In this document: in pieces, positions 1 through 42,194 of the stretch
How the letters are laid out: every line of letters starts with the position of its first letter
Numbering within the stretch: position 1 is the first letter of the stretch
Source: Acetivibrio sp. MSJd-27
GTDB lineage: Bacteria; Bacillota; Clostridia; UMGS1840; HGM11507
Direction: 5' to 3'
NCBI RefSeq assembly: GCF_018918095.1
Contig: NZ_JAHLPV010000025.1
Location: 1-42,194, forward strand
DNA: 42,194 bases
The notes under the pieces: generated by a model
Seen by the model: only the letters and a program-made list of their open reading frames with translations
Told to the model about the DNA's origin: nothing
Database searches by the model: none
Made by a program: the position numbers and the translations under genes

Positions 1-269
1 TATGCGATGTTCATGCCAATCTCCTGCATGGTACGGCGCAGCGAGGGGATGCCGTACAGGTGCTGGATGAACACAATTTTGAACAATACCACCGGGTCAA
101 TGCTGGGACGGCCGTTGTCGCGGCTGTAAAGCGCATCCACCAAGTCGTACAGATGCGTAAAATCCACCGCGCTGTCAATCTGCCGCAGCAGATGCTCCGA
201 TGGAACCAGCTCCTCCAAACATAGGATTTCTACTACATTTCTGCGCAATTCCTGCTCTTTTGCTAGCAC
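1..269 (-). CDS. IS1182-like transposase, N-terminal part (cut by window edge)
   Basis: About 89 codons of a transposase N-terminus read leftwards off the window edge. The visible protein has the pattern typical of the IS1182/IS5-like DDE transposase N-terminal domain: a region reading LVPSEHLLRQID, then FTHLYDLVDALYS, then the signature NGRPSIDPVVLFK, then IQHLYGIPSLRRTMQEI. The start is taken as GTG at 269 because a purine-rich GGGAGGGA lies just upstream on the minus strand. The catalytic domain would lie beyond base 1, so I cannot tell whether the element is intact. Its outer end probably lies near the hairpin at 321-348. Confidence 0.8.
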   Translation of the reverse strand, partial: MLAKEQELRRNVVEILCLEELVPSEHLLRQIDSAVDFTHLYDLVDALYSRDNGRPSIDPVVLFKIVFIQHLYGIPSLRRTMQEIGMNIA

Positions 270-320
270 ACGCCGTCCCTCCCCAGTCTTTTCTTATCTT
301 TATTTTACCACACATACGCA

Positions 321-348
321 AAAAAGCCCAGTGTATACTGGACTTTTT
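321..348. repeat. Imperfect hairpin near the end of the IS element
   Basis: Arms AAAAAGCCCAGT (321-332) and ACTGGACTTTTT (337-348) form a 12-bp stem with one mismatch and a 4-base loop. It lies upstream of the transposase gene and ends in T on either strand, so it could block transcription into the element, as IS ends often do. The exact IS boundary cannot be set without a second copy. Confidence 0.5.
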
Positions 349-360
349 CGACAGGCTGAT

Positions 361-396
361 GGATACAAAAGAAATTTTGTATCCATTTTTGTTTTT
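361..396 (+). terminator. Rho-independent terminator-like hairpin with GAAA loop
   Basis: GGATACAAAA (361-370), loop GAAA, TTTTGTATCC (375-384) is a perfect 10-bp stem, followed by ATTTTTGTTTTT. It reads as a plus-strand terminator, but no plus-strand gene precedes it inside the window. It may belong to a gene displaced by the IS insertion. Confidence 0.55.
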
Positions 397-684
397 CAGA
401 ATGAAAAATTTTTTATAACATAGAAAATTGCGCGGAATCGTGGGCAATTGCATATTTCAAAAAACTTTTTTATTGTATTGAAAAATGTTGTACCGCTATG
501 GACAACCAGCAGTGTGGAAATTTGTGTGTATCGTAGATTTATGATAGAATGATGCTTCAGTGGACATACTATGAATATATCGTTCGAAGATACTTTGAAA
601 GAAACCGTTCGGCAAAGTGACAATTTTATATGCATTTTGACGAAAACAAAATAAAAAAATTATGAATTTTCACTAAAAGTCTTC
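397..684. other. Gene-free AT-rich stretch
   Basis: No convincing gene is seen between the hairpin at 361-396 and the V-ATPase promoter region. It holds a short inverted repeat AATTGC/GCAATT around 426-448 and a 23-base stretch at 409-431 that recurs almost exactly at 22022-22044. Otherwise I see nothing recognisable. Confidence 0.5.
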
Positions 685-709
685 CCTTTTTTGAAAAAAG
701 GAGTATAAT
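685..709 (+). promoter_or_regulatory. Likely V-ATPase operon promoter -10 box with adjacent palindrome
   Basis: TATAAT at 704-709 lies about 60 bases before the first ATPase start. A perfect palindrome, CCTTTTTT-G-AAAAAAGG, fills 685-701, immediately upstream of the -10 box, in the place where the spacer and -35 region would be. No good -35 hexamer is seen at normal spacing (681-686 reads CTTCCC), so the promoter may need an activator, or the palindrome may be an operator. Confidence 0.4.
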
Positions 710-770
710 AAGTTATCATTGGATCGCAAGAACGAAGTATTCTGTGAAAGCATGGAAAGGCGGTGGTGAC

Positions 771-1094
771 ATGAAAGAAATCATCGATAAAATTATTCAG
801 ACGGAATTGGAAGCCCAGAAACAGGGAAAAAGGCTGGAACAGCAGGAACAGGAATTCAGAAAATCGCTGGATAAAGAGATAGAAGCTTACCGCGAAGAAA
901 AGATGGAACAGGCAAAACAACGTGTCCGGAAAGTAGAGGAAGCGGAAACAAAAATTTTAAAAGAACAGATTGAAAAAATTGAAGCAAAATATAATCGTAA
1001 AATGGTTCAGCTGGAAACGAAATTTCAAGAAAACCGGGAAAACTACCTTCAGACGTTGTTTTCAAGAATAACAGGCGGTGAAAAACATGCTTAA
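771..1094 (+). CDS. ntpF: V-type ATPase stator subunit G/H (NtpF-like)
   Basis: This 107-residue protein is almost entirely charged coiled coil (Glu, Lys, Gln and Arg rich, no membrane segment), as expected for the peripheral-stalk subunit that pairs with subunit E and links the catalytic head to subunit I. It is the first gene of the nine-gene V-ATPase operon. ATG at 771 is chosen because GGCGGTGG sits just upstream; a GTG at 744 in the same frame would add nine residues but has no ribosome site. The stop overlaps the next gene by 8 bases, implying coupled translation. Stator proteins of this kind diverge fast, so the call rests on coiled coil plus operon position. Confidence 0.8.
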   Translation: MKEIIDKIIQTELEAQKQGKRLEQQEQEFRKSLDKEIEAYREEKMEQAKQRVRKVEEAETKILKEQIEKIEAKYNRKMVQLETKFQENRENYLQTLFSRITGGEKHA

Positions 1095-2139
1095 AAACCA
1101 ATTGGATTACGGCGCTGTTTATGCGAAAGTGAAAGCTCTGTATGGAAAGCGTCTGAAACAGGAGGACTACGATGCACTGACCAGATGCAATACGGTTCTT
1201 GAAATCGCTACATATTTGAAGGAGCATACCTGCTATTGTGAAATATTTAACAAAATAGACATCCTGTCCCTTCACCGCAGTGATTTGGAAATTATTCTTA
1301 GAAACGAGTATGAGAGCGAGTATACAAGATTTTTCCGTTTCATTGATAAAAAGGATATTGAATTTATCAAATTATTTGAATCCCGAATGAACATCAATGA
1401 AATTTTAAAATTTTTGTTGCTGTTCAATAATGGAAGACAGGAGAAATACCAGTGTACCTTGCCGGAAAAATTTTTGGAAAATTATCAGATTGCCTATGAT
1501 AAGCTTCGCAGTGCGGAGACCTATGAAGCATTTTTGGCAATTGTCAAGCCCTCCATTTACTATGATCTGTTTGTTCAGGCGGCGCCTCAGAAGGATGGGA
1601 GAGTGGACATACCGCTTTTGGAAAGTGCTCTGAACACGGCCTATTATAACTATTTGTTTGCCTACATTAAAAAGGAAAGGCAGAAGGATGCAAGAAAGAA
1701 CATTGATGTTCTGTTGAAAGCGGAGATTGATCTTTTGAATATTATCCGAATCTTAAGGCTCAAGAGGTATTATAAGATTCCAAAAGATGAGTGTCTGGTG
1801 TATATGATATCAAATCATTATCAATTTGGAAAGGATTTGGCCGGAGAGATGCTGGACGCACCTGACTTTGAGGCGGCTTTATCTGTGCTTGGCAAAACGC
1901 CTTATGGAACATTATTTCAAAATGAGCCGGAAGCTATCTGGGATCAGAAAGTGCAGCGTTATGAATACCGGATCAATAAGAAGATTATTCAGATAAGCCC
2001 GCCATCCATTTATTCCATTATCAGCTATCTGAATTTGAAGGAGATTGAAATACACAATCTGGTCAATATCATTGAGGGTGTACGGTACCATATGCCAAAG
2101 GAGCAGATAGAAAATTACTTGATCGGGTATCAAAGTTAG
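1087..2139 (+). CDS. ntpC: V-type ATP synthase subunit C
   Basis: A 350-residue soluble, largely helical protein matching the usual length of subunit C (the homologue of eukaryotic subunit d), which sits like a funnel between the central stalk and the membrane proteolipid ring. The N-terminus (LDYGAVYAKVKALYGKRL) and C-terminus (ISYLNLKEIEIHNLVNIIEG) are the parts most like the family. The ATG at 1087 is preferred over an in-frame GTG at 1078, because AGGCGG at 1072-1077 has good spacing only to 1087. It overlaps the stator gene by 8 bases. In Enterococcus hirae subunit C lies later in the operon, after I, K and E; here it comes before I. Confidence 0.9.
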   Translation: MLKNQLDYGAVYAKVKALYGKRLKQEDYDALTRCNTVLEIATYLKEHTCYCEIFNKIDILSLHRSDLEIILRNEYESEYTRFFRFIDKKDIEFIKLFESRMNINEILKFLLLFNNGRQEKYQCTLPEKFLENYQIAYDKLRSAETYEAFLAIVKPSIYYDLFVQAAPQKDGRVDIPLLESALNTAYYNYLFAYIKKERQKDARKNIDVLLKAEIDLLNIIRILRLKRYYKIPKDECLVYMISNHYQFGKDLAGEMLDAPDFEAALSVLGKTPYGTLFQNEPEAIWDQKVQRYEYRINKKIIQISPPSIYSIISYLNLKEIEIHNLVNIIEGVRYHMPKEQIENYLIGYQS

Positions 2140-2149
2140 GGGGATAGAA

Positions 2150-4090
2150 ATGGCGATTGAAAAATTTAAGCTTTTGACGATTGTCGCACCTGTTGAGAGC
2201 TTTGATCATGTGGTGACCAGTACAGTTCTGGATAGTTCTTTTCAGGTGGAAGAAGCGGATAAACTTCTATATCATGTGACAGACAAGCTCCAGCCATTTG
2301 AGTTTATCAATCCTTATGATTCTTTGCTGCGGAAGTCGATTGAATTGGCGACCACCTTTCATGTCGATCTAAACTATGAGAGTTTTCAAAACAAAGAATG
2401 GAATCTAGATCAGATTGCAGAGTTTTTTTCAGATTTTGGTACAACAATCCGTTCCCTCAAAGAACAGCAGGTAACTTGTGTAAAGACAATGGAATCCAAC
2501 ACACAAATCCTAAAGAAGCTCAAATATATTGAAAATATTGATATGAGTCTGGATGAGCTTTTGAACTGCAAATATACCAAATTCCGTTTTGGACGAATTT
2601 CCAATGAAAGCTATGAGCGTTTTAAGGAATACCTGTCGGAGGATAGAAATGTATTTTTTATTCCTACCTCTACAAGCAAACATCATGTTTATGGGATGTA
2701 TTTCACGACGCAGGAGGAGAGCAAGACGGTGGACTCCTTCTTTGCCTCTTTGAATTTTGAACGGATTTGGATCCCTGGTGAGCACGGAAAGCCGAAAGAA
2801 GCCTATTCCAATATTCAAGCTGAAAACGAGAGATTGAAAAAAAAGGAGTCTGAACTTGGAAAACAGATAAAGGGATATCTCAACCAGAATCGGAAAGAGT
2901 TTTTAGCATGCTATTCTTATTTAAAATTTTATCATACGGCTTATGAACTGCGAAAATTTGCACGAAAAACAGAAGAAATGTTTTTTCTGGTGGGATGGAT
3001 CCCACAGGATAAATTTAAGGAGTTCACAAAAAAATTGGAAAAGTTGGATATTCAATACGCAACCGATCAGGAGACGTTGATGTATCTAATGGAAGAGCCG
3101 GAGGAAGTGAAAAATTCCGCACCTCCTACCAAACTAAACAATAAAGGTTTTTTCCGTTTTTTTGAACAGTTTGTCACCATGTATGGTCTTCCAAGCTACA
3201 ACGAGCTGGATCCCACACCCTTTGTAGCAATTACCTACACGCTTCTGTTTGGAATCATGTTTGGTGATATTGGACAGGGGTTGGTGCTGGCAATCGGAGG
3301 TTTTCTCTTTTATCGGTGGAAAAAGCTGAAACTGGCGCGGATTATCAGTGTAGTTGGACTATCATCCACATTTTTCGGCATCCTGTATGGTTCGGTTTTT
3401 GGCAGTGAGGATTTGCTCCCTGGCTTTAAAGCCATGGAGAACGGGAATACCATCAATATCACCTTGATGACGGCCATCGTTCTGGGGGTATTGATTATCA
3501 CTATCGCTATGGTAATCAATATCATCAATGGCTTTAAACAGAAGGATATGGAAAAGGCGCTGTTTTCCCCCAATGGCTTTGCGGGTATGGTGTTCTACTG
3601 GGCAATTATCATCGGCGTCCTGCTCTTGATGGGGAAGGGCATCAATGTTTTCTCTGTTCTGTATATTATTTTGTTCGCAGTGCTGCCGCTGATTTTGATG
3701 TTTTTGCGGGAACCCCTAGGCAACTTGATTTCCGGAAATAAGGCGAAGGTCAAGAACAAAGGCGAATATGTCGTCGAAAATCTCTTTGAGCTGTTCGAGG
3801 TATTGCTGTCCTATATCACAAATACCATCAGTTTTGTCAGGGTCGGCGCCTTTGCATTGAACCATGCAGGTATGATGCTGGCGGTATATATTCTTGCACA
3901 GACGGCAGCGGGGACGCATAACCCTGTGGTGCTGGTGTTGGGAAATATCCTGGTGATCGGGCTGGAAGGATTGATCGTAGGGATTCAGGTACTCCGTTTG
4001 GAGTTTTATGAGATTTTTTCACGGTTTTACAGCGGTGAGGGAAAAGAATATAAGCCCCTTACCGTAGACTATCAAACAAAAAATATTTAA
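2150..4090 (+). CDS. ntpI: V-type ATP synthase subunit I (V0 a-subunit)
   Basis: This 646-residue protein has the two-part form of the a-subunit family. A soluble N-terminal half (about 1-350) with coiled-coil stretches joins the peripheral stalks. A membrane half (about 355-635) with seven or eight hydrophobic segments forms the ion half-channels against the proteolipid ring. The essential arginine is visible as Arg564 in FVRVGAFALNHAG, the family's conserved motif. The start follows GGGGGATAGA by normal spacing, 10 bases after subunit C. It ends one base before the region holding the ribosome site of subunit K. Confidence 0.95.
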   Translation: MAIEKFKLLTIVAPVESFDHVVTSTVLDSSFQVEEADKLLYHVTDKLQPFEFINPYDSLLRKSIELATTFHVDLNYESFQNKEWNLDQIAEFFSDFGTTIRSLKEQQVTCVKTMESNTQILKKLKYIENIDMSLDELLNCKYTKFRFGRISNESYERFKEYLSEDRNVFFIPTSTSKHHVYGMYFTTQEESKTVDSFFASLNFERIWIPGEHGKPKEAYSNIQAENERLKKKESELGKQIKGYLNQNRKEFLACYSYLKFYHTAYELRKFARKTEEMFFLVGWIPQDKFKEFTKKLEKLDIQYATDQETLMYLMEEPEEVKNSAPPTKLNNKGFFRFFEQFVTMYGLPSYNELDPTPFVAITYTLLFGIMFGDIGQGLVLAIGGFLFYRWKKLKLARIISVVGLSSTFFGILYGSVFGSEDLLPGFKAMENGNTINITLMTAIVLGVLIITIAMVINIINGFKQKDMEKALFSPNGFAGMVFYWAIIIGVLLLMGKGINVFSVLYIILFAVLPLILMFLREPLGNLISGNKAKVKNKGEYVVENLFELFEVLLSYITNTISFVRVGAFALNHAGMMLAVYILAQTAAGTHNPVVLVLGNILVIGLEGLIVGIQVLRLEFYEIFSRFYSGEGKEYKPLTVDYQTKNI

Positions 4091-4106
4091 TTTGGAGGTT
4101 CTAATT

Positions 4107-4529
4107 ATGATGTATTTATTCACGTTGGGTTTGGTTGTTGTGCTGATGCTGCCGTTGTATGCGATTTACAAAAAGAAGGTTACCGGGAAAAAGGCAAAGT
4201 TCACGCTGGGGGTTAATCTGGCTTCCTTTGCGGCTTTCTGCGGGATTGTGATTCTGGCATCCACACATGGAGCAATGGCTGCCGCAGGTGCGGAAATGTC
4301 CCCTGCTATCGGTATGGGCTTCTTAAGCGCTGCTTTGGCGACCGGCCTTTCCTGTATCGGAGCTGGTATTGCGGTTGCATCCTCCGCAAGTTCGGCTTTG
4401 GGCGCAATCAGTGAAAATTCCTCTATTTTGGGAAAATCTCTTATCTTTGTCGCATTGGCGGAAGGGGTTGCGCTGTACGGCTTGCTGATTTCCATCCAGA
4501 TCCTGAACAAATTGCCCAGCTTAGTATAA
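4107..4529 (+). CDS. ntpK: V-type ATP synthase subunit K (proteolipid c ring)
   Basis: A 140-residue membrane protein with four hydrophobic segments (about 3-20, 37-57, 66-97, 108-136). The last two form a classic c-subunit hairpin with glycine/alanine-rich helix GIGAGIAVASS-like packing, and the ion-carrying glutamate is Glu119 in ALAEGVALYG. The first two segments are a divergent N-terminal extension, not an obvious duplicate. GGAGG at 4094-4098 places the start at ATG 4107 (or 4110), not at an in-frame TTG at 4092. Compared with the Ilyobacter sodium-type c subunit, the glutamine and the serine after the glutamate are replaced (Ala and Gly), so the sodium signature of that type is absent. 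Confidence 0.92.
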   Translation: MMYLFTLGLVVVLMLPLYAIYKKKVTGKKAKFTLGVNLASFAAFCGIVILASTHGAMAAAGAEMSPAIGMGFLSAALATGLSCIGAGIAVASSASSALGAISENSSILGKSLIFVALAEGVALYGLLISIQILNKLPSLV

Positions 4530-4541
4530 GCGGTGACAACA

Positions 4542-4850
4542 ATGAAATTTTATTTGATTTCCGACAATATTGATACATTGACGGGAATGCGTCTTGCAGG
4601 GATCGAGGGAGTAGTGGTCCACGAGGCGGAGGAAACGAAAAATGTGATTGAAAAGGCTGCTTCGGATCGGAATGTGGGCATTCTTTTGATTACAGAACAA
4701 TTGTCCAATCTCTGTAAAGAGACAGTAGACAGGATTAAAATGGAGCAAAAAATGCCCCTGGTTGTCATCATTCCGGACCGCCATGGTACCGGTCGTGACA
4801 AGGATTCCATCACCCGCTATATCAATGAGTCAATCGGGTTGAAGCTGTAA
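4542..4850 (+). CDS. ntpG: V-type ATP synthase subunit F
   Basis: A 102-residue soluble protein with the Rossmann-like alternation of strands and helices of subunit F: FYLISDNIDTLTGMRLAGIEG at the start (the DxxTxxGxRLAG pattern), GILLITEQL in the middle, and PLVVIIPD near the end. It binds subunit D to form the central rotor shaft. The ATG at 4542 is preferred; an in-frame GTG at 4533 overlaps the ribosome-site-like GCGGTGA. It lies 12 bases after subunit K. Confidence 0.92.
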   Translation: MKFYLISDNIDTLTGMRLAGIEGVVVHEAEETKNVIEKAASDRNVGILLITEQLSNLCKETVDRIKMEQKMPLVVIIPDRHGTGRDKDSITRYINESIGLKL

Positions 4851-4872
4851 TAAAAGAGAAGGTGGAGAAGCA

Positions 4873-5445
4873 ATGAGCGCAGAACAAAAGCTGGATCGCT
4901 TTAAGCAGTCCATATTAAATGAGATCTCCCGTCAGGAAGAAGAAATGCACGATCGGATGGAGCAAGAGCGGAAATCTGCTTTTGAGCAGGCGGAAAATGA
5001 AATTCTGGCCCAGTGTTATACATACATTAAGGGCGAGACCGCGAGGCTCCAGACGGAAGCACACCGCAGCGGGTCCGAGAGAACGCTTGAGATGAAAAAA
5101 AGTGTTCTGAGAAAACGGACCGAACTGTGTGACGGGTTGTTTGAAGAGCTGAGAGAAAAACTCAAACAATTTTTAAAGTCTGAGGAATATATTGGATATC
5201 TGAAAAAGGAATTGGATGAGATCCGAAAAATGATTCCGGATGAAACAAATATGGAGATTTATCTGAGCCGGGAGGATGCCGGAAAGCTTGCTCCCGAGAA
5301 TATGAAAGTCTGTGAGAAAAAATTTCCACTCGGCGGGTTTGAGCTGATCGCCCGTGATGAGAAAAAGTTTTTCGATGCAAGGCTGGACAGCAGACTGACG
5401 CAGATGCGTCAGGATTTTATCAATCTGTTTGATATCACGGTCTGA
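4873..5445 (+). CDS. ntpE: V-type ATP synthase subunit E
   Basis: A 190-residue protein with a long charged N-terminal helix (about 1-95, coiled coil) followed by a globular alpha/beta C-terminal domain, the layout of the peripheral-stalk E subunit. It pairs with the G/H stator and caps the top of the catalytic head. AAGGTGGAG gives a good ribosome site 7 bases before the ATG. The stop ends at 5445, 14 bases before the chosen start of subunit A. Confidence 0.9.
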   Translation: MSAEQKLDRFKQSILNEISRQEEEMHDRMEQERKSAFEQAENEILAQCYTYIKGETARLQTEAHRSGSERTLEMKKSVLRKRTELCDGLFEELREKLKQFLKSEEYIGYLKKELDEIRKMIPDETNMEIYLSREDAGKLAPENMKVCEKKFPLGGFELIARDEKKFFDARLDSRLTQMRQDFINLFDITV

Positions 5446-5459
5446 TGGGAGGGAGAGTT

Positions 5460-7229
5460 ATGGAGAACGAGAAAGGTTACATCTATGCCATCAACGGCCC
5501 TGTTGTCATAGCCAAAGGCGGCTGCAGTTTTTCCATGCTGGAAATGGTATATGTGGGAAAACAGAGGCTTGTGGGTGAGGTCATTAAGGTTTCGGATGAC
5601 GGCGCCACCGTGCAGGTTTACGAGGAGACATCGGGGCTGAAGGTGGGAGAGCCGATTTACAAGACCAATCAACCCATGTCCGTACTGTTGGGACCGGGCA
5701 TTTTGAAAAGTATTTTTGATGGAATCGAAAGACCTTTAAAGGTGCTGGAGGAAAGAAGCGGCGCTTTTATTGCCACCGGCTTGAATGTGTCTTCACTGGA
5801 TGAGGAAAAGAAGTGGGAAGTTACGATAACCTGTCGGGAAGGGGATGAATTGTCCTCCGGTCAAGTGTATGCCACCTGCCCGGAAACAGCCTCTATTCTT
5901 CACAAATGCCTTGTTCCGAACGGAGTCAAAGGCAGAGTAAAGAAAGCTATGCCAAACGGGTCTTATTCCATTCACGATACCGTGGTCGAATTGGAGGATG
6001 AGACGGGAAACAAAACGGAACTGACCCTATGCCAGAAATGGCCTATCCGGAATCCAAGGCCGGTCAAAGAGCGGCTGGAGCTGTGTAAGCCTTTGATCAC
6101 GGGGCAGAGGGTGATCGACTCCCTTTTTCCGGTAGCGAAGGGGGGCGCGGTTGCGATCCCGGGAGGCTTCGGTACCGGCAAGACCATGACGCAGCATCAG
6201 CTGGCCAAATGGTCCGATGCGGACATCATTGTCTATGTGGGCTGCGGCGAGCGGGGCAATGAGATGACGCAGGTTCTGGAGGAGTTCTCCGAACTGATTG
6301 ATCCGCGGACCGGCGCGGCTTTGACGGACCGCACGGTTCTGATTGCAAATACGTCCAATATGCCGGTGGCCGCCCGTGAAGCGTCGATTTACACTGGTAT
6401 CACGCTGGCGGAGTATTATCGGGATATGGGCTACAATGTGGCGATTATGGCGGACTCCACCTCCCGGTGGGCGGAAGCTTTGCGGGAGATATCCGGCCGT
6501 TTGGAGGAGATGCCGGCGGAGGAAGGCTTTCCGGCTTATCTGCCCTCCAGAATTGCTGAATTTTATGAGAGGGCGGGCTATGTGGATTCCCTGTGCGGCG
6601 AAAAGGGGAGTGTTACTATCATCGGTGCGGTATCCCCTGCCGGTTCTGATTTTTCCGAGCCGGTTACCCAGAATACCAAGCGTTTTACGCGCTGTTTCTG
6701 GGCGCTGGACAAAAGCCTGGCTTACCAGAGGCATTATCCGGCGATTCATTGGATGGACTCGTATACGGAGTATTTTGACGATTTGATACCCTGGTATCAA
6801 GAGCATGTCTCTCCGGAATTTCCAAGCTGCCGCGGGCGGATTATGCACATTCTGCAGGAGGAAGATAAGCTGCAGCAGATTGTAAAGCTGATCGGCGCGG
6901 ATGTTCTTCCGGAAGATCAAAAGCTGATCATGGAGATCTCCAGACTGATCCGGGTTGGATTTCTGCAGCAGAATGCCTTTCACGCGATTGATACGTATGT
7001 CCCAATTGATAAACAGCTTCGGATGATGCAGGTGATTCTGCATCTGTACGACAGGGGAATGGAGCTGGTCAGAAAAAGCATTCCGCTGTCTCAGCTGAAA
7101 GAGACAGGGATATTTGAAGATATCATCAAAATCAAGTACGATGTCAGGAATGAAGAGATTGACAAAATGGAATCTTATCGGCAGAGAATTGACACTCTGA
7201 CAGATGAAATCCTGAAAAATAATGAGTAA
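5460..7229 (+). CDS. ntpA: V-type ATP synthase catalytic subunit A
   Basis: The 589-residue catalytic subunit. The Walker A loop is GGFGTGKT at residues 235-242 (Lys241), preceded by the bulge domain specific to A subunits, and the region with MADSTSRWAEALREISGRLEEMPAEEG carries the Walker B and catalytic residues (described in two parts: ADSTSRWAEALREI and GRLEEMPAEEGFP). The family more often reads GPFGxGKT; the proline is Gly here. An in-frame ATG at 5445 overlaps the end of subunit E; ATG 5460 is preferred since GGGAGGGAG lies just upstream of it. It hydrolyses or makes ATP at the A/B interface, with rotation carried by D and F. Confidence 0.96.
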   Translation: MENEKGYIYAINGPVVIAKGGCSFSMLEMVYVGKQRLVGEVIKVSDDGATVQVYEETSGLKVGEPIYKTNQPMSVLLGPGILKSIFDGIERPLKVLEERSGAFIATGLNVSSLDEEKKWEVTITCREGDELSSGQVYATCPETASILHKCLVPNGVKGRVKKAMPNGSYSIHDTVVELEDETGNKTELTLCQKWPIRNPRPVKERLELCKPLITGQRVIDSLFPVAKGGAVAIPGGFGTGKTMTQHQLAKWSDADIIVYVGCGERGNEMTQVLEEFSELIDPRTGAALTDRTVLIANTSNMPVAAREASIYTGITLAEYYRDMGYNVAIMADSTSRWAEALREISGRLEEMPAEEGFPAYLPSRIAEFYERAGYVDSLCGEKGSVTIIGAVSPAGSDFSEPVTQNTKRFTRCFWALDKSLAYQRHYPAIHWMDSYTEYFDDLIPWYQEHVSPEFPSCRGRIMHILQEEDKLQQIVKLIGADVLPEDQKLIMEISRLIRVGFLQQNAFHAIDTYVPIDKQLRMMQVILHLYDRGMELVRKSIPLSQLKETGIFEDIIKIKYDVRNEEIDKMESYRQRIDTLTDEILKNNE

Positions 7230-7241
7230 GGCGGTGATCGT

Positions 7242-8627
7242 ATGGATTTTTCCTATATGGGACTAAATGAAATCAACGGTTCTCTGATTGTGCTGGATCA
7301 CGTTGCGGACGCGGCTTATGATGAGATTGTAAAAATAGAGACAACCGAAGGAAAGTCTTTGCTTGGAAAAGTCATTGCGATAGAGGATCAGAGGGCGGTC
7401 ATTCAGGTTTATGAAGGAACAAAGGGACTGTCCCTGACCAATACAAAGACCAAATTTACCGGACGGCCGATGGAGCTTGCCCTTTCCAAGGAGATTTTAG
7501 GGCGGATTTTCGATGGGGCAGGAAAGCCTATCGATGGCTTGGGGGAAATCTATGCGGAGAAAAAGGTGAATGTCAACGGGGTGCCGATCAATCCGGTTTC
7601 CCGGGAGTATCCCAGAAACTATATACAGACCGGCTTTTCCTGCATTGACGGCATGAGCACCCTGATCCGTGGGCAGAAACTGCCCATTTTTTCCGGCTCA
7701 GGCATGAAGCACAACCAGTTCGCCGCTCAGATTGCCGCCCAGGCGAAGGTCACGGATAACTCGGAATTTGCCATTGTATTCGCGGCGATGGGCGTAAAAA
7801 ATGACGTGGCGGATTTCTTTAAGAACAGCTTTGCGCAAAGCGGTGCGCTTTCCAAGGTTGTCATGTTTCTGAATCTGGCCAACGACCCGATTATCGAGCG
7901 AATCATCACGCCGCGATGCGCTCTGGCAGCCGCGGAATACCTTGCCTTTGACTGCGGGATGCATGTTCTGGTCATCATGACGGATATCACCTCTTATTGC
8001 GAGGCGCTGCGGGAATTGTCCTCCTCAAAAGGGGAAATTCCGGGCAGAAAGGGATATCCGGGCTATCTGTATTCCGATTTGGCTTCCATGTATGAACGGG
8101 CAGGAATGATAAAGGGAAAGGCGGGGTCTGTCACACAGGTTCCCATCCTGACGATGCCCAACGATGACATCAGCCATCCGATCCCCGATCTGACCGGTTA
8201 TATTACCGAAGGGCAGATTGTTTTGGATCGTGCGCTAGACAATATGGGCATCTATCCGCCTGTTTCTGTCCTGCCGTCCCTGTCCCGTCTGATGAAGGAC
8301 GGAATCGGCGAGGGGTTTACCCGCGCGGATCATCCAGACTTGTCCAATCAGCTCTTTTCCGCATACTCCAAGGTGCAGGAGGTACGGTCTCTGGCACAGG
8401 TTATCGGGGAAGACGAGCTGACGCCCACTGACAAAAAATATCTGGAATTCGGTGAGGTTTTTGAACGGGAATTCATCAACCAGGGACAAAATGAAAACCG
8501 CACGATGGAACAGACCTTAGAGCTTGGCTGGAGAATCCTCTCCATCCTGCCCGTTTCCGAATTGGATCGGCTGGATCAGGCGCTTTTGGATCAGTACTAT
8601 GTGAAATCGAATGAGGACGGTGAATAG
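7242..8627 (+). CDS. ntpB: V-type ATP synthase regulatory subunit B
   Basis: A 461-residue homologue of the A subunit without a working Walker A loop: the equivalent place reads SGSGMKHNQ (about 151-159), the normal B-subunit form. Other family stretches include [17 protein letters not shown] and the arginine-bearing [14 protein letters not shown] near the end. B alternates with A in the hexameric head and contributes residues to the nucleotide site. The start follows AGGCGGTGATCGT, 12 bases after subunit A. Confidence 0.96.
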
Positions 8628-8629
8628 CT

Positions 8630-9247
8630 GTGCAAACCAATGTATCTGCGACAAAAGCCAATCTGATGGCAATCCGCCGTTCTCTGGAGCTTGCACAGAC
8701 CGGCTATGACCTGATGGATCGAAAACGAAACATTCTGATCCGGGAGATGATGGGCTTGATCGATACGGCGAAACGGCTTCAGAATCAGATTGATATCACC
8801 TTTCGTACTGCCTATGAGTCGCTGAAAACCGCCAACATCACGATGGGGCTTTCCAATGTAGCGGAGATCGCCCAGTCTATACCGGAGGAAGACAAGATAA
8901 AGATACGGTTCCGCAGTGTGATGGGGGTGGAGGTTCCGGTGGTGAAGTTAAGGGAAGAGCATCCCACCCTGCCCTATGAGCTTTCCACCACCAATTCCGC
9001 TTTGGACGCGGCCTATATGAATTTTATGCGTGTGAAGAATTTCACTGTTACTCTGGCGGAGGTGGAAAACAGCATTTATAAGCTTGCCTCCGCAATCAAA
9101 AAAACGCAGAAGCGCGCGAATGCCCTGGAAAATATCATTATACCCAATTATCAGAACTTATCCAAACAGATTGTGAGCGTACTGGAGGAAAAGGAGCGGG
9201 AGGAATTCACCCGAATGAAGGTTATCAAACAACAAAAGCAAGGATGA
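8630..9247 (+). CDS. ntpD: V-type ATP synthase subunit D (central shaft)
   Basis: A 205-residue protein made of long N- and C-terminal helices that form the antiparallel coiled coil of the rotor shaft. The N-terminal run (TKANLMAIRRSLELAQTGYDLMDRKRNIL) is the family hallmark, given here as KANLMAIRRSLELAQ and GYDLMDRKRNIL. The start is GTG at 8630, three bases after the stop of B, with GAGGACGGTGA as ribosome site; no in-frame ATG fits better. It is the last gene of the operon, with a terminator right after it. Confidence 0.94.
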   Translation: MQTNVSATKANLMAIRRSLELAQTGYDLMDRKRNILIREMMGLIDTAKRLQNQIDITFRTAYESLKTANITMGLSNVAEIAQSIPEEDKIKIRFRSVMGVEVPVVKLREEHPTLPYELSTTNSALDAAYMNFMRVKNFTVTLAEVENSIYKLASAIKKTQKRANALENIIIPNYQNLSKQIVSVLEEKEREEFTRMKVIKQQKQG

Positions 9248-9251
9248 AAAA

Positions 9252-9280
9252 ACGGGCTGCTTGGGCAGCTCGTTTTGTTT
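9252..9280 (+). terminator. Terminator of the V-ATPase operon
   Basis: ACGGGCTGC (9252-9260), loop TTGG, GCAGCTCGT (9265-9273), with one G-T pair, then TTTGTTTTATTT. It starts a few bases after the stop of subunit D. Confidence 0.85.
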
Positions 9281-9334
9281 TATTTATGTTTGTTTTCAGA
9301 AGATAAGACAGTCAACTTTGAAATGAATTTCTAT

Positions 9335-9673
9335 TTATGCATCTTTATCATGGCTTTTCTTCGGAAGATCGCTATATTTATTGTAAAGATAGACAATCCA
9401 TTTTGCATCAAATAATTTAAGTAAAAAATATACAAATGTCAATCCAAGGATTGTTCCGACAATTACAAATTTTCTGTAATAGTTAAATGGTGCCGTAATC
9501 ACATTAAATATAACCAATACAAAAATACTAAATATTATCTGACTTGCTTTTGCATATTTTAATTTATGATAATGAAATTCATAACCACATAGCGGGCATA
9601 TCATATAGGGTGCGTACCAGCAGAATTTTGGTTTTGCCCTTTCTTTGCAATGCTTGCATTGTATCTCTTTCAT
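9335..9673 (-). CDS. Small zinc-ribbon membrane protein, unknown function
   Basis: I do not recognise a family. The 112-residue protein begins with a zinc-ribbon-like domain: Cys6-x2-Cys9 and Cys26-x2-Cys29 (CKHC, CPLCG). Two hydrophobic helices follow at about 42-62 and 67-86, then a short charged tail. ATG at 9673 is chosen because GGGAATGGAG precedes it; an upstream ATG at 9718 lacks a ribosome site. It is the last gene of a minus-strand group of small proteins in an AT-rich island between the V-ATPase operon and tetR. Such a protein could sense or anchor something at the membrane, but nothing shows what. Confidence 0.6.
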   Translation of the reverse strand: MKEIQCKHCKERAKPKFCWYAPYMICPLCGYEFHYHKLKYAKASQIIFSIFVLVIFNVITAPFNYYRKFVIVGTILGLTFVYFLLKLFDAKWIVYLYNKYSDLPKKSHDKDA

Positions 9674-9832
9674 ATCTCCATTCCCTTTCAACAGATATAA
9701 CATTCTGAGTTTTCCCATTATATTTTGTATTTGATTCTTCGTAACGAACCTATTTTGTGCACCAGAGAATTCTTCTGATGAAATATTATTTATAAGGAAA
9801 TCAAGAGAACTCTCTTGCTGAAAAAATTCTGC

Positions 9833-10084
9833 TCAGTCGCTCTTGTCTTCTCTTTCTTTTATCACAAAAGCGGGCACGAAATAGAATACTGCAGTGACAG
9901 CAAGAATGATTGATAACAAAACAATAGAAGGTACTATTTCATCATACAACGGAATCATCTGAATATCAGGATGATTTTTATGGAAACGAAACCTCCGTAA
10001 TACAATTCCCAACACATTACCTATACCAACACCGACACACCCAAAGAAAAAGCTTTTCAGAACTTTTTTTATATTTTTCAGCAT
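9833..10084 (-). CDS. Small two-helix membrane protein, unknown function
   Basis: An 83-residue protein with a basic N-terminus, a glycine-rich hydrophobic helix at about 12-30, and a second helix at about 50-73, ending in a charged tail. AAGGAAG lies 8 bases upstream of the ATG, which supports translation. I do not recognise a family. It lies in the AT-rich island, between the alpha-CTD-like gene and the zinc-ribbon protein on the same strand, with gaps of 160-180 bases on either side. Confidence 0.5.
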   Translation of the reverse strand: MLKNIKKVLKSFFFGCVGVGIGNVLGIVLRRFRFHKNHPDIQMIPLYDEIVPSIVLLSIILAVTAVFYFVPAFVIKEREDKSD

Positions 10085-10267
10085 CGTTATGACTTCCTTT
10101 CTATTGCCATATTATCAAAAATACTGAAAAAAGTAAATATACCTAAAAATCAAACATGGGGAAAGATAAATGCATAATGATTTCAGGATAGTAATTTTAT
10201 ATCCTTTCAAAAAGTCTTTTCAATCTGTACAACCAATTTTCAGAGGCGGAATGCCTTTTATAAAAAA

Positions 10268-10622
10268 TTATTCCAGAATCTTTTGAATTGCCGCCCTCAA
10301 AGGCATGCTTGTCCGTGCTGCAGCCCGTTCTGTCCAGGCAATATAGCCATACTCCCGCATTTTGCGGGCAATTTCAAGGATGGAAACCTTCCCGATATTA
10401 GGGATACGTATGATATCATCGAAACAATGAAATGCGAGTAATTGCTCACAGTCATAAATTCCGGCTTTCGTCAGTGCGTGAAAAGTTCGCATTGAAAAAT
10501 CCATATCCGCGATTTTTGGTTCCCGTTCACCGAATCCGTATTGCACCTCTTGACTGACAGCCCTTCCCTTCAAGATATTTTCCACCTGTTTATACAGGTC
10601 ATCAATAACAGCATTTTTTCAT
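10268..10622 (-). CDS. RNA polymerase alpha-CTD-like small protein; possible 1-base frameshift at its start
   Basis: From a GTG at 10585 the frame encodes 105 residues matching the C-terminal domain of the RNA polymerase alpha subunit. Residues 28-80 carry the pattern MDFSMRTFHALTKAGI ... IPNIGKVSILEI. Of the E. coli DNA-contact residues, those matching Arg265, Asn294, Gly296 and Ser299 are kept, while Asn268 is His and Lys298 is Val. No alpha N-terminal domain is present. The frame stays open upstream of the GTG and reads NAVIDDLYKQ, and an ATG at 10622, three bases after the stop of the sigma-like gene, would join it if the run of six A (10614-10619 on the plus strand as T) were five. So either the gene starts at GTG 10585 without a clear ribosome site, or there is a frameshift. 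Coordinates given span the longer form. Confidence 0.65.
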
Positions 10623-10625
10623 CGA

Positions 10626-10955
10626 TCAAATTGCTTTTTTCTTGCAGCTGTTTCCGTAACGTATTATTTTTTCTAAAATCGCGGAAACACACATCCGTCT
10701 TACTCTTGACGGCTGACGGAGTTTCCTCAGCGCTTTGACAAGAATCTGCCGGGCACGTTCAATACCTACTCCGCCGATCTCCTTACCTACTTGTTTGTAC
10801 GTCAGCCCATTGCGGTAACGGCATTCCAGCGCAAGCTGCTCCCGTTCCGTTAAGGTACCTATCATGTCCAATACACCGCGCACATAAATATCCCCATCGT
10901 CCTCCTTTTTCAAAGCCGCACAATAAATGCGGGAGGCATATTCATTGTTTGTCAT
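10626..10955 (-). CDS. Sigma-70 region 4-like small protein
   Basis: A 109-residue protein whose residues 32-82 look like sigma region 4: LTEREQLALECRYRNGLTY followed by the helix-turn-helix YKQVGKEIG and the recognition helix ERARQILVKALRKLR, close to the ERIRQIEAKALRKLR pattern of sigma-70. There is no region 2, so it is not a full sigma factor. ATG at 10955 has GAAGGAGATAAACGGT as a strong ribosome site; the open frame extends further upstream to 11051 without one. The alpha-CTD-like gene follows 3 bases downstream, so the two are probably made together. A role in directing RNA polymerase or binding -35-like DNA is inferred. Confidence 0.75.
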   Translation of the reverse strand: MTNNEYASRIYCAALKKEDDGDIYVRGVLDMIGTLTEREQLALECRYRNGLTYKQVGKEIGGVGIERARQILVKALRKLRQPSRVRRMCVSAILEKIIRYGNSCKKKAI

Positions 10956-11118
10956 ACCGTTTATCTCCTTCTGATTATAGTTTCTATAATTGAAATGTTT
11001 TTCAATAAAATTACGCTTTATTGTATAGCAAAACATTTCTTTTATTTTCATATATACATATAAATTAGAAGGTATTTTTCTTTACATTATTTCTCTATTT
11101 TTCTCACGAAAAAGCAGA

Positions 11119-11124
11119 TATAAT
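11119..11124 (+). promoter_or_regulatory. -10 box ahead of the XRE regulator
   Basis: TATAAT at 11119-11124, 24 bases before the start codon. No strong -35 hexamer is seen 16-18 bases upstream. The sigma-4-like gene is divergent from here, so 10956-11147 probably holds both promoters. Confidence 0.45.
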
Positions 11125-11147
11125 ACATTAGGAGTGAGGTGATTTTT

Positions 11148-11381
11148 ATGAAATATAATAGAATCAGGGATTTGCGAGAGGATAAAGATTTAACACAAAC
11201 CGTTATGGGGAAAGCAATTATGGTTGGACAAACAACTTATTCCAGCTACGAGAGAGGAATCGCAAATATTCCAACGGATGTGTGGATTCGTTTGGGTATA
11301 TTTCATAATGTCAGCATTGATTATTTGGTTGGATTGACTGATGTGAAAACACCTCCACCGCGTAAAAGAGAAAGGAATTGA
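11148..11381 (+). CDS. XRE-family small DNA-binding protein
   Basis: A 77-residue protein that is nearly all Cro/C1-type helix-turn-helix: IRDLREDKDLTQTVMGKAI, then VGQTTYSSYERGIANIPTD, then IRLGIFHNVSIDYLVGLTD, the usual five-helix pattern. The second helix is atypical, reading TQTVMGKAIMV where TQxxLAxxLGV is common. ATG at 11148 follows GGAGTGAGGTGA. It is divergent from the sigma-4/alpha-CTD pair, as a phage- or island-type repressor would be, so control of that pair is a reasonable inference. Confidence 0.8.
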   Translation: MKYNRIRDLREDKDLTQTVMGKAIMVGQTTYSSYERGIANIPTDVWIRLGIFHNVSIDYLVGLTDVKTPPPRKRERN

Positions 11382-11416
11382 TAGGATCTTTTTAATACAA
11401 ATTTATGTAAATAAAA

Positions 11417-11439
11417 AGTGCGTTGCAAAGCAACGCACT
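11417..11439 (-). terminator. Perfect hairpin, terminator-like on the minus strand
   Basis: AGTGCGTTGC (11417-11426), loop AAA, GCAACGCACT (11430-11439). On the minus strand it is followed by TTTTTATTT. On the plus strand it is followed by A-rich DNA, so it is a poor terminator for the XRE gene. No minus-strand gene reads into it. Confidence 0.5.
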
Positions 11440-11440
11440 A

Positions 11441-11596
11441 AAAAACGCATTACTCTACTTGTTACCACGCAAGCCACAATATATTCAGGAATAAAATATT
11501 GCGAAAAAGAGTATGCGTTTTTAACATTAGTTAAAAACACAAACTTTATTCCTGAATTATATTTCATAATTCTATATTTAGTTGGCTTACGTGGTA
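11441..11596. repeat. Interleaved inverted repeats (A-B-C-A'-C'-B')
   Basis: Three arm pairs interleave. A (11441-11456, AAAAACGCATTACTCT) pairs with A' (11508-11522). B (11463-11477, TACCACGCAAGCCAC) pairs with B' (11582-11596). C (11479-11495) pairs with C' (11545-11562). B-C and C'-B' form one long stem whose loop contains A', so the A-A' pairing crosses it like a pseudoknot or competes with it. No coding frame is convincing here. It could be a non-coding RNA, a miniature transposable element or the end of the accessory island. Confidence 0.6.
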
Positions 11597-11660
11597 GCAT
11601 AATTATAGCATACCTTTGCTTATTTGTAAATAAATATGTCAATTGTTATCTTGCGGCTGT

Positions 11661-11692
11661 TGTTAGTGTCCAATATGTATTGTACACTAACA
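11661..11692. promoter_or_regulatory. 32-bp near-perfect palindrome, candidate operator
   Basis: Outer arms TGTTAGTGT (11661-11669) and ACACTAACA (11684-11692), inner arms CAATA and TATTG. Fourteen of sixteen base pairs match. It lies 30 bases upstream of the tetR promoter and is of a size typical for a TetR-family operator bound by two dimers. Confidence 0.5.
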
Positions 11693-11701
11693 TTTCAGAA
11701 G

Positions 11702-11750
11702 TGACTTTCAGTCATTTTTTATTGACTGACGGTCATTTTCGTTGTATAAT
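11702..11750 (+). promoter_or_regulatory. tetR promoter with two operator-like palindromes
   Basis: TTGACT (11722-11727), 17-base spacer, TATAAT (11745-11750) is a near-consensus sigma-A promoter. TGACTTTCAGTCA (11702-11714) is upstream of the -35 box, and TGACTGACGGTCA (11723-11735) overlaps it. Their centres are 21 bases apart, two helical turns, so two dimers could bind on the same face and shut the promoter. Confidence 0.75.
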
Positions 11751-11781
11751 AAAGAAAATTGTCGAAAAAGGACAGATGAGA

Positions 11782-12360
11782 ATGACGCAAAAGAGAATGC
11801 AAAAGCGCAGGATGATAGAGGAATGTGCCAAGGGGCTTTTTCTGAAGAATGACGCCGTAAACACTTCTGTCGATGAGATAGCGGCGCTGGCCGGCATTGC
11901 AAAGGGAACCTTTTATCTGTATTTCAAAGATAAGGAAGAATTGATTGGCCGGGTCGTGAACAATTTATGCGTGGAACTGCTGGAAAAAGCGTTTTTACAT
12001 ACGCAGGACGCTTTGTATTCGGATATTATACAGCGCCTGATCGCAATGGCAGAATATATCATCGACTATTACGAGGAGAATCCCTGTGCAATCCGTCTGG
12101 TGAAAAACAATCTTTCGGTGGGGCTTCTGCAGAAGGAAATGTATAATTTGTCCGAATTGGATTTCAAGGGCATATGGACAGAGCTGGTGGCATATTGTAA
12201 ACAAAAAGGTTTCAGCAGAAGAGAGACCTATGACCGGCTTTACCTTATTGTTGAGCTGACCAGCTCCGCCACCTATTTTTCCATTGTGGAGGGCAAGCCG
12301 GATTCCATTGAACAGATGAAGCCTATTATACTGGATAATGTGAAAAGGCTTTTGGGCTGA
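11782..12360 (+). CDS. TetR/AcrR-family transcriptional regulator
   Basis: A 192-residue protein with the TetR N-terminal helix-turn-helix at about 9-55: RRMIEECAKGLFLKND, then TSVDEIAALAGIAKGTFYLYFKDKEEL (core: AGIAKGTFYLYFKDKEEL), the family signature. The rest is a helical ligand-binding domain without a recognisable ligand motif. ATG at 11782 is chosen since AAGGA lies 9 bases upstream; ATG 11776 is too close. The gene is 18 bases ahead of the dehydratase activase, so it likely controls itself and the genes after it through the palindromes at 11661-11735. Confidence 0.9.
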   Translation: MTQKRMQKRRMIEECAKGLFLKNDAVNTSVDEIAALAGIAKGTFYLYFKDKEELIGRVVNNLCVELLEKAFLHTQDALYSDIIQRLIAMAEYIIDYYEENPCAIRLVKNNLSVGLLQKEMYNLSELDFKGIWTELVAYCKQKGFSRRETYDRLYLIVELTSSATYFSIVEGKPDSIEQMKPIILDNVKRLLG

Positions 12361-12378
12361 CAGGGAGGAGGAAAAGCA

Positions 12379-15309
12379 ATGTGCTATAAACTGGGGATTG
12401 ATGTGGGCTCCACCACCTTGAAAGCAGTGGTGCTGGACCATAACAATCAAGTGATATATAAAAGCTATGAACGGCATTTTTCCAAGGTTCTGGAAAAAAC
12501 AGTTGAAAAAATAAGAGAGCTTGACCGCCTTCTGGAAGGACAGCATGTCAAGGCGGCCATCACAGGTTCGGCAGGGCTGGGCGTGGCAAATGCCAGCGGA
12601 ATGGATTTCGTTCAGGAGGTTTTCGCAACCGCGGGGAGCGTCAAACAGCTTTATCCCCAGACCGACGTCGTGATTGAACTTGGCGGGGAGGATGCGAAAA
12701 TCATCTTTTTGCAGGGAGCGATTGAGGAGCGGATGAACAGCACCTGTGCCGGAGGGACAGGCGCGTTTATCGATCAGATGGCCTCCCTTTTGAATGTTTC
12801 GGTGGATGAGATGGACGCGCTGAGCCTGAAGCATACCGATGTGTATCCGATTGCCTCCCGCTGCAGTGTATTTGCGAAAACCGATGTGCAGGCGCTTCTG
12901 AATCAGGGAGCCTCCAAGGAGAATGTGGCAGCCAGTATTTTCGGAGCGGTTGTTTCCCAGACCATTGCGGGGCTTGCCCAGGGCAGGCCGATTGAGGGGA
13001 ACGTGCTATTTCTCGGCGGACCTCTGGCATTTTTGGACGGCTTAAAGGAACAGTTTGTCAAGATTCTGAAGCTCAAGCCGGGAGAGGCAATTTTTCCGGA
13101 GCTGGCGCAGTATTTTGTGGCTCTCGGCGCCGCTTACTATGCGGAGGGCTTGGAGCGGACCTATTCCTATCGGGAGCTTTTATCCATATTTGAAAATCTG
13201 ACGGATTTGGGAGACAAACCCCAGGGGGCGGAACCGCTGTTCCGCAATGAAGCGGAACGGCAGGAATTCATCCAAAGGCATGCGAAAGCCCATGTGGAAA
13301 AGAAGAGCCTTGCGGGATACCGCGGAAAAGCATACCTGGGAATTGACGCCGGAAGCACCACCACCAAGGTTGTGCTGATGAGCGGCGAGAAGGAAATTCT
13401 TTATACTTACTATGCGTCGAATCAGGGAAGTCCGCTCAGCCGGGTGCAGGAAATTTTGAATGAAATATATGAGCAGGGCGGCGAAGGACTCATCATCGCA
13501 GGCAGTGCGGTGACCGGATACGGGGAGGAAATCATCAAGAACGCCTTTGATATTGATCTGGGGCTGGTGGAGACCATCGCCCACTATACAGCGGCAAAGC
13601 ATTTCAATCCGGAGGTCGATTTTATCATTGATATCGGCGGACAGGATATCAAATGCTTTGACATCAAGGACGGAACCATAAACAGCGTCATGCTCAACGA
13701 GGCTTGCTCCTCCGGCTGCGGTTCTTTTCTGGAAACCTTTGCGAAATCTCTTGGATACGATATTGAGGAGTTTGCAAAGCTTTCCCTGCGGTCGGAACAT
13801 CCGGTGGATCTGGGAACCCGCTGTACCGTATTCATGAATTCCTCGGTCAAACAGGCGCAGAAAAACGGCGCTTCGGTGGAGGATATCTCGGCAGGGCTTG
13901 CGCTGAGCGTTGTCCGAAATGCAATTTATAAAGTCATCCGTGCCCACAGCCCGGATGATTTGGGCAGGCATATTGTTGTGCAGGGGGGAACCTTCTTAAA
14001 CGACGCGGTGCTCCGAAGCTTTGAGAAGCTGATCGGGCGCGAGGTAGTGCGTCCGGATATTGCCGGCTTAATGGGGGCATATGGTGCGGCGCTGTTTGCG
14101 CAGAGCCATGTGCAGGGGGAAAGCCACACCATCCGCAAAGAGGATTTGAAGCATTTCACCCACACCTCCAAGGTGACCCGCTGTGGGCTTTGTACCAATC
14201 ACTGCGGGCTTACTGTCAGCACCTTTGCCAACGGAAAAAAATATATTTCGGGAAACCGCTGTGAGCGCCCCTTGAAAGGCGCGGAGGCGAAAGGGCTCCC
14301 GAATCTTTATCAGTATAAATTGGATAAGCTGAAGGAATACTGCCATGCAGAGGGCAAACGGGGGAAGATAGGGATTCCGCTGGTGCTGAACAATTTTGAA
14401 AACCTGCCCTTTTGGACGACCTTTTTCCGGGAGCTGGATTTTGAGGTAGTCACTTCGGATATGTCCTCGAGAAAGCTGCACGCGGCGGGGGAACACACCA
14501 TTCCATCCGACACGGTATGCTATCCGGCCAAACTGGTGCATGGGCATATCATCAATTTGCTGAACAAGGGGATAAAAACCATATTCTATCCCTGTATGAC
14601 ATATAATTTTAATGAAAATATTTCGGATAATCGGTATAATTGTCCTGTGGTTGCCTACTATCCTGAAGTGATCGAGGGGAATGTGAAGATGCCGGACGAC
14701 GTCACCTTCCTTTATCCCTATCTGGATCTGGAGAACGAGAAGGTGTTCATCAAAAAGATCCACGAATTCCTAGGCAGGCATTTTGACGGGCTTTCCCTCT
14801 GGGAGGTAAAAAAAGCCGCCAAGGCGGCCTATACCGCATATTATGCGTTTAAAGCCGACATCGCAAAGGAGGGAGAAAGGGCATTCCGGTACGCAAAAGA
14901 AAACGGATTGAAAACCATCGTGCTGGCCGGCCGGCCCTATCATATTGACGCGGAGATCAACCATGGAATCGATAAGCTGATCTCCACTTTAGGCTTTGTT
15001 ATTTTGACAGAGGACAGTGTCGCCGGTATGGGGGAGGAACAGAAGGTAAGCGTATTAAATCAGTGGACGTTTCATGCCAGAATGTACCGCGCGGCGGAGT
15101 GGGTAACCCGGCAGAAGAATACCCAGATGGTTCAGCTGGTATCCTTCGGCTGCGGGATAGACGCCATCACCACCGACGAGGTGTGCGACATATTGAGAAG
15201 AAAAGGAAAACTATATACCCAGATTAAGATTGATGAGATAAACAATCTGGGAGCGGTGAAAATTCGGCTGAGAAGTTTGCTGGCCGCAATGGAAGAAGGA
15301 TGTGATTGA
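12379..15309 (+). CDS. Two-domain acyl-CoA dehydratase activase (BadF/BcrA/HgdC-like, with DUF2229 region)
   Basis: A 976-residue protein with two ASKHA ATPase domains in tandem. The first starts GIDVGSTTLKAVVLD (6-20) and has the iron-sulfur cysteines Cys123 (STCAGGTG) and Cys162 (SRCSVF). The second starts LGIDAGSTTTKVVLM (about 320-334) with Cys443 and Cys482 (EACSSGCGS, TRCTVF). A cysteine-rich stretch RCGLCTNHCGL and a DUF2229-like C-terminal part follow. In HgdC such a protein, as a dimer bridging one [4Fe-4S] cluster, injects a high-energy electron into a 2-hydroxyacyl-CoA dehydratase using ATP. Here both halves lie in one chain. In many Clostridia one protein of about 1400 residues also includes the HgdB-like part, which here is the next gene, 1 base away. 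The substrate is unknown. GGGAGGAGG precedes the ATG. Confidence 0.9.
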   Translation: MCYKLGIDVGSTTLKAVVLDHNNQVIYKSYERHFSKVLEKTVEKIRELDRLLEGQHVKAAITGSAGLGVANASGMDFVQEVFATAGSVKQLYPQTDVVIELGGEDAKIIFLQGAIEERMNSTCAGGTGAFIDQMASLLNVSVDEMDALSLKHTDVYPIASRCSVFAKTDVQALLNQGASKENVAASIFGAVVSQTIAGLAQGRPIEGNVLFLGGPLAFLDGLKEQFVKILKLKPGEAIFPELAQYFVALGAAYYAEGLERTYSYRELLSIFENLTDLGDKPQGAEPLFRNEAERQEFIQRHAKAHVEKKSLAGYRGKAYLGIDAGSTTTKVVLMSGEKEILYTYYASNQGSPLSRVQEILNEIYEQGGEGLIIAGSAVTGYGEEIIKNAFDIDLGLVETIAHYTAAKHFNPEVDFIIDIGGQDIKCFDIKDGTINSVMLNEACSSGCGSFLETFAKSLGYDIEEFAKLSLRSEHPVDLGTRCTVFMNSSVKQAQKNGASVEDISAGLALSVVRNAIYKVIRAHSPDDLGRHIVVQGGTFLNDAVLRSFEKLIGREVVRPDIAGLMGAYGAALFAQSHVQGESHTIRKEDLKHFTHTSKVTRCGLCTNHCGLTVSTFANGKKYISGNRCERPLKGAEAKGLPNLYQYKLDKLKEYCHAEGKRGKIGIPLVLNNFENLPFWTTFFRELDFEVVTSDMSSRKLHAAGEHTIPSDTVCYPAKLVHGHIINLLNKGIKTIFYPCMTYNFNENISDNRYNCPVVAYYPEVIEGNVKMPDDVTFLYPYLDLENEKVFIKKIHEFLGRHFDGLSLWEVKKAAKAAYTAYYAFKADIAKEGERAFRYAKENGLKTIVLAGRPYHIDAEINHGIDKLISTLGFVILTEDSVAGMGEEQKVSVLNQWTFHARMYRAAEWVTRQKNTQMVQLVSFGCGIDAITTDEVCDILRRKGKLYTQIKIDEINNLGAVKIRLRSLLAAMEEGCD

Positions 15310-15310
15310 T

Positions 15311-16618
15311 ATGTTTGAAGAGATACAGAAGGTGGAGTTCACCAAGGAGATGAAGAAGGATTATACCATTCTGGTGCCCTCCATGCTGCCGATTCATTTT
15401 CAATTGATTGTGCCCATCCTGCGGGACAGCGGATACCATATCGAGATTGCCGGCGGGGATACCCGGCAGATTGTGGAGGAAGGGCTGGCTGACGTGCACA
15501 ACGACATATGCTATCCCTGTCTTCTGGTGATCGGGCAGATGATGGCGGCTTTGAAAAGCGGGAAGTATGATCCGGATAAGACGGCGCTGATGATCACCCA
15601 GACAGGGGGCGGATGCCGTGCGTCCAATTATTTATCCCTGATGCGCAAAGCACTCAGGAGTATTGGATATCCGCAAGTCCCTGTGATATCCCTGAACTTT
15701 TCCAATCTGGAAAAGAACAGCGGATTTCAGTTTACCGTTCCTATGCTGGTAAAGGCCGGAGAGGCGCTTTTATACGGCGATTTGCTGATGTGGATTTATA
15801 ACCAATGCGCGTCTCATGAGCTTCATAAGGGTGACAGCAAAAAAGTGCTTGACCAGTGCGTAGACAAGCTGACAAGACAGTTTCAGAAAAACAGATACGG
15901 CGGTTTAAAAAAGAATTACCGCTCTATTCTTGACGCATTCGCGCAGATACCGCGGGATGACGCGGAAAAGCCAAAGGTAGGGATTGTGGGGGAAATCTAT
16001 ATGAAATATTCCCCTCTTGGAAACAACCATTTGGAAGAATTTCTGATTCAGGAGGGGGCGGAACCGGTTGTGTCCGGTGTGATGGATTTCCTTCTGTATT
16101 GCTTTACCAACCGTTTTGTGGACAGGAAATTGTACGGGTTCAAGCGATTGACGGATCTTCCCACAAAGCTGGGAATTCAGATTCTTTACGGCTTTCAGAA
16201 CGGCATTATCCATGCAGTGAAAGAGCATGGGGTATTTCAGGCGCCTACGCCTTTCAAGCACCTGATAACCCTTGTGGAGGGGACGATCAGCAGAGGTGCA
16301 AAGATGGGCGAGGGGTGGCTGCTGACCGCCGAAATGCTGGAATTGATTGACAGCGGCGTGAACAATATTGTCTGCACGCAGCCGTTCGGATGCCTGCCGA
16401 ACCATATTGTCGCGAAAGGGATGACAAGAAAAATCAAAGACCGGTTTCCAAAAGCGAATATTGTTGCGATCGACTATGATCCCAGCGCCACAAAAATTAA
16501 TCAGGAAAACCGGCTGAAGCTGATGCTGGCCAATGCGAGAATGGAGGAAAAAAAGGCATCTGGTGTACATCAGCCGGAAAAACAGCCGTCAAAAATCGGG
16601 GAAGAAATATTGGTGTAA
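15311..16618 (+). CDS. HgdB-like 2-hydroxyacyl-CoA dehydratase-type protein
   Basis: A 435-residue protein corresponding to the C-terminal part of long activase/dehydratase proteins. It has the cysteines expected to bind an iron-sulfur cluster: NDICYPCLLVIGQ near residue 60, TGGGCRASNY near 100, and CTQPFGCLPNHI near 355. GVVGEIYMKYSP-like (here VGIVGEIYMKYSP) begins the second half. ATG at 15311 is preferred over GTG at 15302, since AAGGA lies 10 bases upstream of it. The arrangement TGATATG with the previous gene implies coupled translation. It probably works as a complex with that activase, but the reaction is not known. Confidence 0.85.
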   Translation: MFEEIQKVEFTKEMKKDYTILVPSMLPIHFQLIVPILRDSGYHIEIAGGDTRQIVEEGLADVHNDICYPCLLVIGQMMAALKSGKYDPDKTALMITQTGGGCRASNYLSLMRKALRSIGYPQVPVISLNFSNLEKNSGFQFTVPMLVKAGEALLYGDLLMWIYNQCASHELHKGDSKKVLDQCVDKLTRQFQKNRYGGLKKNYRSILDAFAQIPRDDAEKPKVGIVGEIYMKYSPLGNNHLEEFLIQEGAEPVVSGVMDFLLYCFTNRFVDRKLYGFKRLTDLPTKLGIQILYGFQNGIIHAVKEHGVFQAPTPFKHLITLVEGTISRGAKMGEGWLLTAEMLELIDSGVNNIVCTQPFGCLPNHIVAKGMTRKIKDRFPKANIVAIDYDPSATKINQENRLKLMLANARMEEKKASGVHQPEKQPSKIGEEILV

Positions 16619-16672
16619 AAAACGTGCGGGGAGTCCTTTTCAAGGCTTTCTGATGTGTGCGGAGGTGGAAAT

Positions 16673-17428
16673 GTGCTGAATCTTGTAGCAACCTGGTTCC
16701 TGTATTTTGTGATTTACAGCTTCCTTGGGTGGATGTGCGAGACGGTCTACTGCTCCATACCAGCCCGGCATTTTATCAACCGCGGCTTTCTGAACGGCCC
16801 CTTCTGCCCGATTTACGGTGTGGGTGGGATTGTTACAATCGCTGTGCTGGAGCCGTTTATCAGTGCGCCTGCTGTGGTTTTTGTGCTGGGAGTGGTCTGG
16901 ACCTCACTGTTAGAGTATGCAACCAGCTGGGGCATGGAGACGCTGTTTCATTATAAGTGGTGGGATTATTCCAATCGCTTTCTGAATATCCGCGGAAGAG
17001 TGTGCCTTTTGAATTCCATTCTGTTCGGCATTCTCTGTGTTGTGCTGATGTATTTTATTCATCCGCCGGTCGAACGGTTTCTTCTCCGAATGTCCGTTCT
17101 TTTGAAAGCGTGCTTAAGCGGCGGATTTGCCGTGTATTTTATCGCGGATCTCATTGTTACGGTAAAAGCAGTTCTCAATTTGAATCAAAGACTGGAAAAA
17201 CTTCATATGCTGAAAGAGGAAATCAGTGCAGGGCTCAAGGACAAGCTCGACAGTCTGGAATCTCCCTCTGTTCGGTTTAAGCGTCTGATAGAAGAGCGGC
17301 GAATCTTCCAGCACAGGCTGATTCGTTCTTTTCCCCATTTGAAATCAAGCAGATACAATGAGCATCTTCAGAAGATCAAAGAGGCTGTCCATGCCCGCAG
17401 GAAAGGGAAGAAAGCGGACAGGAGATGA
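16673..17428 (+). CDS. Putative ABC-transporter type IV-like membrane protein (PF06541-like)
   Basis: A 251-residue protein whose first 170 residues hold five or six hydrophobic segments, with the family's marks near the start: FVIYSFLGWMCETVYCS, NRGFLNGPFCPIYGVG, and LLEYATSWGMETLFHYKWWDYS (core: EYATSWGMETLFHYKWW). The C-terminal 80 residues are charged and helical. The family is common in Firmicutes and often called a putative ABC transporter permease, but no transport role is proven. GTG at 16673 is chosen because GGAGGTGG at 16661-16668 fits only this start. It lies 54 bases after the HgdB-like gene and could be on the same transcript. Confidence 0.8.
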   Translation: MLNLVATWFLYFVIYSFLGWMCETVYCSIPARHFINRGFLNGPFCPIYGVGGIVTIAVLEPFISAPAVVFVLGVVWTSLLEYATSWGMETLFHYKWWDYSNRFLNIRGRVCLLNSILFGILCVVLMYFIHPPVERFLLRMSVLLKACLSGGFAVYFIADLIVTVKAVLNLNQRLEKLHMLKEEISAGLKDKLDSLESPSVRFKRLIEERRIFQHRLIRSFPHLKSSRYNEHLQKIKEAVHARRKGKKADRR

Positions 17429-17431
17429 GGC

Positions 17432-17460
17432 TTGATCTTTCTTTTCCGTAGTGATAGAAT
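17432..17460 (+). promoter_or_regulatory. Promoter of the esterase gene
   Basis: TTGATC (17432-17437), 17-base spacer, TAGAAT (17455-17460), 45 bases before the start codon. Confidence 0.65.
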
Positions 17461-17505
17461 AAAAAACAAAACAAAGCCTATCAGGCAGACAGGAGTATAG
17501 GAAAG

Positions 17506-18459
17506 ATGGATTACATAGAGAAAATCACACAGGGGCTGCTGGCTTACCCCTATGAGGTTACCAAAAGGCCGGACTTTGACGCCTTCTGGGAGAAGAATCT
17601 GAAGAGTATAGAGGGAAAACCGCTGGAAGCGGAACGAAAAAAGATCGATTTTCCCAGTCCGTATATTGATGTATATGATATCAGTTATCTGGGGGCGGAT
17701 GAAACCAGAATCCATGGCTGGCTTCTGATCCCTTCTTTTCTGAAGAGGGAAACCTATCCGTGTCTTCTTCACTATCACGGTTTCTGCGGTTCCAGGGGAG
17801 AGCCGATCGAATTCTTATCCTGGGCTATGACAGGCTGTTGTGTGCTGTCGGTTGACTGCCGTTCTCAGGGAGGCATCACGGGGGACGCCCACTGTTATGA
17901 CAGCGGTCTTATCACCAATGTGACTTCCCAGGGAATCCTGGATAAAGACGATTACTATTTTAAGCATCTTTATTTGGATGCAGTGCGGGCGCTTGATTAT
18001 GTCTGTTCTCTTCCGGAGGTGGAGAAGCAGAAAATTGTGGTGGAGGGGGGCTCTCAGGGAGGGGCTTTGTCTTTGGCAGCCGCATGTCTGGACGACAGGC
18101 CGAAAGCGGTGATGTGCGATGTGCCCAGCAACTGCCAGATCGATAAACGGATCGAAGGGGAATACGGTTCCTTCGCGGCGGCGGCAAATTATCTTAGGAG
18201 ATATCCGAAGGATGCGGATAAGGTGTTTGAAACCGTCAGTTATTTTGACATTGTCAACATGGCGGACAAAATCAGCTGTCCGGTTTTCGCATCGGTTGGC
18301 GCCAAGGATGATGTATGCCCTGCCCGTTTTTTTATGGGTGCCTACCAGCGCATGAATGTGCTCAAGCAGGTGCAGGTATATCCTTTCTTTAAGCATGCCG
18401 TCAGCTCGGAGCATCAGGAAAAAAAGATGGCTTATCTGAGAAAAATTATAGAAGAATAG
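17506..18459 (+). CDS. Acetyl xylan esterase / cephalosporin-C deacetylase family (CE7) alpha/beta hydrolase
   Basis: A 317-residue protein of the usual CE7 length. The order of motifs fits: RPDFDAFWEKNL near the N-terminus, LLHYHGFCGSRG for the oxyanion side, SVDCRSQGG in place of the usual RGQ motif, the nucleophile elbow GGSQGG with Ser183, the acid in GAKDDVCPA (Asp268 or 269), and the histidine in KHAVSSEHQ (His297 or His303). No signal peptide, so it acts inside the cell, probably removing acetyl groups from imported short sugars. AGGAG stands 10 bases before the ATG, and it has its own promoter. The RSQ variation may mean a changed substrate. Confidence 0.87.
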   Translation: MDYIEKITQGLLAYPYEVTKRPDFDAFWEKNLKSIEGKPLEAERKKIDFPSPYIDVYDISYLGADETRIHGWLLIPSFLKRETYPCLLHYHGFCGSRGEPIEFLSWAMTGCCVLSVDCRSQGGITGDAHCYDSGLITNVTSQGILDKDDYYFKHLYLDAVRALDYVCSLPEVEKQKIVVEGGSQGGALSLAAACLDDRPKAVMCDVPSNCQIDKRIEGEYGSFAAAANYLRRYPKDADKVFETVSYFDIVNMADKISCPVFASVGAKDDVCPARFFMGAYQRMNVLKQVQVYPFFKHAVSSEHQEKKMAYLRKIIEE

Positions 18460-18535
18460 TACTTTCCCTGAAAAAGGAAGAGAACGAATTTATATGCCTC
18501 CTGATTTGCAGGGGGAAAACGCTTTGTAAGATCAT

Positions 18536-18571
18536 TTTTGCCTTGCAAAAGTATCTTTATCCTGTTATAAT
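18536..18571 (+). promoter_or_regulatory. Promoter of the thiamine operon, with palindrome over the -35 box
   Basis: TTGCAA (18543-18548), 17-base spacer, TATAAT (18566-18571) with an upstream TG (extended -10). TTTTGC-CTT-GCAAAA (18536-18550) is a palindrome covering the -35 box. The promoter at 30724-30752 is nearly the same (24 of 29 bases) and has the same palindrome. Confidence 0.75.
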
Positions 18572-18585
18572 AATAAATAAGAGAA

Positions 18586-18674
18586 TGAAACGGGGAGCTT
18601 GTAGACAGGCTGAGAGGAAACCGGCAGGTTTCGACCCGCAACCTGATTTGGATAATGCCAACGTAGGGAAATAT
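18586..18674 (+). promoter_or_regulatory. TPP riboswitch aptamer (THI element)
   Basis: The conserved core is plain: GGGGAGC, then GGCTGAGAGG (18608-18617), a P3 hairpin AAACC/GGTTT, GACCC, ACCTGATTTGGATAATGCCA (18641-18660), then CGTAGGGAA. It binds thiamine pyrophosphate. It lies ahead of thiW-thiM-thiE, with a terminator starting 16 bases after it, so high TPP should end transcription early. Confidence 0.97.
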
Positions 18675-18689
18675 CAGAGATTGATAAAA

Positions 18690-18716
18690 GCGTTTGCATT
18701 GCTGCAGACGTTTTTT
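18690..18716 (+). terminator. Riboswitch-controlled terminator
   Basis: CGTTTGCA (18691-18698), loop TTGC, TGCAGACG (18703-18710), one G-T pair, then TTTTTTCG. It is the likely expression platform of the TPP aptamer. A second small hairpin CGTTTT/AAAACG follows at 18717-18732. Confidence 0.85.
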
Positions 18717-18736
18717 CGTTTTTGTGAAAACGATCG

Positions 18737-18790
18737 GCTTGCCGCAGAAAAACAGGCGGAGGGGGAGCGCCCTGCACCTGTGGGGTAAGC
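18737..18790 (+). other. Structured leader segment after the terminator
   Basis: GCTTGCC at the start and GGTAAGC at the end can pair, and inside AGGCG can pair with CGCCCT. No known motif is recognised. Together with the next element it fills the leader between the TPP terminator and thiW. Confidence 0.35.
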
Positions 18791-18800
18791 TTTTACATAA

Positions 18801-18900
18801 ACAGCGATGGGAGTCCGTGTTTCGGAATGAGAGGAAGTAAGAGAACTTCGACCGACCAAAAATCCATACCGTGGGATCTTTTTGGGCGGATTGTCGCTGT
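18801..18900 (+). other. Second, degenerate TPP-like RNA element in the thiW leader
   Basis: An outer stem ACAGCGA (18801-18807) / TCGCTGT (18894-18900) encloses GGGAG (18809-18813), TGAGAGG (18828-18834), a GAAGT/ACTTC hairpin and GACC (18850-18853). In the true aptamer the same blocks come in the same order, and TGAGAGG to GACC is exactly 22 bases in both. The ACCTGAT and TAAT parts that bind pyrophosphate are missing; CCATACCGTGG stands in their place. It may be a decayed duplicate or a sensor of another ligand. Confidence 0.45.
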
Positions 18901-18952
18901 TCTATCGGAAAGTGGATTTTTGGGACAAACAAAAACAAAAGGAGTTTTCAAA

Positions 18953-19507
18953 ATGCTGAGACAAAAATCCACACTTTACAAAACCATTGTTCTTGCCATG
19001 CTGGTCGCAGTCGGCGTGGTGATTTCGCCAATTCTGCGCATCGAGGGAATGTGCCCTATGGCTCATTTCATAAACGTTACCTGCGCCGTCCTGCTGGGAC
19101 CTTGGTACTCGTTGTTGTGTGCTGTTCTGATCGGGGTGATACGCATGACGTTTATGGGAATTCCGCCTCTGGCTCTGACTGGGGCTGTATTTGGCGCATG
19201 TCTTTCCGGAATCCTGTACCGCGCGTCCAATGGAAAACTGATTTTCGCAGTATTGGGGGAAGTGATTGGGACAGGTATCATCGGTGCGGTTGCATCCTAC
19301 CCCGTGATGACCTATCTGTGGGGGAAAACCGGCTTGACCTGGATGTTCTATGTTCCCTCATTCACCATGGGGACTCTGATCGGCGGCTCCATCGCATACA
19401 TCTTCCTAAAAGCGTTGAGCAGGAATGGAATGCTCGCAAAATTCCAACTGAGCTTGGGGGCTAAAGTTTATGACAAACCGCATATTGGAACTAAAGCGGC
19501 GGATTAG
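18953..19507 (+). CDS. thiW: ThiW, ECF transporter S component for thiazole
   Basis: A 184-residue membrane protein with five or six hydrophobic segments, matching the ThiW substrate-binding component that works with a shared ECF energizing module to import the thiazole precursor (hydroxyethylthiazole). The run RIEGMCPMAHFINVTCAVLLGP (core: CPMAHFINVTCAVLLGP) with a conserved histidine near the substrate site is typical. AAAGGAG precedes the ATG by normal spacing. The TPP riboswitch upstream and thiM/thiE downstream support the call. It overlaps thiM by 38 bases in another frame. Confidence 0.9.
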   Translation: MLRQKSTLYKTIVLAMLVAVGVVISPILRIEGMCPMAHFINVTCAVLLGPWYSLLCAVLIGVIRMTFMGIPPLALTGAVFGACLSGILYRASNGKLIFAVLGEVIGTGIIGAVASYPVMTYLWGKTGLTWMFYVPSFTMGTLIGGSIAYIFLKALSRNGMLAKFQLSLGAKVYDKPHIGTKAAD

Positions 19508-20273
19508 AGAAAAAAAGCCGCTGATACACTGTATCACCAATCCGATATCCATCAACGACTGTGCCAACGCGGTGCTGGCGGTTGGCGCGAAGCCGATCAT
19601 GGCGGAGCACCCGCGGGAGGTCTCTGAAATCACGGCGAGAGCAAGGGCGCTCTGCGTCAATATGGGCAATATCACCGATGCCAGGATGGAATCCATCCTG
19701 CTGTCCGGCAAAACGGCAAAAGCGCTGGATATTCCTCATTGCATCGACATGGTGGGGGTGGGATGCAGCTCTCTGCGGCTGGAACTTGCACGGGAGTACG
19801 TCAGGCAGTGCAGACCCCAGATCATAAAGGGAAATTTATCCGAGGTCAAAGCGTTCTGCGGGCTTCCGGCTCACGCGGTTGGGATCGATGCCGGAGAGGA
19901 AGAAAACGCATTGCCGGAAACGATACGTATGGCAAAACAGCTTGCACGGGAGATGGATTCGGTTGTTTATATCACTGGAGCGGTCGACATTGCGGCGGGG
20001 AAGGAGAACGTTTTTCTGATACGAAACGGAAATCCGATGCTGTGCCAAGTAACGGGGACCGGCTGCATGGCAAACGTCCTGGCCGGAACCTTTTTGTCAG
20101 AGAGGAGGCCTTTGGAGGCAGCCGTTCTGGCGGCCGCACTGCTTGGCATCGCGGGGGAGACGGCTTGCGGGGAACGCGGGCTTGGAAGCTACCACATTTC
20201 GCTGATAGACAAGCTCTCCGTCATGACGGAAAAAGATATCAAAGAGCATATACGCATTGAGGAGATAACATGA
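19470..20273 (+). CDS. thiM: Hydroxyethylthiazole kinase ThiM
   Basis: A 267-residue kinase of the ribokinase-like fold. Typical stretches are PLIHCITNPISINDCANAVL (N-terminal, substrate site), GAKPIMAEHPREV, IIKGNLSE for nucleotide binding, and VTGTGCMANVLAGTFLS with the catalytic cysteine/anion hole region. It phosphorylates 4-methyl-5-hydroxyethylthiazole with ATP. The start lies inside the thiW end with GGGGG as a loose ribosome site. Stop and thiE start overlap in ATGA. The long 38-base overlap with thiW is unusual but both reading frames look intact. Confidence 0.95.
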   Translation: MTNRILELKRRIREKKPLIHCITNPISINDCANAVLAVGAKPIMAEHPREVSEITARARALCVNMGNITDARMESILLSGKTAKALDIPHCIDMVGVGCSSLRLELAREYVRQCRPQIIKGNLSEVKAFCGLPAHAVGIDAGEEENALPETIRMAKQLAREMDSVVYITGAVDIAAGKENVFLIRNGNPMLCQVTGTGCMANVLAGTFLSERRPLEAAVLAAALLGIAGETACGERGLGSYHISLIDKLSVMTEKDIKEHIRIEEIT

Positions 20274-20908
20274 AATTTGATTTGACACTGTATCTGGTGA
20301 CGGACAGCACGTACCACACCGAAGAGAGCTTTTTGTGGACAATTGAAGAGGCCTGCAAAGGCGGTGTCACACTGCTGCAGATACGGGAGAAAGAGCGCAG
20401 CGGCAGGGACTATCTCGCACTTGCGCGGAAGGTGAAGGAGATCACCGTTCGCTATGACATTCCTCTGATTGTGGACGACAGGATTGATATCGCTTTGGCG
20501 GTGGATGCTGCTGGGGTTCATGTCGGAAGAAGTGATATCCCGGTCTGCGAGGCGAGAAGATTGCTTGGAAGCGGCAAGATCGTCGGCGCCACGGCAAAAA
20601 CGGTGGAGCAGGCAAAAGAAGCCTTTGCAGAGGGGGCGGATTATCTTGGCGTGGGGGCTATTTATCCCACCACGACAAAAGTGATTACCGTGTTGACCGA
20701 GGTTTCCACACTGAACGCAATCTGCAAGGCAGTTCCTATTCCGGCGGTCGCGATCGGAGGACTGAACAAAGAGAATATGGATATTCTGAAAGGCGGGTGC
20801 ATGAGCGGGGTTGCAGTGGTTTCAGCGATTATGAAAGCAACAGAGCCAAGGCTTGCCGCGGAAGAATTGAAGAAGAAAATACAGTCGCTGAGAATGGCGA
20901 AGGATTAA
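20270..20908 (+). CDS. thiE: Thiamine-phosphate synthase ThiE
   Basis: A 212-residue TIM-barrel enzyme that joins HMP-pyrophosphate and thiazole phosphate into thiamine phosphate. Seen motifs are LYLVTDS at the start, GGVTLLQIREKE, PLIVDDRIDIALAVDAAGVHVG (core: DDRIDIALAVDAAGVHVG), VGATAKT, GVGAIYPTTTK and PAVAIGGLN, all in family order. With thiW and thiM it forms a thiazole salvage set; there is no thiC, thiD or thiG here, so HMP-PP must come from elsewhere. Confidence 0.96.
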   Translation: MKFDLTLYLVTDSTYHTEESFLWTIEEACKGGVTLLQIREKERSGRDYLALARKVKEITVRYDIPLIVDDRIDIALAVDAAGVHVGRSDIPVCEARRLLGSGKIVGATAKTVEQAKEAFAEGADYLGVGAIYPTTTKVITVLTEVSTLNAICKAVPIPAVAIGGLNKENMDILKGGCMSGVAVVSAIMKATEPRLAAEELKKKIQSLRMAKD

Positions 20909-20911
20909 AAA

Positions 20912-20955
20912 ACACCGTGGGATCGATTCGTTCGATTGATTCCACGGTGTTTTTC
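20912..20955 (+). terminator. Terminator of the thiamine operon
   Basis: ACACCGTGG (20912-20920) and CCACGGTGT (20942-20950) with further pairing inside (GATCGAT region), then TTTTT. It begins right after the thiE stop. Confidence 0.9.
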
Positions 20956-21026
20956 GCAGGAGGGTAATGAGGCAACAAAAATTTATCATAAATTACGGAA
21001 TATATTTATAACTGCGGGCAAGATAT

Positions 21027-21166
21027 CCCCCGCCTCTTAAGGCGGCGGGTTCCATATCCGCAATCAGCGGGAGTACAATCTCCCGCTGATTGCGGCACTG
21101 CTATGCAGTGCCCTTGTCCTCGTTGAATGACGGGACAAGCCCTTATTGAATACGATATCATTCAAT
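21027..21166. repeat. Row of five hairpins, possibly an IS200/IS605-type remnant
   Basis: In order: CCGCC-TCTTAA-GGCGG (about 21030-21045, with outer CCC/GGG), CCGCAATCAGCGGGAG/CTCCCGCTGATTGCGG (21058-21095, perfect 16-bp stem), GGCACTGC/GCAGTGCC (21094-21112), CTTGTCC/GGACAAG (21114-21139) and ATTGAAT/ATTCAAT (21145-21166). No gene is present. The first hairpin, with a subsequent GGGTTCC, resembles the ends of IS200/IS605 elements, whose ends are hairpins, not inverted repeats. The rest fills the gap between thiE and the HAD gene. Confidence 0.55.
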
Positions 21167-21184
21167 ATCTCTGCGTAAGCTCGA

Positions 21185-21213
21185 TTGACTTTGTCTGTGG
21201 AAAGCGGTATACT
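21185..21213 (+). promoter_or_regulatory. Promoter of the HAD hydrolase gene
   Basis: TTGACT (21185-21190), 17-base spacer, TATACT (21208-21213), 30 bases before the start codon. Confidence 0.75.
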
Positions 21214-21243
21214 AAAAAATAGTTTGTTCAGGAGGTTACCGAT

Positions 21244-21957
21244 ATGATAAAAACCGTTTTGTTTGATTTGGACGGCACCTTGCTCCCCATGGATCAGGAT
21301 GTCTTTGTAAAAGCGTATTTTAAACGCCTGGCGGAGAAGCTGGCGCCCTATGGATACGATCCAAAAAAGCTGATTGACGGGATATGGGCGGGAACGGCCG
21401 CTATGATAAAAAATGACGGAAGCCGCACCAATGAGGAAGTATTCTGGGACTGTTTTTCTAAGATGATGGGAGAAAGGGTTTTGCAGGATAAAGAGCTGTT
21501 TGACGAATATTACCGGGTGGAATTTCAGGAAGCGGCGAATTCCTGCGGTTACACGGCGGACGCAGCGTCGACGGTAGAAATGCTGAAGAAGGAGGGCTAC
21601 CGGCTGGCTCTTGCCACGAATCCGATTTTCCCCTCGGCTGCGACCGAGAGCCGAATTCGGTGGGCAGGGCTGGATCCTGAGATCTTCGAGCTGTACACCA
21701 CCTATGAAAATACCGGTTACTGCAAGCCGAATCCGGACTATTACAGGGACATTCTCCAAAAAATGGACTGTGGTCCTGATGAATGCCTGATGGTGGGCAA
21801 CGATGTGGAGGAGGATATGATCGCGCGGACGATCGGGATGAAGGTATTCCTGCTGAAGGATTGCCTGATCAACCGGAAAAATGAGGACATTTCCGGCTTT
21901 CCCCAGGGCGGGTTTTCGGATCTGTGCCAATACCTCAAAGAGGAGAAGTGTAAGTAA
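21244..21957 (+). CDS. HAD-superfamily hydrolase (phosphatase-like)
   Basis: A 237-residue protein with the HAD motifs in order: DLDGTLL with nucleophile Asp8 and acid Asp10, the second motif ATNP, a lysine in the GYCKPNPDYY region, and the acidic pair in VGNDVEEDM. A helical cap lies between motifs I and II (about 15-95). Substrate cannot be told. GGAGGTTACCG precedes the ATG, and the gene has its own promoter and terminator, so it is a single-gene unit. Confidence 0.88.
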   Translation: MIKTVLFDLDGTLLPMDQDVFVKAYFKRLAEKLAPYGYDPKKLIDGIWAGTAAMIKNDGSRTNEEVFWDCFSKMMGERVLQDKELFDEYYRVEFQEAANSCGYTADAASTVEMLKKEGYRLALATNPIFPSAATESRIRWAGLDPEIFELYTTYENTGYCKPNPDYYRDILQKMDCGPDECLMVGNDVEEDMIARTIGMKVFLLKDCLINRKNEDISGFPQGGFSDLCQYLKEEKCK

Positions 21958-21986
21958 ATACCGGAACTCCTCATTTATAAGAGGAT

Positions 21987-22027
21987 AAAAGCCTTCGGCA
22001 GCATTTTTTGCTGCGGAAGGCTTTTTT
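21987..22027 (+). terminator. Terminator of the HAD gene
   Basis: AAAAGCCTTCGGCAGC (21987-22002) pairs with GCTGCGGAAGGCTTTT after a six-T loop; six T follow in CTTTTTT. The stem has one G-G mismatch. Confidence 0.9.
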
Positions 22028-22064
22028 ATAACACAGAAAATTGCTTTTTCCATTAAGCAAGTAA

Positions 22065-22259
22065 CTATTCAGTGTTTTTACACTGTTGTCTATCTTCTTC
22101 TAAATTATCCAAAGCAACCCGAGTTGCTTCAATGACAAACATTGAAAAATTACAATCGGTTCCGGTTATTTCTTTTTCTACTCTGTCTATTACATCATTA
22201 GGAAAACGAATCGTTTTATTTGTGGATTTTGGAACTGCAGGAATTTTAAATTTTCTCAT
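22065..22259 (-). CDS. Small YlcI/YnfO-like protein (ribbon-helix-helix type)
   Basis: A 64-residue basic-to-acidic protein: MRKFKIPAVPKSTNKTIRFP, then a helix DVIDRVEKEITG, then a helix SMFVIEATRVALDNLEED. This short-strand plus two-helix pattern fits a ribbon-helix-helix DNA-binding fold, with KTIRFP as the strand; small proteins of this kind in Firmicutes are named YlcI/YnfO family. ATG at 22259 is chosen over codons further upstream because the family starts MxKFKIPA. The ribosome site (GGTGAG) is weak. It may bind the palindrome at 22331-22359 that lies upstream of it. Confidence 0.7.
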   Translation of the reverse strand: MRKFKIPAVPKSTNKTIRFPNDVIDRVEKEITGTDCNFSMFVIEATRVALDNLEEDRQQCKNTE

Positions 22260-22322
22260 TATCATTCTCACCAACATATCAACAAAATATTTCTGTTGAT
22301 AATGGTATATTACTTTTTGCAA

Positions 22323-22350
22323 TAAATATGCATTATATATTGCATTGCAA
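22323..22350 (-). promoter_or_regulatory. Candidate promoter of the small RHH-like gene
   Basis: On the minus strand TTGCAA (22350-22345), 16-base spacer, TATTTA (22328-22323). The -35 box falls inside the 29-bp palindrome. Confidence 0.45.
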
Positions 22351-22359
22351 TATATAATG
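22331..22359. promoter_or_regulatory. 29-bp perfect palindrome between divergent genes
   Basis: CATTATATATTGCA (22331-22344), central T, TGCAATATATAATG (22346-22359). It covers the -35 region of both candidate promoters, so one protein bound here could shut both. The RHH-like neighbour is the obvious candidate to bind it. Confidence 0.7.
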
Positions 22360-22368
22360 TGTTAAAAT
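22340..22368 (+). promoter_or_regulatory. Candidate promoter of the acidic small protein gene
   Basis: TTGCAT (22340-22345), 17-base spacer, TAAAAT (22363-22368), 19 bases before the start codon. It overlaps the 29-bp palindrome. Confidence 0.5.
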
Positions 22369-22387
22369 ATAGTAGAGGTGATAATAA

Positions 22388-22705
22388 ATGTTTGATAATT
22401 TATCGGAAGAGGAATTGAATCAATATTTTGAAATGATTTACGGAAGAATGAGCGGCCTGTCCGATCCGGAAACTCTGCCCTCAGCGCTGGCGGAGTCTGT
22501 GCCGGATGAATTTGAAGCGGGAGCTTCCTGCGAAAAATGGTATGCGGAGATTGTCCGAAATTTGGAATCCTTGAAGAGTACGCCGGCGGATTTGACAGAA
22601 GATCAAACGGTTGTGAAAATAATGGATGCTTATGAGGAAATTCAGCGCTGTCTGTGCAGGAAAGCCTTTGCATACGGCTATCGGCTGGCGGCGGAGAAGC
22701 ATTAG
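22388..22705 (+). CDS. Small acidic helical protein, unknown function
   Basis: A 105-residue acidic protein without membrane segments, predicted mostly helical (NLSEEELNQYFEMIYGRM near the start; VKIMDAYEEIQRCLCRKAFAYG near the end). I do not recognise a family. GAGGTGATAATAA is a good ribosome site. It is divergent from the RHH-like gene and shares its palindromic promoter region, and it precedes asnA by 130 bases. Its base composition is like the flanking core genes. Confidence 0.65.
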   Translation: MFDNLSEEELNQYFEMIYGRMSGLSDPETLPSALAESVPDEFEAGASCEKWYAEIVRNLESLKSTPADLTEDQTVVKIMDAYEEIQRCLCRKAFAYGYRLAAEKH

Positions 22706-22797
22706 AGCGTCGAGCGCTATGTGCTGTAAATATATTACTTTATTCATTAAAAAATGTAACTGTTTTGGAAAATCTCCTTTTCTTTCCCCGGAAACTG

Positions 22798-22806
22798 TGT
22801 TAGAAT
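22798..22806 (+). promoter_or_regulatory. Extended -10 promoter of asnA
   Basis: TG-T-TAGAAT at 22798-22806, 32 bases before the start codon. No good -35 box is seen at normal spacing (22778-22783 reads TTTTCT). Confidence 0.45.
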
Positions 22807-22837
22807 AAAAACCAACGAAGAAATAGGAGGAGATTGA

Positions 22838-23848
22838 ATGTCCAAGTTGATAATCCCGAAGGATTATAAATCTTATCTGTCTGTTCTCGAAACGGAACAA
22901 GCCATCAAACACATCAAAGATCACTTTCAGGCTGAGCTTGTGAATAAGCTGAATTTAAAACGGGTCTCCGCTCCGCTGTTTGTTCTGCCGGAAACCGGTC
23001 TGAACGACAATTTAAACGGTGTGGAACGACCTGTCAGTTTCGAGGTCAAAGGCATCGGGAACAACCGGGTAGAAGTGGTTCATTCCCTTGCAAAGTGGAA
23101 GAGAATGGCTCTGAAAAAATACGATTTCAATCACGGGGAAGGCCTGTACACCGACATGAACGCCATCCGCCGCGATGAAGATTTGGATAACCTCCATTCC
23201 ATCTATGTGGATCAGTGGGACTGGGAAAAAATTATCTCCCAGGGAGAACGCAATGAAACGACCTTAAAGGGAATTGTGGAAGACATTTATGCCGCTTTGA
23301 AGGACACGGAACGGTTTGTCTGTGAAAGCTATCCTCAGATTCCGAAGATACTGCCGGATAAGATTACCTATATCACTACCCAGGAGCTTCTGGATAAATA
23401 TCCCGATAAAACGCCCAAGGAGCGGGAAAACGCCATTGCGAAGGAATGCGGCGCAGTGTTCCTCATGAAAATCGGCGGCAGGCTGAGCAATGGAGAACCC
23501 CATGACGGGCGCGCGCCCGACTATGACGATTGGGAATTGAACGGCGACATCCTTCTGTGGTATCCGGTTCTGGAACAGGCCTTTGAGATTTCCTCCATGG
23601 GGATCCGGGTGGACGAGAAAGCTTTGCTTTCTCAGCTTAAGGAAGCCAGATGCGAGGATCGCATCAAGCTGAAATTCCACACCGATTTGTTAAACGGGCA
23701 CCTGCCTTATACGGTGGGGGGAGGCATCGGTCAATCCCGTCTCTGCATGTTCCTTTTAAAGAAAGCACACATTGGCGAGGTCCAATCCTCCATCTGGGAT
23801 CAAAAAATGATTTGCGATTGTGCGATGAATCATATTGAATTGTTGTAG
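22838..23848 (+). CDS. asnA: Aspartate-ammonia ligase (asparagine synthetase A)
   Basis: A 336-residue enzyme of the class II aminoacyl-tRNA-synthetase-like fold that makes asparagine from aspartate, ammonia and ATP. Family stretches include [22 protein letters not shown] (core: [18 protein letters not shown]), [35 protein letters not shown] and, near the end, [24 protein letters not shown] precedes the ATG. asnS is the next gene, 86 bases on, so asparagine supply and its tRNA charging lie side by side. Confidence 0.97.
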
Positions 23849-23875
23849 AAAATGTGGTATAACTGAATATATAGA

Positions 23876-23908
23876 AAATAAGGTAGTATGGTATACTACC
23901 TTATTTCA
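23876..23908. terminator. Perfect hairpin between asnA and asnS
   Basis: AAATAAGGTAGTAT (23876-23889), loop GGT, ATACTACCTTATTT (23893-23906). A perfect 14-bp stem with only a short T run, so a terminator or attenuator on either strand. asnS has no clear separate promoter after it. Confidence 0.65.
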
Positions 23909-23934
23909 ATTCGGTTGAAAGGAATCAATGAACA

Positions 23935-25329
23935 ATGGACTATGTAAGTGTAAAGCAGCTGTTTCGGGAAACCGAACGGCTGGGAGGCAAAGAAGTAAAG
24001 GTAAGCGGCTGGATCCGCACCATTCGGGATGCAAAAAATTTTGGGTTTATCGAATTGAACGACGGCACCTTTTTTAAAAGCGTGCAGGTGGTTTTTGAAA
24101 ATGAAAAAATAGACAATTATAAAGAGATCGCAAAGCAGAACGTGGGGGCGGCTTTGACGGTATGCGGCATTCTGGAGCTGACGCCGGAGGCCAAACAGCC
24201 CTTTGAAATCAAGGCGGCTTCCATTGTTGTGGAAGGGGCTTCCGCACCGGAGTATCCGCTGCAGAAAAAGCGCCATTCCTTTGAATTTCTGAGGACGCAG
24301 GCACATCTGCGGGCGAGAACCAACACTTTTTCCGCCGTGTTTCGCTTAAGGAGTGTGGTTGCCTATGCGATTCACAAATTTTTTAACGAGAATGGTTTTG
24401 TCTATGTACACACACCTATTATTACAGGCTCCGACTGTGAAGGGGCAGGGGAGATGTTTCATGTAACTACGATGGATATGGCGGATATTCCAAACACGGA
24501 GGACGGTAAGGTGGATTATTCCAAAGACTTTTTCGGAAAGTCCACCAATCTGACGGTCAGCGGCCAGCTGGAGGCGGAAACCTATGCCATGGCCTTCAAG
24601 AATGTCTATACCTTTGGTCCGACTTTTCGCTCGGAAAACTCCAACACAGCGCGCCATGCCGCGGAATTTTGGATGGTGGAGCCGGAGATTGCCTTTGCCG
24701 ACCTGAAGGACGATATGGATCTGGCGGAGCGCATGCTGAAGTTTATCATTCAGTATTGTTTGGACAATGCGCCCGAGGAAATGGAATTTTTCAACAGCTT
24801 TATCGATAAAAACCTGCTGGAACGTCTTCATCACATTCTGAACTCTGAGTTTGGACATGTGACCTATACCGAAGCGGTAGAGATTTTGGAGAAATCCGGA
24901 CAGAAATTTGAATATCCCGTGAAGTGGGGAATTGATTTGCAGACAGAGCATGAGCGCTATCTGACCGAGCAAGTGTTCAAAAAGCCCCTGTTCGTCACCG
25001 ATTATCCCAAGGAGATTAAAGCGTTTTACATGCGTCTGAACGACGACGGAAAAACGGTGGCGGCGATGGATTTGCTGGTGCCGGGTGTCGGCGAGATTAT
25101 CGGCGGAAGTCAGAGGGAAGAACGGTTGGATGTCCTGCTTTCCAAAATGGAAGAACTGGGTCTCAAGGAGGAGGATTACTGGTGGTATCTGGATACCCGG
25201 CGCTTTGGCGGCTGTAAACATGCAGGATTTGGTCTGGGATTTGAGAGGGCGATCATGTACCTTTCCGGTATGCAGAACATCCGGGATGTACTGCCCTTCC
25301 CGAGAACCGTTGGCACGGCTGAATTTTAA
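23935..25329 (+). CDS. asnS: Asparaginyl-tRNA synthetase
   Basis: A 464-residue class IIb synthetase. An OB-fold anticodon-binding domain lies at about 15-105 ([24 protein letters not shown]; core [18 protein letters not shown]). The catalytic core carries motif 2 in [22 protein letters not shown] (core: [16 protein letters not shown]) and motif 3 in [15 protein letters not shown]. It joins asparagine to tRNA-Asn. AAAGGA lies 12 bases before the ATG. The TPR gene follows after 9 bases. Confidence 0.97.
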
Positions 25330-25338
25330 GGAGGCAAC

Positions 25339-26124
25339 ATGAATCCATTTGTACTGCTTATTTCACTGTTTCTTTTCTTTTTTATTCTTTTTAATGTGGT
25401 GCCTAAGTTTCCATACCTGTTCATCTGGAGAGCGACCAAAATGATCTCCAAGGGCCAGGTGGAAAAAGGGCTGGAGGCATTCCGTAAGGCTTGCCGCTAT
25501 AAAAAGATTGCACCTTTCACCAAGGTGCGCTATGCATTCACCGAGCTGAAGCTGGGCGATGTACAGAAGGCGAGGCAGATGCTGATGCAGGTCAGTGCGG
25601 ATCCGAAAATTCCGGTCAATGTGAAATACGAGGCGAAAGCCGTTTTTGCCTTGGTACTCTATAAGGAAGGAAACCTGGGGGAAGCCAAAGAGGTCATGGA
25701 CGAGGTCTATGAAAATTATAAAACCACCAATGTATACTGCACGCTGGGTTATCTTTATAACATTTTAAACGATCCGCAGGACGCGGTGAAATTCAGCGAG
25801 GAAGCCATGGAATATAATGACGAGCATCCAGTGCTTATGGATAATTACGGACAGGCCCTGTACCTGGACGGACAGTATGACAAAGCCTTGGAGCTCTATG
25901 AAAAGCTTATGACCAAGAAGCCGAATTTTCCAGAGGCTTACTATAATTACGCCCTTGTGCTCCAGAAGAAAGGGGACTATACAAATGCCTTTGAAGCACT
26001 GTGTAAGGCGGTCAAATGTCCGTTCAACAATCTGAGTACGGTATCCAAGGAAGAGGTTTGCAGCCTGCTCAATGAGATGGAAGAAAAGAAGGGCGAACTG
26101 CTTGAAAGCAACCATGAAGAATAA
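25339..26124 (+). CDS. Membrane-anchored TPR-repeat protein
   Basis: A 261-residue protein with an N-terminal hydrophobic helix (about 4-28), then tandem helix pairs of the tetratricopeptide type from about 35 to 225. The clearest repeats are DNYGQALYLDGQYDKALELY and AYYNYALVLQKKGDYTNAFEAL. It likely holds protein partners on the inner face of the membrane. No enzyme motif. AAGGAGG precedes the ATG; larE starts inside its end. Confidence 0.8.
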   Translation: MNPFVLLISLFLFFFILFNVVPKFPYLFIWRATKMISKGQVEKGLEAFRKACRYKKIAPFTKVRYAFTELKLGDVQKARQMLMQVSADPKIPVNVKYEAKAVFALVLYKEGNLGEAKEVMDEVYENYKTTNVYCTLGYLYNILNDPQDAVKFSEEAMEYNDEHPVLMDNYGQALYLDGQYDKALELYEKLMTKKPNFPEAYYNYALVLQKKGDYTNAFEALCKAVKCPFNNLSTVSKEEVCSLLNEMEEKKGELLESNHEE

Positions 26125-26887
26125 GTTGATTTTGCAGAAAGAAGAGCAATTGTATCAGTTGCTGAGACAATTTGATTCCGTTGCGGTGACTTTGTCCGGC
26201 GGGGCAGACAGCGCGCTTCTCTGCCGTTTGGCCGCGGAAGCGCTGGGAAACACAAAGATTACGGCGTTGACAGCGGCGGGCAGCATGTTGCCCGCAGAGG
26301 AACTGCAGGCCGCAGCGGCACTCTGTGAACGCCTGCAGATACGTCATGTCGTTCTGCCGGCGGAGGAGTTTTCGGTTGACGCTTTCCGGTTTAACCGGAA
26401 AGATCGTTGCTATCACTGCAAAAAGAATATGATGGAAAAGTGTATAAATTATGCAAAAGCCCATCATATTGCCGCTGTGCTGGATGGCACGAACGCGGAT
26501 GATTTGGGACAGGACAGGCCGGGTCTGAAAGCAGCGGAGGAATTGTCGGTGGGCAAGCCGCTGGCTGATTGTGGTATTACGAAGCCGGAGGTCTACACTC
26601 TTTTAGAGAAATTCGGTCTCACGGATTATGTAAAACCGTCCATGTCCTGTCTGGCAACCCGCTTTCCAGTCGGCGAGGAGTTGACAGAGGAAAAGCTGGC
26701 CCTCTGCTGGAAGATAGAAAAAAAGATCCGGCGTCTGGGTGTGCAGGGATATATGCGGGCAAGAATACTCGGCGATACCGTAAAGATAGAAGCAAAAAAA
26801 GAAGAACAATATAAAATCGTTTCATCTCCTATCAAACAGGAAGCGGAAAAACTGGGGTTCAAAACAGTTCTTTTGGAATTAGAGTAA
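26114..26887 (+). CDS. larE: LarE-like ATP-dependent sacrificial sulfur transferase
   Basis: A 257-residue protein with the PP-loop SGGADS at residues 28-33, CYHCKKNM near 105, DGTNADDLGQDRPG near 130 and KPSMSCLATRFPVG near 175. Cys179 matches the cysteine that gives up its sulfur in Lactobacillus plantarum LarE (Cys176) when making the nickel-pincer cofactor of lactate racemase. No larA, larB or larC is present here, so the product may serve another enzyme or an unlinked one. ATG at 26114 overlaps the TPR gene by 11 bases and has no good ribosome site, so translation is probably coupled. Confidence 0.85.
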   Translation: MKNKLILQKEEQLYQLLRQFDSVAVTLSGGADSALLCRLAAEALGNTKITALTAAGSMLPAEELQAAAALCERLQIRHVVLPAEEFSVDAFRFNRKDRCYHCKKNMMEKCINYAKAHHIAAVLDGTNADDLGQDRPGLKAAEELSVGKPLADCGITKPEVYTLLEKFGLTDYVKPSMSCLATRFPVGEELTEEKLALCWKIEKKIRRLGVQGYMRARILGDTVKIEAKKEEQYKIVSSPIKQEAEKLGFKTVLLELE

Positions 26888-26900
26888 TGGAGGATCATAG

Positions 26901-29900
26901 ATGAAAATAGTTCGCGTTTTTTCAGAAAAGAGACCTGAGTTTGCCGTGGAGGCAAAGGGCGTTTTAAACGACTTGACCGAAAACCTTATGATATCCGGTC
27001 TGCAGGACGTGCGTATCCTGGTTCGCTATGACGTGCAGGGGATCGATGAGGAAATTTTCAAGAAAGCACAGAATACTATTTTTTCCGAGCCGCAGGTGGA
27101 TACCCTTTCCTTTGAGGAAGCAGATTTTGCGGGCTATAAGGTTTTTGCGGTGGAATATTTGACCGGACAGTTTGATCAGAGAGCCGATTCCGCGGCGCAG
27201 TGTATCCAGATCCTGACCGGACAGGCAAAGCCGGATGTGAAGGTTGCAAAGGTGTATGCCGTCAATGACGCGGTTTCCGATACGGATATTGAAAAAATCA
27301 AACAGTATGTGATCAACCCCGTTGATTCAAGAGAAGCCGGATTGAAAAAACCGGATTCACTGGATATGCAGTTAAGCACGCCCGACAAGGTAAAGGTGTT
27401 TGACGGTTTTATCCAACTTGACGAAGACGGGCTTTTTGCGTTTCTGAAAGAAAACGGTTTTGCTTGCGATTTGAATGATATCAAATTCTGTCAGGAGTAT
27501 TTCCGGGATGTGGAAAAACGGGATCCCACCGTGACCGAAATGAAGATGATCGATACGTACTGGTCGGATCACTGCCGTCACACCACTTTTTCCACCAACC
27601 TAACCGGAGTGGAAATCGAAGATCCTGTTATCAAAAAAGTATATGACGAATATCTGGAATCCAGAAAATTTGTTTATCGGGATAAAAAGGAAAAACCGGT
27701 GTGCCTGATGGATCTGGCAACTATCGCCATGAAGGAGCTGAAAAAGAAAGGCGTTTTGGATAACCTGGATGAGTCTGAGGAGATCAACGCCTGCTCCATC
27801 GAGGTGGAGGTTGATGTCAACGGAAAGCCGGAAACCTGGCTTGTGATGTTCAAAAACGAAACCCATAACCATCCCACGGAGATCGAACCTTTTGGCGGCG
27901 CGGCAACCTGTCTGGGCGGTGCAATCCGCGATCCGCTGTCAGGACGTTCCTATGTCTATCAGGCAATGCGCGTCACCGGAAGCGGAGATCCGAGAAAAAC
28001 CGTGGAGGAAACCTTAAAGGGCAAGCTGCCCCAGAGAAAGATTTCTACCGTTGCGGCTCACGGTTACAGCTCCTATGGCAACCAGATTGGTCTGTCCACC
28101 GGTTTGGTTCGGGAGATCTATGATGAATCCTATATTGCAAAGCGTATGGAGATCGGCGCGGTAGTTGGCGCAGCTCCGAAAGAAAATGTCATCCGCACCG
28201 AACCCCAGCCGGGCGATTTGATTGTCCTTCTGGGAGGCAGAACCGGACGGGACGGCTGCGGCGGGGCGACCGGTTCCTCCAAGGCGCACACCGAGCAGTC
28301 CATCGAGACATGCGGTGCGGAGGTACAGAAGGGAAATCCGCCGGAGGAACGGAAAATCCAGAGGCTGTTCCGGAAGAAGGAAGTCACTACGCTGATTAAA
28401 CGCTGTAACGATTTCGGCGCCGGCGGCGTCTCTGTCGCAATCGGTGAACTGGCGGATGGACTTGTCATCAATCTGGACAAGGTACCGAAAAAATATGCAG
28501 GGCTGGACGGAACCGAGCTTGCCATCAGCGAATCCCAGGAGCGTATGGCGGTTGTTGTCGCCAAAGAGAACGCGGAACGGTTTGTCCGTGAAGCGGCCAA
28601 AGAAAATCTGGAGGCAAACGTGGTTGCCGAGGTGACTGCGGAAAAACGGCTGAAAATGTTTTGGCAGGATGACTGCATCGTAAATATTTCCCGGGAATTT
28701 TTGAACTCCAACGGCGCGCCGAAATATGCGGAAGCGAGGATACCCTCCTGCGACAGAACGAATCTTTTCCAAAGTGTCACTGCGGGGGATGGCTCGTTTG
28801 CAGAGAAATTTAAAGAGATTCTTTCCAATTTGAATGTCTGTTCCCAGAAAGGATTGGGAGAAATGTTTGACGGCACCATCGGTGCCTCCAGCGTGCTCAT
28901 GCCCTTTGGCGGGAAATATGAATTGACGCCGGCGGAAGCTATGGCGGCAAAGATTCCGGTACAGAACGGAGAGACCAAAACCGCTACGGTGATGGCTTAC
29001 GGCTATGATCCGAAATTGGCGGAGAGATCCCCCTTCTACAGCGCGCTCTATGCAGTGATCCAGTCGGTGGCAAAGGTGGTTGCGTCCGGCTGTGACGTGG
29101 ATGAAATTTATCTGACCTTCCAGGAGTATTTTGAACGGCTGGGCGAGGATGCCCTGCGGTGGGGCAAGCCTTTGAGCGCTCTTCTGGGTGCATATCTGGC
29201 GCAGAAGGAACTGAATATGGCAGCCATCGGCGGCAAGGATTCCATGAGCGGCTCCTTCAACAATCTGGATGTTGTGCCGACGCTGGTGTCCTTTGCGATT
29301 GCACCGGCGAATACCGATGATATCATCTCGCCTGAATTTAAGAATACAGACAGCAAAGTGGTTTATCTGCCGGTTAAACGGGATGAAAATGGAATGCCGG
29401 ATTTCGAAGCGTTTTTGGAAACCTCCAGAAAGCTGTATCGTTTGATTGTTGAAAAGAAAGTGACCGCGGCATATGCGGTTCCCATGGGTGGTATTGCGGA
29501 AGCGGTTCTGAAAATGGCGTTCGGAAACAAAATCGGCTTTGCTTTTGAAAAGACAGAAGGCTTGTTTGAGGCCAACTACGGCGGCTATATTCTGGAAACG
29601 GCGAAGGATTTTGAAATGGAAGGCGCGGAAATCATCGGCTTCACCAACGACAGCAGAATCATTTCCATTGGGGAGGAAATCATTTCTCTGGAAGAACTGA
29701 TTCTGGCGTTTACAAAACCTCTTTCCAAGGTGTATCCGGAAACCCACAAGGAGGATAAGAAAACCTTTGAAATGCCATACTATACAAAAGACAGTGCGTC
29801 TGCTTCCAAATATAAGACAGCAAAGCCGAAAGTGCTGATTCCGGTGTTCCCCGGAACAAACTGCGAATACGATACGGAACGCCAGTTCCGGTTTGCAGGC

Positions 29901-30620
29901 GCGGAAACCAAGATTCTGGTGTTCCGCAACACTTACGGGAATGATATTGCAGAGTCTTTGGAAGCGATGGAAAAAGAAATCCGTTCCTCCCAGATGATGA
30001 TGCTTCCCGGCGGTTTCTCCGGCGGGGACGAGCCGGACGGATCCGGTAAGTTTATCGCTACTGTGCTGAGAAATCCGCGGATTACTGACGCAATTCACGA
30101 TATGCTCTATCAGCGTGACGGTCTGATGCTGGGAATCTGCAACGGTTTCCAGGCGCTGATTAAGCTGGGGTTGGTTCCCTTCGGAAAAATTATCGACACG
30201 AATGAAGAATGCCCCACTTTGACTTACAACACCATCGGACGGCATATTTCAACCATGGTCAACGTGAAGGTGATGAGCAATCTTTCACCCTGGTTCTCCC
30301 ATGTCAAACCGGGCGAGGTATACAAAGTTCCAGTATCCCATGGGGAAGGACGTTTTGTAGCCAGTGAAAAGATGATTGAGGAATTGAAGAGGAATGGGCA
30401 GATTGCGACCTGTTATGCCGCACCGGACGGACAGATTACCGATGATCCCACCTACAATGTCAACGGATCTTACTGTGCAATTGAAGGGATCACTTCTCCG
30501 GATGGAAGAGTACTGGGCAAAATGGGACACTCCGAGCGGATCGGAGACAATCTGTATAAAAACATTCCCGGCGAATTTGACATGCAAATTTTCAAATCCG
30601 GGGTGGAATACTTTAAGTAA
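26901..30620 (+). CDS. purL: Phosphoribosylformylglycinamidine synthase (FGAM synthetase), single chain
   Basis: At 1239 residues this is the single-chain form that carries the PurS-like N-terminus, the two-half ATP-binding core and a C-terminal glutamine amidotransferase. Visible marks are the SDHCRHTTFSTNL stretch, HNHPTEIEPFGGAATCLGG (core: NHPTEIEPFGGAATCLGG), ATGSSKAHTEQS, and the amidotransferase motifs FPGTNCEYDTERQF, GICNGFQAL (nucleophile Cys1080) and HGEGRF (His1147). It turns FGAR, glutamine and ATP into FGAM in purine synthesis. GGAGG precedes the ATG. No other pur genes are adjacent. Confidence 0.97.
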   Translation: MKIVRVFSEKRPEFAVEAKGVLNDLTENLMISGLQDVRILVRYDVQGIDEEIFKKAQNTIFSEPQVDTLSFEEADFAGYKVFAVEYLTGQFDQRADSAAQCIQILTGQAKPDVKVAKVYAVNDAVSDTDIEKIKQYVINPVDSREAGLKKPDSLDMQLSTPDKVKVFDGFIQLDEDGLFAFLKENGFACDLNDIKFCQEYFRDVEKRDPTVTEMKMIDTYWSDHCRHTTFSTNLTGVEIEDPVIKKVYDEYLESRKFVYRDKKEKPVCLMDLATIAMKELKKKGVLDNLDESEEINACSIEVEVDVNGKPETWLVMFKNETHNHPTEIEPFGGAATCLGGAIRDPLSGRSYVYQAMRVTGSGDPRKTVEETLKGKLPQRKISTVAAHGYSSYGNQIGLSTGLVREIYDESYIAKRMEIGAVVGAAPKENVIRTEPQPGDLIVLLGGRTGRDGCGGATGSSKAHTEQSIETCGAEVQKGNPPEERKIQRLFRKKEVTTLIKRCNDFGAGGVSVAIGELADGLVINLDKVPKKYAGLDGTELAISESQERMAVVVAKENAERFVREAAKENLEANVVAEVTAEKRLKMFWQDDCIVNISREFLNSNGAPKYAEARIPSCDRTNLFQSVTAGDGSFAEKFKEILSNLNVCSQKGLGEMFDGTIGASSVLMPFGGKYELTPAEAMAAKIPVQNGETKTATVMAYGYDPKLAERSPFYSALYAVIQSVAKVVASGCDVDEIYLTFQEYFERLGEDALRWGKPLSALLGAYLAQKELNMAAIGGKDSMSGSFNNLDVVPTLVSFAIAPANTDDIISPEFKNTDSKVVYLPVKRDENGMPDFEAFLETSRKLYRLIVEKKVTAAYAVPMGGIAEAVLKMAFGNKIGFAFEKTEGLFEANYGGYILETAKDFEMEGAEIIGFTNDSRIISIGEEIISLEELILAFTKPLSKVYPETHKEDKKTFEMPYYTKDSASASKYKTAKPKVLIPVFPGTNCEYDTERQFRFAGAETKILVFRNTYGNDIAESLEAMEKEIRSSQMMMLPGGFSGGDEPDGSGKFIATVLRNPRITDAIHDMLYQRDGLMLGICNGFQALIKLGLVPFGKIIDTNEECPTLTYNTIGRHISTMVNVKVMSNLSPWFSHVKPGEVYKVPVSHGEGRFVASEKMIEELKRNGQIATCYAAPDGQITDDPTYNVNGSYCAIEGITSPDGRVLGKMGHSERIGDNLYKNIPGEFDMQIFKSGVEYFK

Positions 30621-30695
30621 CCTCGCCAAAACGCCTCTTTCCTTTTCCATATTATGGAGAAGAGAGCGGATAGATAATATTTTTATTTTGCGAGG
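30621..30695 (+). terminator. Long imperfect hairpin after purL
   Basis: CCTCGC (30621-30626) pairs with GCGAGG (30690-30695), and inner parts CGCCTCT / AGAGAGCG and TCCATA/TATGGA can pair too. It starts right after the purL stop. T-rich DNA lies inside (TATTTTTATTTT), not after, so it is not a classic terminator. Confidence 0.4.
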
Positions 30696-30714
30696 TTGAA
30701 ACGCTTATGAGGTG

Positions 30715-30752
30715 GCTTTTGCTTTGCAAAAGCAATTTTATCTTGTTATAAT
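30715..30752 (+). promoter_or_regulatory. Promoter of the PNP-ahcY-mtaD operon, with palindrome over the -35 box
   Basis: TTGCAA (30724-30729), 17-base spacer, TATAAT (30747-30752), extended -10 TG. GCTTTTGC-TTT-GCAAAAGC (30715-30733) is a perfect palindrome that covers the -35 box and looks like a LacI- or TetR-type operator. Confidence 0.75.
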
Positions 30753-30764
30753 GAGGAATCGAGT

Positions 30765-31589
30765 ATGTTGAATAACTTTAACGAGGCGGTCTACGATATC
30801 AAAAAAGTATTTGGTGAAAAGCTTCCCAAAACCTGCGTGGTTTTGGGATCGGGGTTCAGCAAATTTACGGAATTTATGACGGAGAAGAAAGAATTGCCCT
30901 ATGGGGAGATTAGCGGATTTCCCCTCTCCACCGTACCCGGGCACAGCGGTAAATTGATACTGGGATGCATCAACGAAATTCCGGTTCTGGCGTTCAGCGG
31001 ACGGTTTCATTATTATGAGGGCTACACCATGAAGCAGATTGCGTTTCCCGTGCGGGTGATGAAGCTGCTCGGCGTGGAAAATTATATTGTAACCAACGCC
31101 TCGGGCGGGATTAACGAGGATTACCGTGCGGGGGATTTGGTTCTGATTTCCGACCATATTAAGTTCTTTGACGACAGCCCTTTGCGGGGAAAAAATCTGG
31201 ATACCTTTGGCGTCCGCTTCCCGGATATGACACATGCGTATCACAGGGAGCTGATCGAAACGGCGAAAAAGGCAGCCGGGGAGATTGGAGTCGATCTGAA
31301 AGAAGGCGTATACGCTTTCATGAGCGGTCCCAGCTTTGAAACTCCTGCGGAAATCCGTGCTCTGCGTGCGCTTGGAGCGGATATGGTGGGCATGTCGACG
31401 GTGCCGGAGGTCATCTGCGCCAACCATATGGGAATGAAGGTGTTGGGCATTTCCTGCGTCTGCAATTTGGCGGCGGGAATTCTGGATCAGCCCCTAACCC
31501 ATGAGGAAGTTATCGCAGCGGGAGAACATGCGGCCGAGAAATCGGTTGCACTGCTGACGCGAATCATAGAAAAAATAGAAAATAGATAG
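30765..31589 (+). CDS. punA: Purine-nucleoside phosphorylase (PNP class II type)
   Basis: A 274-residue protein with the trimeric PNP motifs: VVLGSGFSKF at the start, VPGHSGKL, FSGRFHYYEGYTM (phosphate and ribose contacts), VTNASGGINEDYRAGDLVLI (core: NASGGINEDYRAGDLVLI), GPSFETPAEIRALR and MVGMSTVPEVICANHMGM. It splits inosine, guanosine and related nucleosides with phosphate. GAGGAATCGAGT gives the ribosome site. It starts a three-gene operon with ahcY and mtaD, 16 and 11 bases apart, so inosine formed from S-adenosylhomocysteine breakdown is a likely substrate. Confidence 0.93.
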   Translation: MLNNFNEAVYDIKKVFGEKLPKTCVVLGSGFSKFTEFMTEKKELPYGEISGFPLSTVPGHSGKLILGCINEIPVLAFSGRFHYYEGYTMKQIAFPVRVMKLLGVENYIVTNASGGINEDYRAGDLVLISDHIKFFDDSPLRGKNLDTFGVRFPDMTHAYHRELIETAKKAAGEIGVDLKEGVYAFMSGPSFETPAEIRALRALGADMVGMSTVPEVICANHMGMKVLGISCVCNLAAGILDQPLTHEEVIAAGEHAAEKSVALLTRIIEKIENR

Positions 31590-31605
31590 AGATGAGGGAA
31601 TAGAT

Positions 31606-32832
31606 ATGTCATTGGTTGAAAGCGGAAAGAAAAAAATTGAATGGGTTTCCCGCCACATGCCAATATTAAATACGATAAAGAAACAGTTTGAAAAGGAACA
31701 GCCGTTCCGTGGAAAAAAGATTACAATTTGCATTCATCTGGAGGCAAAGACGGCCTATTTTGCGACCGTGCTGAAGGCCGGCGGCGCACAGGTGGTGGCA
31801 ACCGGTTGTAACCCGCTTTCCACACAGGACGATGTGGTGGAAGGTTTGCGGTCCTATGGTGTGACGGTATACGCAAAGCACAGTGCAACAGAGGAAGAGT
31901 ACAACAACGATCTGAGAAAAGCGCTGGAACAGCAGCCGGATATCATACTGGATGACGGCGGCGATCTTACAGCGATCATTCATCATGAAATGCCGGAGCT
32001 GATTGAGACGCTGTACGGCGGAACGGAGGAAACCACAACCGGCATTCTGCGTCTGCGGGCGAGGGAAAAAGAAGGACAGCTGAAATTCCCTGTTATCTCT
32101 GCCAATGACGCTTTCTGCAAATATCTGTTTGATAACCGTTACGGTACCGGACAATCTGTCTGGGACGGTATCAACCGAACCACGAATTTGATTGTCAGCA
32201 GCAAAAATGTGGTCATTGCCGGATACGGCTGGTGCGGAAAGGGTGCGGCGATGCGCGCCAAGGGACTGGGCGGAAACGTGATTGTCTGTGAGGTCAATCC
32301 CATCAAAGCGATTGAGGCGGTGATGGACGGCTTCCGCGTTATGTCTATGGAGGAAGCCTCCAAAATTGGAGACATTTTTGTTACAGTGACAGGCTGTAAG
32401 GACGTTATCACCAAAAAGCATATGGAGAACATGAAGGATGGTGTCATCCTGGCAAATGCCGGGCATTTTGATGTGGAAATCAATAAGCAGGATTTGGCGG
32501 CTGTCTCGGTGGAAAAGAAAACGGTTCGGGACAATATTGAGGCTTATATCACCAAGGACGGCAGGCATCTGAACTTGTTGGCGGAGGGCAGGCTGGTCAA
32601 TCTGGCCGCTGGCGACGGACATCCGGCGGAAATCATGGATATGAGTTTTTCCATTCAGGCACTCTCTCTGAAATACATCAATGAACATCACGGGGAGATG
32701 ACCAACAAGGTCTATAACGTGCCGGAAGAGCTTGACCGCTATGTGGCGGGGCTGAAGTTGAAAACACTGGGTGTTTCAATCGATAGGCTCACCGAGGAGC
32801 AAGAGCACTATATCAACGATTTTATGGAATAG
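31606..32832 (+). CDS. ahcY: Adenosylhomocysteinase-like hydrolase (possibly S-inosylhomocysteine hydrolase)
   Basis: A 408-residue member of the S-adenosylhomocysteine hydrolase family, in the shorter thermophile/archaeal form. Seen are MPILNTIKKQF, ICIHLEAKTAYFATVLKAGGA (core: HLEAKTAYFATVLKAGGA), DDGGDLT, the NAD-binding loop GYGWCGKG (206-213) and LAAGDGHPAEIMDMSFSIQA (core: GDGHPAEIMDMSFSIQ). The C-terminal Lys/Tyr tail that human AHCY lends across the dimer is missing, as in Thermotoga. It sits between PNP and an SAH/MTA deaminase; in Methanocaldococcus this mix works through S-inosylhomocysteine. Which substrate it prefers cannot be told by eye. Confidence 0.92.
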   Translation: MSLVESGKKKIEWVSRHMPILNTIKKQFEKEQPFRGKKITICIHLEAKTAYFATVLKAGGAQVVATGCNPLSTQDDVVEGLRSYGVTVYAKHSATEEEYNNDLRKALEQQPDIILDDGGDLTAIIHHEMPELIETLYGGTEETTTGILRLRAREKEGQLKFPVISANDAFCKYLFDNRYGTGQSVWDGINRTTNLIVSSKNVVIAGYGWCGKGAAMRAKGLGGNVIVCEVNPIKAIEAVMDGFRVMSMEEASKIGDIFVTVTGCKDVITKKHMENMKDGVILANAGHFDVEINKQDLAAVSVEKKTVRDNIEAYITKDGRHLNLLAEGRLVNLAAGDGHPAEIMDMSFSIQALSLKYINEHHGEMTNKVYNVPEELDRYVAGLKLKTLGVSIDRLTEEQEHYINDFME

Positions 32833-32843
32833 AGGGTCTTGTT

Positions 32844-34136
32844 ATGCTGTTGAAAAACGCGACAATTATTACCATGGATGAGTCCAATCCGGTGCTCTAT
32901 CATGGATATATCGGAACCCGGGATAAAAAAATCGTTTTGGTATCCGAACATCTGGAGGAGAGGGAGACGGCATACGGCGAGGTGATTGACGCCAAAGGCA
33001 AGATTGTTATGCCGGGGCTGTGCAATGCCCATTCCCATGTGGCTATGACGCTGCTTCGGGGATATGCGGAGGGCTATTCTCTGCAGGAATGGCTTTTTCA
33101 AAAGATATTCCCCATTGAAGATCAACTGGAACCGGAGGATATCTATTGGGGTACCATGCTGGGGATTGCCGAGATGGTACGCACCGGAACGACGCTGGTC
33201 AACGACTGTTATTATTTTATGGACAGAGCGGCTGCGGCGTATTCGGAAACCGGTTTCAATGCCAATATTTCCCGCGGTCTGATGAACGATCAGTTAAAGG
33301 AGGACTACAGCGATGATTATCGTCTGAAGGAAATGATCGAGCTGTTTGAGTCCTATAATGGGAAGTACGATGATCAGATTCGAGTGGAATGTTTCCCTCA
33401 TGCAATTTATACCTGTTCGCCGCAGTATTTCAGATATATCGCGAAAGTGGCGGACAAATATGGAATACCAGTGACTTCTCATATCTCGGAAAACGAAACA
33501 GAAAACAGGGAGTGCCTGGAAAAGTACGGGAAAACCCCTGTTCAGGTTTATCAGGAATCCGGATTATTGAATCGGCCGGTCAATATCGCCCACGGCGTTT
33601 GGCTGACGGATGATGACTTGGAGATTGTGCGCAGCAGCGGGAGTACCGTCACACATAATCCGGCCAGCAATTTAAAGCTGGGCAGCGGCATTGCAAACAT
33701 TCTGAAGTACAGTAATATGGGAATTAACATTGCGCTGGGGACGGACGGCTGCTCCTCCAACAACAATCTGAATCTGTTTGAGGAAATGCACCTGGCAGCC
33801 CTGTTGCTTGCCGGAACCAATGATCCCTCTCTGGTAAAGCCGTTTGAAATATTGAAATTTGCCACGGTAAACGGAGCAAAAGCAATGAACCGCACGACAA
33901 AAGGGATTCTGAAAGAGGGCTATGACGCTGACTTTATCATGGTAAATAACACGGAGCCTTACTATTATCCTCAGCACGATCCGGTAAACAATATTCTGTA
34001 TACGGCGCAGGGGCCGGATGTCTGCCTTACTGTAATTGGCGGCAGGACGGTTTATCAGGATGGAGAATACAAATCGCTGGATATCGAAAAGGTAAAAGCG
34101 GAAATTATGCGGATTAAAGCAAGATTATTCGAATAG
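32844..34136 (+). CDS. mtaD: 5-methylthioadenosine/S-adenosylhomocysteine deaminase
   Basis: A 430-residue amidohydrolase with the metal-binding NAHSHVAM (His63, His65), the SHISENETE stretch carrying the third histidine, HNPASNLKLGSGIA and LGTDGCSSNNNLNLFEEM (catalytic aspartate). The HNPxSNLKLxSG pattern is typical of MtaD/DadD. It deaminates SAH (to S-inosylhomocysteine), methylthioadenosine and perhaps 5'-deoxyadenosine. It lies 11 bases after ahcY on the same transcript. Confidence 0.92.
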   Translation: MLLKNATIITMDESNPVLYHGYIGTRDKKIVLVSEHLEERETAYGEVIDAKGKIVMPGLCNAHSHVAMTLLRGYAEGYSLQEWLFQKIFPIEDQLEPEDIYWGTMLGIAEMVRTGTTLVNDCYYFMDRAAAAYSETGFNANISRGLMNDQLKEDYSDDYRLKEMIELFESYNGKYDDQIRVECFPHAIYTCSPQYFRYIAKVADKYGIPVTSHISENETENRECLEKYGKTPVQVYQESGLLNRPVNIAHGVWLTDDDLEIVRSSGSTVTHNPASNLKLGSGIANILKYSNMGINIALGTDGCSSNNNLNLFEEMHLAALLLAGTNDPSLVKPFEILKFATVNGAKAMNRTTKGILKEGYDADFIMVNNTEPYYYPQHDPVNNILYTAQGPDVCLTVIGGRTVYQDGEYKSLDIEKVKAEIMRIKARLFE

Positions 34137-34185
34137 GAAACCAAAATCATATTGTATTCCTGATAGAAAGGAGGAGGTGTTATAA

Positions 34186-34797
34186 ATGCTGGAAAGTTAT
34201 GTGGAGAGGGAATTTAATGAGTTAAAGGCGGCTTATAACACTTCTGCCGTAATCAAGCAAGCGGATTTGACCTTTACGAATAAAAAATTCTTTCAAAATT
34301 TTAAGAAGAATCTGAATACCGATCGCCGGGGTGAGGTTGTTTTTCTGGTGGAGCGGAAGAACGGAAAAAAGATTGTCATAAAAAGCGGTAAATATCCAAG
34401 AGGGATTTACCGCATTCCCAGCGGGGGGATTGGATTTGAGGAGAAGGCGATCGACGCGCTTTCCCGAGAGATGAAAGAAGAATTAGGAATAAATTTTACA
34501 ATTCAATCATTTTTGGGACTGGTTGAATATAAAATAAATTATAAGGATGAAGCATTAAAATTTTATTCCTATCTCTTTTTACTAAAAGAGGTAAGCGGTA
34601 ATCTGATAGAGGATGCCACGGAGGATGAGATCACAGAATATCTGGAAGCAGACGATGAAAGATTGATTCAAATCGGGGATAAGATGAGGGAAATTAAGGG
34701 AGGATGGTATGACTGGTGTCAATTCCGTTCTCAGGCAATCTATTTTTACAAAGACTATTTGAAGGAGTTATACCAATGTCAAAAAAGAAAAAAGTGA
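34186..34797 (+). CDS. Nudix hydrolase
   Basis: A 203-residue protein with a perfect Nudix box, from GGIGFEE through REMKEELGI, fitting Gx5Ex7REUxEExGU at about residues 85-107. Upstream lies the beta-sheet part with RRGEVVFLVER. Substrate is unknown; nucleoside diphosphate derivatives are the class norm. AAAGGAGGAGG is a strong ribosome site. The last 22 bases overlap the VanW gene, implying joint translation. Confidence 0.9.
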   Translation: MLESYVEREFNELKAAYNTSAVIKQADLTFTNKKFFQNFKKNLNTDRRGEVVFLVERKNGKKIVIKSGKYPRGIYRIPSGGIGFEEKAIDALSREMKEELGINFTIQSFLGLVEYKINYKDEALKFYSYLFLLKEVSGNLIEDATEDEITEYLEADDERLIQIGDKMREIKGGWYDWCQFRSQAIYFYKDYLKELYQCQKRKK

Positions 34798-36509
34798 TTT
34801 TAATATCCGGTATTGCAGCAGTGTGTGTGCTGCTGCTGTGCGTCTCTGCTTTTTTTGTCTCCGCAGTAGGGGAATTGGACGGCGATACGGTCTATGAAGG
34901 GATCTATTTCAAGGATATCCCGCTCGGTGGGAAAACGCAGGAGGAAGTAAAACAGATTATTTCAGATTATGAGGAGAACATGCCCAGCCAGGAATTTACC
35001 GCAAAGTTCCATGACATTTCCATCACGTTTTCTCCCAGTGCGGTCGGATTTAATTACAATGCGGAGGAGATGGCGAAAGCGGCTTATGATACATACCGGA
35101 CGGGCGGTAAACTGGAACGTGCTTTTCAGGTCTGGAAAGCAAAAAACGGAAAGGTTGAAATCAAGTCCAGTTATTTGAACGATGAGGAGCTGTTTAAACA
35201 AACTGCTAAGACGCTTTTATCCGAGCAGGGGATTACAGATGCTCCTTATACGCTCGCTTATTCTGACACAGCTGTAACAGTGACCATAAACGACACAGGG
35301 GAGTATGTGGACATCGATGCTTTTTACAGCCAAATGAAACAGCGGATGGCGGTAGAGGACTACACCGTTCTGGAACTGCAGGGTATGCCTATCGGCGTTC
35401 CTTCTGCGGATGACATTTATAATGCTATCTATGTGAAAGCGGAAAACGCGAGAGCGGAAACGGTTGACGGCAAGACCAAAATCATCCCTCATGTGATCGG
35501 AAGATCAGTGGATAAAAAATCTCTGGAAGAGCATTTGAACAAAGGAGAAAAGAGTTTTCAGCTGAAACTGAACAAGACGTATCCCACAATCAAGACAGAA
35601 AATATAGAAGGGCAGTTTTTCCATGATGTGCTGGGAACTTATCGGACAAATTACAATGCGTCGCTGAAAGGCCGAACCCAGAACGTGTCGCTTGCAGCGA
35701 AAAAAATCAACGGTACGGTTCTAAACAATGGAGATATTTTTTCCTTTAATAAAACGGTAGGAAAAAGAACGGCAGCGGCAGGTTTTTCGACTGCCACCAT
35801 CTTTACAAATGGAGAGCTGTCCGAAGAACTGGGCGGTGGCATTTGCCAGGTTTCTTCCACTCTTTACTACGCCACCTTGCTGGCGGATCTAAAAATCGTG
35901 GAGCGCAGAAACCATATGTTTACCGTTTCGTATGCGAAAAACGGATTGGACGCCACGGTAGCCTATGGTTCTATCGATTTCCGCTTTAAGAACAACTATT
36001 CCGCACCGATCAAGATTCTCGCAAGTGCCAGCGGAGGCATCATGTCGGTGACAATCCTTGGAACGAAGGAACAAAATAAAAAAGTGGAGCTGGTTACCCA
36101 GACACTGGGAACCACGCCGTTTCCCACGGAGTATGTTGAGGTTGACAGCCTGAAAGCTGGGCAGCAGCGTGTGAAGCAAAACGGACTGAACGGCTATAAA
36201 GTTTCCGCCACCAAGATTGTGAAAGACGGGAACGGGAATGTGATCCGCAAAGAGAGCCTTGGAACAAGCGTCTATCAGCCGCTGAAAAAAGTGATTGAGG
36301 TCGGAAAGGGAACGCAGGTTTCCAACCCTCCTACGCAAACACCCACACCGCCGACGAAACCGCCGGTACACACGCAAACGCCGGAACCCACTGTCACACA
36401 AGAGCCTACAAAACCTCCCGTGACGTCTGCCCCGCCGACCAGTCAGCCCCCAGTTACTCAGGAACCGACGGAGACATCGGAAGCGACTACAATGCCAAAT
36501 AACGAATAA
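34776..36509 (+). CDS. VanW-family cell-surface protein with Pro/Thr-rich tail
   Basis: A 577-residue protein. A hydrophobic helix (about 7-28) anchors or exports it. Two repeats of the peptidoglycan-binding-like domain common ahead of VanW domains follow (about 40-285), then the VanW domain (about 300-440) with SLAAKKINGTVLNNGDIFSFN (core: INGTVLNNGDIFSFN) and EELGGGICQVSSTLYYATL, then a G5-like part, and a tail of about 55 residues of Pro, Thr and Glu, probably spanning the cell wall. ATG at 34776 is supported by AAGGAG. Function of VanW domains is not settled; a cell-wall role is the usual view. Confidence 0.88.
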   Translation: MSKKKKVILISGIAAVCVLLLCVSAFFVSAVGELDGDTVYEGIYFKDIPLGGKTQEEVKQIISDYEENMPSQEFTAKFHDISITFSPSAVGFNYNAEEMAKAAYDTYRTGGKLERAFQVWKAKNGKVEIKSSYLNDEELFKQTAKTLLSEQGITDAPYTLAYSDTAVTVTINDTGEYVDIDAFYSQMKQRMAVEDYTVLELQGMPIGVPSADDIYNAIYVKAENARAETVDGKTKIIPHVIGRSVDKKSLEEHLNKGEKSFQLKLNKTYPTIKTENIEGQFFHDVLGTYRTNYNASLKGRTQNVSLAAKKINGTVLNNGDIFSFNKTVGKRTAAAGFSTATIFTNGELSEELGGGICQVSSTLYYATLLADLKIVERRNHMFTVSYAKNGLDATVAYGSIDFRFKNNYSAPIKILASASGGIMSVTILGTKEQNKKVELVTQTLGTTPFPTEYVEVDSLKAGQQRVKQNGLNGYKVSATKIVKDGNGNVIRKESLGTSVYQPLKKVIEVGKGTQVSNPPTQTPTPPTKPPVHTQTPEPTVTQEPTKPPVTSAPPTSQPPVTQEPTETSEATTMPNNE

Positions 36510-36510
36510 G

Positions 36511-36541
36511 AATAGTGCGGGATCGAAAATCCCGCACTATT
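36511..36541 (+). terminator. Hairpin after the VanW gene
   Basis: AATAGTGCGGGAT (36511-36523), loop CGAAA, ATCCCGCACTATT (36529-36541), a perfect 13-bp stem with a short T stretch. It separates the VanW gene from the Rnf operon; about 60 bases remain for an Rnf promoter, where I see no clear boxes. Confidence 0.75.
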
Positions 36542-36599
36542 GTTAAATATTAAACAAAGCAATAAAGGAAAAACAAGATAGAACAAAAGGAGAATGCTT

Positions 36600-37928
36600 A
36601 TGAAGAAGTATACCTTCCGGGGGGGGATTCATCCTCCGGAACACAAGGAGCTGACAGAGCATAAGCCAATTGTGAAATTGGATGCGCCCAAGATGGTGAT
36701 TCTGCCGCTCCGTCAGCATATCGGCGCCACACTGGAGCCTTTGGTGAAGGTTGGAGAGCATGTGTACATGGGACAGAAAATCGCCGACAGCGATCAATTT
36801 GTCTCGGCTCCGGTACATAGTTCTGTTTCGGGAAAAGTGATGAAAATAGAGGAGTATTTCCATCCATCCGGAATGAAGGCTCCGGCTATTTTCATTGAAA
36901 ATGACGGAAAGGACGAGTTGGATCCATCGGTCAAACCAATCGGCGATTACCGAAAGCTGTCGCCGCCGGATATTGCAAAAGCGGCAAGGCAAGCGGGACT
37001 AGTTGGTATGGGAGGAGCCGGATTTCCAACACATATTAAACTGATGCCTCCCAAGGATAAAAAAGTGGAATATCTGATCATCAACGGCGCGGAATGTGAG
37101 CCTTATCTGACCTCAGATCACCGTGTGATGCTGGAAGAAGGAGAAGAGGTTCTCTACGGCCTGAAAGTCATGATGCACAATTTCGGTGTAGATAAAGCCT
37201 ATCTTGCCATTGAAGAAAATAAGATGGATGCGGCGGAGCATATGCAAAAGCTTTTAAACGGGGACAACTCCATAGAGGTATGCGTTTTAAAAACGAAATA
37301 TCCTCAGGGCTCTGAAAAGCATCTGATCAAAGCGGTTTCCGGCAGGGAGGTTCCCAGCGGAAAACTGCCGATTGACGCGGGAGCTGTGGTGAACAATATC
37401 GACACTTGTACCGCTCTTGCCAGGGTAATGAAAACAGGAATGCCGCTCATCCGCAGAATTGTAACGGTATCCGGTCTCGGCGTAAAGAAGCCGTGCAATT
37501 TTGAAGTTCGTATCGGCACTGATTTTCAAACGCTGTTTGACGCGGCAGGCGGCTTGAAGGAGGACGTGAAAAAGGTCATTATGGGCGGACCAATGATGGG
37601 AATTGCACAGTATGACCTGCGCACGCCGGTTGTGAAAGGAACCTCAGGTTTACTGGCCCTTTTGGAAAATGAGGTTATTTGGGAGAAGGAAATGCCCTGC
37701 ACCCGCTGTGCCAAGTGTGTAGACGGATGCCCTATGGGCTTGATGCCTCTTTACCTGTCGGCTTACTCCAAAAAGGAGGACTATGATATGATGATCAAAT
37801 ATCATATTACCGACTGTATTGAATGCGGTTCCTGCTCTTATGTATGTCCCAGCAGGAAGAATCCGCTGCAGCGGATCCGCATTGGCAAGCAGCTGACCAT
37901 GCAGAGACTGCGGGAACAGAAGAAATGA
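36600..37928 (+). CDS. rnfC: Rnf complex subunit RnfC
   Basis: A 442-residue peripheral subunit. It has the N-terminal RnfC barrel (FRGGIHPPEHKELT), the FMN/NADH-site stretch MGGAGFPTHIKL and the later INGAECEPYLTSDHRVM (core: NGAECEPYLTSDHR), an SLBB-like part, and two [4Fe-4S] motifs: CTRCAKCVDGCP from Cys367 and CIECGSCSYVCP from Cys406. It passes electrons between NADH and the membrane part. ATG at 36600 has AAGGAG 7 bases upstream; ATG at 36594 is too close. First of six genes. Confidence 0.96.
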   Translation: MKKYTFRGGIHPPEHKELTEHKPIVKLDAPKMVILPLRQHIGATLEPLVKVGEHVYMGQKIADSDQFVSAPVHSSVSGKVMKIEEYFHPSGMKAPAIFIENDGKDELDPSVKPIGDYRKLSPPDIAKAARQAGLVGMGGAGFPTHIKLMPPKDKKVEYLIINGAECEPYLTSDHRVMLEEGEEVLYGLKVMMHNFGVDKAYLAIEENKMDAAEHMQKLLNGDNSIEVCVLKTKYPQGSEKHLIKAVSGREVPSGKLPIDAGAVVNNIDTCTALARVMKTGMPLIRRIVTVSGLGVKKPCNFEVRIGTDFQTLFDAAGGLKEDVKKVIMGGPMMGIAQYDLRTPVVKGTSGLLALLENEVIWEKEMPCTRCAKCVDGCPMGLMPLYLSAYSKKEDYDMMIKYHITDCIECGSCSYVCPSRKNPLQRIRIGKQLTMQRLREQKK

Positions 37929-37992
37929 CCGCGGTTTGTGCGGCACAGGACGTTTCTTGTCCAAGTTAAAAACGAAAGGATACATCATTACA

Positions 37993-38970
37993 ATGGATAA
38001 AAAGCTTTTGGTGAGTTCCTCACCTCACATACATACCAACCAGTACATTACCAAAATGATGCGTGATGTGCTGATTGCCCTGTTTCCAGCACTGCTGGCG
38101 GGCATTGTGTTTTTCGGCTACCGGGCTCTTGTGATAACCTTGGTGTCGGTCGCCTCTTGTGTGCTGTTTGAATCCCTTTGGAACCGATTTATGAAAAAGG
38201 AGGATACCATCGGCGATTTGAGCGCCTGTGTCACCGGTGTTCTTCTGGCGTTTTCCATGCCGGCAAACGTGCCGCTTTGGCTTCCCGTTGTGGGCGCACT
38301 GTTTTCTATTATCATCTGCAAGCAGCTGTTTGGCGGTTTGGGGCAGAATTTTATCAATCCGGCACTGGGAGGCAGGGCCTTTTTGATGGCTTCCTGGCCT
38401 GTTTTGATGACTACCTTTGTGATGCCTTTTCAGCCGATGCCGCTTTTTTCGTCGGTCGCAAACATTGATGCGATCTCTTCCGCAACTCCGCTGGGGCTTA
38501 TGAAACTGCAGGGAGAGATGACTGGATATATGGATCTATTTATCGGACAGATTGGCGGCTGTATCGGAGAAACCTCTGCGCTGGCACTTTTGATCGGCGC
38601 TGTTTATCTGATTTGCCGCAGAGTGATTAAGCTGTACGCCCCTTTGGCTTATCTGGGCAGCACAATGCTGTTTGGCTGGCTGATGGGTTATGACGGCTTC
38701 ATGACGGGAGATCCTCTGTTCCATCTGCTCTCCGGCGGTCTGATGCTGGGCGCTTTCTTTATGATTACCGATTACACGACAACTCCGACGACAAATCTGG
38801 GAAGTGTGATTGCAGGTATTATCGCCGGGTTCTTTACGATTTTGATTCGAGTCAAGGGCGGGTATCCCGAAGCGGTTACCTATTCTATTATGCTGGTGAA
38901 TATCATAACTCCCTTGATTGATAAATGGATTCTTCCAAGACAGTATGGGAGGGTGAAAAAGCATGCATAA
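37993..38970 (+). CDS. rnfD: Rnf complex subunit RnfD
   Basis: A 325-residue membrane protein with eight or nine hydrophobic segments. The covalent FMN site is Thr165 in SSATPLG, the RnfD/NqrB flavin motif. Other marks are LGQNFINPALGGRAF and GYPEAVTYSIMLVN near the end. ATG at 37993 is used; an open frame extends upstream into the gap without a ribosome site, while GAAAGGAT lies before 37993. Part of the ion-translocating membrane core. Confidence 0.95.
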   Translation: MDKKLLVSSSPHIHTNQYITKMMRDVLIALFPALLAGIVFFGYRALVITLVSVASCVLFESLWNRFMKKEDTIGDLSACVTGVLLAFSMPANVPLWLPVVGALFSIIICKQLFGGLGQNFINPALGGRAFLMASWPVLMTTFVMPFQPMPLFSSVANIDAISSATPLGLMKLQGEMTGYMDLFIGQIGGCIGETSALALLIGAVYLICRRVIKLYAPLAYLGSTMLFGWLMGYDGFMTGDPLFHLLSGGLMLGAFFMITDYTTTPTTNLGSVIAGIIAGFFTILIRVKGGYPEAVTYSIMLVNIITPLIDKWILPRQYGRVKKHA

Positions 38971-39508
38971 AAAAGAAAGTATTTTAAAATTAGGACTTGT
39001 GCTGTTCTTTATCTGTGCGCTTGTCACATTGGCACTTGCCGCAGCCAATTACATAACGGCACCCAAGATTGCGGCCATCACAGAAAAACAGGAAAAGGAA
39101 GCCAGAGCGGAAGTGCTTTCCGGTGCGGATGATTTTGAAAAGCTGTCCGATATGGTATACCGCGGTGTCAAAGACGGGAAAACGGTTGGCTATGCGGTGA
39201 ACACCAACCCTTCCGGTTTTGGCGGCGAGATTAATATGATGGTGGGTCTGGATGAAACCTTTCAGGTATCCGGTGTAAAAATTGTGAGTTTTTCGGAGAC
39301 ACCAGGTCTTGGAAGCAAGGCAAGTGAACCAAAGTTTCTTGACCAATTTAAAGGGAAAGGCGCCGATGTTTGCGTCGTAAAAGGCGGTGCGAAGAACAGC
39401 AATGAAGTGGTCGCCGTTTCAGGCGCAACCATTTCATCCAAGGCTGTCACGGCCGGAGTAACGGATGCCATTAAGCTGGCAAAGGAAGCGGGAGGTGCAA
39501 AAGAATGA
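38963..39508 (+). CDS. rnfG: Rnf complex subunit RnfG
   Basis: A 181-residue subunit with one N-terminal membrane helix (about 8-31) and an FMN-binding domain outside the membrane. The covalent flavin sits on Thr156 in SGATISS. GFGGEINMMVGLD is a further family stretch. It overlaps rnfD by 8 bases and rnfE by 4, so translation is coupled. GGGAGGGTG is the ribosome site. Confidence 0.95.
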   Translation: MHKKESILKLGLVLFFICALVTLALAAANYITAPKIAAITEKQEKEARAEVLSGADDFEKLSDMVYRGVKDGKTVGYAVNTNPSGFGGEINMMVGLDETFQVSGVKIVSFSETPGLGSKASEPKFLDQFKGKGADVCVVKGGAKNSNEVVAVSGATISSKAVTAGVTDAIKLAKEAGGAKE

Positions 39509-40104
39509 AGGAAATGCTGAAGAAAATCATCAATGAGAACCCCGTTTTTGTACTGCTGCTGGGAATGTGTCCGACTTTGGCGGTTACCACGACAGCAAAC
39601 AATGCGATTGGTATGGGCTTGGCGGCTACGGTTGTTCTGATTGGCTCCAACGTGGTCATATCCTGTTTGAGAAAAGTGATTCCCCAGAAGATACGGATTG
39701 CGGCTTACATTGTTATTATCGCCGGGTTTGTCTCGGTTATCGAAATGCTTTTAAAGGCATATTTGCCGGATTTGGCGCAGTCTCTGGGGCTGTTTATCCC
39801 TCTTATCGTGGTGAACTGCATTATTCTCGGGCGCGCGGAAGCCTTTGCATCCAAAAATGGAATCGGAGCTTCCTTTATGGACGGCTTGGGGATGGGGCTT
39901 GGTTTTACCTTTGCACTTTTGATTTTGGCAGTCGTGAGGGAGATTCTCGGCAATGGAACCCTGTTTGGACTATCCCTGTTTCCGGAGGGATTCCAGCCTG
40001 CGATCATGATGATACTGCCTCCCGGAGGATTCATTACACTGGGATTGGTTCTGGCTGTTATCAATATCATTAAAATCAAAAGAGGAGGTAAGGTAAATGA
40101 TTAG
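39505..40104 (+). CDS. rnfE: Rnf complex subunit RnfE
   Basis: A 199-residue integral membrane protein with six hydrophobic segments. It pairs with RnfA as an inverted-topology pair in the membrane. Typical stretches: NPVFVLLLGMCPTLAVTTTA (a conserved cysteine for the intramembrane iron site) and LGLFIPLIVVNCIILGRAEAF (core: FIPLIVVNCIILGRAEA). Overlaps rnfG by 4 and rnfA by 8 bases. Confidence 0.95.
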   Translation: MKEMLKKIINENPVFVLLLGMCPTLAVTTTANNAIGMGLAATVVLIGSNVVISCLRKVIPQKIRIAAYIVIIAGFVSVIEMLLKAYLPDLAQSLGLFIPLIVVNCIILGRAEAFASKNGIGASFMDGLGMGLGFTFALLILAVVREILGNGTLFGLSLFPEGFQPAIMMILPPGGFITLGLVLAVINIIKIKRGGKVND

Positions 40105-40684
40105 TATGTCGACCATTTTTTCGATTGTTATTACCTCGATCCTGATTGAAAATATAGTGCTTGTCAAATTTTTGGGGATCTGCTCCTTTATCGGTGTTTC
40201 CAAACGGACAGATACCGCTCTCGGCATGGGCATGGCGGTTACCTTTGTCATGGCGATTGCATCGGCGGTTACCTGGTGCGTGCAGACCTATCTGCTGGTT
40301 CCATTTCATTTGGAATATCTGCAGACAATCTCTTTCATTTTGGTCATCGCCGCGTTGGTACAGCTGGTTGAAATGGCAATTCAGAAATTAAGTCCCTCGC
40401 TCTATACCTCTTTGGGGATTTATCTGCCGTTGATTACCACCAACTGTGCGGTTCTGGGGATCGCTATTTTGAATATCGATAAAAATTACAATTTTATAGA
40501 AGCACTGGTATCCGGCGTGGCCGCCGCTTTGAGTTTTACCATTGCCATTTTTCTGTTCGCAGGGGTTCGGGAACGGCTGGAGAATTCTGAGATACCGGAA
40601 TGGATGAAAGGATTTCCCATCGCATTGGTTACCGCCGGCATTATCGCGATGGCTTTCCTTGGCTTCCAAGGCTTAAAGATATAA
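40097..40684 (+). CDS. rnfA: Rnf complex subunit RnfA
   Basis: A 195-residue integral membrane protein with six hydrophobic segments, the partner of RnfE. Family stretches are ENIVLVKFLGICSFIGVSK and IYLPLITTNCAVLGIAIL, each with a cysteine thought to hold the iron site between RnfA and RnfE. GAGGAGGTAAGG is a strong ribosome site inside the end of rnfE. Confidence 0.95.
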   Translation: MISMSTIFSIVITSILIENIVLVKFLGICSFIGVSKRTDTALGMGMAVTFVMAIASAVTWCVQTYLLVPFHLEYLQTISFILVIAALVQLVEMAIQKLSPSLYTSLGIYLPLITTNCAVLGIAILNIDKNYNFIEALVSGVAAALSFTIAIFLFAGVRERLENSEIPEWMKGFPIALVTAGIIAMAFLGFQGLKI

Positions 40685-40697
40685 GGAGGGTGAGAAT

Positions 40698-41489
40698 ATG
40701 TTTATGGAATTGGTCTTTCCGGTAATCGCCCTCGGTGTGATGGGGTTGCTGTTCGGATTGATGCTGGGCGGCGCTTCAAAAATATTCAAGGTGGAAGTGG
40801 ATGAAAAGATTCCTCTGATTCTGGAAGTTTTGCCGGGCGCGAACTGCGGCGGATGCGGATATGCAGGATGCAATGCTTATGCAACCGCAGTTTCGGAGGG
40901 CAATGCCCCGCTCAATGGCTGCCCGGTAGGTGGCAAGGAAGTCAGTGACCAAATTGCACAGATCATGGGTGTTTCCACTGGCGAGTATGTAAAAAAAGTT
41001 GTCCGGGTGCACTGTCTGGGCTGTTATGAAAATGCAAGGCAGAAATATGAATACAGCGGGATTCAGGACTGCATTGTGGCCAGCAAGCTGGGCGGGGGAC
41101 AAAAGGATTGTCCCAACGGATGCCTGGGGCTAGGCACCTGTCAGAGAATCTGTCCTTTTGGCGCAATTGAGATTGAGGACGGACTTGCCCGGATCAACGA
41201 GGACAAATGCACCGCCTGTGGAAAATGCGTCCAAGCCTGTCCGAAGAATGTGATAAGCCTTGTTCCGCAGGAAAAGAAATACATGGTTATGTGCAACAAT
41301 CATAACAAGGGACCGATTGCCAAGGATTTGTGTAAGGTCAGCTGTATTGGCTGCAGGTTGTGTGAAAAGGAATGCCCCTTTGACGCGATTCATGTGAATC
41401 ACTTTGTAGCGGAGATCGATTATGACAAGTGTAAAAACTGCGGAAAATGCATGGCGAAATGTCCGCGCAATGTGATTGTAAAGCTGTAA
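40698..41489 (+). CDS. rnfB: Rnf complex subunit RnfB
   Basis: A 263-residue ferredoxin-like subunit. An N-terminal membrane helix (about 5-28) is followed by a CxxCxxxxC cluster site in NCGGCGYAGCNAY and then three or more ferredoxin-type motifs (CLGLGTCQRICPFGA, CTACGKCVQACP, CIGCRLCEKECP, CKNCGKCMAKCP). It takes electrons from or gives them to soluble ferredoxin. Last gene of the operon; the order C-D-G-E-A-B is the one known in Acetobacterium woodii. Confidence 0.96.
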   Translation: MFMELVFPVIALGVMGLLFGLMLGGASKIFKVEVDEKIPLILEVLPGANCGGCGYAGCNAYATAVSEGNAPLNGCPVGGKEVSDQIAQIMGVSTGEYVKKVVRVHCLGCYENARQKYEYSGIQDCIVASKLGGGQKDCPNGCLGLGTCQRICPFGAIEIEDGLARINEDKCTACGKCVQACPKNVISLVPQEKKYMVMCNNHNKGPIAKDLCKVSCIGCRLCEKECPFDAIHVNHFVAEIDYDKCKNCGKCMAKCPRNVIVKL

Positions 41490-41570
41490 AAAATCTGTGC
41501 AATAAAAATTTTTTGCTTGAGATACATTAAAACGGACTATGCGTAAGATTATTTGCCGAGGTGAATCATT

Positions 41571-42008
41571 ATGACTTTTCAGATAAGAGAATGCAGAATG
41601 GAGGATGTCGATTCCATCCAGCAGCTTAACTGTAATGAAATGGGCTATGAGTATCCATCCGATGAAACAAAAAACAGGTTGAAGGATTTATTGAAAAGTG
41701 ATAAGGATAAAATTTTTGTTGCATCAGTAGAGAATGCAGTTGTGGGGTATGTACATGCCTGCGATTATGATGTGATTTATTTTCCGCATATGAAGAATAT
41801 CATGGGTATTGCCGTATCAAAAGAATATAGCAAACATGGTATTGGAAAAGCTTTATTGGCAGAAGTTGAAAAATGGGGAAAAGAAACAGGGGCTTTCGGA
41901 ATTCGTTTGGTTTCCGGAATGGAAAGAACCGAAGCACATGTGTTCTATCGCAGATGCGGATATATTTCCGGGAAGCAACAGTTAAATTTTAAAAAAATTT
42001 TTCAATGA
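41571..42008 (+). CDS. GNAT-family N-acetyltransferase
   Basis: A 145-residue protein with the GNAT fold marks: an N-terminal IRECRMEDVDSIQQLN, the acetyl-CoA loop GIAVSKEYSKHGIGKALL (the Q/RxxGxG/A loop reads KHGIGK), and the last part FYRRCGYISG. The acceptor is unknown. GAGGTGAATCATT is the ribosome site. It stands alone after the Rnf operon with its own terminator. Confidence 0.92.
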   Translation: MTFQIRECRMEDVDSIQQLNCNEMGYEYPSDETKNRLKDLLKSDKDKIFVASVENAVVGYVHACDYDVIYFPHMKNIMGIAVSKEYSKHGIGKALLAEVEKWGKETGAFGIRLVSGMERTEAHVFYRRCGYISGKQQLNFKKIFQ

Positions 42009-42035
42009 CAGATGAGAAGAATCTGTATATAGAAA

Positions 42036-42077
42036 TCCCCTTTGAAAAGAGTATATCTTTTCAAAGGGGACTTTTTT
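42036..42077 (+). terminator. Terminator after the GNAT gene
   Basis: TCCCCTTTGAAAAG (42036-42049), loop AGTATAT, CTTTTCAAAGGGGA (42057-42070), a perfect 14-bp stem, then CTTTTTT. Confidence 0.95.
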
Positions 42078-42101
42078 GGTGTCTTTAGACGTGGAAATAA
42101 A

Positions 42102-42194
42102 CCCCCAGTTCTACTGGGGGAAGATAAAAAGCTTAAGCATATGCAAATAAAACCTCCTGAGATATAATAGTAAAAGGTTTGGCAACCGCATTAC
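42102..42194. mobile_element. Possible end of an IS200/IS605-type element (cut by window edge)
   Basis: CCCCCAG (42102-42108), loop TTCTA, CTGGGGG (42114-42120), a hairpin that does not end in T. After it lie AACCTCC and a TATAAT (42163-42168). A short GC hairpin some way before a promoter and a coming gene is the left-end layout of IS200/IS605 elements. The transposase itself would lie beyond 42194, so this is tentative. Confidence 0.35.

Follow-up and report, generated by a model that had tools for sequence, protein, structure and literature searches.

The thiW leader of Acetivibrio sp. MSJd-27 contains, behind an ordinary TPP riboswitch and its terminator, a second structured RNA that is a candidate riboswitch built on half a TPP aptamer. 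The window in which it was found is the whole stretch of DNA analysed here (42,194 nucleotides, contig NZ_JAHLPV010000025.1). We favour, with moderate confidence, the view that this element is a conserved cis-regulatory RNA, most likely a riboswitch class not described before, which uses the pyrimidine-sensing arm of the TPP aptamer and controls thiazole salvage. As judged from the collected sequences, it is conserved across Bacillota and recurs before thiW in well over a hundred genomes, and a so far undescribed metabolite sensor is more probable than a broken copy.

The initial annotation had marked 18801-18900 as a second TPP-like element, with motifs in the order and nearly the spacing of the true aptamer. 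The positions were confirmed: GGGAG, TGAGAGG and GACC lie at 18809-18813, 18828-18834 and 18850-18853 in the second stretch, and at 18593-18597, 18611-18617 and 18633-18636 in the TPP aptamer, so that TGAGAGG and GACC are 22 nt apart in both, and GGGAG and TGAGAGG are 19 nt apart in the former and 18 nt in the latter. The UGAGA (pyrimidine-side) arm, said to be retained, is supported by sequence and covariation. The pyrophosphate arm is indeed gone, with ACCTGAT, TAAT and CGTAGGGA all absent and another helix in its place, and the closed outer stem is present at 18800-18807/18894-18901 (AACAGCGA/TCGCTGTT, or AACAGCGA/UCGCUGUU as RNA); this P1 differs between subclasses. The element extends over approximately 18753-18923 and is wider than the region first flagged (Table 1). 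It begins with a hairpin that was missing from the earlier reading (hairpin A) and whose loop GGAGCG is kept in 74 of 82 loci. The TPP-like arm then follows, formed by GCGA(U)GGGA, a hairpin with the loop UGUUY, UGAGAG, a second hairpin and (G)ACCG. The loop of this second hairpin (hairpin C) has a length of 6 nt in 78 of 83 loci, and its final base is A in 78/78.

Table 1. Features of the thiW leader and of the genes behind it (window coordinates)
Feature	Position	Strand	Basis
TPP riboswitch aptamer, ordinary, first control layer	18581-18686	+	Rfam RF00059, 60.9 bits
Intrinsic terminator of the TPP riboswitch, CGTTTGC/GCAGACG and T6	18691-18716	+	Sequence
Hairpin A: inner stem AGGG/CCCT, G.G mismatch, outer stem, loop GGAGCG at 18764-18769	18753-18780	+	
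P1 5' strand AACAGCGA, GCGA nearly invariant	18800-18807	+	Conservation and pairing over loci
GGGA, with GACC the P2-like base of the TPP-like arm	18809-18812	+	Invariant (83/83), but required by the search pattern
Hairpin B (TPP P3 counterpart): TCCG/CGGA, loop TGTTT	18814-18826	+	Covariation in 3/4 pairs, 100% of cells paired
UGAGAG, corresponding to the pyrimidine-binding motif J3-2 of TPP	18828-18833	+	Invariant, but required by the pattern
Hairpin C: 5 bp, 6-nt loop of the form NANNNA	18834-18849	+	4/5 pairs covary, 99.5% paired
GACCG, 3' side of the TPP-like arm	18850-18854	+	Anchor-based alignment
P4 helix CCAAAAATCC/GGGATCTTTTTGG, at the site of the conserved P4/P5 arm of TPP; variable sequence	18856-18885	+	
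P1 3' strand TCGCTGTT	18894-18901	+	Pairing over loci
TGGATTTTTGG, pairs exactly with the 5' strand of P4 and one further base (18856-18866)	18913-18923	+	MFE fold
Shine-Dalgarno AAGGAG of thiW	18939-18944	+	Sequence
thiW, ECF S component, thiazole precursor of thiamin	18953-19507	+	TIGR02359, 135.9 bits; PF09512, 163.6 bits
thiM, hydroxyethylthiazole kinase	19470-20273	+	NF006830, 255 bits
thiE, thiamine phosphate synthase	20270-20908	+	TIGR00693, 213.8 bits

The genome of the window contains thiC (569.5 bits) and no convincing thiG, since ThiG gave only a weak partial match (30.1 bits); the bacterium would therefore make the pyrimidine half of thiamin and have to salvage the thiazole. Upstream of the thiamin cluster, at 12379-16618, there are two large ORFs that, as a guess from their sequence, resemble activator/subunits of the 2-hydroxyacyl-CoA dehydratase type.

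The second stretch matches the genome of another genus of the same family (90% over 59 nt), where a TPP aptamer lies 1.4 kb upstream of the matching stretch, itself placed between cytX and thiM, and the same element was found behind a TPP aptamer in the leaders of thiW homologues from other families. In genome G001 (L005:5640-5775) a TPP riboswitch precedes cytX and the element precedes thiM in the same cluster, without thiW. With a covariance model built from an eight-sequence alignment, the element was detected at 69-98 bits in 17 of the 391 genomes of the class (11 families), while everything else scored 47 bits or less; the lower-scoring group (20-47 bits) consists mostly of TPP aptamers according to Rfam and was left out of the counts. 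The element was also detected in 6 of 398 genomes of the phylum, in 59 of 350 genomes of the class of G757 and in 5 of 43 genomes of the class of G557. A DNA pattern scan of named genomes yielded at least 118 stretches, and among the matches listed were Clostridia, the genera Veillonella, Propionispira and Anaerovibrio, and Floccifex and Faecalibacillus. No viral contig carried the pattern. Two pattern matches from Chloroflexi (L115 and L139) were discarded, because they are true TPP aptamers.

The folding energy of the second stretch alone is only mildly unusual (z -2.3), and it is by the comparative evidence that chance is ruled out. Of two alignments, one was anchor-based and made no use of structure (83 unique loci), and the other was fitted to the model (88 distinct rows). 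Hairpins A, B and C covary on both; in the latter, from which the covariation counts are taken, 97% of 1753 cells were paired and 379 cells changed on both sides; none of 500 shuffles was as good, and slid controls reached at most 0.14, versus 0.61. In hairpin A two-sided changes were observed in 9/9 pairs (93.6% of cells paired), and this hairpin belongs to the element because its five outer pairs covary, although neither the search pattern nor the structure of the model contained them. The two P2 pairs are without variation and give no information either way, whereas all the other helices covary. Because GGGA, GUGUUY, UGAGAG and Y/R in two hairpin B pairs were prescribed by the search pattern, the invariance there is partly imposed, but the loci found by the model alone keep these bases with few exceptions; UGAGAG, for example, is retained in them, with CGAGAG in one. 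A candidate loop-loop contact, GGAGCG/UGUUY, would comprise five pairs, and 98.4% of the cells pair; register shifts do worse, with a chance level of 1.5% when the loops are random and of 27% when they are shuffled. No covariation was observed between GAGCG and UGUUY across the aligned loci. These results are suggestive of a kissing loop by which hairpin A might dock on hairpin B.

That a protein-binding or purely structural leader element, which senses no metabolite, accounts for these patterns is improbable. Conserved structure alone leaves ligand binding unproven, as such a leader would require, but the unpaired bases of UGAGAG, of the NANNNA loop and of GGAGCG are strictly constrained, as is typical of aptamers, and the combination of a TPP-like arm with a gene-specific association is typical of aptamers as well. 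We infer that the element binds a ligand.

The association with thiW, asserted from the window alone in the initial annotation, was extended to other genomes by computation. In 80 classified pattern loci the next gene was thiW (74), thiM (2) or a PhnDCE-type ABC transporter (4); in the loci from the model searches, a few of which may be from the same species as pattern loci, it was thiW in 33/33, so that thiW directly follows the element in 107 of 113 classified loci. The phosphonate-like PhnDCE-type transporters are found behind the element at L079, L127, L106 and L120, with strong intrinsic terminators in the leader, and such a transporter may import a phosphorylated thiamin precursor. On the minus strand of L138, downstream of 7738, the element precedes a stretch with no thiW match, after which come a HAD-like phosphatase and a thiamine-binding protein (PF01910).

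In 57 of 82 loci the pattern places a TPP aptamer no more than 600 nt upstream, and a T5 run separates it from the element in 49 of these 57 tandem loci. In a Floccifex porci leader (L107:3573-4002, minus strand) two TPP aptamers are followed by the element and then by thiW, i.e., three sensors share one leader. The other 25 of the 82 loci have no TPP aptamer within 600 nt, which argues that the element is independent of TPP and is not a decayed tandem copy. Decay or chance had been offered as the other reading of the window, and the loss of the P4/P5 arm and the 22-nt spacing common to the element and the intact aptamer would agree with it; nevertheless, conservation and strong covariation rule it out, and an element under tight sequence constraint, tied to thiW and often without a nearby TPP aptamer, leaves this reading a vanishingly small probability. 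The initial annotation had further supposed that a functional element would show covarying pairs across thiW leaders and would be kept wherever these leaders keep the TPP aptamer. The first part stood, and the covarying pairs argue against decay, whereas the second did not: five thiW leaders (L012, L013, L015, L016 and L018) have a TPP riboswitch without the element, which indicates that the element is an optional second layer.

Comparison with swapped partners supports alternative pairings. In the extended subclass (about 36 loci) P1 and P4 both form, and the 5' and 3' strands of P4 pair better than swapped partners (z -4.6). Over 34 loci, the same comparison gave z -3.3 for the alternative pairing of the P4 5' strand with the downstream strand, and z -5.9 for the pairing of the P4 3' strand with the strand downstream of P1; this pairing of the P4 3' strand excludes P4, as expected of a switch. 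In the window the alternative pairing is an exact 11-bp match between 18856-18866 and 18913-18923. In leaders of the compact subclass, the region of the ribosome-binding site (RBS) is the partner of the strand 5' of GCGA, with 2 of 300 swaps being as good (z -2.5), and no such signal was found in a control with the early codons instead of the RBS region; an example is CUUUUCGUA/UACGAAAAG in L122 and L080. In the leaders of Veillonella type the thiW start codon lies within UGUAAUG, the pairing partner of CAUUACA, and in L120 the P1 3' strand overlaps an antiterminator strand. The closing stem thus covers the RBS, the start codon or the antiterminator in several loci, and if P1 is the bound state, as in TPP, the switch would be OFF, a direction that we consider probable. 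Constrained folding gave 13 versus 5 for OFF and left the direction undecided. The downstream strand of the extended class (34 loci) did not pair with the Shine-Dalgarno sequence (SD) any better than swapped partners (z -1.1), and the SD of the window itself is about equally open in both folds. Two other means of closing the SD were discarded: sequestration by the 3' arm of hairpin C, seen in the window MFE, gave -4.59 for own and -4.54 for swapped partners over 79 loci, and a pairing with hairpin B, at 3 sd, is probably due to clade composition. A T6 run between the element and the start is present in only 13 of 79 loci.

In the mechanism that we propose, the pyrimidine-sensing arm of the TPP aptamer (P2/P3, UGAGA) would have been kept without its pyrophosphate counterpart, and the loop GGAGCG would come with an additional, separate hairpin on the 5' side, which may dock on hairpin B. 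The genes under control would be those of thiazole salvage, thiW-thiM-thiE-thiD. In the window, the TPP riboswitch and its terminator would act first and the element next, as a second input that works on translation, and the ligand-bound fold, with P1/P4 formed, would most likely keep the RBS closed as an OFF switch. The likeliest ligands that we infer are HET-P (or HET) or a thiamin-type compound, with HMP-PP after these; the initial annotation had proposed HMP or a thiazole precursor, a guess that the present results neither confirm nor contradict. HET-P or HET would fit both the OFF direction and the exclusive association with thiW/thiM, but the HMP pocket, which is retained, speaks against a ligand that is purely a thiazole. 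Thiamin, TMP or TPP would account for the OFF direction and for the presence of the UGAGA pocket, though not for so narrow a set of genes, and the exclusive association with thiW argues against a general thiamin ligand. HMP-PP would be in keeping with the pocket and with a gene logic like that of proven thiS gates (PMC6478431), but not with OFF. The most specific version of our proposal, that half a TPP aptamer and an upstream hairpin docked through GAGCG/UGUUY form, in a rearranged architecture of two arms, a new class that has switched its ligand to a thiamin precursor, for example HET-P, and acts as a two-input gate with TPP, is put forward tentatively, as a real possibility. If it is true, there would be an additional sensor in the thiamin salvage of gut and rumen bacteria.

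Two of these ligands lead to different readings of the tandem arrangement. A second sensor of TPP (or of thiamin or TMP) would make repression steeper, as in tandem TPP riboswitches; the OFF direction is in keeping with this, and both 213 tandem representatives of the TPP class and unpublished variants that favour thiamin or TMP have been mentioned (PMC9481103). We consider it rather unlikely, since every residue of the pyrophosphate arm is missing and the element, unlike TPP riboswitches, precedes thiW and not thiC or thiT. Alternatively, the kept pyrimidine pocket together with hairpin A would bind HMP-PP and, in the manner of the thiS motif, switch thiazole salvage ON. The genes and the tandem order behind a TPP riboswitch with a terminator, as in proven TPP/HMP-PP gates (PMC6478431), the kept UGAGA arm, and a genome that makes HMP and apparently not the thiazole all point in this direction; however, in the loci with a readable direction it is the RBS, the start codon or the antiterminator that the closing stem covers, which suggests OFF, and the element, unlike the thiS motif, is not a small hairpin embedded in a terminator. 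This second HMP-PP riboswitch is judged unlikely.

When compared with known systems, the second stretch matched no Rfam 15 family, even at E<=10; the TPP model gave no match over 18750-18905 at this threshold either (the RF00059 cut-off is 54.3 bits), and the element in the other loci examined had no RF00059 match at gathering. A search limited to openly available journal articles found no description of the element, the nearest being the thiS motif and the thiamin/TMP-selective TPP variants mentioned as unpublished. The TPP aptamer shares with it, in the same order and with nearly the same spacing, a P2-like base, a P3-like hairpin, UGAGA, an optional hairpin and (G)ACC, as well as P1 and a third helix in many loci. 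A common origin is likely, because this order and spacing of the P2/P3 arm match and the covariance model of the element also scores TPP aptamers, with up to 46.8 bits. The element differs from RF00059 in that the window and the aligned loci have no ACCUGAU, no P4/P5 with UUAAU and no CGUAGGGA, and in that it carries an invariant UGUUY loop, the extra upstream hairpin A and a hairpin C of fixed length with a NANNNA loop (the TPP side hairpin is variable), and precedes thiazole salvage genes. The two arms of the TPP aptamer pack side by side, and hairpin A might stand in for the arm that is missing. The tandem TPP-TPP arrangements and the thiamin/TMP variants resemble the present case in having a second thiamin-type aptamer behind a first one, but those are classed as TPP (PMC9481103), whereas the element gives no TPP match at E<=10. 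The thiS motif, i.e., the HMP-PP riboswitch, is an ON switch with a compact aptamer embedded in a terminator; its gates with TPP have been proven, including that of thiW in C. lundense (PMC6478431; for the motif see also PMC6429828). Like the element, it is associated with genes of HET-P supply, thiW among them, and often lies behind a TPP riboswitch that has its own terminator; the element, in contrast, is made of three hairpins without a regular U-tract terminator and looks like an OFF switch.
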